Positions 1 through 64,000 of a stretch of 64,000 nt of DNA are shown one piece after another. The stretch covers positions 2,237,810-2,301,809 of the forward strand of contig JACBWW010000051.1 of assembly GCA_020086605.1 (NCBI GenBank), in the 5' to 3' direction. Below the pieces are notes generated by a model. It was not told where the DNA came from. It made no database searches and saw only the letters and a list, made by a program, of their open reading frames with translations. The position numbers and the translations under genes were made by a program. Source of the stretch: Lanius collurio (lineage: Eukaryota > Chordata > Aves > Passeriformes > Laniidae). The number at the start of each line of letters is the position of its first letter. The stretch's first letter is position 1.

Positions 1-1343
1 TGTGTAGATCAATCCCAGTGGATGCAGAAGGTCTGTTTTCACTTGCCAGGTAGCTCTTGCACTTGTTTGTTTGTTGGTTCATTCATACACATTCCCGGAG
101 TGGGAATTGAATACCCCTTCAGGACAGATTACGTATGAATGGGGAGGGACAATCAATGGTTATAGTGGTAAATGTCTGACATTTTTACTTCAATACTTGC
201 AAAAAAACCTCCAATATCTAGAGATGTATGGCCTGGAAAAGAATGTGCTCTCAGATAAAGATATGGAAATTATTTATGTTGATAATTTAGTCCCTTGCTT
301 GAAACAGATACAGAGAAAGAAGTACACAAATAAAACTTGAAATTTATTCTGTTTTGATTTTGCAGCTATTTAATTTTTGTAATTGTGAATCAGGATAGAA
401 ATAGATGATAATTATTTTGTCAAATTTTATAATTTTTTCTGTTCTGATCCATGTCAGTGCCTACAGCTGTAGACTTTTGAGCTAGAAGTAGCATTATATG
501 ACCTCCTCTAGTAAATCCTGCATATCTTCTAAACTGGGGATAGAATCTTTTTGAACATGATCAGACCAATTTAACATTAATTTTAATATCTGTCACTTAG
601 TTTAATTATAGTGAAACCCAGCTCTATGCTATTGCAGATTGTCCCTTTTCAGAGCCTGTGTAAATTAAGTTTGGAATTTTTTTTTTATTCTTCTATTGGT
701 TTTAATATCCCTGTTTATTGGTTTTTTTTTTTTTTTAATGAAAGAAATAGTACACATATGTGCTTCGCGAAACTAAAAATAAAATAACTTTAGAAAGTTT
801 CTGAAAAACAAAGCAGTTTATTTCAATCCTGTTTAAATAAATAAATGCCACCATATGGCTTTTATTAAAGCACTCTCTGTAGCTGCATGCATCATGCAGG
901 TGCTCACTCTCCAAAAAGGTGTTGATTTGTCCTCTTTGTTACTTTTGTCAAGGTGATGACCTGGTAAATGCTACCAACTTTCCTTGCTGATAGCAGTGCT
1001 TTCCTGCAGAGTTTAGTGGGATGTAAATACTTACCTTCCACTGCTGGTACATCTTTATAACCTGGCATTTATGAGGGATGCCCTCTTGCTCGGCAAATGA
1101 CACACTTCTAAATGGGAAATAAGGTGGTTGGATTCCTTTTGTTGAGTAAATGTGCATGTTTGTTATATGTGAATAACAAAGCATAAATTATCATTTTTCC
1201 TCTTACTAAGTACTTCAGGAGAGAAAAATACACATTCCTCTTGACAACCGCGTATTTACTTGGGATAAAATACACAGAAAACACTGGACTTAATGAAAAG
1301 GCTGTGAAGCTGCCTAAAAAGACTTTGAAATGCATTTTTAGAC

Positions 1344-1353
1344 NNNNNNNNNN
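1344..1353. other. Assembly gap (10 Ns)
   Basis: Ten consecutive undetermined bases. The round length suggests a placeholder rather than a measured gap, so the true distance between the flanks is unknown. Open frames crossing it are meaningless. Confidence 0.98.
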
Positions 1354-3286
1354 ATTGATGAGGTTTCTGTGGCCAGTGCTGAGGCTGTGCCCCATTTCCT
1401 GTGACTCCTTGCATGTGGGGTCCTCTGCCCCATCCAGTGTCTTCATTGCTCAAGGCCTCAGCCTCAGGCTTGTATTTCTCACCTTTCTGGTTCAAGTATT
1501 GCAGCTGGAAATGGACCCACTTGGGTACCTTCTGGGCTGCAGTGTCAAGACACTGTCCTGAGTGTTAGACCTGCTCCTGAGACGTGTTTGCTTGCAGGCA
1601 GATCAGGGCTAAAGATTTTCCATCTCTGCAGTATCATACAGAGAATTCATACTGCAAGAGGAGCTTGTCTGTGTGTTTGAGTGCAGGTCTGCATAATTCC
1701 CAGTTTCCCTGAAAGTCAGGTCTGAGATGCTGATCTGTGTGAGGGAAAACCATGGAGAGTGCTCTGTAATTGCAGATTTTTTGGTAGAGGCAGAGAAATA
1801 AGCTGTGTGCTGTACCAATGGTATCACTAATCATAAAGGAGGTATATTTACATCTGTTAGAGTTGTTTGCTCAGAGGTTTTTTCACCATTCTGTTAACAA
1901 TAGCATGAACGATTTCTGTAAAAACTTCTAAGACAAACTGGTTTTGTGGAACTTTCTAGCAGCTCTGAGTGTCCCTCAACTTTGTCACTACAAAAGATTT
2001 GCAAGACTCCTGGCAATTAAAATTATACAAAAATTAATTTTTGAATGCACCTACTATTGGCAGACTTTTGACTGTTTTGCAAGAAGTGTTTTTGTGAATG
2101 CCTACATGACCCTTCTATTAAACAACTACCTGTATTCAGTAGCAAAAGAGATTTTAAATGTTTCACAGCAGGTGAAATGGTTTAACCCGGAGCAGAGTAA
2201 TTGCTTTTCTTAAAAAGGGCACACACCCATCCTGTGAACTTTTTTGCCAAATATAATTATGACTGTTAAAGCGCAAAGCAATTTTTAATTCTTCTTTTAA
2301 ACAAAATTACATTACTGAAATATTCACCCAAAAGAAAAATTATTCTTTTGAGCATAGTAATTCAACCCTGTGCACGTAAATGGCATTCACATTCAAGAAA
2401 AAGGCAAATATGAATGTGTATGGTTGTAACTTTTTCCCTCTAATCGCTTTCATGTTATCAAGCATCTGAAGAAGGCTTAATGGTTGGAACCCTTTAAATA
2501 ACAATTGCTCTGCCTTGCTTGCCACTCCTGTCCCTCCATCTATGAGAGGGCTCTGCACAATCACTTTCATAACCTGAACATTTTCTTCTTGCACACACGG
2601 ACAAAACAAGAAGTAGCACTGAAGTCTGTTAGCATTTATGGAAACATTTGTCACCAGAGACAACTTGGAGGGTGACATAACTTTTAAATGCAGCCTGCTG
2701 GGAAATTACACAAGCTGGGCAAACCCAAGGTTTGCCAGGATTTCAGCAGAGCTCTGGAAGAGGATTGTATATGTGCAGTTCTGGATTGTGCTGGCTTTTG
2801 ATGAAGTTCAGCTGAAAGCTTTCTGGTTTTTTTTTTCTTTTTGAAATTAGTTTTTCCCCAATTGAGTTTCCCTCTTAGCTTTCCCTGACCACTCTTGCTG
2901 TTCTTAGTGCCTGTGTCAATACTGAGATACTGCAGAGAAGTGTCATTTGTTATGTTTTTTCCTGAAACTGAACCACTTCAACTTAGAAACCAGTAAGTGA
3001 AAAGTGAGTGAAAGAAAAAAGTATGGACAGTAAAGAATACACTGTATTGGAAGATGCCATAAATTCGCAGCCACCAACTCTCCTGCAGCCTTTCAGCCAG
3101 TAAATGTCACAAACATAGCATAATTTACAAGAGGCAGAACAAAGAGATTGCATCTTTTATATATAATTCTGAGTCTAAAAATGTAAATAGAAAGACCTTA
3201 AAAGACAGTTCATTTTCAAAGACTAGTGGTTTTTTTTTTTTTTTTAAGTACGGGAAAAGGAAAAAATCTTGAAGGTATTTTTGGAT

Positions 3287-3320
3287 CTTTTTTAGTAATT
3301 TCTCTTTTTTAGTAATTTCT
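3287..3320. repeat. 17-bp perfect tandem duplication
   Basis: A 17-bp unit beginning cttttttagtaa occurs twice head to tail (3287-3303 and 3304-3320) with no mismatch. It is probably a replication-slippage product next to the nearby T-rich tract. Confidence 0.9.
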
Positions 3321-6300
3321 GTAAACCCTACAGACTGCTCACCTAAATATATCTGCAGACGGGTTATTTGTAGGTATTCCAATGATAGTGCAATGTCTCA
3401 TTTATTAAAATCATACCATACATTTCATACCACTTTTTCCACCTGCATGTTTCACACATTTTAGGGTTTGGCATGACTGAGACTGAATAGTGTATAGACT
3501 CGGACACCTCCTTTTCCTGTCCTGGTGCACTACTGCTTTCAAGGTTAATGTAAAAGCCTGATGTGTTACAGTGGAATTTGTGACATTTTAAAACTTTATT
3601 GAGCACCTGGCAGCAACTTAAGCTTTAGATATCTCTTTTAAATGTATTGGATACATATCTGATGACTTTCAGACAATTAAAAAATGGTAACAAGTGTTTT
3701 CAATGAAATAGTGATAAGAAAGTGGGAGCACACAATCCTAAATGCATTTCTAAAAGTCTAAGGAATCGTATTATATCTGGGAGAAAATACAAGCAAGGAA
3801 AAGAAAAAGTGCTTTCGAAAAGGATGACTCTAGTTTGAGTTCTCTTCATCAACTCAGCAGAACAGTTTTCCTCCCCACATCCAGGAAACCATCACTTCTG
3901 CTGTTTCCACCTTGCAATATTAAATAAATGCAGATTTTAAAAGTGCTAACTGTTCATAGTTACGCAAACACTTCTGGGATCTTTTCAGAGCTACATCAAA
4001 ACTAAAATTGTTAAAACTGTGAAGGATTTGTTTGTTCTTTTTAATGAAATATGAAATTAAGGAGTAGTTTGTTTATTTAGGCTGAGAACTTTCTTTTAAC
4101 CTGACTTGACTGTCAGAAAGTAACTCCCTCTCTGATTTGTTTTGTTTAGGCAGGTTTTAAATTGTGCAGAGAGACCAATAAGGAAAGGTGCTATGGAGTA
4201 TAAAATGGTTATTTATTCTGAAATACGTCATAAGTATATGTTATAGGCAAAGCTGGTAGGCTGAGAATTGGTATCAATTCACATGTGAAAGGATTGTCTT
4301 CTGCTGCTCCTTAGAACAGATGAATGTCAATGTTGTTCAGTTGCTCTTTTCCAGTTCTCTGCTCTTCTTCATTAGGAGTTTTGTACTCTACCTTGTGAAT
4401 ACTTTTCTTGAGCAACTAAATACTGTATTCTCAGTAGCTGCAATTTTCTGTGTGGTTTTAGTGGTCTTACCTTGCTTGACACAGCTGCTTGGCTGTCTGG
4501 ACTTCTTTTCATACAAAATTCTGCCTTTTAAAAATTCACCATCCTCTGTGCTTTTGGCTTTTTTAGACCATTTTTTTACCCTGACTAGCCATCGAAGTGA
4601 TAACTTTTCTAGACCATATAGCTGGCAATAGGAAAATGATGTTTTTCTAGTTGCTGCTTTAATAGGATTTCCCATGAAATAGCATTTCAAATAATCACCA
4701 AGTCTTAAATAATGAACAGGGGGTTTGGGGGTTCTTTTGTTCATGTAGCGTGAAAAGCAAGGCTTTGTGGAATCTGCATGAAAGTCACACCTTTTTAGTC
4801 TGGAAAGAGATTTGTAGCTAGATTTGTCTGAGTCTCATTTTAATCTGCATCTCTTCAGCTTCATGAATGTGGGTTTTTTGATAATTGCTTTGTTAGTCCT
4901 CTGACACTGAGTGACAGTACTTTTCAGTGCTTGACAGCCAAATCCATTGGCATACGACAGTCCTCATACACAGTGAGGTGTTTTCTTTCTGGCTGGTGAC
5001 AGTAAGAGCTTTCGAGTTGACAGAGGGGGGCTAAGACATCTTCACAAGTGAGAAGAAAGCTGAGAGAGGATGAGGAGGTTGTCTGTCAAAATAAAAGCAT
5101 TCATTTATTTCATCCTCCCAGCATAATGAAATAAAGAGAAGATCTGATAGCTGCATGTTAAAACATAATTTTATTTGTGTGTTGCTTATAGAAAAATGTA
5201 TCACTTAACTTATTATCAGGGTCCTCATGACTTGAAAATTTTTGCACTAAGTGTAACATTTCTTTTTCAGTGAGGTGATGAGTGGTTTGATGTATAAAGA
5301 GAATATTTACATGTGGAGAGCATTGCAGTACACTGACAACTGATCTGTTAATTATTTTTTCTCAAGAAATAATTAGTATAGAATGTGTTTGTGTAGGGTT
5401 TTTTTTGGTAAACATTTGTTTTAAAGTTAGAATCAAGATGAGTTTGAGAATTTTACACACTTTACAGTAACTCAAGTAATTTGTTGCTTTGATTTTAAAT
5501 GCTGTGGGCACTTTCCCACTATAAAATAATGGTTTGATTAGTCAAAATTTCTGTAATAAATTTAATATATTCTTAGAAATTGAGTGGACAGAAGGCAAAA
5601 GGATGCCTGCACTAATGCTTGCTGTATCCATGAAGGCAATAGTATTAACTGGTAATATTAACTTCTGTCTTTGGGGAAGGTGGTGAGACCAAAACAACCA
5701 AACAACAAAAGCCCAAACAAAGCACTTGCTGAGCTCAGTCAGGTGGCAGTTAATTACCCATCAGGAAAAAACTGTTTAATGAATCAGAAGATGAGTGATT
5801 TACTTGATCAAAGGGAGGTAGGTTATTATGGATGGCTGTTGCTGATTACTGGCCATTTGTCTGTGCCTGGATGCATATTCATAAAATGCCCCTACTCTTT
5901 TGTCTTTTCAAATGGATTCCATTGCAGCAATATTGCATTTGCATTTGACCCTTATATTCATGGTGGTTCTCTCTTCCTGCTGAAATGCAAGAATTTGGGT
6001 GTTTGAGGGACTGTAGCTTCAGTTATTGCTGGACTCCAGGACCCAAAAATATTTCTCAAGTAGTACTGTCTATGTGTGGTGGTTGACTCAAAGCCACCCT
6101 TGGCAATGTGCCTTTTAGCAAGCAGTTCTGGTGCCCTCAGAATGAACCCAAATCCATGGCCGTGGTCTCCTCTGTTCCCCTGTTAATCAATGTAGTGCTG
6201 GTTACACAGGACAAGGATAAGTTACAAGGACACTTCACCCACAACACCACTTGGTGCACCACTTTGTGTCTTTTTACTTCTAATGAAGAGGTTTCAGAAA

Positions 6301-6325
6301 AAAAGGCCTATGTATTTTAACCTAT

Positions 6326-6958
6326 GTGATTGTGACAGTTTGGACAAATGTGAAAGAAAATATCCTCTGATAGAAGGCAGGTTACAACCAACCTTCCCCC
6401 ACTAGGTTTGGGAAAAAAGAAAATTTCCTCAGAGGAAAGTGAAAGATATAAAAATTATTTATTTAACAAACACAGAGGAAAAGGATAATAATGCTAAATA
6501 ATAAAAGCTCTTGCTGTGGAGAGAAACCTGGGAAGATTTCAGAGTCCTTCTGTAGGTGTGGTCTCTCTCCTCCTCCTTGGAGCTGGGTCATGGGCCCACC
6601 TCCAGGGCCTCGGTGGAAAACTCTCCCAATGTGTTCTGATGTTGAAACAGCCCAGAAGAAAGGAAGGGAAAAACCAAAGTCCCAGGAAAACAAAGTTCAA
6701 CTCTCCATCCCCCTCTGCAGAAAAGGAGCTGAAAACTGGCTGAAAAGCAAGCAGGGTGCTTCCCCTGCTCCTGTCGCCGCAGCAGGACACAGAGGAGTGT
6801 GCATATCTGTGTCCTTGAAACAACTGCTTTGGAAAATTGGCTGGTTTTTTTCCTCTCCCCCCTCTCAAGCTCAGTTTAAAGGCACAGAAATGCACAAAAT
6901 TAATTTCTGGGCACAGAAATAGGGAATACACATCATGAAGTCACCCCAAGACAGTGAT
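6326..6958 (-). mobile_element. Antisense solo LTR (avian ERV-L-like) with 5-bp target duplication
   Basis: The LTR body spans 6331-6953 (623 bp). On the plus strand it starts TGTGACA and ends AAGACA, so on its own strand it begins TGTCTT and ends TGTCACA. It is flanked by a perfect 5-bp duplication, gtgat, at 6326-6330 and 6954-6958, which marks a complete insertion and matches the 5-bp duplications typical of ERV-L-type integrases. A minus-strand AATAAA at 6463-6458 fits a polyadenylation signal. The layout (an A/T-rich block of TTATTTATTTAAC type near the 3' end, then a GC-rich body) resembles antisense avian ERV-L LTRs. No internal sequence follows, so this is a solo LTR left by LTR-LTR recombination. 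The 143-aa and 130-aa open frames inside it are incidental. Confidence 0.85.
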
Positions 6959-9900
6959 ACATCAGTTGTACAATATTCCTGTGATGTAAAAGTATGCTCT
7001 TCTGCAATTAGTTTCATATTAAATCTATTTGTGTGCTTATGATAAAGCCTGGTAATATTGACTTTTTTCTCTCTGACTTGAGTGCTATTTTTCTCACAGG
7101 ATGTAGTCTTCAAGAAATTTTGTGGTCATCCACCTTCATGGTGTTTTACAGCTCTGAATTTCATACTGTAGTTCTTAATACAGCTGCATCAAATGTGTAG
7201 GAAATGTTCTTTGGGTGAGGAGTTTAAAGTCAGGCTTTTCTTTTCAGCTGTTTTATAAAACCTCTTAGCTTGGTTAACACCAATCTTGACTTTGAAAACC
7301 TAGTCCATTCAGAGAAAATTATGGGTGATTTGAAAACTGAAATTTAGAAGATAATATTCTGTATCTGCTTAGTTTTTTACTGTTTTGAAACGCTTGAAAA
7401 CTTTGCAGAGCACATGGGCATCAAATGAAAATATCCTATCATTTTTTTATGCCACATTCTAACTTAAATATTTGTTCTTCACATTTGTATCCATTTTGTT
7501 CTCTCAACCCATGACTCCCACCTTTCCTTTTTTTTCCTGTTTTATTTCAAGTTTAGTTAAGTCTCACATGTTGTTCTGTCAGTTGTGGTTATTTTCAGTA
7601 ACACAGAGGTTGTTCCTGAAAATAGTGGAAATATTACTTGCTGAATGTTATCAGAGCATGAACTAGCATTTTAAACAAATCTCTTCATGTTAAAGAGAAC
7701 CTAAACTAGTTTACACTGATTCAAAAGGCAAGAATAACACATTTTAGAGACTGTCACTGTCATAGTTTCAGTACATATACAACCTTTCTTTGCTGCTTCA
7801 AAAAATAAGTATCTTTGTTTGCTGTTAGCACAGAAGTTTAAAAAAGGCTTAATTTTTTTATTGCTCTCAGTTACGTAATTAAGCCTTCAGAATAATTTTA
7901 AGTGGTGGGGTTTTTTTGATGATTTACTATTCTGTATAGTTTCTGTCTGTTCCCAAGACATCTGCAGTGGAAATGTAATATTTCTTAAGATTGAATGAAA
8001 ATCTGCTGGACTGGTACAATCTATTCAGGTGAAGTGCTCAGGTCTTTTTGAAAACACTAAGTTGACACGTGGGTTTTAAAAGTGCTGTTGTGCAAGTTGA
8101 TTATTCTTAATGTTCTTGTGCTTATTTGGGTTAAATTACAAGCATATGGGATTATATGGAAATGTGTGATTTCATCAGTGCCACTTTAGAGAAATTGCCT
8201 CATTCTTCTCTTTTGTTTTCATTAACCACATAACACTGACAAAAAGATTTTGAGCCTCAAAATGTCCAACACATTCTGTCTTTGACAGTATAGTTTATTT
8301 TTAATTGCATTTTAAGAAAGAAATGGCCCTAAAACTTCTTGCCTTATGCATTATATCAATTATCCTGGTGGAAGAAACAAATGAAATACATTTAATTATA
8401 GGTCATAACCCAGCAAATCATAAAAATCCTGTTCTGAAGTAAATTGTTGCCACTAATTAGCTTTCCTGTTTGCCAGTACTAAAATCAATTTAATTCATGT
8501 CTTGCTAATATTAGTTATTTCAGTGAATCCAAAAGGCATAAAATACCAATGTGTCCAGTCACTAAGTAGTTTGCTAATATTCAAGAATATATAAATGGAA
8601 ATCTGTGTTTAATAGCTTTAAATACAATAGGATGAGGTTTATTGCATTTTACTTTAAATTGAATTAATGTTTAACTGCTCTTAAAATCCAGCAAGAAATG
8701 TGCTATTTTTAAGTTCTGATTTTGAGGGGTTTTTTTGGTTTTTTTTTTTGGGCAGCTTTTTGTTTGTTTTCTTTTTTTCAGTAAAAGAATTTCCAAGAAG
8801 TTTACCTACTGCTGTATGAGTTTGAATAACAGAACTGAGATATTTAGGCAAGGACTGAAAGTGTTTGTAAGCGGATGTGAGACCTTTGACATATTAAATC
8901 ACAAGGGTCCAAAGCACAAGAAATGACCTAAATTTGCACTGCATATCAGAGACAATTGTTGGGCAAATAGTGTGGAGAAAATCCTGACTACTGTCCATGG
9001 AGTTTCACTCACTTCAGTCTTTTTATCTGCAGAGAAACTTTTGGAAGTGCTGAAGTTACTGCCTAATTACTATCTAATTTACATTAATTTGCAACATTAT
9101 GTAGGAGTTTTTTGCTGGTTTATCTAGCAAAGAAAAGAAGATAGCTTAGAGGGATGTTGTCATATTAATAATCATTATATAATTTTTTTAAGTGAAAAAT
9201 CAGCCCTCCTTTGCTTTCCCCATCCTTCAAGTCAAATAACAATCAGAATATAGTGAGGCATAATTTTTTTAAACTTCTTGATACTATGTTGTTGAGGTCA
9301 GAAACAAGAAAGAGGATGAGCAGTTGAATCAATTGCTATTGTGAAGCAAAATACCAAAGCTAGGAGGTGTGCACAGCTATCAGCTTTCATCACTCTGGCT
9401 CCTGTCAGTAAAATACAGCACAGTCATGCCAAAGGGAAATGATAAACAACATTATAGTCTAGGCAATAGGTAACATCACTTTTATTATTAAATACTGAAA
9501 GTATTTCAAACAGAAGAAATGGGAAGTGAGTTCTATGATAGGACAAGATCAGAATGTGAGTAGAGGCAATGGGACTGAATTAGAAGTTGTGCAGAAAATT
9601 CTGTCACCTCTGTTGAGCCATGGAGCACCCTTTTCAAATTCATGTATATCCTTTAAAGTGCACTGGTGTACATCCTGTAGTACACTCCCAGTCTCTTATT
9701 TTCCAAGACCTGTTGGAGCTGCAAGCTCTATAAATCAGCTGGACAACTTGTATAACAGAAATAAAGCAGATACCTAAATCACTGCATAATAAAATCAAGC
9801 CCAGTTTAGCCCAAGGTACAATGGTAATGTTATATCAGTGCAGTTCACAGATAGGAGAAATTCTCTTTAGCCTATTAAAACATGAAGTCATAACTAATCC

Positions 9901-12900
9901 TTTTCAATATCTGAGTGGCAGTAAATACTTCCTATCAGTTTCTAATTTTGTAGTTTTTAGTTTTCATTGGTGTTGCTGCAGATTCATAAATAAACAAGGA
10001 TTTATTTCAGATTTTTCTTCTTTGCACCTACTCTGTAAATTCAGTGAACTCCGTTGAATCCATCTTGTGTGCTGAAACCTCTGTGGAGTTGGATGACATC
10101 GGAAGTGGCAGAAAGTCCCATCAGAATTTATGAATGAAAGTGTGAGAGGGGAAAAAAATACAAATAAACCAAAACCAAAAAAACCCATATGAAGTAGTAT
10201 CTCATGTAAAAAGCTTATAATAGGAATGAAATTAAAGTGCAGGTTTACTTCTGCAGTCTGTGATTACCATCCAGATTTGCTCCTCAGCAGTAATGGCTCT
10301 CTGTGCAATTCACAAGGCCACATCTAATGATGGTTTGGAATATTTTATAGTATTGTTTTAAAAATTACTTAAGGCAGCCCAACTGCAGTCTCCTGAAGTT
10401 GAAATGAAGGCTTGGGGTTTTTTACTTTGCAAAGTAGCTCAGTGTGCTGGTTCTGAGTGCTTTCGTAAGGTGACTTGATAATGCTGAAGTCTGGGTCTGA
10501 AAAGTAATCCTGGTTTTGTTCCTGAAATTTACTTTAGTGTTTATGCTGAAGGATAACCCTTGGTTATTAGTCAGTATGTGCTTCATGTTCTGAACTGTCC
10601 TGAAAATCCACACTTGGCTTTTGTCCATGAATAAATTATTTGAAAAAAACCACATATTTTAATGTGCTTTGTGTGCATGGAGGTGGTTTTGTTTGGGTTT
10701 TCCTTTTCTCCTTTTTTTGTTTCTTTTTCTTTGTGTTTTAGCTGAGCATCTCTGATATATCATACTGTTTTCTTGAAGCTGAGCAATTCATTTTCTCAAA
10801 TGACTACACCTTCCCTGGAGCTTATCTTGCTATGGCAGAAGGCACAGTAAAGGGAAGTTGTCCACTGCTCTGTCTTCCAGACCCATCTGGAATACACAAG
10901 GTAAAATCTTCATCTGCCAGGGCTCTGAAAGGGACAAAGAGAAGTTTTTCAGAGATCCTGACTAAATGTCCCACAGAAAAGTGCTGTACAAATATACCTT
11001 GCCTTTGAGCAGTTGATACTGCCATGCCCAAACATTGCTGAACCTAGAATTTATGTTTCCAGTTTTATCTTGTTGTCTATCTGAAGCATCCAGCTATTGC
11101 TGTGATTAAGAGTCCTTAAAAACTTGCACTGGGGATGTTGATTAGATTAGAATAGAATAGAACCTGGAGAAGAATCTAAAAAACTTTTCTTTTTCCTAAT
11201 GGACACAACTGATGAGTTGAATGTCTCTTCCTTCAGGAAAAAAAAATTAAGATGAGAAAGTTCAGAATGAGAAATTACAGGGCAGTGCAGATGAAGTGCC
11301 ATTACAGGATAGCAGCTACTTCCTTAAGAAAGAAATCTATGTTAATCCACATAGGAAATCTATTACTGAGGGCCTGGAAGGAGCAGAAATAGGTCAGAGG
11401 GACATCCCCATCTTTAACATGGATTAAGAACTGGAGACGTGATCAGTTCTCTCCAAGTAACTTTGGGGACTTGATGTCCAGAGAGGTGTTGTCACCTTGA
11501 AGATGATGAGTTCATAGTTCAAATAGTTGATCAGCATACTGAATGCAAAGTTTGAGATTGCCAAAATAACATCAGGGTGGTGTTATATGAAGTTATATTC
11601 CCACAAGGAGAGGGCTGGAACAAGTTAGCTCATACAGCACTTCATGCTGAATAAAGCAGTAACGGTGCGAGGTGGGGCTGGGACTCACCAGGGAAAACGT
11701 GCAATTGTACGGAAGTGCAGAGGAGAAAGCACAGCTACAGATACATATATATGAGTTATTTAGGATGTTAATTGCATTTTTAATAGGTAAGGGAAATTGA
11801 GTAGGATTGATATGGAAGTTAAAGCAAGGAAGCATGGATAAGTGATCTCGTTAAGTGGTTTTATAATGGTAATGAAGGCAGGAAGGGATGGTCTGTTGAG
11901 AGGGAGGGCCAGATTCGAACCCTTTGTAGGCAATTATGGACTTGTTAAACTTGGAATTGAATTTGTGATTTTGCTTCAAATACAAAAATAAAAAAAAATA
12001 TTGCTGGTGGCCTCATTATGCAGATGGGCTAAGTGACGAACTTGGCTAAGAAATCAGAACAATGCTCTGTCCTAAATTCATTAAGCTGGCTGAGCACTGC
12101 CTCCCTAAACTTCACAAACTCCAGTTTTCCCTGTAAAATTGGGTCAAGATTACTATTATAGACAATATGTAATAATACAGGAAGTCTGAAAACTAACAAG
12201 ATATATAAGGTTAATTTTCATATTTGTAAATTTGAAATTTTTCTCATACAGTTTTCCCTCATGTAACAAGGGTAAACAGCCCTTTACTACATGCTGCAGT
12301 AAAATAGTTTCATGTTCACAAGTATTTTTCTCCAATGACCAGTCTCTTGCTGGAGATGTTTGATGGAGTATTATAAGGAAAAAAAGTCATATGTAATTAC
12401 ATCAATTGTTTTACTCACAGGCAAAACAGATAAATCAGAACTACTGAAAAAGACTCTCGCGTGGTAGGTTGTTAGTTTGGGGTTTTTTTCTTCTGAAGTG
12501 AATGAAAGCAAATTAAGGACTAATTTAGGATAGGACTCAAATCACTTAAAATAAGAGAGGGCACACATGCTCTGAGCCCTTCCCAGTAACATACTGTAGG
12601 TAGAAATCAATAAATTATTTAAGGAAAATGTTATTAAAAAGGAAAAAGGAGAAAAGTAAAGCATTACTCTATATGAACAATTAGTGCTGATGGTAGAATA
12701 TCAGTAACAGGATACTGCCAAATGTTTGAAAAACTCCACATCTGAGACAATATGCAGACCATTTTGTTTTGCATGTTTATCTGCTTAAAGCACCTGAGAA
12801 GCTGTGTTAAAAACTGATAGGGTTCCAAATTTAAAGTCTAAAGGGAATTGAAAATGATAAAATTTGCTAGGCATGAGTAGATAAGTATTTTGGGATTCTG

Positions 12901-15900
12901 TGAAACTAGGAATTTTCAGATCTGATGTGAGTGTCCTCCAGAGAAGGTAAATGCTAGTTTTAGAGTAATAGCCAAATACAACTTGAATCAAATCAGAAAA
13001 AGCATTAGTTTTACTGAAGTCTTCAAATGATTGCTTGATGTTAATAACTGAATGAGTTTCCTGCCCATAATCCAGGTTATGTAATGTATTGAAGATTTTC
13101 TGAGTTTTCCAAATGTGTTATTTGTTACTACTGTTTATCCTCAGATTCATATCCAGTGTGGGCTGCAGCAAATCAGCCAATTAGTAGTGGTAGGTGGGGA
13201 GGTGTCTCGGGGATTAAGACACTCAGACATCTACTTGTTAATCATACAAATAAATAAGGAAAGGCAGTTGCCATGATCTGTGGTTACCTAGATACCAGAC
13301 ACTGTGACTCAGAAGCTTTTGATCTTTTCTCACGCCATAGAAGTTTTTCTTCTGAGTCTGAAAATATCTACTTTTCACTTTAATTTCACTTTTATCAATA
13401 ATATTTTATTGAATGGGTTTTTTTCTGATAAGAATTACAGAAAATAATAACTTATAATATTTGTGCATAATATATGAACACTCTAGTCATTATAAAATCC
13501 TTTTTTTTCTTCTTTTGAGAATTTCCCAGGTCTTCTGTTATTTTCTTAATCCCTGCTTGAAATGGGATTTTTGTCCAATAAGAATAAACTGAAGTAAAAC
13601 CTATATGTGTATTTGTACAACACCACAATGTTAATCTTTTAGTTCATTCCATTAAGATCTAGCAAGAAGCTGTCATTATTGCATACGCAGAATAAGCAGA
13701 AAAATGTGAGGCAAACTTCAAAGACACAGCCATGTTTTCTACTGTAACTTTCTTCTCACTTACTGTAAGGAATACAAGAATTAGTGATGTAGTAGTATAA
13801 GAGGGAGCAAAGATTGCAAAAATCTGCTGCAAGATAATAAATACTGAAATTAATATGGTTTATGTACCTTGAATTAGGTTGCCTTCTAAAATGACATGTC
13901 ATTTTTCTCTTAAAAATTTAAGTCAATTTTTAGCTCCTTGTCCCAAAATTTATTATTATATCACATAGATCTATTTATATACAAATATTAAGGAAAAAAT
14001 CATGGCTGAGTTACATAGTGTTTTATCATCTTATCTGTAGCTGCTGAGTTGAACAAGAATTTCCTTTTCTGAGCTACCCTGTTAAAATTTGTTTTATTTG
14101 TTTTGATATCCTGTATGGCTGAAACTTTTAGACCCAGTCACTGCCCTGATTGGGGTTTTGGATGTCATCACAAAGTGTTATAGCATTGCAAATCCTCCTA
14201 TTTTATAGATTTATCTCTTTATATAATTGTTCGATTATGGTTCTTTGCGCTGCTACTTCCATTATGGCAGCCCAGGAGACCACGGACAGCAACAATTAAA
14301 CCAGTGACAACAGGAATTGTCTCCATCAATATCAAAGCTAACAGGAATTTCTTCTTCTAGTTTTTGAGATATTTTGTATGAGGTTTACCTCCTCCACAGG
14401 GAAAAATAAAAGAATAGTGTGAAAAAGGAAGCAATTGCAGCATAGTTAAACTGATTTATGTGTTAGGAAGAAACTGCATTTCAAATGTGAGATAGCTTTA
14501 AAAATAACATGGTGAAGGTAACTGGAGAGACTCTTGAAGTAATTGTCTCTGAAAGCTCCAGCAATTAAGTACTTCTGGATCAAAATACTGTTTGCAAAAT
14601 ATTACTAAATTACCTCTATGAACCACAATATTCCAAACTTAAGTACAGTGAACTGTGTATACATTAATTTGAGTAAACATTATTTGGTCATTCAAATTAA
14701 CTAGGAGAAGAAACCTTTTCTCTCCTTTGATTGAGTAGGATTTCCAGTTACCACTTTTAAGATAGTCAAACATTCTGAAAAGGTGCATCTTGTGGGGAGG
14801 TTGGCACTTCTCAACCAGCTTAGTTGAGAGTCTTTTATGTTACATTCCAGAGAAGTATTTCAAAAGTTGCTGATTGTGCATTTTAGCTCATTTCACAATA
14901 TTTCAATTTGAGGACTGTAATTGCATTATTTGTCTACTGTGGGGAAAAATGCAGTATACTCCAGTGAACTTCTATTTGTTGGTTGGGATGGTTGGTGATC
15001 TCTTTTATCAGTTTACTGCAATATTACAGGCTTCTTTACAAAACACTTCCCTTGCTCTGTTATTCTCAGCACTCTTTAAGAAAATCTTGAAATTCTGAGG
15101 GAAATGTTAGGGAAGATCCAAAATAGGGCTCAAACAGTCCCTTAATTGTTATAAGTGTCAGGTAATAGTGCCTTGTAAAATTCTACCTGCGGACGTGTGC
15201 CAAACATCATTTAGTTGTTAATTGCAGAGCATTCATGTCAAACTGTTCTTCATATTTCAAACTTTAATTTCTTTTGGCATCTGATTTGACATCTGATTTA
15301 TTGTCAGTTGCTCTCTGTGGTGTGTGTGTACTCTGCTATGTGATGACTGTGTTAACTGTGTTAAGTTAGACCTGTTAACTTTAGCCCTAAGCTTGCCTGT
15401 ACTGTGTCATCTTTCAATCTTTTTTATTTGGAGAACAGAGTATTTACAGAAATCTATGACTAATCTTGCCAATTTGAAAAACCCATAATCTTTAGACTAC
15501 TACTTTCCTTCCAGGCTTGTATTTAGTTTCTGGAAAGCCAGTATGCTGGAGGAGTGGATAGCAATGGGGCTGGTTGTCTGTGGTGTTCACTGGCCTTATT
15601 CACTCCAGCACTGTTCTAAAAAGTACAGGCACTCTCTATGTTCAAAATTGTCAAGTAAATGTGAAAGCATCAAACAGTGAAATTACAGAATAAACATCCC
15701 AGCTATGTAGCTTTTCATACAGAATTGAGATTGGGGAAAAGAGGTTTGTACTTCATGAAGTACATTTCATAAGAAAGTCATGATCTTTTACACTCTGCTG
15801 GGAGGTACAAAATTATGCCTAAATTATGGATAGAAAGTCTGGACCAAATGGAATGCACTGGGAAATGTTTGCAGACATTAACAATTTCATATTATTTAGT

Positions 15901-18764
15901 GTGAGCTGAGAAATACTCCATAATTACTGACAGGTGGCCTAGAATAGGACAATGAAATTTCCTGTGTAATTGTAGATTGATGATATATTATGTATATTCA
16001 GTATGATTTTAAAATCAAGTCATCATGTAATTATACATAAAGAGACTTAACAAGATACCTGTTATTTCTTCAGGATCCATTACAGTCCATCAGACAAAAT
16101 ATCAGTTCTGTTTTTTAAACTATGTATTATAATATAAGGATTTTTAAAATGAGGGTTGTTTACCCAATGGACTGTGAAAATTTTTTTTAGAGTCACTGTA
16201 AATAGATGTTTTGCTCCTAGGTAGGGAATTCTGAGATAGTATTTGGGTGTTGCAATGAGTTGTTTCTGTGTAACAAAAATGCAGTGTCTTTGAGGTTGGG
16301 AAGGTTCAGTTAATGGAGGATTTATCTTGATTTTTATCAATAAGTTAAAATACAGAACACCTGCAGCCATCTGCATGTGAAAAAATTCATTAAATGCAGT
16401 GAAATGAGTCATTCTGAAAGCTGAGTGGGCCCAGTAAAGTCCAACAAAAGATCAGGAAGATGATCAAAACAAACCCGAAGTGAAAAACTCTTGCAAGTGT
16501 TTGCAGCAAATCTAGAAATAAGTGACGAAAGATTGATGTCAAAGTCACAGAACATGATATTACTGGATATGGCATCCCCTTTTACATGTGGTAATTTTAT
16601 TCGTTGAGTGATTTGGAAAAGACTATGTTTTAACTTTAATGAGTCTCTATGAAGTTGAAATTACTTGCCAGCACATTCATGCGTTTCAGTTGTTTTTTAC
16701 ACTGCATTTTACATGAGGGGAAATTGCAAGTAGTAAATGTCAAGGATTCACTCGGGGCATTACAATTTCAGAGGCATGAAGCTAATACATATTTGTCTCA
16801 TTACTGTCACCAGATTGAAGTTAGTCCATGGATAGCAAGAGCTCATAACTCATAGGAGACATCGTTACAAATGACCTGTGGGAGGTCACAGATATCACAA
16901 CTTCCTAAATTCACATTACAAACGTGTTGTTAATAAGAAATGAGGTACATGTTGTTCATCATCTTTGACAAAGCCAGTTTTCACTGAAAAAGAGGTGGAG
17001 GGATTTTTTACTTTTCAGTCTCAATTGATCATATTGGTATAGATGATAATATATGGGAGAAGGAAGGCAATGCCATCCTTTCAGTTACTTACTGAAGTCA
17101 TCTGTGATCTTGCTGTATTAATGCAATTGATACACTGTTCTATCTAATTGGCCCGCTGATATTTTTCTTAAGCATCAGTATAGTGCTGAAGGGCAATGAG
17201 TACTGTATGGAGGCTTTTAAATATGATTGGTATGTATGTTTTATCTTCTTCCCTGGCTCCAAAACCACTGTAGAGCTCACTGTAGCAATTCACAGTGGGT
17301 CCATCTCAGCAACACAGTGTGTTGCTCTTCTCTTAGCTTAATCAAGGTAGCACAGAGAGACTGAAGAGCATTCTTAAGGCACAGTTCTGTGTCTGAAATG
17401 AGCTGGGTGTAACTTTAACTGAGTTTGTCCAGTGTTTCACATAGTTGGCAACTGAAGCTAAGTGCTTTGCTTGTTTAGAATAGTCAATAAGGTGTAGGCC
17501 AGTATAACCTGGCTATATCTGCTTCACCTATTAAGACTGTGTGGGTTTAGGATGTATTTTTGATTATGATGGAGGAATCTGTGCTCTAGAGTAAACATCC
17601 TCAAGCAGGTGGTTAAGTTGCTGTTTAATGTGTACATCTGCACACTGGAACTGCTTGCCTGCCTCTCGAATGGGGAGAGCTACAGTAAATGTATTAAATC
17701 ATTTGTCTGACAACTGCATTGTCTTTCTCTGTAATTCTAGGTGCAATTTCAGGTGTCAGCTTTGATTCATAAAGCCACACATGGTTTGATTCATAAAGCC
17801 ATAGAGGAGGGTCTGATAGACAGCCTCTCTTCCTATTTGTAAGAAAGGTGTGACACTGGGTATTGATTCATCTCTTCAGTCACTTGGTGCACAAAGGACT
17901 GCAAATGATAGAAGAGCTGTTTGGTGGGAGGGTGTCTAAGTTGCAAATATGAATAAATACTATTCACTGTCAGGTATCAAACAGGTGTTTTAAGTCCTTA
18001 GTTTTAAATTAATTATTTTTCTGTTTGTCTGACTAAAGTGAATCTCAGCAGTTCAAAGAATTGCAGAGGTTACTAAATGAGGAACTGTTGAGGACTGAAG
18101 AATATTTTCTGTACTTTTTCAGCAGAATGTTTTTGCCTCTCTGATAATATACTCCAAAAGCATGTGTTCAATGTCAGGTGTTTATATGAGCAGCAACAAT
18201 TATTAGAAATATTTGAGAGTGAAGTTTGTATCTCTTTAAAGCAACTGTTAAAAACAAAATCCTGGAGAAACTTCATTGCATGTGCAAAGATTTGCTCCAG
18301 ATATGGAAATGAAATACTTGAATTGGCATTTCTGTTTGCTTACCAAGTTTTCAGTAAATGAAGAAAAAGTAGAAGGAGTGTAGAAAAAAGCATTACTGAC
18401 AATTGGCAAGTAGTTTGAGTGAGGAAAAAACTGTGGAAAACTAAGAATATATGCTTTATGAGTACTAACTGGTTTCTGAGATTGTAGGTTGTGGAGTTAT
18501 GCAAAAAGATTAGTTTCCTTAAAATGGGATTTTTAGGTTGTTTTATATACCTGAAATTGTAATTCTTGAAAACAGGAAGTCTTAGGTGATTGGTGTGGGT
18601 TCTAATAACTGGGGGAGTGAAGAAAACATTCTGCTTTTCAGAAGGCCAAGGAGGAGGATCTGGGGAGGCACTGGCCACCTGCAGGACGGAGCAGCCACCA
18701 GTCTCTGGAGGCCCAATTGTCCTGATCAGCCTGGTAGATCTCTGAGGCTGCTTGTACTCATGAG
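6959..18764. other. AT-rich non-coding stretch
   Basis: About 11.8 kb without a supportable gene. Open frames are under about 160 codons, unordered on both strands and free of recognisable domains. A faint match to the tail of a MIR-type SINE lies at about 12000-12170. A 24-bp direct duplication lies at 17761-17801. I see nothing else of note. Confidence 0.55.
17761..17801. repeat. Short direct duplication
   Basis: A 24-bp unit starting tttgattcataaagcca is followed at once by a second copy (17785 on) that keeps the first 17 bases exactly. It is a small slippage-type tandem duplication. Confidence 0.85.
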
Positions 18765-19345
18765 GTTTTCTGACTGTGCCAAGACTTTTGACAAGGTGTA
18801 TCCTCATAGCCAAGATGGTTAGGTATGGTTTGGGTTAAGGACTTGTAGGTATGTAAAAAATTTGCAGGACTTGCGGGTACAGAGTCGGCAGCTGGTTGGT
18901 AGCAGCAGCCTCTTGCCATAGTAGGGCCGTGCTGAAAAAATCTTTATTAACAGCTTGACTGCTGGGAATGAACAGAGTGCTCTGCTAGTTTGAGTGAGAC
19001 TAAATCCAGGGTAATGGTTTCTCTACCAAGCAATGCTGCTAAGCTGGAGACAAAAGGAGCTTTGCAGGAAAAGAGCTGTGCAGTGTCCTGGTGCACAGGG
19101 CACTGAGCATGACTCAGCAGTCTGCCTTTGTGGCAAAGAAGGTGTGCTGGGCTGTATTAACATGGAGTGTAAACAGCAGGGCTGGGAAAGAGTCCTGTGA
19201 GCACATCCGGGGTCCCCAGGAATCCAGTGTGGGCTTCCCCAGTACAAGAAAGAAATGAGTGTAGTGCTGGAAGTCTGGCAGAGGCCTGAGAACCACTTGG
19301 ATGTGGCTGGAGAAATCACTTATTAGGAAAGGCTGTGCATTGAGT
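18765..19345 (+). mobile_element. CR1 LINE fragment (ORF2, internally deleted)
   Basis: Two blocks read like the second open frame of avian CR1 LINEs. At 18765-18835 there is a remnant of the reverse-transcriptase segment encoding the AFD-type motif, with wording like 'acttttgacaaggtg ... cctcatagccaagatgg'. At about 19060-19345 there is the more 3' ORF2 region, including 'catgactcagcagtctgcc', 'gcaaagaagg', 'ctgggctgtattaac' and 'ccccagtacaagaaag'. The span between them is far shorter than in an intact CR1, so internal deletions are likely. No intact frame survives. The family call comes from recognising the consensus wording and has not been checked with a repeat library. Confidence 0.72.
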
Positions 19346-19382
19346 CCATTGATTTGCAGAAATGTGGGAGGAGCGGTCTTGC

Positions 19383-19520
19383 TCAAAACCCCCAAACAAA
19401 CAATGAAAACCCAATTCAACCAAAAAACCAAAACCTCACAGAAATAAAAAACCTAGAACCAACACCCCCACAATTAAACAAACAAGAAAAAAATCACACG
19501 AAAATGCCTCCAAAACAAAA
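19383..19520. repeat. A/C-rich, G-poor low-complexity tract
   Basis: About 140 bp made almost wholly of A and C, with units such as caaaca, aaccaaaa and ccccaaac. G is very rare. It lies just downstream of the CR1 fragment. The 72-aa open frame across it (Asn/Pro/Lys/Gln-rich) reflects composition only. Confidence 0.85.
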
Positions 19521-20125
19521 TATGCTCTGCTCTCCTCCCCAAGCATTTCTAAAGCCTCAGTCTCAAGAATAAAAACTTGGAATACTTCCAGAGGAAAGTA
19601 TGTCCATTACAAAAGTTTCTAATGTAATTTGGGTCTTTTTAAACGAGAGCAGTTCTTTCCTTACAGATGGGAAAGGCGACCTTTAAAATAAGCTTTATTG
19701 CTGTGATAACATATTGTATCGCTTTGCGCTTACATTGCAGTCAGGGGATTTTATAGAATATAACATTCTTTAGTCACTTCATCTCTGTGAATTAGCTAGC
19801 TTTTGAAATTAAGTCTGTACTAATCTGATGGGTAATTCTTCCAGATTTAAGTGTCTTGATTCAGAATTTTTTTATATGTTGGATGATATGGTTTCAATTG
19901 TGGGTTACTTTTTTTTTCCAGATAAGGAAATAGGGGTTCTTGACTGTGCCTAATGACTTAACCATTTTGTGCAAAGAAAAAGTTGACATTTATGCAAACA
20001 TACGAACTGCAAGAATGAAGTCCATGTACCTTAAAAAACAAAACAAACCCACCTTGTAGGTTTTGTAGAGTCTCAGAGCTCACAGAAAATACAAAGATAA
20101 ATGGCCTAACACCCTGGAAAAACAG
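19521..20125. other. Non-coding stretch before the LTR element
   Basis: AT-rich sequence with no recognisable gene or repeat. It forms the host flank at the 3' end of the minus-strand LTR element. Confidence 0.5.
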
Positions 20126-20131
20126 CAAAAC
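20126..20131. repeat. Target-site duplication, left copy
   Basis: The hexamer caaaac directly abuts the left LTR. Its partner at 22362-22367 is gaaaac (5 of 6 match). Confidence 0.7.
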
Positions 20132-20417
20132 TGTTGTAATGAGGAATCTTTACAACGTGTATAAGACAGCGATGAATGCTGGAAGGAAACATGAAGTGAT
20201 ATCTGACGGACGTTCAGAGCTGTTTATTCCCCCAGCCCACACGGCTGCAGCTCCCAGGCAGACTCCTCAGCCACGGCACCCCGAGCCCTTCCCGGGCACA
20301 CAAACCAACCAATCAGGAGCAGGGATGGGGCACACGTGACCTGGGAGCAGGGGCAGGGGCAACCCGTGCATGCACGGCCCCCCTTCCCCTCAGGGCTTTG
20401 GGCGAGGTATCCCAACA
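20132..20417 (-). repeat. 3' LTR of the Y-box-carrying element
   Basis: This 286-bp LTR begins TGTTGGGATACC and ends CATTACAACA on the minus strand, giving the inverted ends TGTTG...CAACA. An AATAAA lies on the minus strand at 20228-20223 and is a likely polyadenylation signal. An inverted CCAAT box (plus strand ccaaccaatcagg, about 20308) and an E-box CACGTG (about 20334) could be promoter elements. There is no obvious TATA box. It aligns along its whole length to 22084-22361. Confidence 0.85.
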
Positions 20418-20434
20418 TTTCACCCTTTGTTTTT
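20418..20434 (-). promoter_or_regulatory. Polypurine tract
   Basis: On the minus strand the 17 bases directly before the 3' LTR are purine-rich (aaaaacaaagggtgaaa). That is where the plus-strand primer for retroviral reverse transcription sits. Only the single C and T interrupt it. Confidence 0.65.
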
Positions 20435-20665
20435 CAATAAAATGAGCATTGGATAACAGCTGGATAAACAAAACAAAACAATTGCAAAAGAAAATAAGCT
20501 AAATTCTGGAGTCCCCAAGTATCCAACAGATTTTCTTTGGAGCAGCAGAAGGGAGACAGGACTCTGAGCATGCTTTATGTGGAAACTGAGTCAGGAGAGG
20601 GGTTTTTTTTTCTGTACCTGTTGGAATCTTTGAAAATGTTGGTTAATTTCTTCCCTCCCTCCTTT
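20435..20665 (-). other. 3' untranslated region of the element
   Basis: About 230 bp between the end of the Y-box-like frame and the polypurine tract. No open frame or known motif is visible on the minus strand. It may be residual host 3' UTR or element sequence. Confidence 0.4.
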
Positions 20666-21101
20666 TTATCCTCCCATTGGCATTGCAAAGGGGTTCATGG
20701 CAAACGGAATAGCTTGGTTTTGTGAGGGGAACCAGAATGGGAAATTTGGATTGGGCATATATGGGGAATAAAGGGGCATGGGATAAAAGGGAAAGGTAGG
20801 ATGGGGAAAAGGATAGGGATTATGGGTATACTGTCTAGTGTTGCTGTAATTTGGAGCATATCTACTACCCTTCACAGAACAACCCCAGGGCCTGTAACTC
20901 TGCTTGAGGGCCCTTTCTTCCTTGTACAATTTTAAATTCTACTTTTTCTCCCTCTCCTAAGCTGGAAACATGCCTTTCGGGGTCATTTTTTATAATGCTA
21001 GATTTAAGCACAAATATATCTTCTTTTGTATCATGCCTAATTATTAAACCGTAATTATTCTTTCTGTTGTACCACTTCACAGTCCCCAAAACTTTAGTCA
21101 T
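20666..21101 (-). pseudogene. Captured Y-box-binding-protein-like gene: cold-shock domain plus Pro/aromatic tail, frameshifted
   Basis: Cold-shock domains of the Y-box family bind single-stranded RNA and DNA and regulate mRNA translation and stability. Starting at the Met codon at 21101 the frame opens MTKVLGTVKWYN, continues NNYGLIIRHDTKEDIFV and then GEGEKVEFKIVQGRKG. This is a clear Y-box-type cold-shock domain of about 65-70 residues. Of the residues known to stack on nucleic acid in human YB-1, the equivalents of Trp65 and Phe85 are kept, while those of Phe74 and His87 are both Leu. After about 20900 the homology moves frame twice, near 20897 and near 20877, each fitting a one-base loss. 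As written, the domain frame ends at a TAG at 20867-20865. Beyond the shifts a third frame gives the family's post-domain motif (VKGSRYAPN) and then about 50 residues rich in Pro, Phe, Tyr, Asn and Met, ending at TAA 20668-20666. The usual basic/acidic C-terminal repeats of Y-box proteins are absent. The domain has no introns, which implies mRNA-based capture. Which host paralogue was the source cannot be told from this sequence. Confidence 0.85.
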
Positions 21102-21650
21102 GATAACCTTTTCTTCTTTCCGTGTTGCTGTGTTCTTGCTTTCACTTTCGGTTTTGCTCGCTCTCGTGCCGGGGCTGCCACTGTAGGGGTCTGAGCGCTC
21201 CCACCGCATGGTCCTGGCTTCCCTGCATGGGCTGGGGCTGTGCCGCTTCGCTTTGCCAGCTCCTCCTCTGCTTCCTCTGGCCACAGCACACACACCGCTG
21301 CCTCTGCCGGGCTCCCACGTGGCTGCCCAGGCTCGGTGCCGCCCCGCTCTGCACCGTCCCGTTAACCGGGCTGCCCCAGCAGCCCCACGCAGCTTCCCCT
21401 CGCCGGCATCGCTTGTGTGTCTCAGGGCAAACACCGCCGGGCCCGCGCTGCCGCTCTGCTCCTGGCTCCACTCCTGCCGCCGCCGTGCCTGGCTTCGCTC
21501 CCGCCGTGCCTGGCTCTGCCTCTGCCATGCCTGGCCTCACTGGCTCTCCCACACGTGGGAGCTCCCTTGCCACTGCCCGCGATGCACTGGGCACCCGCGG
21601 CTGGGCTGCGCGGTCTCTGGGGCAGTGGAGGAGCCTGTCGCAACGCGCTG
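21102..21650 (-). other. GC-rich linker with imperfect coding repeats between Gag-like and cold-shock segments
   Basis: About 550 bp of markedly GC-rich, CpG-containing sequence lies inside an AT-rich window. Around 21465-21540 a unit of about 20-24 bp (plus strand gccgtgcctggct...) repeats three times imperfectly. In the frame that continues from the Gag-like segment this reads as Ala/Pro/Gly/Glu repeats of PGTAGAKPGTA type. Two frames are open through parts of it. One continues from the Gag-like frame to a stop at 21144-21142, and the other runs from about 21434 into the cold-shock domain. It could be a proline-rich Gag spacer, the Ala/Pro-rich N-terminus and 5' UTR of the captured Y-box mRNA, or both. 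The sequence alone does not settle this. Confidence 0.55.
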
Positions 21651-22014
21651 TGCTTGACCACGTGTTTACCACTAGAACAGGAGTGGGACACAGTCGATAT
21701 TGCTCAACAGTCTCTATAATTAGGTAATATTCATGAAAATAGTCTTGCATCAGCATATGTTTTGATTCAGAAATTTACTGTGTCCAAACATTCTCCCAAA
21801 AGTCTTTGGTAAGTATTAAATCCCGAGAAACGTAGAAGAAGTCTTTAAACAACCATGCTGGGAAGTATCTTAGTTCTTTTTGAGCTTGAATTAAGCTAAA
21901 ATCTACATACTGCTCTTTAAGAACCTTTTCAAGTTTAAAGTAAAAGTCTCTTTGTGGCTTGGACAACCACGTGTCTGTCCACGCTTCCTCCATGGGGATG
22001 GAACAGCAAAACAA
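21651..22014 (-). pseudogene. Gag/matrix-like N-terminal open frame (broken by one stop)
   Basis: A minus-strand frame begins at 22014, with a well-placed ATG at 21993 (context cccATGg) about 90 bases after the 5' LTR. It encodes a charged and aromatic segment that looks helical, including LSKPQRDFYFKLEKVLKEQ and FPAWLFKDFF. A single TAA at 21777-21775 interrupts it. The same frame stays open afterwards (ISESKHMLMQDYFHEYYLI...) into the GC-rich linker. Position right after the leader and length fit the matrix part of an ERV-K-like Gag, but I cannot assign it by a diagnostic motif. There is no N-terminal Met-Gly for myristoylation, and no capsid major-homology region or zinc knuckle follows. 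The Gag label is an inference from position and character. Confidence 0.45.
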
Positions 22015-22065
22015 AGCGAGAAGAGAAATTCAGAGTTTACTCACAAATCCAGGGATCGATATTTC

Positions 22066-22083
22066 CCCAGCATCTCTGCTATC
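22066..22083 (-). promoter_or_regulatory. Possible primer-binding site (initiator-Met tRNA-like)
   Basis: Immediately after the 5' LTR the minus strand reads gaTAGCAGAGATGctg. Eight bases, TAGCAGAG, followed by ATG, match the complement of the 3' end of initiator methionine tRNA (tggTAGCAGAGGATGG). The first bases are altered, as expected for an old copy. The match is short, and other primers are not excluded. Confidence 0.4.
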
Positions 22084-22361
22084 TGTTGTAATGAGGAAAC
22101 TTTACCACGTGTATAAAACAGCGATGAATGTTGGAAGGAAATAAGAAGTGAAATTCTTTTAGATGTTCAGAGATGTTTGTTTTCCCCCAGCCACATGGTT
22201 GGCATCCCGAGGCAGACATCACGGCACCCCAAGCTCTTCCTGGGCACACAAACCAACCAGTCAGGAACAGCTATGGGGCACACGGGACATGGGAGCAGGG
22301 GCAACCTGTGCATCCCGGGCTCCCCCCTTCCCCCCAGGACTTTGGGCGAGGTATCCGAAGA
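22084..22361 (-). repeat. 5' LTR of the Y-box-carrying element
   Basis: This 278-bp sequence aligns along its length to 20132-20417. Shared blocks include atgaggaa, gcgatgaatg, gggcacacaaaccaacca and tttgggcgaggtatcc. Differences are many, including a changed outer end (cgaaga in place of caaca-type) and loss of the AATAAA. It has decayed more than the 3' LTR at the polyadenylation signal. The 6-bp flank gaaaac follows at 22362. Confidence 0.83.
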
Positions 22362-22367
22362 GAAAAC
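22362..22367. repeat. Target-site duplication, right copy
   Basis: The hexamer gaaaac abuts the outer end of the 5' LTR and pairs with caaaac at 20126-20131. Confidence 0.7.
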
Positions 22368-23591
22368 AGTATAGCCCTTTTAGCATCATCATTTGGAAAG
22401 AAGGATGACTGTCAAGAATGAAGTTCAGTGTCATCCTTTCTGTAATTAGTTCTTCCTTGTGTTGTAATGTGGGTGCCTTATGAAAGCTTGGACAGAAGAT
22501 CAGTTATTCTGTTTTATTCAGGAAAGTAATGTAGTAAAATAACTACAGGGTGATGATAATCTGTGAAATATTGTAGTAAAGAAATGAGTTATATGGACAG
22601 AATTAGTCTAATGTTTTCCCCTCTCCTGTGCTGAGTCTGTCCCTTTCTGAGGGACAGAGTGGCCAATTTCCTAATTTAGGTGCACAGCTAAAAGTAACTT
22701 GTTATGAGTATTGAGTATTATTGAGAATTTTATGAGTATCTAAATACTTCGGGGTGATATGCAAATGATGCCTATGGCACTTTTTAGGAAATATTTTCCT
22801 GCCTGCCAGACAATTCCAGTTTGACATGCAGGGTACACACACTGTACTACTTTTTCCACTTTGCATATAACTTGAGAACTCTGGAGTATTTTTGTTGCTA
22901 AGGAAAGGCATCATTGGCCAATCACTATTCCATTGACTCTTCTTGTTAGCAGTTTCAGACTGATGAGTCACTATTCATTTCGTTTGAAGCTTTGCATGTA
23001 TATATGTATTTTTACTATCTTATGTGTCAGCTAAAAATAACTCTCTTGCAGAAATGGCAGAGTAAATTTTATGAGGAAATAATAAAATCTACTACTCTGA
23101 TCATGTCACTTGAGGCAAAACCAGTTGCTTATGCTGGCTGGAATGTTACTCCAATGTTTTTAAATAACTTCATTAGTCAATAAGATTCAGTTTAATTATT
23201 TAAGTGACAAAAAAAGATGCATTTGGTACTTGCATATACTCACTGTTTACTCTTTTTAGACTATTTTTTATATTAGAGCTGTGAGCACTTATGACACCCC
23301 ATTTGGCTGGCAAATTATATTTTTGTTTACAAAACCACAAGCTTTTAGCCACTGCAAGTTTTTGAATGTTCCCTGCTGGTATCCCAAACTAACATTTTTT
23401 TGCCAGCAGGCACCACTTTCAGCTCATGGGAACCTGCTGTCACCAAAAGAGATTTTTACCTCAGGTGTCTTTCCTTTTTATTGCAGCATCTGAGGAGACT
23501 GATCCTTAGGAGAATCCCACTTTTTGTCTTTCTGAAAAGCAGACTGATACTCATTGTGCACATTTTTTACTTGGACTGGTATCTTTCAGTT
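22368..23591. other. Non-coding stretch
   Basis: About 1.2 kb of AT-rich sequence between the LTR element and a CR1 fragment. I see no gene or repeat here. Confidence 0.5.
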
Positions 23592-23905
23592 GTAGAATCC
23601 TAGAATTGTTTAGGTAGGAGGAGAGCTTTGAGATCATTTAGCCCAGCTGTTAACTCAGCATTGCCAAGTCACCACTAAACTACATCCCCAAGTGCATATC
23701 TACACATCTTTTAAACACCTTCAGGAGCTGCTGACTCTACTACTTTGCTGTGCAGCCTGTTCCAACCTCTGACCACCCTTTTCATTAAGTTTTTCCTAAT
23801 ATCCAACCTAAACCTCCCCTGGTACAACTAGAGGCCATTTCCTCTTGTCCTGTCGCTCGTTACTTTCTCTTGGATCTGGTTATACTGACCTGTCAAATAC
23901 GTGAT
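23592..23905 (-). mobile_element. CR1 LINE 3' end, 5'-truncated
   Basis: The plus strand starts tagaatcctagaattg, the reverse complement of the CR1 3'-terminal ATTCTATG-type repeats. It continues with the standard antisense CR1 3' UTR wording: 'agatcatttagcccagc', 'gttaactcagcattgccaag', 'cctgttccaacctctgac', 'tttttcctaatatccaacc', 'ggccatttcctcttgtcct'. The copy is therefore on the minus strand and truncated at its 5' side near 23905, as is usual for CR1. No open frame remains. Confidence 0.9.
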
Positions 23906-26099
23906 ATTGCTGGCCCAGCCTTGATGATAGAAGACAGATTCTGGTCCCTTTAGATTGATCCTTTGAATAGCTGACACTGTTCCCTCATTCTTTAGACTGG
24001 AATGCAGGAACTTGTGTAGTTCCTGATGATTTAAAAATCATTATGGCATTCATACTCTGTCACTGTGAGACAGTGGATCATTAAAATGAGGCTTTTCTTC
24101 CATACACTGTATTGAGAAGCCTGAACCTATTCCTTGTAGTTCTATTTCTCTTATTGCAAAGCAGTGGCAGGAGGAATCACGATTCCATCTTCTGATTCTC
24201 TGTGGTCATCCCTATGAGATTAAAAGGGCATTACATAATAAAGTAACAGCAATAGAACTGTTTCTCCTTTTTTGCTTCTGCTTGAATAAGCTGGTACTTC
24301 AAAGGATACACCATCTGCCTCATTTCAGAGATACTTGCTTCAAAGCTAGCCACATTTAACAAAAAGGGAGGTAGGAAAGACCCTCTAACACCCGTTTCAG
24401 TTCTAAAGAGGGAGGAAAAAGCCCAACAACAATCTCTGGTTGAGTAGTTAGATTCTTTAGTAGAAACATGAAGTGTGTGGTACACTTACACTTTTTAATA
24501 ATATATCCAAAAAGAAGATATGCAGTTTCATCTTCTTGTCCAACAGATCATTTCTTTGATCAGTTCTCTAAGCAAATTCTTTGTCTAGAAACAAAGCATT
24601 ATCAAGGAAAAGGCTTCATCCTAGAGACTGTGTGTTTAACTTCAGACTTCCCAGGCTGTGAACTGCACTTGATAGAAGTGAGTATATTTTATGCCAAGCT
24701 CAGAAGAGTTGAAGGTCATGATTTGCCATTTTTTCACTGAGAGAAATCAGACCTGATTCTGGGTGCAGCACATCATAAAGTGCCTTCTCTGGAAGAAGGA
24801 GACTTGTTTTCTGCAGCTGGATCTTGAATCAGGAACCAAACTGTTGATGAATTATCCACAAAGTAAATTGTGTATGAGAGATGCACTGTGTTTTTGTGGA
24901 GTTGCCAATGCATCTGACTGACATACCCTTAAATGTATCTCCCATTGCTCATGGCAATGAATAATCACATATTATAGTGGTTGTAGTTGAAATCTAGATC
25001 ATGTTCTCTAGTACTACAATGCTGATACTACAAGTTTGTTGTTTATTTGTTACGTTTTTTTCCCCATCGTATTTAGCATGACAATTTTTACCTAATGTCT
25101 CTTATAGCAAAGTGTAGTTTATTCTTGTCTGGCTTTTTTTATTTTTTAGTGTATTTCTCCATATTTTTAGGATTTTTGGAACAGAATTTTTTGCTTCTTG
25201 TATAGTCCAAGTGCTGCTGTTGGGGATAAATCAGCTTATTTACAGACTTCTCATGCTGTGTAATGTCATGCTTTCAATCTGGTCCTGCTAGTATCATGTG
25301 CTAGAACCACAGTTTGAGAAAATTTGATAATTAACTGGCACTCCTAAGATTGACTTTTACTTGGATAACAGAATTAAGAATTATATCAATTCATGCTGAA
25401 GGTTCACAGCATGTTGTCGTGTTTCCTGAGATTACTGTATTTATTGGCATTTAGGATAAACTATAGTGTTTAATTTGGAGGTTACCTTAATTGAATAATA
25501 TACCTTGCAAGTGGCAAGTACTCTTTAGTCTCATTGGGAGTTGTGATGTTAGAAAATTGGTGCTTTAGGTGGATTTTCATTTTATCATTAAATTTGCTGT
25601 AACTTTAAAAGGCGCCTGCAATTTGTAACCACTTACAGGATTCAGTTTGCATCTCACTTTATTTTTTTCCAGACCTCTACCAATGTTTTCTACAGATATG
25701 AAAAATGCTTGAAAATATGAAGAAGTTGGACTAAGAGTAAATGATCTAAATGTATCTTTTAGGAAGTGAATTCACCACTTCTCTTGAATTTTCTGTTTTA
25801 TAAATCAAGTCAGAAATCCCGAAGAACAAATATTCGGCCCTTCTCCACATCCTCTGTTTTGTGGCATTTCACCCTGACCTCATTATGCAATTTAGTTTTG
25901 TTTGGTAGTGCCTTTGATTTGAAACCTCTAAATAGGGTTTAATTGGGATCTTTTTGCTCCAGCTGAAGACAGGTAATAATTAGCAGGACATGAATAAATG
26001 TGCCTAATGGTTGATCAATGAGTTTTTCACCCCTCTTACAGGGTTTTCACATAACCTGTCTGTTCAGCTGGTGCAAGACAATCTGACTAGATATTGTTG
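23906..26099. other. Non-coding stretch
   Basis: About 2.2 kb of AT-rich sequence. No gene, RNA or repeat is recognisable. The boundary with the CR1 fragment on its left is approximate. Confidence 0.5.
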
Positions 26100-26345
26100 A
26101 AGGGTTTACCAAAGTCAAGATGTAACATTTCCTGCTTTCCTTTTAGCTACCAAGTTTGTGTTGAAGGAAGTTAGACTGAGCTGTAAAACAACTGATTTGC
26201 TCTCAAGAAAATTGTGTTGGTGGCTATTCATCTCATGGTTAATCTCCAAGTGCTTATAAATAGTCAGTTTAATATATATGTTCTATAAGTTTGACCAGGG
26301 CTGAAGCACAGCTGAGGGATCTGTAATTGTTCTGTAATTCTGACT
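26100..26345 (-). mobile_element. Ancient CR1/L3-like LINE fragment
   Basis: The plus strand resembles the antisense of the CR1/L3 reverse-transcriptase region. Landmarks appear in the expected order: 'aaagtcaagatgtaac', 'ctaccaagtttgtg', 'aaattgtgttggtggct', 'ctccaagtgcttataaat', 'gctgagggatctgtaatt'. Divergence is high and there is no frame, so this is an old insertion that may be shared across birds or amniotes. Family assignment is by eye only. Confidence 0.55.
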
Positions 26346-28502
26346 TGTCTTTGCTTTCCTGTGTCCTAATCTCTTTAGAGACAGGAAATAAAAACATTGG
26401 ATTTTTAGAGAAGGTCCATAAGAACACAATAGCCATATGATTTCTGTCAGGAATAAAACTGAGTGTCCTCTGAACAAACAAAGCAGCATTAGTTTCCCAG
26501 TTGCACTTGGCATGTCAGAAATGCTTGTGTATTGGCATGGAAGAGTTATTTCTGAATGCATCTTATAATAAAAGGTATATTTTCCTCAAGAGGATATTAA
26601 AGACTGTAGGAGCAATTCTAGAAGGTCATTGAAGAAAGTCCAACCTGCACATTTCTGCAGCCATTATCTAACTCCCCAAAATGTTCTTATTAATGGGAAT
26701 ACAGCCATACTGAGAAAAATTACTGTGTACAGCTGTGATGGTCCAGGTAGGGAATTGTCTTGTCAACAAATAACTGCAGGTTCTGACACAGCCTCAGCTC
26801 AAGTAAGCTTAGTAGCTCCTTCACTGAGTTTCAGAGAAGTTACAGCAGATAAAAAGTCAGTTTGCCTTAGTTATAGTGAGATATTCATATACTTTCATCC
26901 CTCAGAGGTTATTCCACACTGTTCAAGATTTAAAATGTAAAAGTAATAAGTGTAAGAGACTTAAATGCCATAAATAATACTATTTTGAAACATTTCTTGT
27001 GTATTTTATGCTCACAAATATTATCTTTTTGTGTTAAGCTGGCTTAAGGTGGTTATAAAAAAAACCACCACCCCCGTGCTATAACTAGGCAAGAATATTT
27101 ATGGCAGCAGTTTGCTGGGTTGTGGGAATTAGTGCAAAGATCCTATGAAATGTCAGAATCCTACAGTTGCCTAATGTAGCCACAGCTGACCATTGTTACT
27201 GTTACTTGTAAAATAGTTCAGCTGGTGGAATATTTTAGACAGTGGTTTCTCCAAATCTTGGTTCTTTTCCAAATGATGGTCCTGAAAGGGCTGTACTGTT
27301 TTCCTGACGTTTATTTCCTGTGAAGTACATTTATACACTGAACCTGGGAATAGTGGCCTCAAACTGTACCTGGTTCAACTTCATGATGTTAATTTGTTTA
27401 TCATTATTGCCATTACGGATACATTTTGAGCAGAAAAACAAAACCTTCTATTAAAACTATTTTATGAAAGCAAATAAATATAATTCAGTTGGTCACTTAT
27501 TAGGATTAGTTGTAATCTTTAGGAGTGTTGAGCTGTTTTGCTGATTAATTGCAACATATATGGCTATTCTACCACAGAAATATAAAAGAAATAGCTAAAA
27601 GCTGTAAATTTCCTCTCTGGGTATCAGGTAGATGCAATGTAATGCCCTGTGAACTATTTCAGAATGCTTCCTGCAAAATCTTAGTGTGACAAGGTGTCAG
27701 TTTTGACAGATCAGTGGTGAAGATTGCACAGTCTTGAATTAATAAAGGTCAGAATCGTCAACAGGAAGAGATGCCTGGTGGCATGTCAGCAAGCACTCCG
27801 ACATGGTAGTGAAACTGCTGATACAGGAGAGAGAACGGAGCGTTTGGGGAAGGGCTGCATCTTCTGAAATGTTTAAATGTATTTGGAAATTTTATAGGTA
27901 TCTCAAAAATGAGTGAGTTTTAATAGTGTAGGAAAGCAAAAACATGGCAAGTGTTTTGACACTTGAAAAAGCTGTGTTGTTTTCTGAGTAAAATTAACTC
28001 TTCCCTCCCTCCTGCACTATTTGCCATGAAAAAAAACCCCACATTTATCTGCTGAGTGAATGTTAATGTGGAATATGGCAATATGAAATAACTGACCTAT
28101 CAGATGCAAGCTTAATTTTCTTTCTTTAGTCCTGTGCTTTGTACAAATACGGGGCTATTCATCTGATTTGTTGCCCCAAGTAGGTGTTTATCTGCCTACC
28201 TGTCTGCCTACTGGTCTGGCTAATGCACAGTGGGGACCAAACACTGGAAACTCTAAAAAAAAGGTTAGGGAAGAGGAAGGATCCCTTTTAAGAAAATATA
28301 AGCAGATTAATTTCTTTGTTTCTTGAACTAATTTTTTTTACTATAAAATACCTCTATATACATGGTACTGTATACATTGTGCAATATGTAGTGGCCCTTT
28401 CTCAAGCTATATTTATTTTTATTTAAATCCTGTGTGGTACACAGATATTGCTAGAATTTCATAAAAGCTAGCTAGCCAATATCATCTCAATTTGCAATAA
28501 AG
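26346..28502. other. Non-coding stretch
   Basis: About 2.2 kb, AT-rich, with only short unstructured open frames. Nothing is recognisable. Confidence 0.5.
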
Positions 28503-29195
28503 CTTGCCAATGTTATCCAAATTTACAAAAAGGGGTGTGAGGGAAGACCCCAGGTAACTACAGATCTGTCAATCTAACTTCAGCTCCTGGAAAAAATATG
28601 GAGAAGCTTGTACTGGGTACTGCTGAAAGGCATTTAAAGAGTAATGCTATCAACAGGCAGAGTTAACAGGAGTTCACAAAGGGAAAGTCCTGTTTAATTA
28701 ATTTGATATCCTTCAATGCTAAATGCTTCAATGCCACCTGCCTACTGGATGAAGGGAAGGTGGTACATGTAATTTTTCTGGATTTTGGAAGTGCTCCTGG
28801 TACTGCCCTTTACAGCTTCCTTTTGAAGCAGCTGCTTGAATGTGGGATGAGTGTGTGTGGAGCTCTGGGTGAGGAGCTGGCTGAAGGAGCTGCCATGGGT
28901 GGCTCTGCACCCAGAGCAGGGCTGTGCCCTCGGGGTTCTGTGGGAGGGCAGCGCTGTTCAGACACTCAGCAGTGCCCGGTGCAGCAGTGGAATGCACCAT
29001 TGGCAAGTTTGCTGACACGAACACAACGAGGTGCTGCTGACTCTCCTGAGGGAGAAATTGCCCTGCAGAGGGATCCCCACAGCTCAGAGAATCAGGAGTG
29101 CCAGTGTTGAAGAGGTTATTTGGACAATGCCCTTAGCTTGGCCAGCCCTGAGGCAGTGGAACCAGGTGATCATTGTTCCAGCTAAAATAGGCTGG
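28503..29195 (+). mobile_element. CR1 LINE fragment, reverse-transcriptase region and degraded 3' part
   Basis: The sequence from 'gccaatgttatccaaat' through 'gaccccaggtaactacag' and 'gaaagtcctgtttaat' follows the start of the CR1 reverse transcriptase. The open frame at 28703-29110 holds LDEGKVVHVIFLDFGSA, a decayed version of the family's polymerase motif (normally LDFSKAFD), with the first aspartate still present. Downstream, 'gcaagtttgctgacac' matches the next CR1 block. The end near 29195 ('ccctgaggcagtggaacc ... tgatcattg') resembles the CR1 3' UTR. Frameshifts and deletions make it non-functional. Confidence 0.8.
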
Positions 29196-32100
29196 TCTGT
29201 TCTCTTCTAAAATGAATGCACAGCAACCCACAGGTGGGATAAATAGGATACAGAAAGTAAGTGCTCTGTCACACACTGGGAAAAGAACAGCACTTCTCTA
29301 AGTTGGAAATGAACTTGAAAATTATTAACACAGTTCTATCAAAACCAAGCCACTCGAGTCATGGTAAAGGCCCCAGTTGTTTGGGTGAGCTGATGTGATA
29401 CAGCAGTGGAACATGATCAGAGAGAGAGGCCAAGAGTTAATGTGCACAAGTTTTTCTTCTTTCTGATATCATTCCTAGATTGAAATACATGATTATTAAT
29501 GTATTGTGTGGGGCTTGCACGTGGCAAAACTCCTTTTGTTAAACACCATGAGCAGGTGACATTTGACAGTCTAGGCCCTGACATAGGATCAGTCTTATCT
29601 GCAAAGTATAAAAATTGGTTCAGGCTGTTTTCTCACTCTTTACTGTTACCCATTGCACAAAACTAATTGAGATTAAGCACTGCAGTTGGATGTTTTGCTC
29701 AAATCACAGATCATTATATATCCCTTAACTTAAATTTAAATTTACTTTGCCTTTATTTTTCCTCCTGTTTATCCTTAGGCTTATATTTTTAAATCTTGTC
29801 TGGTGAATACACAGATATTGAGATGATTAACTTAGTTCAGAGAAAACACATAAATGTGCTACATGGTAATTTGAGGAATTCTTTAATGCCTATGTGCACA
29901 AGTGTGTTGGTATTTAATATGGGTTAATACAGTGGTAATTCAGTAATGGAAAATGGTTTATGTATTAAAAGCATAGTTGCTGTTCCAAGAGAACAAGAGG
30001 TACCCTAGAGATTCAGATCTATTTTAAATTTTCTTTTTAGCAAGCGCTATAATGAGTAGTGTCATCTTTCTTAAGTTATTCTTAAGGGACATTGCTGCAT
30101 GTAAAGTCTTAACTTGACTGTAGTGAAGTACTGGACAGCTGCCAGAGTCCTCTGTGCTGTGCAGTTTTCTGGCTAAAACCAAAGAGATTCTTACTCTTCA
30201 TCACCATAGGCAGTACAAATAAAGATTAGAAGCCTGAATTTTGTGCATAAAACTAATCTGTGTACATTTGGATTTTGCATCAGACACGGTTGTGAAGTGC
30301 CTTCATGTCTTTCAGAACAAAAAGTCTTCCAAAATCAGAATTATGATTTCTGATTTGCCCAGTTTGTGGGAGAAATCCGTGGTGAAGATGCAACCGAATT
30401 CAGGACTTTGTGACATTTTGCAGGTGTTAACCTGGGGAGTGCCATTCATCTGAAAGAAACAGAGTAGCCGATAGATTAATTTTGTTGCTGTGGAGATTAA
30501 TAGATGAGTTCTATTCATTTCAGTGCTGCTGTTCCATAATGCAGGTGCTTAAATTTGTAATTACTTAAATTTATCCCTGGTCTCTTGGTTGCAAGCTTGC
30601 ATTGCAGTGTTAGATTTTCAGTTGTGAAAAGAATGAATGATTCATAGCATTTCATTAACTAAATCTTAATTTAACAGTGCATAAGTCAAGAGTTTTGGTT
30701 GCAAAATTTTTGTTCAGAGAAGTAGATACAAATTTCTCATTCATGCAGTAGCAAAATGAACAATGATGTCAGTGAGCTTTGTGTTCTGCTGAAAGGTAAA
30801 ATTTAGTGCAATACCTAGTTGTGACTGTAGCAGAGTATTAGAATGAAATAAAAACAAAGGGTAAAAGAACTGGAAAAACTCTATCACACCTTCTAGAGAA
30901 TCTCTGCCTGTGTATTCATACAGGACTGAAAAGAAGCATCTGAAAATGAAGAATTTTTAATAAGTCCATGTAAACATTGACTCTTGTGAAGCTGCTTGTT
31001 CACTGAGCCAGGTGTTGTTTTCCAGTGGGAACCTATTATTGTGCCTGAATTCCAGGCAGTTGCTGCACCCTTTGAAATATAAAACTTAGGCAGTGAATAT
31101 ATCATTGTTTGAACTAATTAATATCCAGTTTCCTGTAAGGATGTTCATTTGTCAAGGCAATTTGGTATGACACGGGGTTTGCTGCTGGCTGAACGTGGTT
31201 GTGCCTGGTATGGATCTTGTGCAGTTTTCATTCTCTTCACACTGTTCTGTGGAAATAAAATTGTCTTGCAGTAATGGTGAGGGAAACATGATTTCCATGT
31301 CCAGCTGCTCTCCACTTGCCAGAAGCTGCGTGTTAAATACTGCAAAGGTGTAGTAAAGTCCTTCAGACTTTCAGAAATAACAAGATGATGCATGCCAAAA
31401 TTGTTGCTAACCTTTCAGTTATAAATAAATCACAGTGTTGTTTATTATAATATTATTATTATATAGATTTCATTATCTTATGTATTATGTTATTATAATA
31501 TTATTGTATTTAGCATAATAAACTACCTAAGAATTTTAAAGTGTTCTCCTTCTTTATACAGAAGGTAAAAATTGAAGATTAGGTGATTTAATTTCTACTT
31601 TTTGAATTTAGAATAAGGACATTGCAGATTTTCCTGAAGTTTTCTATTTATATAGAGGAATTTCACATTGGAGGCAATGTTCTTGGAAAAAATAAATAAG
31701 AATTTGTTTGGAATGGAAGATCTCCACTTTGCATTTGACACAAAATTGTTAGTTACTGAAGAAGTTGAAAAGTGGGAGTGAGTATACATAGCAACCACTC
31801 TATTATGTGATTAGAAATGTTTATGATTCAGTTTGTCCTGCTGTTTGTGTGAAAACCATGTGGATCCTGCTGTTTTATTAATCCAGGAATATCACACCAG
31901 GGACGATGATCACATGTTGCTTTTTCTCCAGTTATACAGAAAAACCTTAAACACTTAACTATGACTTGTAACTGTATTTAGTGTGACCATGGGCCTTAGG
32001 ATTCCAAATTATCTTTAAGACAGTTTAGTCAGGAACCTGGACTTGAGAGAGCCTAAACTTACTGGTTAAGCAGGGGATTGATTTTGTGTGTGGTGTTTGT

Positions 32101-35100
32101 TGCTTTTGGTTTGTAAATTAAACCTTAACACAGTTGTGACTGTGTTTGTTCGCTTTGGCTATTCAAGGCTTCTGTCTGATGAGCACTTGAGCTAATGAAA
32201 AAATAGCTCCTTCACTTGTTATTTTGTCCACCCAGAGTTTCAGCAGACTAGAAAACTGGTGGAACAGTTAAATTCAAGTGCAGATAAGGAGAGCAGCTGA
32301 GAGAGGAGCAGGATATTGAATGAGGTGTGTGTGGAGGGAACAGGGACAAGTGAGGAGGAGAGGAATGAGGGGTAATTGGAAAGGGGAATATAGTTACAAA
32401 AGCACAAACTGACTTGCTTTTTAGGGTTTGGGGTTCTTACATTACCTGCTCATTTATTAGGAATATTTTTGTGTTTTCCAAACCAGTGGTTTCATGTGGG
32501 CAGTGCGTTTTGTACCACCCTTATTGATTCCACCCTTATTTCACACCAAGAGGGAAGAAAGCAGATGGTTCAAATGTTTTTTCTCAGGCCGATTTGTCCA
32601 GTCTCTGTTAAAATAAGTAATTATCAATTATCATTCTGCAGAGAATTATTTTTATTTAGAGACATGCTTGTATTAAATGCTGGGGGAAGAAGGAGTATAT
32701 TTAAAAAGACATATTTAAAAGAAAATACAGATCACTGATATTCCAGTGGCAGATAACCTGAGAATTGTTTCTTATAGCTATGCATTACAAAACAGTTGTT
32801 CAGTGTTTTTGTGCTTATCCTCTTTCACAAGATGAAGTGGATGTCACACTATTCCTAATTTATTTTTCCAATATTACCAAATTAAGATTGCAGTAACACC
32901 TTTAAACTCCTTGTGATGCTTGATTTTAAAGTTGGTGTTTTTAACCATCTCCTGTGTTTTCCTAGTCAGAGAGTGTCAGTCACGGGCAGGTGACTGTGCC
33001 TTGAGCTGTGGCATTTAGGTTGTCCTTCTGGCAAGAAGAGAGCTGAAGCATATTCCTTAGGTCCTTCTCAATATGAGAAAGACACAAGATGTTCAAGGGA
33101 GAGTAGAACATTAGGCTTGCTTTCCAGAAATTATAAGGACAAATAATGGAATTTGAGTTTTACACAGAAAGGGCACAGAAGAATGTTTTTTTCTTTACTA
33201 AAATGAGGTTGTTTCCTGGGGAAAATGGAGGCTCCTGTTTCTGTAATCGTGCTACTGTGTGCTGTTAAAGGTACATTCAATATGTAAGGCTGTCTTTTAG
33301 CCTCCATTCATCACTGTATATTACCAGTGACTAGTGTAGTTTATTCCTTCTTTCTGACTTGGCATCATAAACACAGCTTCTGTGCCAGGTGAACTGCTGG
33401 GGCATGTCAGACTTTCCTATAGAAGCTGTCCTTTCTTTTTTGTCTATTTTCCTCTTCTTCCTTTACACAGAGCAAAAGACTACTTCTAATCCAGTAGTAA
33501 AGTTGATGAATTAATTTCTCCATTGCAAACATACAGTTTAAGCTTCCATCTTGACATTGGAATGATTCCAGTGATTTTACATTCTATTTAAAAGGCATAT
33601 AATATCACTTTTCCAATTGATGATAGCTCTTAGAAGTAGATGCAAACTATCCTAGGTGTTCTGTTTTATTCTTTCCCTAAGTCATCACCAAACTGAATGT
33701 AGTCTCTTTAAAGAAATAAAGTTATACTAAAAGTAAAAAGCAGTTTTATTTAGATTAGATACATTTTATCTCTTATTTAATTTGTCTTGCACCACACAAT
33801 AAATGGTAATTTTATGCTTTAATGCTTTTGAAGAATAATGCCAGACTACAGCTGTATCTTATCCCTTGGTAGAATTCAGAAGCAAGGCATGCTACAGGCT
33901 GGAAACAAAGCAAAACAGTTTCCAAGCATTTCCCCTTTTATAAACATTGCTCAGTGGACAGTACTCTGCACACACAAGTCACAAGAGATCTATTTTCCAG
34001 AATATGTATTAAACCAATTCTCAAGAACAAGGTTTTAAAAGATTCAGATTTACACTGTAGTTATGCTGCTGAATGACTAATCTATTCAAGTGTAAAGCAG
34101 GGAAGGAAAACAGGAAAACACAATTTTCAAAGGATTTCTACTTCATAGGTCATCATCTCTTCTTATTTTTAAGATCATTCATAGCACTGTGCAGGAATTG
34201 AAAATTCTTCCACAGTTTGTGGATGCTATTCCATAATCTGCTTTGTTAAAGATTACTGATGCAGTACTGGACAGGAAAGAAAGCAGAGGATTTATGAGAA
34301 GCTGCTTTTCTACAACCGTTCAGAGTTGGAGAAAGAGAGAATCAAGATAGGAGAGTGCCCACAGATTTTAAAAGATAAGTTGAATCTTGTAGAGATGATT
34401 TTAAGGAGGTATGGAGGTTAGATATATGGATCCAGTAGGAAATTTAAATCAAACCCTTTTATTAGGGAATGAAGGCTTTCAGGTGAGGCAGGTTCATGCA
34501 GACTGCAAAGAGTGGGGGGGTTTTGTCTCACTTCTTTTCTCCGTGTTCTGTTTCTAATGAGGAAGGTGATGGTGTGGGCTTGAACAGGTAGAGCTCGGAA
34601 CCTCTGGTGTTCTGTCTCAGGCTCTTAAGAGTGCAAGACTTCATTCATCTAGACCTGAGCAAGGCTTATTGATGTGTGGTGTTTGCAGTGTGAAGCTCAG
34701 AGAGAGGATTCAGAACACTTTTTCCTTTTTCTCTCCTGTGTTGTGGATTCTAAGACTGGCTTAAGGCAGACTGAAGATTGTGAGGAGCTCTTCCTCATAA
34801 TGAAAGAGAGGAACAACAATATGGACTATATTTTTTGATATCTGCTTAAAGAAAGCATCTCTCTGCTTTTCCTAATACTCATATAATCTAAAATGCATGA
34901 TTTTATTTTTATTTTAAAAATGTCCCATTAAAAAAAGAGAGTACTACTTCCATTAGATCCCAAGCTGCAGTAACAGATTCTGTTGAAGGAGCCTTTAAAC
35001 CACTTGCAAATATCCCTTGTTTTTAATTAAAATGACATGTTAATGTAAGGAAATGCACTAAATGCAGAGGTAACTACACTGCTGGGTGATGGTTAATTCT

Positions 35101-36280
35101 GTGAACACAGCATTGGGATGTGATTCCACTGTTCTATTACACCCAGATACATGATGGCTGTTTGAGACTCTGTAGCTGGGACATAGAGGAATTATGCAAA
35201 TACTCATGTAAATAAAACAAGGCAAAACTTACATAAAATAGTTTTGATTTTTTTTTTCCCCTAAACACTAGCCATCAGTCTTCAAATATTTTTTCCTGTG
35301 TTTTGTTAAACTAAATTTGAATTAACTTCCTGATTATTTTACAGATGTTGGGGTTATTTTTGGTCTGAGTTTTTAAGTAAAGCTGCATTAGAACAATCTC
35401 TATTTTGGGAGACTTGGACAAAGAAAAGGCAAAGAATTTGAATGCTAGGAGGTTAATGGTAGGAGTAGAAGAAACTTGAGCTAATTTAAATTCTATGCGT
35501 GAAGTTCAAAGTTGTACAACTGGAGAAGGCACTCCTTGTCAGAGTAGGAATGAAGTGATATTTCTGTGTTATGCAGTTATGCTATTTGAAAAATAATTTT
35601 CATATTTCAGCTGTGGGATTAAGGGTTTTATGCTGTCATTCACTGCCAGAGTGTTGATCTGCTGTCTTATGACTCTTTCAAGCTCTTGAATTCCTTCCCT
35701 TGTTTAAATGATAAAAGGACTTGTGCAATAACTGAGTTTGTATTAAGGGAATACAAATCACATGTATGATACCTGCCCAAAGTATGACTACATTTTGGAG
35801 GAAAATTAACTTGAATATTTTAATGGTTTCAAAAGTTGTCAAAGATTAATTCCCAATAAGGTATTCTGATAGGAAAAAAAAAAAAGGGAACAAAAAAAAG
35901 AGAGAGAATGGAAGGGAGTCAGGCAACCCCTGGGACCATACTTCTTACATTTAAAGTACTGAGTTGTTAATGTTTTGCCATCTCATCAGACCTTTGAACT
36001 CCTGTGCCTGATGTTACACCATTTAGCCAACTTGCACAGAAGGCCTCAGCACAAAATTTCCATGTTGAATAGGTCATCCTCATTACTCTTGGCTGTCCAT
36101 TTGCAGTAGCTAATGCATCTATTTTGTTTTAATAAAGCAAAATAAAAAAAAACCCCCAACCCTTACATTCCATCCAAAATGGCAGTGCCATTAAAGCTGT
36201 GCCATATGCCATTATTATTTTGAATCAGAAATCATATTCACTGCACAATGTTTAAACAGAAGACTATAAAATTATCTTGC
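29196..36280. other. AT-rich non-coding stretch
   Basis: About 7 kb with no supportable gene. It includes an AT-only low-complexity patch at about 31438-31512 built from tattat/ataata units. Open frames are all under about 90 codons and unstructured. Confidence 0.55.
31438..31512. repeat. AT low-complexity (TAT/ATT-rich) patch
   Basis: Runs of tattattatt and ttataatatt appear twice within 75 bp, separated by a short mixed stretch. This is simple-sequence DNA. Confidence 0.75.
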
Positions 36281-36405
36281 GATGTTGAGCAGGGCTGCTG
36301 GCAAGGCTCTGTGACCCATCTGGAGTGCTGCAGGCTCATGCAAGGCTGGATCCCAGGGTTTCAATGAAAACCAGGAGCTGGAGAGGTCTGAGAATGATGT
36401 GTGTA
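36281..36405 (+). mobile_element. Possible CR1 LINE remnant
   Basis: 'cagggctgctggcaaggctctgtgac', 'catctggagtgctgcag', 'ggctggatcccag' and 'caggagctggagaggtc' occur in the order of a CR1 ORF2 segment (the block that normally reads 'cacctggagtactg...'). The match is short and gapped, so the call is tentative. Confidence 0.42.
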
Positions 36406-36852
36406 GCACAGTGCATCCCTATGAATACAGATGCAGTATGTGTGAAGTGTAGTAGAGCTACACCACACAAGCAGGGACTCTGAGGCAAAGGACCTGTAGG
36501 TTCAGAAGCTTCTTTGGACTTTTAAAAGGATCTTATAGTTCTTTTTTCCCCTTTGAAATAGGGTAGGGTGGTCATATTTCTTTATTTTTCTAAACAAATT
36601 CATCTTGGGGGGGGGATTGTTTTTATTCTTCAAGTATCTGCTTTCTGTTGGTGTCTTTAGACTTGCCATAATAAAGAGTATTGATTGATTTTTGTTTTTA
36701 TTATTGATTTTTATTTTTTTCATAGGCAAGAGCTTTGGCTCCAAGTTGGTAAAGTGAAAGTGTTTTATCTTAACACAAAAGAAATTAAACCTTTTCTTCT
36801 GCTGAGGGTGCTGCGGGTTAGAAGTAGGTGACCTCCTACTGCCTGGGTCTGC
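36406..36852. other. Non-coding stretch
   Basis: About 450 bp with an 8-9 G run near 36607 and T-rich patches. No gene or repeat is recognisable. Confidence 0.5.
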
Positions 36853-37047
36853 CTGGGTTTGTTGGATTTTTTTTTGGTGGGTTGTTTTTGGGTTTTTTGG
36901 GGTTTTTTTTTTGGTTTTTGTGGGTTTTTGTTTGTTTGTTTTGTTGGGGGTTTTTGTTGTTGTTGTTTTTTTGTTGTGTTTTTTTTTTTTAATTTTGTTT
37001 TTGTTGTTGTTTTGTTGTTGTTGTTGTTGTTGGTTTTTTTTTGTTTC
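36853..37047. repeat. G/T-rich simple repeat with (TTG)n core
   Basis: About 195 bp of almost pure T and G on the plus strand. Near 36853-36960 it holds several G runs of 3-5 separated by T tracts. It then passes into a (TTG)n microsatellite, densest at 37001-37032. C and A are nearly absent. The Lys/Asn/Thr-rich frame on the minus strand and the Phe/Val-rich frames on the plus strand are composition artefacts. Confidence 0.92.
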
Positions 37048-40000
37048 CAGCCATTTATCACCACAGTATCTTTCAGCTAGGTCTGGTTTCTGTCACAACA
37101 GTCCAGGATGCAGTGGTTGGGCCACACTGCTCCTATCCTCAGACAGGTAATCCCAAAACCTCACTCTTATAAGATACAGTCTTAATCTACCATAGATATG
37201 GGATAGTTAGGAGAACACCCTTTCATCTGACCCTGTCCTTTGTGGGTAAGAGCAGCCCATTTCCTTACTCTGTTCACATTCTCGAGTGTGGGATGGCCTC
37301 CTCAGTGTAGGTATGTAAAGCCTCATCACACCAGCTGCTCTCCTCTGTATTTTGCATTTCTGCATGTTGTTTTCTGTTGTTTTCCTAAAACAAGACTAGA
37401 GCATTCAATCTTGGAGAAGGTAGCTCTTGCCTAAATGTGTATGGGGACACCATGTACAACCTCAGAGAGGTTTCACTGGAAGCTCAGATATGTTGTTACC
37501 CACCCTCTTGAAACCCTGAACTTCTAGAAAGAGCTGACAAGGGTTGAAATGTAATCAGGTAGCTTATTTAAGAATAGATTTCAGAAGGGAAAGATGTCAG
37601 GTTCTGTTCTGTAATGTTGCTAAGTAAAGCTACTGGTGAGCTTTACTCTCTGTTTCTCAAGAGGAAGGAGATGGTGATCAATAGCAGGCCTGGAGCTGCT
37701 AAAAAGAAGGATTTGTGGGAAGAATACGTCTGTGGGTTTGTTTACCTGGTTTTGTTGGCATGTGTGGAGTTGGACACTGACAGACAGCTTTGGTCCTTTA
37801 GCATTGTAAACTGGCTTTGCCACATGCATTCTGTGTTTGATTTGAGCCTTCTGACCCACAGGGCTCTTCCTTGCTTTTTACAGCTTTTGCACTTGACAAT
37901 GACCATATAGAGGGGAAATCAGTGTAATGATATTTTGTCTACACCTCATCCCACTTCCCGTGTGTTTCATCAGTGTTAGGAAAGCTTCCCATTTAGGCTG
38001 CTTGTCACACACTTGCTGGCAATGTTTGTCTGGTCTTGTACATTAATTAGTACTGGCAGGAATAAGGAGTGTACAGGAGAGGAGACATGACCCAAAAATG
38101 TGTTTAAGTCATGTTCTCTCCTGGGATGCCTGTTCTTGCAAAGTATATCTTAAAGCCATCTGTGTCTAGTTCTGTGGCTTATCCCTAAACTCAGTGGGTT
38201 CAAGCAAGAGGATTAATAATGATTATTGCACCACCACAATAGGAATTTTTGGTTACTTAAGAGCTTTTACATCCTTTATTGACTCCTTTAGACTTTGTGT
38301 TTTAGTATCTTTGGTTTGTTAGTGTTCTCCCTTACAACCATGAATGCTGTAGCCATAGACATCATTTTGTCAAAGCTTTTAAAAAAGTAGGTTTACTCTA
38401 TCTGCTGTCAGCTGCTCTGTTGTTGAGCACTGAGTAGCTGATGGCCTGAAAACACAAGCACCACTGATGCTGCAACTAAAAGAAACAGAATTTAAAAAAG
38501 AAAAATCAAACCCACAATGAAACATAAAAAGTAAGTATGGTTCTCTGTGTTTGATTCCTTCTATGCCAAGCCATGGACATAGTGGTCAAATATAGGTTGT
38601 CTGGTCAGTACAAATTAAAAAAATACAAAACCTCGGAACCTAATCACAAGTCTTTGATTTTATAAAAGGTGCTGTGATCCCTCACAGTTTGTTTGCATTT
38701 CTTGAATCAGAACCTGAAATACCAAAACATCACAGTAGAGATTTAACACTAAATGGATGTTAGTTGTAGAAAAGTGTCTGGGATTCCATAGAGAGATGTG
38801 TTATCATGAGCTGTAAAGAGAAAGAAAATGTAATTAAATATGATACAAACCAGCTTTTTATAAAGACTTTATCATTGTTTCTATTGTAGTGTAGCTTTTC
38901 CAAAACTACACAGAGCAATCCCAAGACTTGGAGAAGATCAATATTGTGTAGAAGCTATTTCTATCCTCATCAGAACAAAAATCATTTCCACAGCCTTTTC
39001 TGAGTGAATATCTAAGGGATCCCATATTACAAATGATTCTGCTCATATGCTGTCTCTGTAGCAGAATCTCCTGTACTATTGTAAGGTCTCTCAGTCAAAG
39101 CTGGAGACTATATGGCTTCAGCCTTGGGGGTTTGGTAATTTAAAAATCATTTGTGGCATTTCACTTTTGAGATGAGAAGCATTTTTATATCTGTTAGTTA
39201 GACTTTCAGTCCTGTTTTCCTTTATTTTTTTGTTCTAAAATCCTTTTTTTGTCTTAGCTGTGCTACATGAAAGAATTGATGTAGGTAATAAACCTGACCT
39301 AGTTCTAGTCTTAAAAACTGCAACTGACAGTAACTTGTTAGGGAGTTTGATCTCCTGTGAACTAATCAAGGCTTAGGTGGTAGCCTCTATGGGAAGTAGG
39401 TGGTATCATAAAAATTCCTCAACAGGTAACTTTATAAATTGGAATGAAAAGTCGTAAGAAAAATGTCAGCAGAAATGCTTTCTTAGATCGCAGGGAACTG
39501 ATAGCTTTCTGACATACACAAAGACACACAGTGGAAATACATCAGAGGCACACATATCTTTCAGTTTCTTAGCAAAAAACAGAAATAATTACCAGCTTCA
39601 AATTATCAGTGACCCAGAAGGGAATGTATAGGTGTTAGTCTGGCAGTTCTTACTGAGCGGGAGAGGAGGGAGATTTCAGCTCACGAGGTACTCAATGACT
39701 GAAGCTCACATCAAGAATGGAGATAATTTAATTGGCAAGTTTCAACACCTGACACATCCTTTCTAAAGCAGGAAGAACTGCTGCAGTGAAAGCACATCTG
39801 TCATTTATAAGGAGTTCACCTGCTAACTGTATTGACCAGTGAGCTAAGAAGCTCGCTGTCTTCTCTGTTGAATTATGATTAAAAATAAAACATAAAACTC
39901 CAGAGGTAAAAATCATCATGTAATATTGACACTGGAGATGCACATCAGCTACTTAGTGCTGGATATAGCACCCATGGCAGTCAAACACTGCTTGCATACA

Positions 40001-43000
40001 CAGATTTGCATTGTTCCAAGGAGAACCTGCCCAAATTGGGGTCACAGTTTGCAGGGTTGGAGGCGTAACACTGATGGCCATTGGGCTAAGGCCATGTCTG
40101 CCACTGCAACAGCCTTTATGTACAAGCTCAAAATAGTGAGCAAAGGGCTTGGTTGGGGCAGCACAAAGAAGGCACTTCTGCTTCTCTGCCTTCCTGGGCA
40201 CACAGGGAGTGGGGAGGATGCAGTGCCAGTGCTTTGCACACCTGAATGAATAAAGATGTATTTCTGTGTCAGGTCACACACTCTCTAACCAGTGAACGTG
40301 CTAGATACAAGCAGAGCAGTGGTTGCAGGGCAGGGACAGATTTCTTCCACTAGAAGAAGAACTGTAGAAGAACTGTAGAGTCATTATGCCTAACTTGAAC
40401 ATAAAATTTAAAAAAATGAAATTACTAGTCCCTTTGGCTGGACCTATCCATGCTTTCCTTGGGCTACTGATGTGAAAAGGACAAGTCCAACTTGGCTTCT
40501 ACAAAATACAGTTTTGTATATTGTTCAGTTTGAGCATCAAGTTCATATAATTTTGACCAAAACGATAATGATATGATATCTGAATTTTGATTAAGTTTAT
40601 TAGTGGAAAAAAGTACATTTAAATGTTTGTTTCCTCAGGTTTCCAAATAGTGTAATATACATCTAGATGTCTGCTATATGGGGACCTTATCTGAAGCTCA
40701 TAATCACAGAGGGTACCACCACTGGCTCCAGCAGGCCAGGTGTGATCAGTGGGGGACAGCATAGCTTCCATCAGACTGCATTTCTTGTCCTTTTTTGAGA
40801 AGGTACAGCTAATGTGTCCTAAATTACTAAAACTTTCCTTAGTGTAAATTCCGTAAACCCGAAGAGAATAAAGGATAAATAACACAAATTTTGCAGTGAA
40901 AACTTCTATGTTATTAAGACTTGTGACTTTTTTTTACCCTGAAATATATTCCAGATAAAAAGTTGTAGAGAATATGTTCATTCACTCTGTGGCGTTTATT
41001 TATGCAATAATGCACACAAAGCAATCTTTAACTATCACTGTATAGGATATCAAGTTATCTTTAATTATCACTACAGAATGGTTGCAAAATCTAATACTGT
41101 TGGCAATCAACATTCATTATACAATAGCATGATTGCATCTGTTCATATTACTAGATAAGCAAGGAAAATCAAAACAGTGTCTGATACATCCACTAAAACT
41201 GTCTGAGCAAAATATTGTATCTAACTCTCTTAATATCTCTCAGTGACTTTAATCTGATTAAAGTCCAAAGATACATAACCACAGATGCAAATTTTCTAGG
41301 GCCTCAGAAATTAAATACTGTTCTATTTCAGCAGACTGGGTAGTTGGAACCATACTCCAGCTGACACGATTATAGGCAGAGTATAAACTTATGATAGAGA
41401 GCTGTCTAAATCTCTGAGGCCGCAGGTGCAGGATTATAGCAAAGCCCATTGAAACATACAGCATTCTGCCTAAATGCATGAGTTTGAAATTAATTAGGCA
41501 GTTGATCACATAATAAAAGTATGATGGATAATCTAATGGAAACTACCAGCTCAAAGTCAATAACAAACTTGATTATTTTATTAGATGCAGCCAATTTTCA
41601 GTTCCTCTATTTACAGGATTTTGTGCTTAATAGAAGTCTTAATTTTTATTTTTTTTTTTTTAATGAGAACTTAGTTTATTTATCTCTGTTGGAAACTATA
41701 ATGTGTAAGCAATGTAGAATTTGTAGATAGACATATCTGTAAGTAAATCTCTAAGATACTTGGCTGAAAAGCACATCAAAGTGCAGTGAAATAATGAGAC
41801 AGGCTCCAGCTGTTGGATTCCAACAGCTTTTGATTTGTGCTCTAGTAGAAGCTCCAGGTTTTGATTCTCTGTTGATTATTTTCATGGTACTGGAGATGAT
41901 TTGTGCATTATTTAAAAAATAAGCAGTATATAGCAAACAAGGGTGAGTTTGCAAACTGCATTTGAAAGGCCATTTTGCTTCCTGATATTTTTTTGCTTCC
42001 TTATTCCTATGCTCACCATAACCAGCTGCCATCATTTTGAAAGTCCTTTTAAAGTACATATGCAAAATATTTTATGAAAATAATAGGTAAGGTCATCAGA
42101 AAATGGTGTGAGCAAAAACTCCAGGAATGTCAGTTTGCAGGCAGTTTTGCTACTTCTTGTGTAGAGAGGCTATTGTGGAAATTGTTTTTTTCAGAGCCTT
42201 TGGGGCTTTCCATGTCTTACCATGAGGCTGAGACAGTTCAAGGAATTACCAGGAGAACGGGAGTACCTTTAAAGAACTTTGGAGGCCTTACAGAGGACAT
42301 GGGTTTAGAGTCAGATACATTGATTATACTGCTGTGTGAATGTGCTGATGGCACTGTGCAGATAAAGATCTTGCTTTGGAGCAAATTCAAAAAAATCTGG
42401 TGCCAAACTCCTCCTGATTTTTGTTTAGAATGTCAGACTAAAAATCAGGATGCTTTCTGAAGGGTTGATTCTCACTTGTTTCTAGAATTAAGGTTTACAT
42501 CTGTTTCTACTGTAAAATTTAGGGGTAGTTTATAGTTTGGTGATGGATTTCATGAAGGCTGTTGCTTGTTACCAGAATGACAAAATTCAATTAAGTATAT
42601 TAGAAAACTTCTGTGATTTTTAAAGTTTACTCTTTTTCTGGTGCAGTTGGATAACTAAAGCTACAATTGCTTGGACTTTTCCCCGCAGTTTAGCCAAAGG
42701 TACTTAAAAAGTTATTCAGAAACAAGCCCTTTGTTTTAATGTGACCTGGTGTTTCTGTTGAAATGGATTTCTCATTAGAGCAGGTTTTCTCATAGGTTTT
42801 GACCTTTACTTATAAGATGATATCACAGTAGGCAAACCACAAATACTATTTAATAGTAGCAGGCTATATTTGATATGCCTGACTCAAGCATGCCCTGCAG
42901 AACAAGTCCATTGTCATTTCAGTATAAAATATAAAATATAGAAGCAGTCCAGGGAGCAGAAGTGAAATCACATGTCTTACTGAATCTTGCATTACATATA

Positions 43001-46000
43001 GCAGTCTGGAATGCCTTTTGAATCAAGGATTGAAGGTGTTCACTGTCACCTTTTAGGTCACTCTCTGGGTGCAGTTTGACATCTGGGGTTTGAATCTGGT
43101 CAGCCTAAACAAACCACTTAGTCCAGGCATCCCATGCCCTGTGTCCGTGTGCCAGCTGCTAACTAGGCTCTATTTTTCTCTGGGTGTGCATTAAAAAAGA
43201 AGAGTTGACTGTTACAAGACTTTGTGTAGGCTCTGACTGAGCCTGAGTGGAAGAAGACTATTGGATTGATATTCCAAGAGGTATTGGATAGATGAATCCT
43301 TAATTTCTGCTGGATTTAGAGCTGTACAAGACTTGAAACTCTGAGGTCCTGCTGAAAGCTCGAAAATGAGTGAGGTAGAAGTTTGTGTCTGAAACTTTGG
43401 GAAAGCTTGGAAATAAAGGATGGATGGAGGTGAGAGTAAGCAGGTCTTTTTAAGACTGGTAGTTGGGAGCACACATCTGTTACAGATGTGGTTAAACAGT
43501 GTGCTGTAAAAATGTTCATCATGCTAAAGAGGAGAAGGTGAAATCTATACCTTGCAATCCTTGCGTGCTGCAGTTTCCATGTGTGATGATGATTTATTTG
43601 TATGCAAATGTCTGACTTAAATATCCTAGAAAGAAGTCTTAATTTGATAGTCAGGCTTGTCTCTTTGCAGTTTCTTTTCTTTTAATCTTTGTAATACTAC
43701 TGTTTCTTTCTGAAATGTAAACTGTGGTGAGGCTAAGAAAGAGATGAAGTCCCACCTTAGTCTACCTGATGGGATCTAGTACCAGTAAGACTCTAAAGAG
43801 CAGACTTTTATTTGTATATTTGCAAATTCATCCAGACATTTTAAGAAACTGATTTTTAAATATTTAAATGAACATTCCTCTGGTAGGGTGTGCAGCTGAG
43901 GGGACAAGAAATAGGAGGCATAGGTTAGGTCCTACAGATCTTTAGGGTTGGTCTTTGACATGGTATCTCTTGCTTGCTCTGGCTTTTTTCCTTTTTCCCA
44001 TTGTGAGAACAAAGTGTTTCCTGCTACCCCTCCAGTCCAGCATCATAGTTACACGTCCTGGTTTGGTTTAGGTAGCAGCCAGTTCCTCACTCTGTTCCTT
44101 GTGGCAATAGTGTGGATGAGAAGAATCTTGCTGTTTCCTACAGCTGCATCAGCCTGTCACATCCAAGTTTGAAAAGAAAATTCCTTCAAAAGAGCAGTGT
44201 TATGAGTAAAAATATAACCATTTTAAAAGTACATCAAACCCATCCCAGTGCCATTATTTGATCATTTGGAACCCCTAATCAAGGACACCAAAAGCCACTG
44301 ATAACATTCAAAGCCAGCACAGTCTTTGTGCCAACGAGAAGATGTCAGAACAACATACAGCTCACAAATATGTCTTTAAACTAGCTGTACAGAAATTTAG
44401 TTTCAGGTTTAAATTCTGGGTTTAAGGGTTAAAACTGATTATCTATGCACTTTTAAATCAGTTTTCCTTGAAAAAAACGGATCAGCTATGTCTTTAATTT
44501 GCTTTGCCAACCTGTGGAGGAAGCAGTGGTAGCCTGCACACTTGTGCTAAGCCCATTCTGGCACTAAGATTTGTCAGGATGGATGTCTAAGCCCCATCAA
44601 ATTGCACTGAATATTAAGATGCAAATAATGAGTGTGCTATTGGGATATGCCTACTGAGCACTTTGGGTGCTACTGTAGGTATACATTTTTTGTTTTCTAA
44701 ACTAGTCTTTGGTTTGATATTTGCAGATATTTTTCCTTCCATACATGTTATGTAAATGCTAAACGTAGCACTTGTGGTTAATGACTAAAACATTAAGGTA
44801 CATGCCATCCCAGAATATGGTAAATGCCCTGTGAGGTAAGGAATACAACACTGAACATCAGTGTAGGAATAGAATGTCATTTTCAAGATCAAACTATTTA
44901 TCAGAAGAAATCAAAACAAAGCAAATTACTGGGCTAGATACATAGCAAAACAATAAACTACTTTATATTAAAAAGAGCTGAATTAATCAGATTCATGCCT
45001 TATCTTTAGTGATTGAAAGCAAGAAGACTGAGGATTTGTGTTTTCTCAAAGTGCTAACTGCTCAGTAATATCATCTGTAATACTCCCATTTAAAAAATGA
45101 CCTTTTAAAGATGCTCTATAAATTAAATTTTAATGAGTGGTAATAAATGGTGATTCTTTCCATAGGACGAAGTGCAACACTAGCCTGAAGCTTTTGCTCT
45201 CACCAGCTTCAGTTCTGTGTTATGTATCCTCTTTCCTTGTTTTTGAGGATGGGAAGTATGATGATACTACAGCACCTTAAAATGAAAATACATTTACCAG
45301 TACACTTTGTCCAAGCTGTCTATTTGGCTGAATAATGGTTTCAGGATGCTGTTTCTGAAAGTAAAAAAGTAGAAGTACTTCTTTTTTGAGTAGTACAGTA
45401 TGCCTTTTCAAGGTTTTGACATTTTCCTCTTCAATTCCTATATTGAATGAGAATGGGCTGGCTGAAGAATAATTATGAATTAATTAAAAATATTAAAACA
45501 TAGGTGTGTACCTCTGAGAGAAATTGTACTGGCTTTTCCAAAAGAAAAACCCCAAAAGCTAGTAGCCCTTCTAGGATTAATTAAGAAAACAATAAGTTTT
45601 ATGAGGGGCATGAGGAGAGCAGAAGGGGAAGAAAAGAGGGAGGAGGAGAAAGGAGTGGCAACTTGCATCATTAAACTGGTAAATGGTACTAGCATATCAG
45701 CCTCCCCACTATCAGCAATGAATGGAATTAATCCAGGAACTCAGAATGGGTCTGTAAATGTGTCTTCAATTGTAGCCCTTGGCATAGATTTACAGTCTTG
45801 GTCCCTTGGGCACTGAATTTCATTTCCCCATTTGCTAAATGAGAACAATTTATCCTAAATCAACGATAATCAGAGTAAACACTATTATTAATTTATTGTT
45901 TCCAGACAAGAAAAAAAAAAAACAGTGAAATGAAGCTCTCTACTTTTATCAGTGCTTTTCCTACCCCTTTTGCCCTGAGGATCCTATTAGCAGAAAGCTG

Positions 46001-49000
46001 AGCAACTGTTTCATCAGAAATAAATTATGCCCCACTTTTTTAATGTAACTACTGAAGGGTTGTAAAGATTAGAAATACGTTTGAACCCTCTATCACTTGA
46101 TGTTATTTTCCTTGATGTTCTGAGCTTCTTTAGGGGAATGAAACAACATGTTCTTCTGAAAGCCAAGAGCAGAGCTTTTTTTAAAAGAACAGCAGCACAG
46201 ATTTTGGTTGATGTACAAAATAATTCTGATTCTGTACAGAAATATGTAAAGTAATGTATAGGCAGCCTGAAACAAAGCTGTCATAATTCCTGGCATGTGT
46301 AAGAGGCAGAACGTTTGCAGGGCATATAGGTGGCAGAACTAGTCACCCTCATTTTTAAAATGATTAGGAGACTGTAATTCCCCAGAAACAGTAGACTAGT
46401 TCTCACTTTCTTTGCAAAGAAGCCAAGGATGAAAAAACACCTTTAATTAATAAACACTGCTGGCACTACTTTGGTAACAAGCTGCTGTAAATGAAACTCT
46501 TAATTGCCTCTGAACACAGTATTGTATACAAATTCATGTTACTCTTTAAGTGCTGGTCTTTGTTGTTGCTTCTTATATTTTTGTAGGAAGTAAAAGTCAG
46601 CCTCCTTGTTACCTGAAAGTAGTTCCTGTCAACTTTCCCTTTGTGGAGATCACTGAGATTAAAAATTCTCCCAAAATATTCTCTCATGATAGCTGGAAGA
46701 GACAGCTCCTAGTGCAGGCTAAATCCAGACTTGGTTAAGATCTGTGTGATGCTTCTGTAAATGAACCTAGGCTTTAAATCTGCAATGAAATTTTATGATG
46801 AAGGAAAACATTTTAAAAAGTTAATGACTTGCAAAACAAATATATAAGAACAATATATTTGTATATTTAAGATTTTGGCACAAATTGTTTTGGACTGTTC
46901 TATAAAGCTCTGTAAATACTTTTTTTTAAATTGTAGGATGTATTCTTTTATGATTTTTTTTTTTTTAAATTTAATCTTAACTTTTTTTGGCTGTAACTGT
47001 CAAGACTCTTTGAGATAGGCAGGAGCTGCATCTTCTAGACTAGTGAAGAAAATACGAGAGCAAACTGGGATGAGAGTATTTTGACTCCAACAGTCATGAT
47101 CCTTTGTTTTTTGAGTTCCCAGGACTCTTATTTCCATTGTTAGAAGTTTTGGAAATAAAAACCTGTAGATATTTTCAATTTGTGAGCCATACCTACATTG
47201 GCACCATAGGAAAAGGCATCCAGGCCAGTCTGTGCTTAGGGGCTGAAGAGACAAAAAAGAAGATGGGAGACTATAAAGGAGATGGGAGAAACAGATGTTG
47301 TCTTACACAGACATGTTCAGATCTATGGCAATGATTTTGATCTTAGGAAAACTTTTATCAAGTTGTAGAACATAATTCAACTTTTTTTTTTTTTTTTTAC
47401 TGTGCCATCTTAAAATGCCTGTGAAAAATGCTGAATTTGGGATACATCAACTTAAATGTGATGGAGACATCTAAAATAAGCATTCCTGATTTCTTCTTTT
47501 TAGAATTCCTGAATGAGGGAATAGTCACCAGTCCTGAAAAGGGCAGATGAAGATATTGGTAAGTAGTGATGCACTTATTTTTTAATCCAGAGTACAGAAT
47601 GTATACTGTGAAGGAAAACATGTTTGGAATGGTTATATTTCCTTGGTTTGATGGTCTAAACAGTTCCACAAAATTTATTTCATCTGCTTAGCATAAAGCC
47701 TTTGGGATGCACTCAGTGCCCATGCAGACATGAGGATTCTTGGAATATTTTGTTGGGGATTTTTTTCTGTGTAGACATTGGGTTTAGATGCAAAATGGAT
47801 TATGAGGTTCAGCCTTTGCAGAAGGAGGCACTTGGACTCAGTAATAATGGTCTGACACATTGGTTTATGAGGGGATCAGGAAGTATAAAGATGTAGCACT
47901 ATTGATTTTTTTCCAAACTATTGTGTGAAACTTAATTTAAAAAAAAAAAAAAAAAAAAGAAAACGGAATTTAAGGACACTTCCAGTTTAAATTTATTGGA
48001 TGAGACTATGACTGTTCTCCTGGCACAAAAGACATCCTTGCCAGCCAAAAGATCCAATACCTTCTTGTTTGTAAATGTCACCCATTAAGAGTATTTCCCA
48101 GTAACAGGGCTTGAGAGTGGAGATCCAGGCTCCAGGCAAACAAGGCAAATCCCTCCCTCTTGCACCTCCCTTTAGGTGCTGTCTAATTGCTCTGAAGTGA
48201 GCACACAGATTTGAGGAGTGCTACTCATTTCTGTTCCAAATTAAGTGCTTTGGACAAAGTAGAGCAGATGCAGCCCCTCTGAATTCCCAAAACAGATGGA
48301 TTAAGCAGCTCAATTGCAGAATATTCTGGGAATGTTGAATTATGGCAGATCTGGCTTTAAAACCCTACTTTCAGGTAGGCAGAAAGAAGCTTAAAAAAAT
48401 CATTTTCCAATCATCTAGAAGTAAGTTTTTGACTCATAGTGTTACAAGGTGAGATGAGTACACCCTAGTGTTTGAGAGATTGTTGTTTGTACAAGATATG
48501 TAATATTTGCTAATGAGAAAAAAAAAATTAATGCAACATTTTACACTCTGATGGTTAGAACATAAACTTCTGGAATGTGAGAAAACAGTTGAAAAACCAT
48601 TGAGGTCAGAATGTGATGACCTTTCCTCACCTTTGGAAACAGCTTGTTTGAAACTCCAAGAAGGTGTTGTGGGAGTGTCATTTCCTATGTTTATTATTCT
48701 GGGCCTAACATCTGAAGATCATATTTTTGTTCTTTTTTAAAATTTCTTTTTTTCTAATGATTCTTAAATTTAATATGGTAGTGTGATAGCTCTTGAAAGC
48801 ACAATCTATCATATCCAGAAATTAATTAAAAGGAAAAGCTACACAAATGGCTATGGAAGGGAATGCATTAATATCTTACCCAAGATAGTTTAAGGTGCAG
48901 TTTCAAGGTCAGCAAGGCCCATTCTGGGTCTGTGCTGCAGTCAGAGTGACAGCTTTGATTTCCTCACCTCTGACCACGTATCCTTCCTACTTTTACTGGC

Positions 49001-52000
49001 AATTGCAAGGGTGCCACAGCCCAGTCAGAGGGAGAGGACAGAACACCACTAAAACCCCAAATGGCTCCCCCACCCCTTCCCAAGACAGCCCTGTCCTTCA
49101 GAAGCCAAGGAACGTTTTTCCTGTCGGAGCAGCTTTGAGTGGGTGTTGCTGTGCAGTTCTGAGGCTCCAACTGTCAGTGCAAGGGGGGCAGCACACGAAC
49201 AGTGGCTTTGGGTACTCTGAGATCCACTGGAACCCGTGGGGGAACTGCTTCTGAAAATGCTTAAGGCAGCAAAACCCAGAGAACTTCTACACGAGTTAGA
49301 ATAAATTTTAAATTATGGTATAACTGTTGGTTCACAAGCTTCTATGACTCAGCTTCCTGTCAGATAAAATTTTAGTTTTATCTTTAACCAGTAGTACATA
49401 CTGGGACAACCAGTGCTCTCCCTTTGGTGAGTGGCACTGAGGGATGCAGATATCATCAGGGGCAGCTTCACCCAAGCAGTCATTTCTTAAAGTCAGTGTC
49501 ATACAGGTGGCTTGAGGTTTCTTGGAATCCTCATTTTACTGTTTGTAAGCAGCAATGAAAAGGCACAGTTCAGATACTTTATTAGCACTTCAAATTTGAC
49601 TTGCACTTTGGGCATTTGTATGTCTGACACTTATGTTTAAATACATTTGCATAAAAGGAAATTTAGTATTATCTTTGTGATGTTGCTACAAATGCTTTTC
49701 TGAAGAAATACAAAAGCAGCACAAAGCTTCAAGAACTGTTTAAAAATCAATACACAAGGCAGTGATTACAAACTACAGATTGGTGCCTAAGCAGGGAAAA
49801 GTTTGCAATCCAGAAAATGTGCAGAAACTTTGTTATTCAAGGTCATCACTGGAAAGATAGCAAGTAAATTTCAGAGTTATCTTTAAGATTATTGGGACTG
49901 CTGGAAAATCAAGCCCTGACATTATCTACATAAGGAATACATATGGTTAAATATGAGTCTAGACAGGTTTGTGACAGCTCTTATTTAAAATATTTTTTTC
50001 ATTAAATAACTCTTCTGTTGATCCATGAATCAAAGATAAACATGGGAAAAAGAAATGTGTATACATGTATATTACAAAATATTTGCCATCACTTCATTTC
50101 ATGAAAAGCAGAAATCTTAAATATTCTGGGAATTATTAAAGATAAACTTTCTAGAAATTATCTGCCTTATAAGTGACTGTAGTCTAAAGTAGTATAAAAG
50201 ACTTCATTTAAAATTAAAGGAAGAAAAAATAAATACAATAACTTATAAGTATAAATCTAATTTTGTAAACACCTCTTATTGTGTTGTGGGTTTTTTTCAG
50301 TACAGTCAGTGGCAAAATGTGCATATTAATCTAGAATTTATTTATTTTAATAATTAGTTGGTAAGATCCACCAAACTCCTGAGGTTTTCTGTCGCCAAGA
50401 GTTTTTAATTACAAGATCCACAGTTGTTTACAGCTGAATCACTCACAATGTTGATGGATCAAGTTTCCATAAAACAGTGTTGATAAAATTGTAAATTCAA
50501 AGAAAAGAATATTTCAGCTTAAAATATGTATTAGAATAACTTAATAAGGTATAAAATTAATGCAACCAACACCCCAGGTAACTCTTGTGCTGAATGTGAG
50601 TAAATGGTTAAATTGTATGATGTCATGCATCCCACTAATAAATGCACAGAAAAGCTTTTGGATTTCCAGTTTTCAACTAATGGTCAAATGTATAAACTTC
50701 AGATTTTGAAGCTTTAGATGTATATGAATATTTGACATACCTATGGTAATTCAAGCAACTTACTATTCACTCTTGACTTAAAAAAACAATTCTGTCATAT
50801 CAGGAATTTTTTTCCAATCACTGTATTCACACAAACTGCTAGAATTTAATTTTTCTGTGCAAAAGCCAGAGTGGGGAATGGAGGACAAAAAGGAAAATTG
50901 ACTTTAAGGAAAAGGGATGGTATCCTAGCCAACCACATCATGGATGACAAGGGCATGAGAGCTCATCATGACAAGGAGTTAGAGAAAAGTAGAGTAATTT
51001 CGTGTAATCATATGTTTAGAGAAACATAATAAGTAAAAAGACTAATGAATTCAGGTAACATGGGTTTGTCTCCTGTGCTTGTCAGGGTCCTGTAACTGAG
51101 TAAGTGTCATTTTGCTATGTGATAATAATACATCTTCTCCTTAATGCTTTCTGTCTTAACTATTTTAAACTCCACACTCATCAGGTCAAAAGCTAATGCA
51201 CATTGTGTGTGTGAACAGTAACCTATTACAATGAGGGTATTTATCTTAGTTGCTTAAATAGCTCCAGTGCCATATCCTCCTAATCATGGCTGGTGACTTC
51301 TGGCACTTGTAGTGTAACCACTGCATAATAACAGCCAGAGAATTTGGTGTATTTGTAACCTAACCCTTTCTTCTGTACATCCCAGAGCTCTCTGGGATCA
51401 ATAGTGTGCTTTCCTTGCAAGTAGTTTTGCTGAAACTGTGCTATCATTTGGACACTGTATTTGCATCCATATTATTTTCTAGAATCTAAATAATTTTTAC
51501 AGGAAAGGGATGTGGACGTGCATGTTTTCAGCAATGCTGAGCAACATTGTTGAGAAATTCTCTTCCTATTCCAGGCTCTCAGTAGAAAATCACTTTTTAC
51601 TTTAGTTCTAACAAGCAAAATGGAATTTTTCAAATTGGTTTTTTTTAAAAATAAGGAACAAATACTGGCAAACTCAGCCTGTCAGCTGATAAACCTATAT
51701 AGCATATTACTTAAAAATGTAAATGTTACTTTAAGGTTTAGAGTATGAGCTCAAGATTCAGATTTGCCAGTTAAGGACAGAGTGTCTCCCAAAAAAATTC
51801 TTTCACAAGCTTCTTCAAAACAGTTCTAATATACTGTGTCTGGCAAAAAATGTAATGAACAGTGAACTACGCTGTATTTGAAATTTTCTTCTCCAAACCC
51901 GAACAAAACAAAGGAACTATCATCAAACAGAACTGAATTTTTTAAACTTTTTTCTTGTTCTGTTAGTGCAATCTCAGAATGTCTGAGAGAATACAAACAT

Positions 52001-52672
52001 GTTTCATCTGCAGTTTCATTCAATCTGTTTTCACTTTTTTGACAATTCAATATGGGTATTTGAGAATTTAACGTCAGTTCTTTCTTTTTTAAACTCTCCC
52101 TTTCTTTCCAACTGTGCTCACTTATTTTATATATGTATAATTTCACACTTGTATTTTTCACCTTCTCTACTGGGAAAAGTAGGCTAGCAAGATTGATGTT
52201 CATTTTCTGGAACTCGTTTTTCTTTCAGTTCTCTTTCCCTGAGGAGGTTAAAAGAAGGGAAATGTAAAATGCTAAATTGGAAAATTTAGGATTTTTACTA
52301 CTACTGCATAAAAAATGCTTGGAAAGGATGGGGGAAATCCATTTTTCTGAAAAAAGCAAGTTGTCACCAAATCTCTATTTTGGGAAAAAAAAAATCAATA
52401 CTCTTTTTCTTAGAAGAGAATGTTTAATAATAAGAACTGCTTGTCTCCATGATGTCAATGTGTAAAAAGTGGATGGACTCATGTTGGGATTCCTTTAATG
52501 TGAAAAATCAGCTCTTAAAACTCAGCTTATACCTCTGCATTTAAACTACATCCATTATGATTCTGTCCTGCAACCTTTGAGGTAACATAGGCTGCAGCTA
52601 CTAGTTTATATTGAATGGAATTAATCTTCACACTGTTAATCTAATTGTTTGCTCTGAAAAGTAAAATCCAAA
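37048..52672. other. AT-rich non-coding stretch
   Basis: About 15.6 kb without a supportable gene. It holds homopolymers (17 T at 47382-47398, 20 A at 47939-47958) and a GC-richer patch at about 48895-49260 that I cannot assign. A faint MIR-like match lies at 45795-45850. The longest frames (128 aa at 42074-42460, 125 aa at 51826-52203 on the minus strand) look random in composition. Confidence 0.5.
47939..47958. repeat. A20 homopolymer
   Basis: Twenty consecutive A residues, followed by g and aaaa. No retrocopied gene is visible on its left, so I read it as a simple repeat. Confidence 0.9.
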
Positions 52673-53059
52673 CTAATTCTTAGAGCTTGGTGACTGAACA
52701 GATGTTACATGAGCTGTGTACTCAGTGCTGCTGGTAGAGGGTAGACTTCCAACAAACATTTGTACAGCAAATTTCAGCCTTTTTGGTTTGTCATTGCTGT
52801 TGGTGATTTCAAGATGCACAGCAGACACGAGTAACTCACTGAGCTCTTCCCTCAGTGACAAAGACAAACATTCCTGAGCAGCAGCACCTGATCCAGGGCC
52901 CGTGCTGGCATCACAGGCCAAGGCACAAAAATGTCTTTTCAGCCATGCAGGGTCACAGATTGGATCGTGGAGGAGTGGCAAACCACTGTGCTCTGCCTTC
53001 CTAAACAGCTCATCACTGTTGGGCAGGCCTCTCTCCTTGGCCACTTCACAGTCCCCCAA
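52673..53059 (-). other. Unrecognised 128-codon open frame, possible decayed exon or repeat
   Basis: A minus-strand open stretch of 128 codons ends at TAG 52675-52673. It has mixed, protein-like composition, with an acidic/leucine-rich middle (SLREELSELLVSAV) and a segment KPKRLKFAVQMFVGSLP. The stretch is more GC-rich than its surroundings. It has no ATG at its 5' end (the first usable codon is TTG). There is no good pyrimidine tract before a plausible acceptor AG, and I recognise no domain. It could be a fragment of an old transposon, a decayed retrocopy, a real exon or chance. Confidence 0.2.
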
Positions 53060-56000
53060 GTTCTGTTTGATATTTATTTAATGCCAGCATAGGACTATTT
53101 GCATGCAATTTCCCTCCCTTTTGGTTTATTCCCTCTAATCAGCTTGCTCCAGCAATACACAGAATTTCTCCAGATAAGGTATTGCCTCCTTCAGGCTGCC
53201 TTACACTGTGTGACTGCACATCTCTGTCCTGCACACAGTGTGTTCCTGGTCCTCACCAGCCATAAGAGATCGTAACCATAGATACTGTGCACAATTCAAA
53301 CAGGAATCTTCAAGGCTCCACATTTGCTCTTGTAAATATTTTGATGAAAAGAGTGATTATATTTCAGATCAAGGCTTCAACAAAAATATTAGTTAAAAAC
53401 AGTGATTAAGAGAAGTAAAAGTATGTGCTCAGCAGTGTGTATCACTAAGAGTACAGGATGAAGTTAAATCTGAGGTTCACAACTATTGCATGTTAGCATG
53501 AAGTGCTACTGAAAGGTACTTTATATTAGTGGTCTCTCAAGGCTTGATCCAAAGTCTCTTGCAATGAGTGACTTTCCATTGATTTTCATTTGCTTTGGAA
53601 CATAGATCTTTTATAATTTTAATTAATAGCTTCAAAATTTTGTCTTATGCAATTTGTAAAATGATCAGGATGAATTAAAATGTAAAATATTATTATTATA
53701 TTCCATTCCATGTCTTAGGCAGCATCCACATCAACTACTCTGAGGGTATTAAACTACAGAAGTAGTTGAACCGTGTTTTTTTGGAAGGGGGTGAAAGAAA
53801 GTCCCATACTTATTATGACAATATTTTTGATTTAGTGTTGTCCTTAACCTCATTAGAGAAATTTTTTATAAAGATTGTTTTTTAAAGCAGAAGTTCTATC
53901 TTTGTATATGGCTATTAAAATCATTATACATTTTTAGGAGTAAATATATTTAGGAGAACAGAAATGCATAATGCAGCACCCTTTTATCAAGGGCATATAC
54001 CACGCACCAGATGGAAAACAAACTGTGTTTACAACATTACCACTATCGCCACTGACACTAAGAGATCTACAATATGTTATAGCAGCAGCTCCATTAACCT
54101 TGCTAGTTCTGTTAGAGTTGTCTGGTACTTTGCCCAATCTGTGTTTGTTGTCAGCAAATGGATCAAATTAGGAGATTTTCTTTCTGTTTATTGACCTTTT
54201 TCCTCCTTTCTCAATTTAGGCCATAGTTCATTCAAAATTGTTCTACTATTGCTCTGTAAAATACCACAAATAGATGGCTCTGGATTTGTCTGCTACTCCA
54301 CATGCAAATTATACCATCTTACCTCAGAGGTGAAACTTCAGAACACCCATTGATAGCAAATGTGCTGTAAAAACACCGATTCCTACCTAGGTGATGGTTG
54401 ATGTGCCTCACTGAGGCCGTTGACCTTCAGGTGCAGCATTGGGACCTGTTGCTGTCCTTCAGTGAAGGTCTGCCCATGGGATCTTTCACTTTTCAAATTA
54501 GAGCAATCCTCACCACTCCTATTTATGTGTTTAATGTAGTCATACTTATTTGTTTGACTACTTGGGAAGCGAGTGGGAATGTTTTATTTTGTTAAAGTGA
54601 GTTGGCTATAAGAGTGATTCTGTTGCCCTTGCCCCGATGCCTTCACTCCAGACATGAAATGCTGTTTAGTTTGTGAGCTGTGTCTGTCTCAGCAGAGGTA
54701 CTTCACACCCCCATTCCATTATCAGATCAGTTCAGCAGGAACCACTGCAGGCCCATATGTTCCCACCCTGTGTTTGTGCTACACAAATTCACACGCAGCC
54801 ACATGACAACCCAAGGCTGTGAGCTGATCCAGCCCCAACAGAACTGCTTGCTGCTGCTGTGACTTTTGGCTGGATGCATTTCCTACCTCACTGGGTGGCT
54901 GCAAGAGCACTTCCACCACAAGGGCGAACAGAACCAAGTGGCTTTGTGTGAGAAGAGCACAGTCACTCCCCTCCCTAATGATGCTCACCAGATCCAACTG
55001 ATTGTGGACTAAGATGTTATGTTAGCTAGAAAATGAGAATGCCTCAGGAAGCCATTTTCAATTGGATTATTGTTTGGAACAAGGTGATATCCTCCATATA
55101 CCTACTGGCAGACACCTAAGACCTTTCTTAGCATTCTTTATTTTTTTTCTCCCCTTCGCAGTTCAGTTCATTAAAATCATAAAGGAAACAAAGCTGTAGG
55201 GGTAAGAAAATTATTTCAAAGACTGAGGCAGAAGTAACCTGATACTGGCTTTGTGCAACCTCCTTTCCAATTCTTCCTGTTGTGTGAGCAGTGCTGAGCA
55301 GGCAGTTGTGATTTAGATCAACACTACTTGCCACAGCAAGCTGAATAACCTCCTGACCTTCAGTTCTATTGTGATACACAGGTTTCATTTTCTCTCAGCT
55401 AAAAGCAACTTATACTGAAGGGAAAATAAGGCCTGCTTCTCAGTTTGGACAAGATTTAAGACATTGCATCAGCAATCAGGCAGACTGAAATGGTAGGGTT
55501 TTTTCTGCTGTATAAAATATGGGAAATTTAAAAGTCGGTTGTTTTTTTGGTGCCCTTATATTGACCTACATCTTGCATGGAAAAAAAAGGTTATTATATG
55601 AGAAATAATGAAGGAAAAAAAAATTAGGAATTTTAAGTTTTCTACATTCATCGTTGCTGCATCCCCGTTCTGCTTAAAGCCTCTGCCAGCAAATCGTGGT
55701 CTGCATAAGGACAGCCAGAGCAACACTTACAATTCTGAACACTTATCCCCAATACTTTCAAATTTAAATAATCTACAAAATAGTGTTAGGATCCATCAGT
55801 CATTGCAGAATGATAAGCAGGGTTATTTTCTCTGTCCATGAGTACTGTATTTGCATCTTAACCCAAATCTTACCTTGCCTTGGATCTGGTGTTTGGTTGC
55901 ATAGGCTGAAGCCATTTGGTGAAAGTCTTTTGAGTTTGAGTGTGCCTCAGCAAAGCAGCTTGATGTTTTCAGATGAGGGATGATCTAATCACTTTGGAAA

Positions 56001-59000
56001 AAAAATTCCATTCTAATCATCACTGTTGGTAGGGGTGGGAAGGTCATAGATATAAATGAAAATACATTGATTTACAAAATCCGGAGCTTATCATTGTAAT
56101 TGCAGATATTTACGTTATCAGGATTGGTACTACCAAGATATAAGTTGTGACTATATGTTCCTCTGGTTTTAGCAAGGGAGAGCATTTGGGATATAGCTTA
56201 TTCCAGTAGGAACTGATGCAGAGCTTATGGGCAGATATAAATGTGATTTGAGTGATATAATGTCTTTGACTGTGGAACCCAGACATCTAAACTGACTTGT
56301 ATGCATCCTTTGTAAAGCCTGCAGGCCACACATGGTTTCTGTACAATATCTGCCTACACAAGAAAGCAACAGCATCCTTTATTTTCAGTCAGGTTTAGTT
56401 CATGATTGTCCTACTACTACTGTAATGTAGGTGCACCTATGAGGTAAGAACAGCCTGTGCAAATTCTGTCTGAGGTTAAACTTGGGGTCAGAAATAAAAT
56501 GATTGCAGTTTTGTCTTTCTGGCATTTGCTGGAAAGACTTCTAAAGAATGCACCATGTTGGGAGAAAATTCATCCTTCCATATCTGCATTAATTAATCAT
56601 TAAACTGTGTATTCCATGAAGGAGGGTGTATGCTTTGCCAGGTAAAGGTGACTGCTTAAGTTTGATCTGCTTTTGAGAATTAGCAAAGAAGACAAAGAGC
56701 TGGGTTTTTTACAAGATTGTCTTAAATAGAATATTTAATAACAACAACATAGTATATACCTTTTTTCTTCATGGTTATTCTCAAAATAGTTACAATAATT
56801 TATTTACTATAGCAAGTAGCATTTATTTTAATGTATTGCTATTATGCACATTGTCATCCATATTTGCTTTCAAGATCAGAAGTAATATTTCTGTCCATAT
56901 AAGCTATTTTCCTTCTTAATTCATCACAATTATTTTCAAAAATATAGTTCTACCTGAAAATACTATGCACAGGCACAGTGTATCTGCTGTCTGGGATTTC
57001 TTTTTGTTTACTACTGGAGTTGGCTTCTCTGCAGAACTGTCAAAGCAGATGAAGCCAAACAGTCATGGAACAGTTTTGGAAGCCTCCATGAGATCTGTCA
57101 TATTTACCTTTAAGAAACTGCAGTATGAGGCTGAAACGTGGGATCTCCTGTCACAGCAGTGTGGAAATAGTGCTTTTCTGGGTACCTGATAATAGAAGAG
57201 GTCACTTTTTAGAGCATCTTGCCTTATAGTAAATGGTTTAAGAGAAGCACTGGTGAGCCATCATTCATTCCAGCCTGCTATAGACAGCTCCTTGTCAGTA
57301 ACAAGACAACAGGGAAGCCCAAATTGATAACTGAGCTCTACCAGTATCACTTATGTATTCATTCCTTCATGTACTTTGCCTTTATCTTTCAGTGTTTGTG
57401 AAAGATAAAATAGTGTTTAAGTTGATGAGAAGCAGCGGATAGGAAGAACTGCTTGGGCATAATGAGAAATAAGATATCTTAAAGTAGAATCTATTTGTTT
57501 CTCTTTTTCACTAACACTCCTGACATGATATTCTTTTAGAGGCTTTATTATGAGCACGCTTTTATCTATAATGTATTTGGGCAGATATGTAAAGGAGCAA
57601 GAGGAGGAAAGGAATAAAAAAAGAGAAGGAAACTAGCAGCCACAAAGTAGATAGATACCAAGCTTCTGTGAAAGCATCAGTCAGGATAGGAAATGGTAAT
57701 CTTTCCTAACAAAGAGAAAAATAGGAGCAAGAATGCCCATAGACAAGAGAAGAGTGACCCTGGTCACCCCAGCACGGTTTGGTGTTGTATCTTTGTGAGT
57801 CTCCTGGGCTTCTGGCCACTCATTAGAGCAGTAAGTTTCTCTGCAGAATATTTGGTTTTACACAGATGTTATTGCAGTTATGTTTGTGGGCACAGATCCA
57901 GAATCATGCAAAAACAGCACCAGTGCAGTGTGTGGACTTCATTGTTGTCCTCTCTTAGACTGCAGCATGAGTAGAAGTTGTAATATGAAATAATCAGGGA
58001 AGTGCATTCTGAATGGTCACCTAATACCTGCAGCCAATTTTCTTTACCACACACTGAGACCTTGTCCATGTTCTTTATGCTTTTATAACATCTTCATTCC
58101 ATTATTGGAATCCTGTCTTTATAGACTTGCAACTTCAGCCTATTCACTGCTCTGTAGCCTAAAGAATAAAGTTCAACCTGTTCTTCAAAAGATTTCTTGG
58201 CTCCCAGAGTGTTATGTATACACTATTGCTTCACAGTTCAGGGTGGTTTGGGCCTCAGAGGACACTAATTTCTGCCAGATTTATTACAACTTCTTGCTCA
58301 ATGTATTTAACAATCTTCTGAGTGTTTAAATGCTAATCAAGGTTGTGGCTGGCAGGGATGAGTAGCAACAGGGATGAATAAAGACATGGACACAAGACTG
58401 CAGTGGGACTTAACTCATCCAAACATAGTCATTTATCTCTCTTACTACAGTCTGTAATAATCAAGAATCCTCATAAACCATAGATCAAATGTGTTTTAAA
58501 AAGTAAATTCTATAGGGCTGTCTCATTTCTATTGAATACTGTTTTGCAGCTGAAGTTCTGTAGAAATTCCTGCAAGGCATTAACTGACTGAAATACAGAG
58601 CCTTGCACAGAGGAATGTAACCCAGCACTAGTGGTTCTAGGCACTTCCTCAAAAGAAATAATACTATTGGGAAAGAATAAATATCTGTATTCTTCTTCAG
58701 ATTTTTTTTTTTAAATTTTAAAAGTTCAATCTTAAAATTTATGCAGAAAAAAGTGTTTAATCTTACTAAAATACAACTAGAGAGGTGCAGCAGTACTTAC
58801 AGGACCTGGCTAATGACAGTAACGGCTTTTCATGGCATCTGTTTGGTAGGCTTCAGAATGACCTTGTCAAAGTTAAAAGCTCATAACATTCATATTTTGT
58901 TTTTATAGCATTATGATTCTGCATAACAGTGCTAAAAACAAAACCACAGTATAATTATCCTGTCAATCAAGCTGCCAGAAAAGGCATTTTCCACTAGCTT

Positions 59001-59624
59001 TGCACCTACTAAACTGTAAATAATTTATAAAATCAGAAGTCAAGACTAAGTGGAGGCATTTTGGGGCTAGTTAAGCACTTGTCAGAGCTCTGTGGTTTAA
59101 GCGACCCCACACACTGAGTTCTCAGTGCTTACTGCTATCCTGAGTGTGAAAATGGTCATTTGTCCTTGTATTGATGTGCATGCACCTAATAAAAATATCA
59201 AGCTGTTAATAGAGCTGTGAACAGGTGTACAGTGGATGTCGTAATGATGTTTTATTCATTTGAATTTCCAGCCCATTTAGTCTCATCCAATGAACAACAA
59301 AAATATTTTCTTCATTATCTCCAATTAATGTAAATGTCAAATATTTGAATATATTATCACACTGATAATTCAGTACGTTGGTTGATTTGTGGAGTATTTG
59401 CATTAAAGTGACAATTAAAACAAGGGGGAAAGTGATCCAGAATGCATTTTCTTATCTGCTGTCATGTTCTTACAGAGATGTTGTACTTGCTTCTCTGAGA
59501 TCTTTTGACTGTGGTAAACAAGTTGCTTAAAGCCTGTGAGCTTACCATTGTTTGGATCTGGTCTTTTAGAACTTATAGTAGTTGATTTGTATTCAATTGA
59601 AAACAAGGTTTATTGGCTGTTCAT
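53060..59624. other. AT-rich non-coding stretch
   Basis: About 6.6 kb with short unstructured frames only. A GC-richer patch at about 54650-55000 is not recognisable. Confidence 0.5.
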
Positions 59625-60156
59625 TGTTCTGTTCAGCTTGGATAGGGTTAATTTCCTTCCTAGTAGCTGGTGCAGAGCTGTGCTGTGGATTTGGTGTGAG
59701 AAGCACATTGATAACACAGGGATGTTGGAGGTGCTGCTGGGCAGTGCTTGGACACTCAGGGACTCTGCTGCTTCTCTGGCTGCCCTGCCAGGGAGCAGGC
59801 TCAGGGAGCTGGGGGGACACAGCTGGCACAGCTGACCTCAGCTCACCCAGGGATGTTCCAGACACCTTCCACAGTGTCCTGCTGAGCAGTAAAACTGGGG
59901 AGAGTTGGCCAGGGGTGGAGACCCACAGATCAGGGACTGGCTGTGCATCACTCAGCAGCTGATGAGCAATCCCATTGTGCATCATTTGGTTTGTCTATTC
60001 TTTTATCATTATTTTCCCTTCCTCTTCTGTCCTATTAAACTGTCTTTATCTTGACCACAAATTTTGCCTTTTTCTGATTCTCTCCTCCTTGCCACTGCAG
60101 GGAGGGAGTGAATGGCTCTGTGGTGCTCTATCTGCCTGCCAGCTTAAACCACAGCA
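59625..60156 (+). mobile_element. Solo LTR, avian ERV-L type, sense orientation
   Basis: The sequence starts TGTTCTGTTCAGCTTGGATA, continues 'gggttaatttccttcc', 'tagctggtgcagagctgtg' and 'gataacac', and includes 'ggacacagctggcacagctgac'. It ends 'cttaaaccacagca'. This is the order of the common bird ERV-L-type LTR. A polyadenylation signal ATTAAA is at 60034-60039, followed by the T-rich region and the 'gattctctcctcc' block. No internal gag or pol and no partner LTR is present. I could not see a matching 5-bp target duplication, so the ends may have mutated. The open frames of 99-130 aa inside it are not genes. Confidence 0.82.
60034..60039 (+). terminator. LTR polyadenylation signal (ATTAAA)
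   Basis: ATTAAA in the 3' half of the ERV-L-type LTR marks the probable R-region polyadenylation signal. It could still end transcripts that cross this LTR on the plus strand. Confidence 0.55.
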
Positions 60157-63100
60157 CACTTTAAAATTTAGTTGACAGATACTAATCTCTCACAGCAGAG
60201 CAGTTCTGAGGGCAGAAGTCTGCTTTATGGATATATAAAAACAAATGTGTTCTGACAGGATGGAGGCAATAAAATAATTATCATGTGTTTATCTTTCGAG
60301 AGCTCTCCTTTAACTTTTTTTGTGCTCATTTGTGACTTGGTCTGTGCCTGCACACTGGGTTAGGTGGGGGGTGTATGTGCCACTGCAGCACTGGGCAAGA
60401 GGGGGCAGGTGGGCAGCTGAATCTGTGCCTGCACGAGTGGGACTCTGCTGCTTTCAGGAGAGCACTGCTGGGATGTTCTGCAGTGACCCAGAGAGTGCAC
60501 TTGGGACATCAGAAACAAGACAAAAAATATTGTACTCTTATGCTTAATTACTTGGAACCTCTAAAACTCCTATTACTTGGTATGATTGGTTGATTGCTTG
60601 TTGAGATCCTTACCAATATTTGGGGTCTAATTTCTTAATTTTTTTTCCTTCACTTTTTTTTTCTGTTGTAAAGCTAAATTTTATATGAACTCCATAAATG
60701 CAAATAGTAATTGCAAATAGCCCTTTGTCATGTGGAGAAAATATGAAGCAAAAATAACCCAGGATTCCACACAAACTATAGCTCATCATCCCACACTCTA
60801 CATAGAAGGAGTCATGGTCATTACACATTTTCCTCCAAGTTTTGCATATGACCAAAATCTGCTGCGCTGAGAATATTGGACATGCTGAGTTTATTATTAC
60901 TAACACTTGTGCAAGTTTCCCTGGAAAGTTTTTAATTGCTGAAGAACCACAGAAACACTCAATAGCATTTCCTACCCATCCTTCCTTCCCTCCAGTTGTC
61001 AGAACTAAATATTTGGGTTATTTCACCAAAAAATAAGTTGCCCATGGTGCTGCTCAGCTGTGATTTTTAAGGACAGCACATCAAGATTGTGGCAATCCCA
61101 TCCAGTTCTGTTTCATATCTAAGAATTTAATTATGAGAGTAGGAGACAGGTGGCTGTGGAACAGGAGGGTGGTTGTGGGAAAGGCAGGACTTCACTGTTT
61201 TGTAGTCATGTTTTTATGTCCATACCACATGCTGAGATTTTATACCTTTTTAGACTGGTGAGGCCAAAAGAGCTGCAGGTAGAATATGCTGCTTTTATTT
61301 TTTTCTCTTAAAAACCAAAATTAGTTATTATTTTACAGTAACTAGAATTCCAGGTTTTTGCAAAAAACGTCAGCCTCTTAATTGTCTGCTCTTTTTTTCT
61401 GGGGATCCTCCTCTAATGCTAGGCTGTGTACTCTCCTCTGAGATCATCATGTTAGAGTTTCAGAAGCAACAAAATTTCACATTCCCTCAGCATCATGGGA
61501 ACTAAATAATTAGGGAAGCTGGGGAGTTCCAAGAGAACTGGATGGTCTGGAGTACAGCGGACGTTGCAAGGGCATTGGGACCATAGTTATTTTGGCTTGT
61601 AATAAATGAAATTAGATGGTAAGTTGAGGCATAAATTCTAGGTCTTGGATTCAGAAGATGGCAAAAGTGGCTTACTACCTCTGGTTTAAAAGATAAAACA
61701 AAACTGAAATACTAGATATGGAGAAATAGTGATAGAAATGTAGATGGGAAAATATTTTGACTTTTTGCATACTTATTAGAGTTGCTCATGAGAAATAATA
61801 AAAGGTTAATGTTTCTCTTTTTCTAAAGAAACTCCTCATCACTGTGATCTGACTTTAAAGCTGCTTTTGTTATGCCTACCGTGGTTTAAATCAAACTTCT
61901 GAATTTTTAGAGGTTGCTTTGATTTTCTTCTGTTACCTTTGCAACATCATCAACATTCAGAGAACCAAATAATGATCCAGTAAGGTGTAAAGTAGTTGGC
62001 ATTATTAATAAAAGTAAAAGAGAAGGGACCTGAAGGGGAGCAGAGAGAGAGAGGATTCCTAGGAAGAGCATGCCTAAAGTTATTCCATTTCTGTAGCTGA
62101 GGTCACCGGGGACTGTCTTGTGTGGTAAAGCTTTCATGCTTTACGATCACACAGAAAATTTAATCCCACTCTGGTTAAAAATGCCAACTTCATGCCACTG
62201 CAGAGGGAAACATACAGCTTATGAATGTGTAGAATAAGTACAAGAAGAAAATACTGCAAAATGTGTTCAAGCAGGCTAACAGATTTTTAATATAAGTTCA
62301 TTGTAAAAATGTTGCTAAGAGCTGAAACTTACTGTGTAAAACTATGCAGCTAAAGAAATGGGCACAAAACTGTGAGAAGATCAAGTAATCTATTACTTAT
62401 TGATCAGTTCTCATCAAAAGAGCTTTATACAATCCTACATAGCCTTATTATGGGTGTAAGGTATGGAAAACAATATACTCTTAGAATAAGAAAGAAATTT
62501 TGATGCAGTAGGCAAAATTAGAAGTAGAACAAACTGGAAATAATAAAGGAATCTGTACGTGTGAGCAAAGCTTTGTGTGACAATGTATTTTAAGTTACAG
62601 AGAAGCTTTCTCTAACAGCTTCTTCAAAATTTATATTGTAGTAAATTAAGAATATCACGAATATTAATTTGTATCTGCAGACTATCCTGAATTACAGAGG
62701 AGGGAAGAAGGGCAAAAAACCATCCCAGTGCTTTAATTCTACAGGAACCTGGAGGGGGAGGGAAAAGGGAGGTTCAGGTTTTTTTTTTTAACCTGGAAGT
62801 TTCACTTAATTGCGTTCACTTTGCTTTTGTGAAGTCTTGGCATTTGTAACTCCTAAAGTCACTTCCACATCGGGCACTGCCACCGCCTGTGCTTGTCCTC
62901 ACTGCTGGGGAGGTGGGGGCACAAATCCATGTAAGCTGCTGCCCTGCTCCCCTTTCCTGTCACTATCTCTTGAGGTGCTTTATGAAAAAAGAGTTATTTT
63001 ATGACAGTAAAAGCAAAAATGCTTCCATTTCATGGTTGTTTTGAGTCAGTCTTTTTATGTTCAAGCCCTTTTATCCACGCTGTTCTGTGTCACTATCTTG

Positions 63101-64000
63101 GCAGTTGTTCAGCTTTGGGACAGGCAAGCGTCTCAAGAGACTACAGTTCAAGTGTGCCCAAAAAAGGAAAGAAAGTGAGTTTTTTAATAGAGTGAAAAAT
63201 CTTTTTTTCTTTATTTTTGCCTTACTTAATATAAACTTTAAATCCAGGACATTACATGATTCAATTTCAAATTTCCATGGGGGGGTTAAATTAATTGACC
63301 TATCCCTAGTTAAGTTATTTGTATCCCAACTCTCTATTGGTTCTAAATGTCCAAATGATTTTCTCAGATTTCTTGGCAGTTAAGGATATGTGTAAATAAT
63401 TGGTCATAAAAGGAAGAGATTGCAGTGGGTAAAGGGAATGAAATATCTTCTCATTTCATTCAGGAAATATATCATAAAGTAGATGCTTAACCAGAATTTT
63501 TAGAGTACTCTTATATACATCCAGCAAGTTAATCTAATTTCCTTGCAGTAATTATAACTAACTTTTATCAATTAGTTGAGTGATTAGTGACTACATCATA
63601 GCTGACAAGTCTTCCCATGCACAATAATGTAAATATTGGGAATTCATTGTTCAGAATTCACCTGGTGTAATTCAAATATGATGAGTGTCAAAACTTCAAC
63701 ACATAGTAATTTGTTGTAATTATGGACTATCATTTAAATCATATTTTTACATTTAATCAATGAATAGTGTTGTTCATTTATGATAGTGCAACACAGAGAT
63801 ACAGACCAGGGGAAAATGAAGAATGTATTTGAAAATAATCTAACAAAATGCCAGTGTTCAAATTGTAATTTACCAAGGAGTATCCAAAAAACCCCCAAAC
63901 CCTGAACATGAGCAGGAAGAAGCAAAGATGCTTTCCAAATATCTTTCCATTTGTAATTTCTCTAGAAGAAATAGCAAGTAGTGTTCAACTCCAATGTATT
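60157..64000. other. AT-rich non-coding stretch
   Basis: About 3.8 kb to the window end. Only short, unstructured frames are present. I see no gene or repeat that I can support. Confidence 0.55.

What the first reader, a model, noticed from the sequence alone, without database searches (positions are those of the whole stretch)
20126..22367. Retrovirus-like element that captured a host Y-box cold-shock gene
Seen directly: two related LTRs, matching 6-bp flanks, a polypurine tract before the 3' LTR, and between them, in the same minus-strand orientation, an intron-free cold-shock domain with the Y-box hallmarks (KVLGTVKW, DTKEDIFV, GSRYA). Known: Y-box proteins are abundant mRNA binders that retroviral RNA would meet in the cell, and host-gene capture by retroviruses happens through mRNA. 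Inference: this is a non-autonomous transducing element, possibly one copy of a family that used the cold-shock protein for RNA binding or packaging. I do not know of a description of such a family.
Basis: partly seen in the sequence, partly recalled or inferred. Interest (0 to 1): 0.92.

Follow-up and report, generated by a model that had tools for sequence, protein, structure and literature searches.

The report
Mobile family carrying captured Y-box domain
A retrovirus-like element in an unnamed, likely bird, genome is one decayed copy of a large mobile family in which a host-type RNA-binding (Y-box cold-shock) domain, likely captured from a spliced host message, is fused to a second, likely virus-derived domain; both domains appear to have been kept by selection, so the stolen part probably serves the element rather than sitting there by accident.

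Summary
The window copy (20132-22361, minus strand) has two LTRs, a purine tract and an intron-free Y-box cold-shock domain (CSD); the flanking 6-mers match at 5 of 6 bases. Genome-wide the CSD search scored 150 matches of 1235 candidates. Of 36 CSD loci read (window copy included), 31 carry this element's 5' interior and 19 show LTRs on both sides in its orientation. Of the 40 best young LTRs, 18 form 9 pairs 2.04-2.07 kb apart, all 9 around the CSD or its partner domain. Young copies have near-identical LTRs, 6-bp target duplications and one ~500-codon frame: helical N-terminal domain, basic linker, CSD, proline/aromatic-rich tail; no pol, protease or env domain was recognised in L043. The host YBX1 CSD is split by three introns; the element has none. 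dN/dS is 0.13-0.40 in most sets (0.47-0.49 in one), also in loci found without the tested domain. Best reading: one ancient capture, then a long-lived non-autonomous retroelement whose protein likely binds its own RNA while another retrovirus's enzymes copy it. Helper, matrix identity and RNA binding are unproven.

The parts
20132..20419 (-). 3' LTR of the element
   Evidence: direct repeat of 22084-22361; 40 scored genomic matches of 2333 candidates
22084..22361 (-). 5' LTR of the element
20126..20131 (.). target-site duplication, left copy CAAAAC (5 of 6 bases match the right copy)
   Evidence: sequence; 6-bp duplications in relatives
22362..22367 (.). target-site duplication, right copy GAAAAC
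   Evidence: sequence
20420..20434 (-). polypurine tract before the 3' LTR (minus-strand reading)
   Evidence: sequence
22055..22083 (-). primer-binding region, decayed here; relatives read AATGGTGGAGAATGC.. next to the LTR
   Evidence: a tRNA-Ala-like assignment is recalled, not tested
21685..21993 (-). N-terminal domain (helical in a low-confidence model, matrix-like by position), broken by a stop at 21775-21777
21150..21684 (-). GC-rich linker region (basic, Arg/Pro/Gly-rich in intact relatives)
20868..21101 (-). intron-free Y-box cold-shock domain (Pfam hit 20898-21086)
20669..20938 (-). frame-shifted continuation: GSRYA and proline/aromatic-rich tail
   Evidence: in frame in L040, L041, L043

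Best explanation
This is a decayed copy of a large family of short LTR retroelements that carry an intron-free host-type Y-box cold-shock domain, likely captured once from a spliced YBX message and fused in frame to a likely Gag-matrix-derived domain, giving a protein that is predicted to bind the element's own RNA while reverse transcriptase and integrase would come from another retrovirus. Shown: the repeated LTR - N-terminal domain - CSD - LTR order with different target duplications, the single ~500-codon frame in young copies, no recognisable pol, protease or env domain in the L043 frames scanned, absence of the introns that split the host YBX1 CSD, shared derived CSD residues, and dN/dS well below 1 on both domains. 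Inferred: that the N-terminal domain is a matrix, that the CSD took over a nucleocapsid or RNA-chaperone job acting in cis, and that mobility is supplied in trans. Different N-terminal types are paired with the same CSD lineage, which fits template switching between co-packaged RNAs.
For: Family: CSD 150 scored of 1235 candidates, N-terminal domain type A 150 of 1272, type B 150 of 1072. Architecture: of 36 CSD loci (window included), 31 carry the 5' interior, 24 a 5' LTR, 26 a 3' LTR, 19 both. Young LTRs: of 40 scored, 18 in 9 pairs, all around the CSD (8) or the N-terminal domain in a 505-codon frame (1). N-terminal searches: leaving out loci already known from the CSD search (L058, L068, L069), 4 of 5 type-B and 2 of 2 basal-type loci carry the CSD. 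TSDs: of 13 LTR-paired loci examined, 6 exact 6 bp, 3 with 5 of 6 bases. Frames of 499-518 codons in 13 of 150 CSD hits, 12 of them with an N-terminal hit in a frame of equal length, the 13th read directly (L044). No pol, protease or env match in 9 of the 13 frames of 70+ codons listed for L043. Host YBX1 CSD in four exons. One origin: F15Y 45 of 45, R18K 45 of 46, E64Q 44 of 45 rows, 3 of the 46 rows being repeats; tree rooted on host YBX1. Selection, crossed so that the tested domain did not find the locus: CSD 0.27 (0.13-0.57), N-terminal domain 0.40 (0.30-0.53) among 22 CSD-found loci and 0.20 (0.12-0.32) against young copies. Mosaic: N-terminal type needs seven changes on the CSD tree, four forced by well-supported branches; shuffled mean 9.2.
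Against: No helper with these LTRs or leader was found in four retroviral stretches compared, of which three cover only the gag side. The N-terminal domain has no Pfam match and only a chance-level NCBIfam match (E 0.039); the profile comparison with class II matrix domains is weak (P 0.01, probability 4%, 45 columns); fold models are poor (pLDDT 65 and 56) and matched no structure well. One crossed CSD set, against an LTR-found copy, gives 0.47 (0.27-0.89). Of 18 wrong-frame control values 5 also fell below 0.8 (0.42-0.71: N-terminal +1 and antisense, one CSD +2 set). The crossed CSD set has 4 loci only. RNA binding and cis preference are not shown.
Confidence: 0.65

Rival explanations
1. A chance retrocopy of a Y-box mRNA landed inside one LTR element, and the rest is coincidence.
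For: The window copy alone is broken and could look like this.
Against: The same collinear order recurs in many loci with different flanks, the CSD shares an open frame with the N-terminal domain in 13 of 150 hits, and no poly(A) signature follows it.
Confidence: 0.02
2. The family was amplified as an accidental passenger: the captured CSD has no function for the element and conservation reflects sampling and youth.
For: Many loci were ranked by protein similarity, which favours low dN; many copies are broken; some wrong-frame controls are below 1.
Against: Low dN/dS also where the tested domain was not used to find the locus; frames are still open in young copies although the family has old, diverged members.
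Confidence: 0.13
3. The protein acts mainly as a transcription factor on its own LTR: a CCAAT/Y-box sequence CTGATTGG sits in the LTR, and Y-box proteins were named for such sites (recalled).
For: CTGATTGG occurs in 27 of 45 LTR copies, among them the window's 3' LTR; binding of YB-1 to the Rous sarcoma virus and other retroviral promoters is stated in PMC6040738 (passages).
Against: The best window over this motif ranks 23 of 234 in conservation; it is not found in 18 of 45 copies; CCAAT boxes are common promoter elements (recalled).
Confidence: 0.12
4. An autonomous retrovirus with a CSD-containing Gag exists, and the 2.3-kb elements are its deletion derivatives.
For: One CSD frame (L039) lies upstream of CCHC nucleocapsid-like, protease-like and RT frames on the same strand.
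Against: That pol belongs to an abundant gamma-like family (150 scored of 727), and a nested insertion explains it; none of the 9 young LTR pairs is wider than 2.07 kb. Only the 40 best LTRs were scored, so a rare long form could be missed.
Confidence: 0.08

Closest known systems
Crocodilian ERVs with captured host mRNAs: CrocERV29 (KIT ligand) and CrocERV31 (nectin3), PMC4299795 (abstract and passages read)
   Same: host mRNA captured by endogenous retroviruses, intact frames, purifying selection reported there
   Different: there the host genes are a ligand and an adhesion protein, one added and one replacing env; here an RNA-binding domain is fused to the first frame and no pol was recognised
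Replication-defective transducing retroviruses with gag-host-gene fusions (recalled, no paper read)
   Same: host cDNA joined in frame to the Gag amino end, LTRs kept, helper needed
   Different: those are recent exogenous isolates selected for cell growth; this is a diversified germline family with an RNA-binding cargo, and its Gag origin is unproven
LINE-1 ORF1p and other retroelement RNA chaperones (recalled)
   Same: works like: an element-coded RNA-binding protein predicted to coat its own RNA
   Different: different element class, unrelated domains
Gag-only or coding-poor non-autonomous LTR elements (recalled)
   Same: short LTR element without recognisable pol, presumably mobilised in trans
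   Different: carries a host-derived cold-shock domain
Songbird TguERVL2_I with an envelope-like segment in gag, PMC6523648 (passages found by term)
   Same: bird LTR element with an unexpected domain inside the gag frame
   Different: 6.4 kb with GAG, AP, RT and RH domains; the term 'cold' does not occur in the paper's main text

Membership tests
LTR retroelement / endogenous retrovirus-like | paired LTRs with TG..CA ends | tested here: met
   pairs in all 13 loci examined, ends intact in most and decayed in some, the window included; 9 young pairs among 40 LTRs
LTR retroelement / endogenous retrovirus-like | target-site duplication of fixed length | tested here: met
   6 bp exact in 6 of 13 loci, 5 of 6 bases in 3 (window included), 4 of 6 in 1, 3 not assessable; also at a solo LTR in L047
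LTR retroelement / endogenous retrovirus-like | polypurine tract before the 3' LTR | tested here: met
   by eye in the sequences
LTR retroelement / endogenous retrovirus-like | tRNA primer-binding site after the 5' LTR | tested here: inconclusive
   a TGGTGGAG-like start is seen in relatives; match to a host tRNA not tested
Autonomous retrovirus | pol (protease, RT, integrase) in the element | tested here: not met
   no such Pfam match in 9 of 13 listed frames of L043; other copies not scanned this way
Transducing (host-gene-carrying) retroelement | host coding sequence without the host introns, inside the LTRs, in many loci | tested here: met
Transducing (host-gene-carrying) retroelement | captured frame fused to gag | tested here: inconclusive
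   fused to a conserved N-terminal domain in gag position; matrix identity weak
Transducing (host-gene-carrying) retroelement | mobilised by a helper | tested here: inconclusive
   no helper with matching LTR or leader in four retroviral stretches
Y-box protein family (YBX) | CSD closest to YBX and carrying the region after it (VTGP.G.PV.GS.YA) | tested here: met
YBX1 as source paralogue | closer to YBX1 than to YBX2 and YBX3 | tested here: inconclusive
   closer to YBX1 than YBX2 in 40 of 46 rows, tied in 6, but two majority residues are YBX2-type; YBX3 not compared over the full domain
Betaretrovirus-type matrix (Gag_p10) | sequence or profile match | tested here: inconclusive
   no Pfam match; profile P 0.01, probability 4% against three loci

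The most novel reading that the evidence does not exclude
A retroelement lineage replaced the retroviral nucleocapsid with a stolen host cold-shock domain, making a two-domain mini-Gag (matrix-like part plus Y-box RNA chaperone) that escorts its own RNA into helper particles; it has lived on this trick through several subfamily turnovers and swaps of its N-terminal domain.
Probability: 0.35. Interest if true: 0.92.

Novelty: new variant of a known kind. Interest (0 to 1): 0.8.

Why it matters
Host-gene capture by retroviruses is usually pictured as a short-lived accident that yields oncogenes or ligands. Here a captured RNA-binding domain has persisted, apparently under selection, in a numerous germline family. 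That makes it possible to test what a retroelement minimally needs to move its own RNA, and gives a natural experiment on turning a Y-box protein into a genome chaperone. If it is mobile in trans, it also shows a protein-coding but pol-less element with cis preference.

Tried and rejected
Helper search: the class II Gag matrix family gave 5 matches of 20 scored. One class II-like Gag locus (L064) and the gag side of three gamma-like loci (L065-L067) showed no LTR, leader or N-terminal DNA match to the young element at E 0.05; the LTRs of the last three may lie outside what I fetched. L047 looked like a helper with the young LTR but is a solo LTR with its own CTTGTG duplication. L039's downstream RT belongs to another ERV family. 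The 1893-aa frame is a run of masked letters (L042).

Linker and tail origin: no match of the linker to the YBX1 or YBX3 loci at E 0.01; only the CSD end matches, 44 nt at 75%. One search used wrong coordinates for its L040 pieces and is withdrawn for those.

L062, found by the type-B N-terminal domain, shows no CSD; a tail-plus-LTR fragment lies there in the opposite orientation.

Structure: two fold jobs on the window's N-terminal domain were of low confidence; searches of the PDB and of viral models gave nothing usable. Retroviral matrix folds were not listed, which excludes nothing.

Relatives elsewhere: in IMG/VR 13 stretches matched a peptide pattern but none was confirmed for the N-terminal domain (records near the window's genome may be left out there). 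In the large protein set one 123-aa ENA metagenome protein is 69% identical; the CSD piece found 12 short cold-shock proteins, the named ones bacterial.

Literature: seven searches aimed at a cold-shock domain or captured gene in LTR elements or birds and two at Y-box proteins and retroviruses. I saw the listings only (for example 20 of 304, 15 of 36, 12 of 72, 12 of 154) and passages of four papers; no listed title or abstract start describes such an element. Repbase and other repeat libraries were not available, so a library entry may exist.

LTR dating of the window copy was rejected: its 3' LTR and about 200 bp of interior are 97-100% like a copy 1.7 Mb away (one edge block 93%) but about 81% like its own 5' LTR, so conversion or recombination has overwritten it.
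Full report
What was checked. The element sits at 20132-22361 on the minus strand. Its two LTRs (20132-20419, 22084-22361) differ at 45 of 274 aligned sites. The flanking 6-mers are CAAAAC and GAAAAC. The CSD frame matches Pfam CSD at 1.8e-17 and solved YBX1 at 2e-23. The copy is dead: a stop splits the N-terminal domain, and the N-terminal, CSD and tail parts lie in different frames.

It is a family. The LTR search scored 40 of 2333 candidates, the CSD 150 of 1235. These are capped lists and unscored candidates, and the assembly seems to hold duplicate haplotypes (parallel hits on C45/C46 and C18/C19), so true copy number is unknown. Of 36 CSD loci read (L009-L044, the window copy among them), 31 hold the 5' interior, 26 a 3' LTR, 24 a 5' LTR and 19 both, counting only blastn matches in the element's orientation; 30 of them were read with 1.5 kb of flank, which hides some LTRs. 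Of 13 LTR-paired loci examined, six have exact 6-bp duplications (TAAAAT, CCTGTC, GTCAGA, GTGCTC, AGGTGA, ACTTTC), three including the window have 5 of 6, one has 4 of 6, three could not be judged.

Anatomy of young copies. L041 and L043 have LTRs without substitutions (242 and 244 aligned sites) and L040 has 6 in 244. Between them lies about 1.8 kb with one frame of 499-504 codons: a ~110-residue N-terminal domain, a basic GC-rich linker, the CSD with the Y-box continuation VTGPEGAPVKGSRYA, and a proline/aromatic-rich tail. Such frames (499-518 codons) occur in 13 of 150 CSD hits. Of 13 frames of 70 or more codons listed for L043, nine were scanned, the long one as two pieces; only the CSD matched Pfam; the N-terminal domain, taken from L040, gave nothing. 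Among the 40 best matches to the L043 LTR, 18 make 9 pairs at 2043-2072 bp; 8 enclose a listed CSD hit and the ninth the N-terminal domain in a 505-codon frame. The other 22 had no listed partner and may be solo LTRs.

Origin. None is in the element, so capture through spliced RNA is the natural inference. The 46 CSD rows (three of them repeats) share residues not found in YBX1 or YBX2: F15Y 45 of 45, R18K 45 of 46, E64Q 44 of 45. A tree of 43 rows, the repeats dropped, rooted on host YBX1, has a basal group (L033, L034, L037; support 99/95), a second early group, L024, then two large clades; the window copy is in the clade of 22, the young copies in the clade of 14. The nearest tested paralogue is YBX1 (40 of 46 closer than YBX2, 6 tied), but two majority residues are YBX2-type and YBX3 was not compared in full.

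Selection. Pooled dN/dS among young copies is 0.25 for the CSD and 0.14 for the N-terminal domain. Because most loci were found by CSD similarity, the fair tests are crossed. The N-terminal domain in all 22 type-A loci found by CSD (window included, 60+ codons) gives 0.40 (0.30-0.53), and 0.20 (0.12-0.32) against four young copies. The CSD in four loci found by the type-B N-terminal domain gives 0.27 (0.13-0.57), and 0.47 (0.27-0.89) against an LTR-found copy. The same columns in other frames give 0.8-1.6 in 13 of 18 sets, but 0.42-0.71 in five (four N-terminal, one CSD). I read this as purifying selection on both domains, moderately well supported.

Mosaic evolution. Three N-terminal types occur: A; B, at 31-37% identity to A; and a basal type, 31-34% to A. 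Leaving out loci already known from the CSD search, the CSD follows in four of five type-B loci (the fifth, L062, is interrupted by an opposite fragment) and in two of two basal loci. L036 shares 95% of N-terminal DNA with L016 (73 codons) but is nearer to L038 in the CSD (90% against 83%). On the CSD tree the type needs seven changes, four of them forced by well-supported branches; shuffled labels need 9.2 on average. Recombination during reverse transcription of co-packaged RNAs is the likely route (inference).

How it likely works. The RNA would start in the LTR; the single frame begins about 100 nt after it, and the protein pairs an N-terminal domain in the position of Gag matrix with a basic linker and a Y-box CSD. 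A selected protein in an element without recognisable pol makes most sense if it acts on its own RNA: protecting it, chaperoning it or bringing it to particles that another retrovirus makes. The 6-bp duplication is the length I recall for class II retroviruses. YB-1 is reported to support retroviral RNA stability and particle production, to associate with retroviral integrases, and to bind the Rous sarcoma virus promoter (PMC6040738, passages), so the cargo is a plausible one. A CCAAT/Y-box motif in 27 of 45 LTR copies leaves room for self-regulation but does not stand out in conservation (rank 23 of 234).

What is weak. The matrix identity rests on position and on a P 0.01 profile match of probability 4%; fold models were poor. 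No helper was found. RNA binding, cis preference and current mobility are untested. Novelty: seven targeted paper searches in the open library, seen as listings, showed no description; repeat databases were not searched. Gene capture by ERVs as such is known (PMC4299795, abstract and passages), so I rate this a new variant of a known kind.

Noticed in passing
window 20121-20600; L002 (C51:561927-565222): The window's 3' LTR plus about 200 bp of interior is 97-100% identical (one edge block 93%) to a copy 1.7 Mb away on the same contig, then drops to about 80-85%: a conversion or recombination tract that invalidates LTR dating of this copy.
   Followed up: partly
L039 (C1338:3800-8400): A CSD frame followed on the same strand by a gamma-like ERV (CCHC nucleocapsid-like, protease-like, RT); that pol family is abundant in small contigs, several copies with open frames of 1175-1181 codons (150 scored of 727 candidates).
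   Followed up: partly
genome G000, contigs C45/C46, C18/C19, C346/C347, C781/C786: Parallel or mirror-image hits suggest uncollapsed haplotypes in the assembly, so family counts may be inflated.
   Followed up: no
L043 leader, first 120 nt after the 5' LTR: A splice-donor-like GTGAGTAA and, about 30 nt on, a pyrimidine tract ending in AG before the start codon: possibly relics of a donor and an acceptor brought together by loss of the original gag-pol.
   Followed up: no
LTR alignment of 45 copies: The most conserved LTR words are TTTCCTTCCA and an E-box-containing GTCACGTGTG rather than the CCAAT box.
   Followed up: no
P0013: A 123-aa protein from an ENA metagenome contig of 531 bp is 69% identical to the N-terminal domain, so a relative occurs in at least one other sample.
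   Followed up: partly
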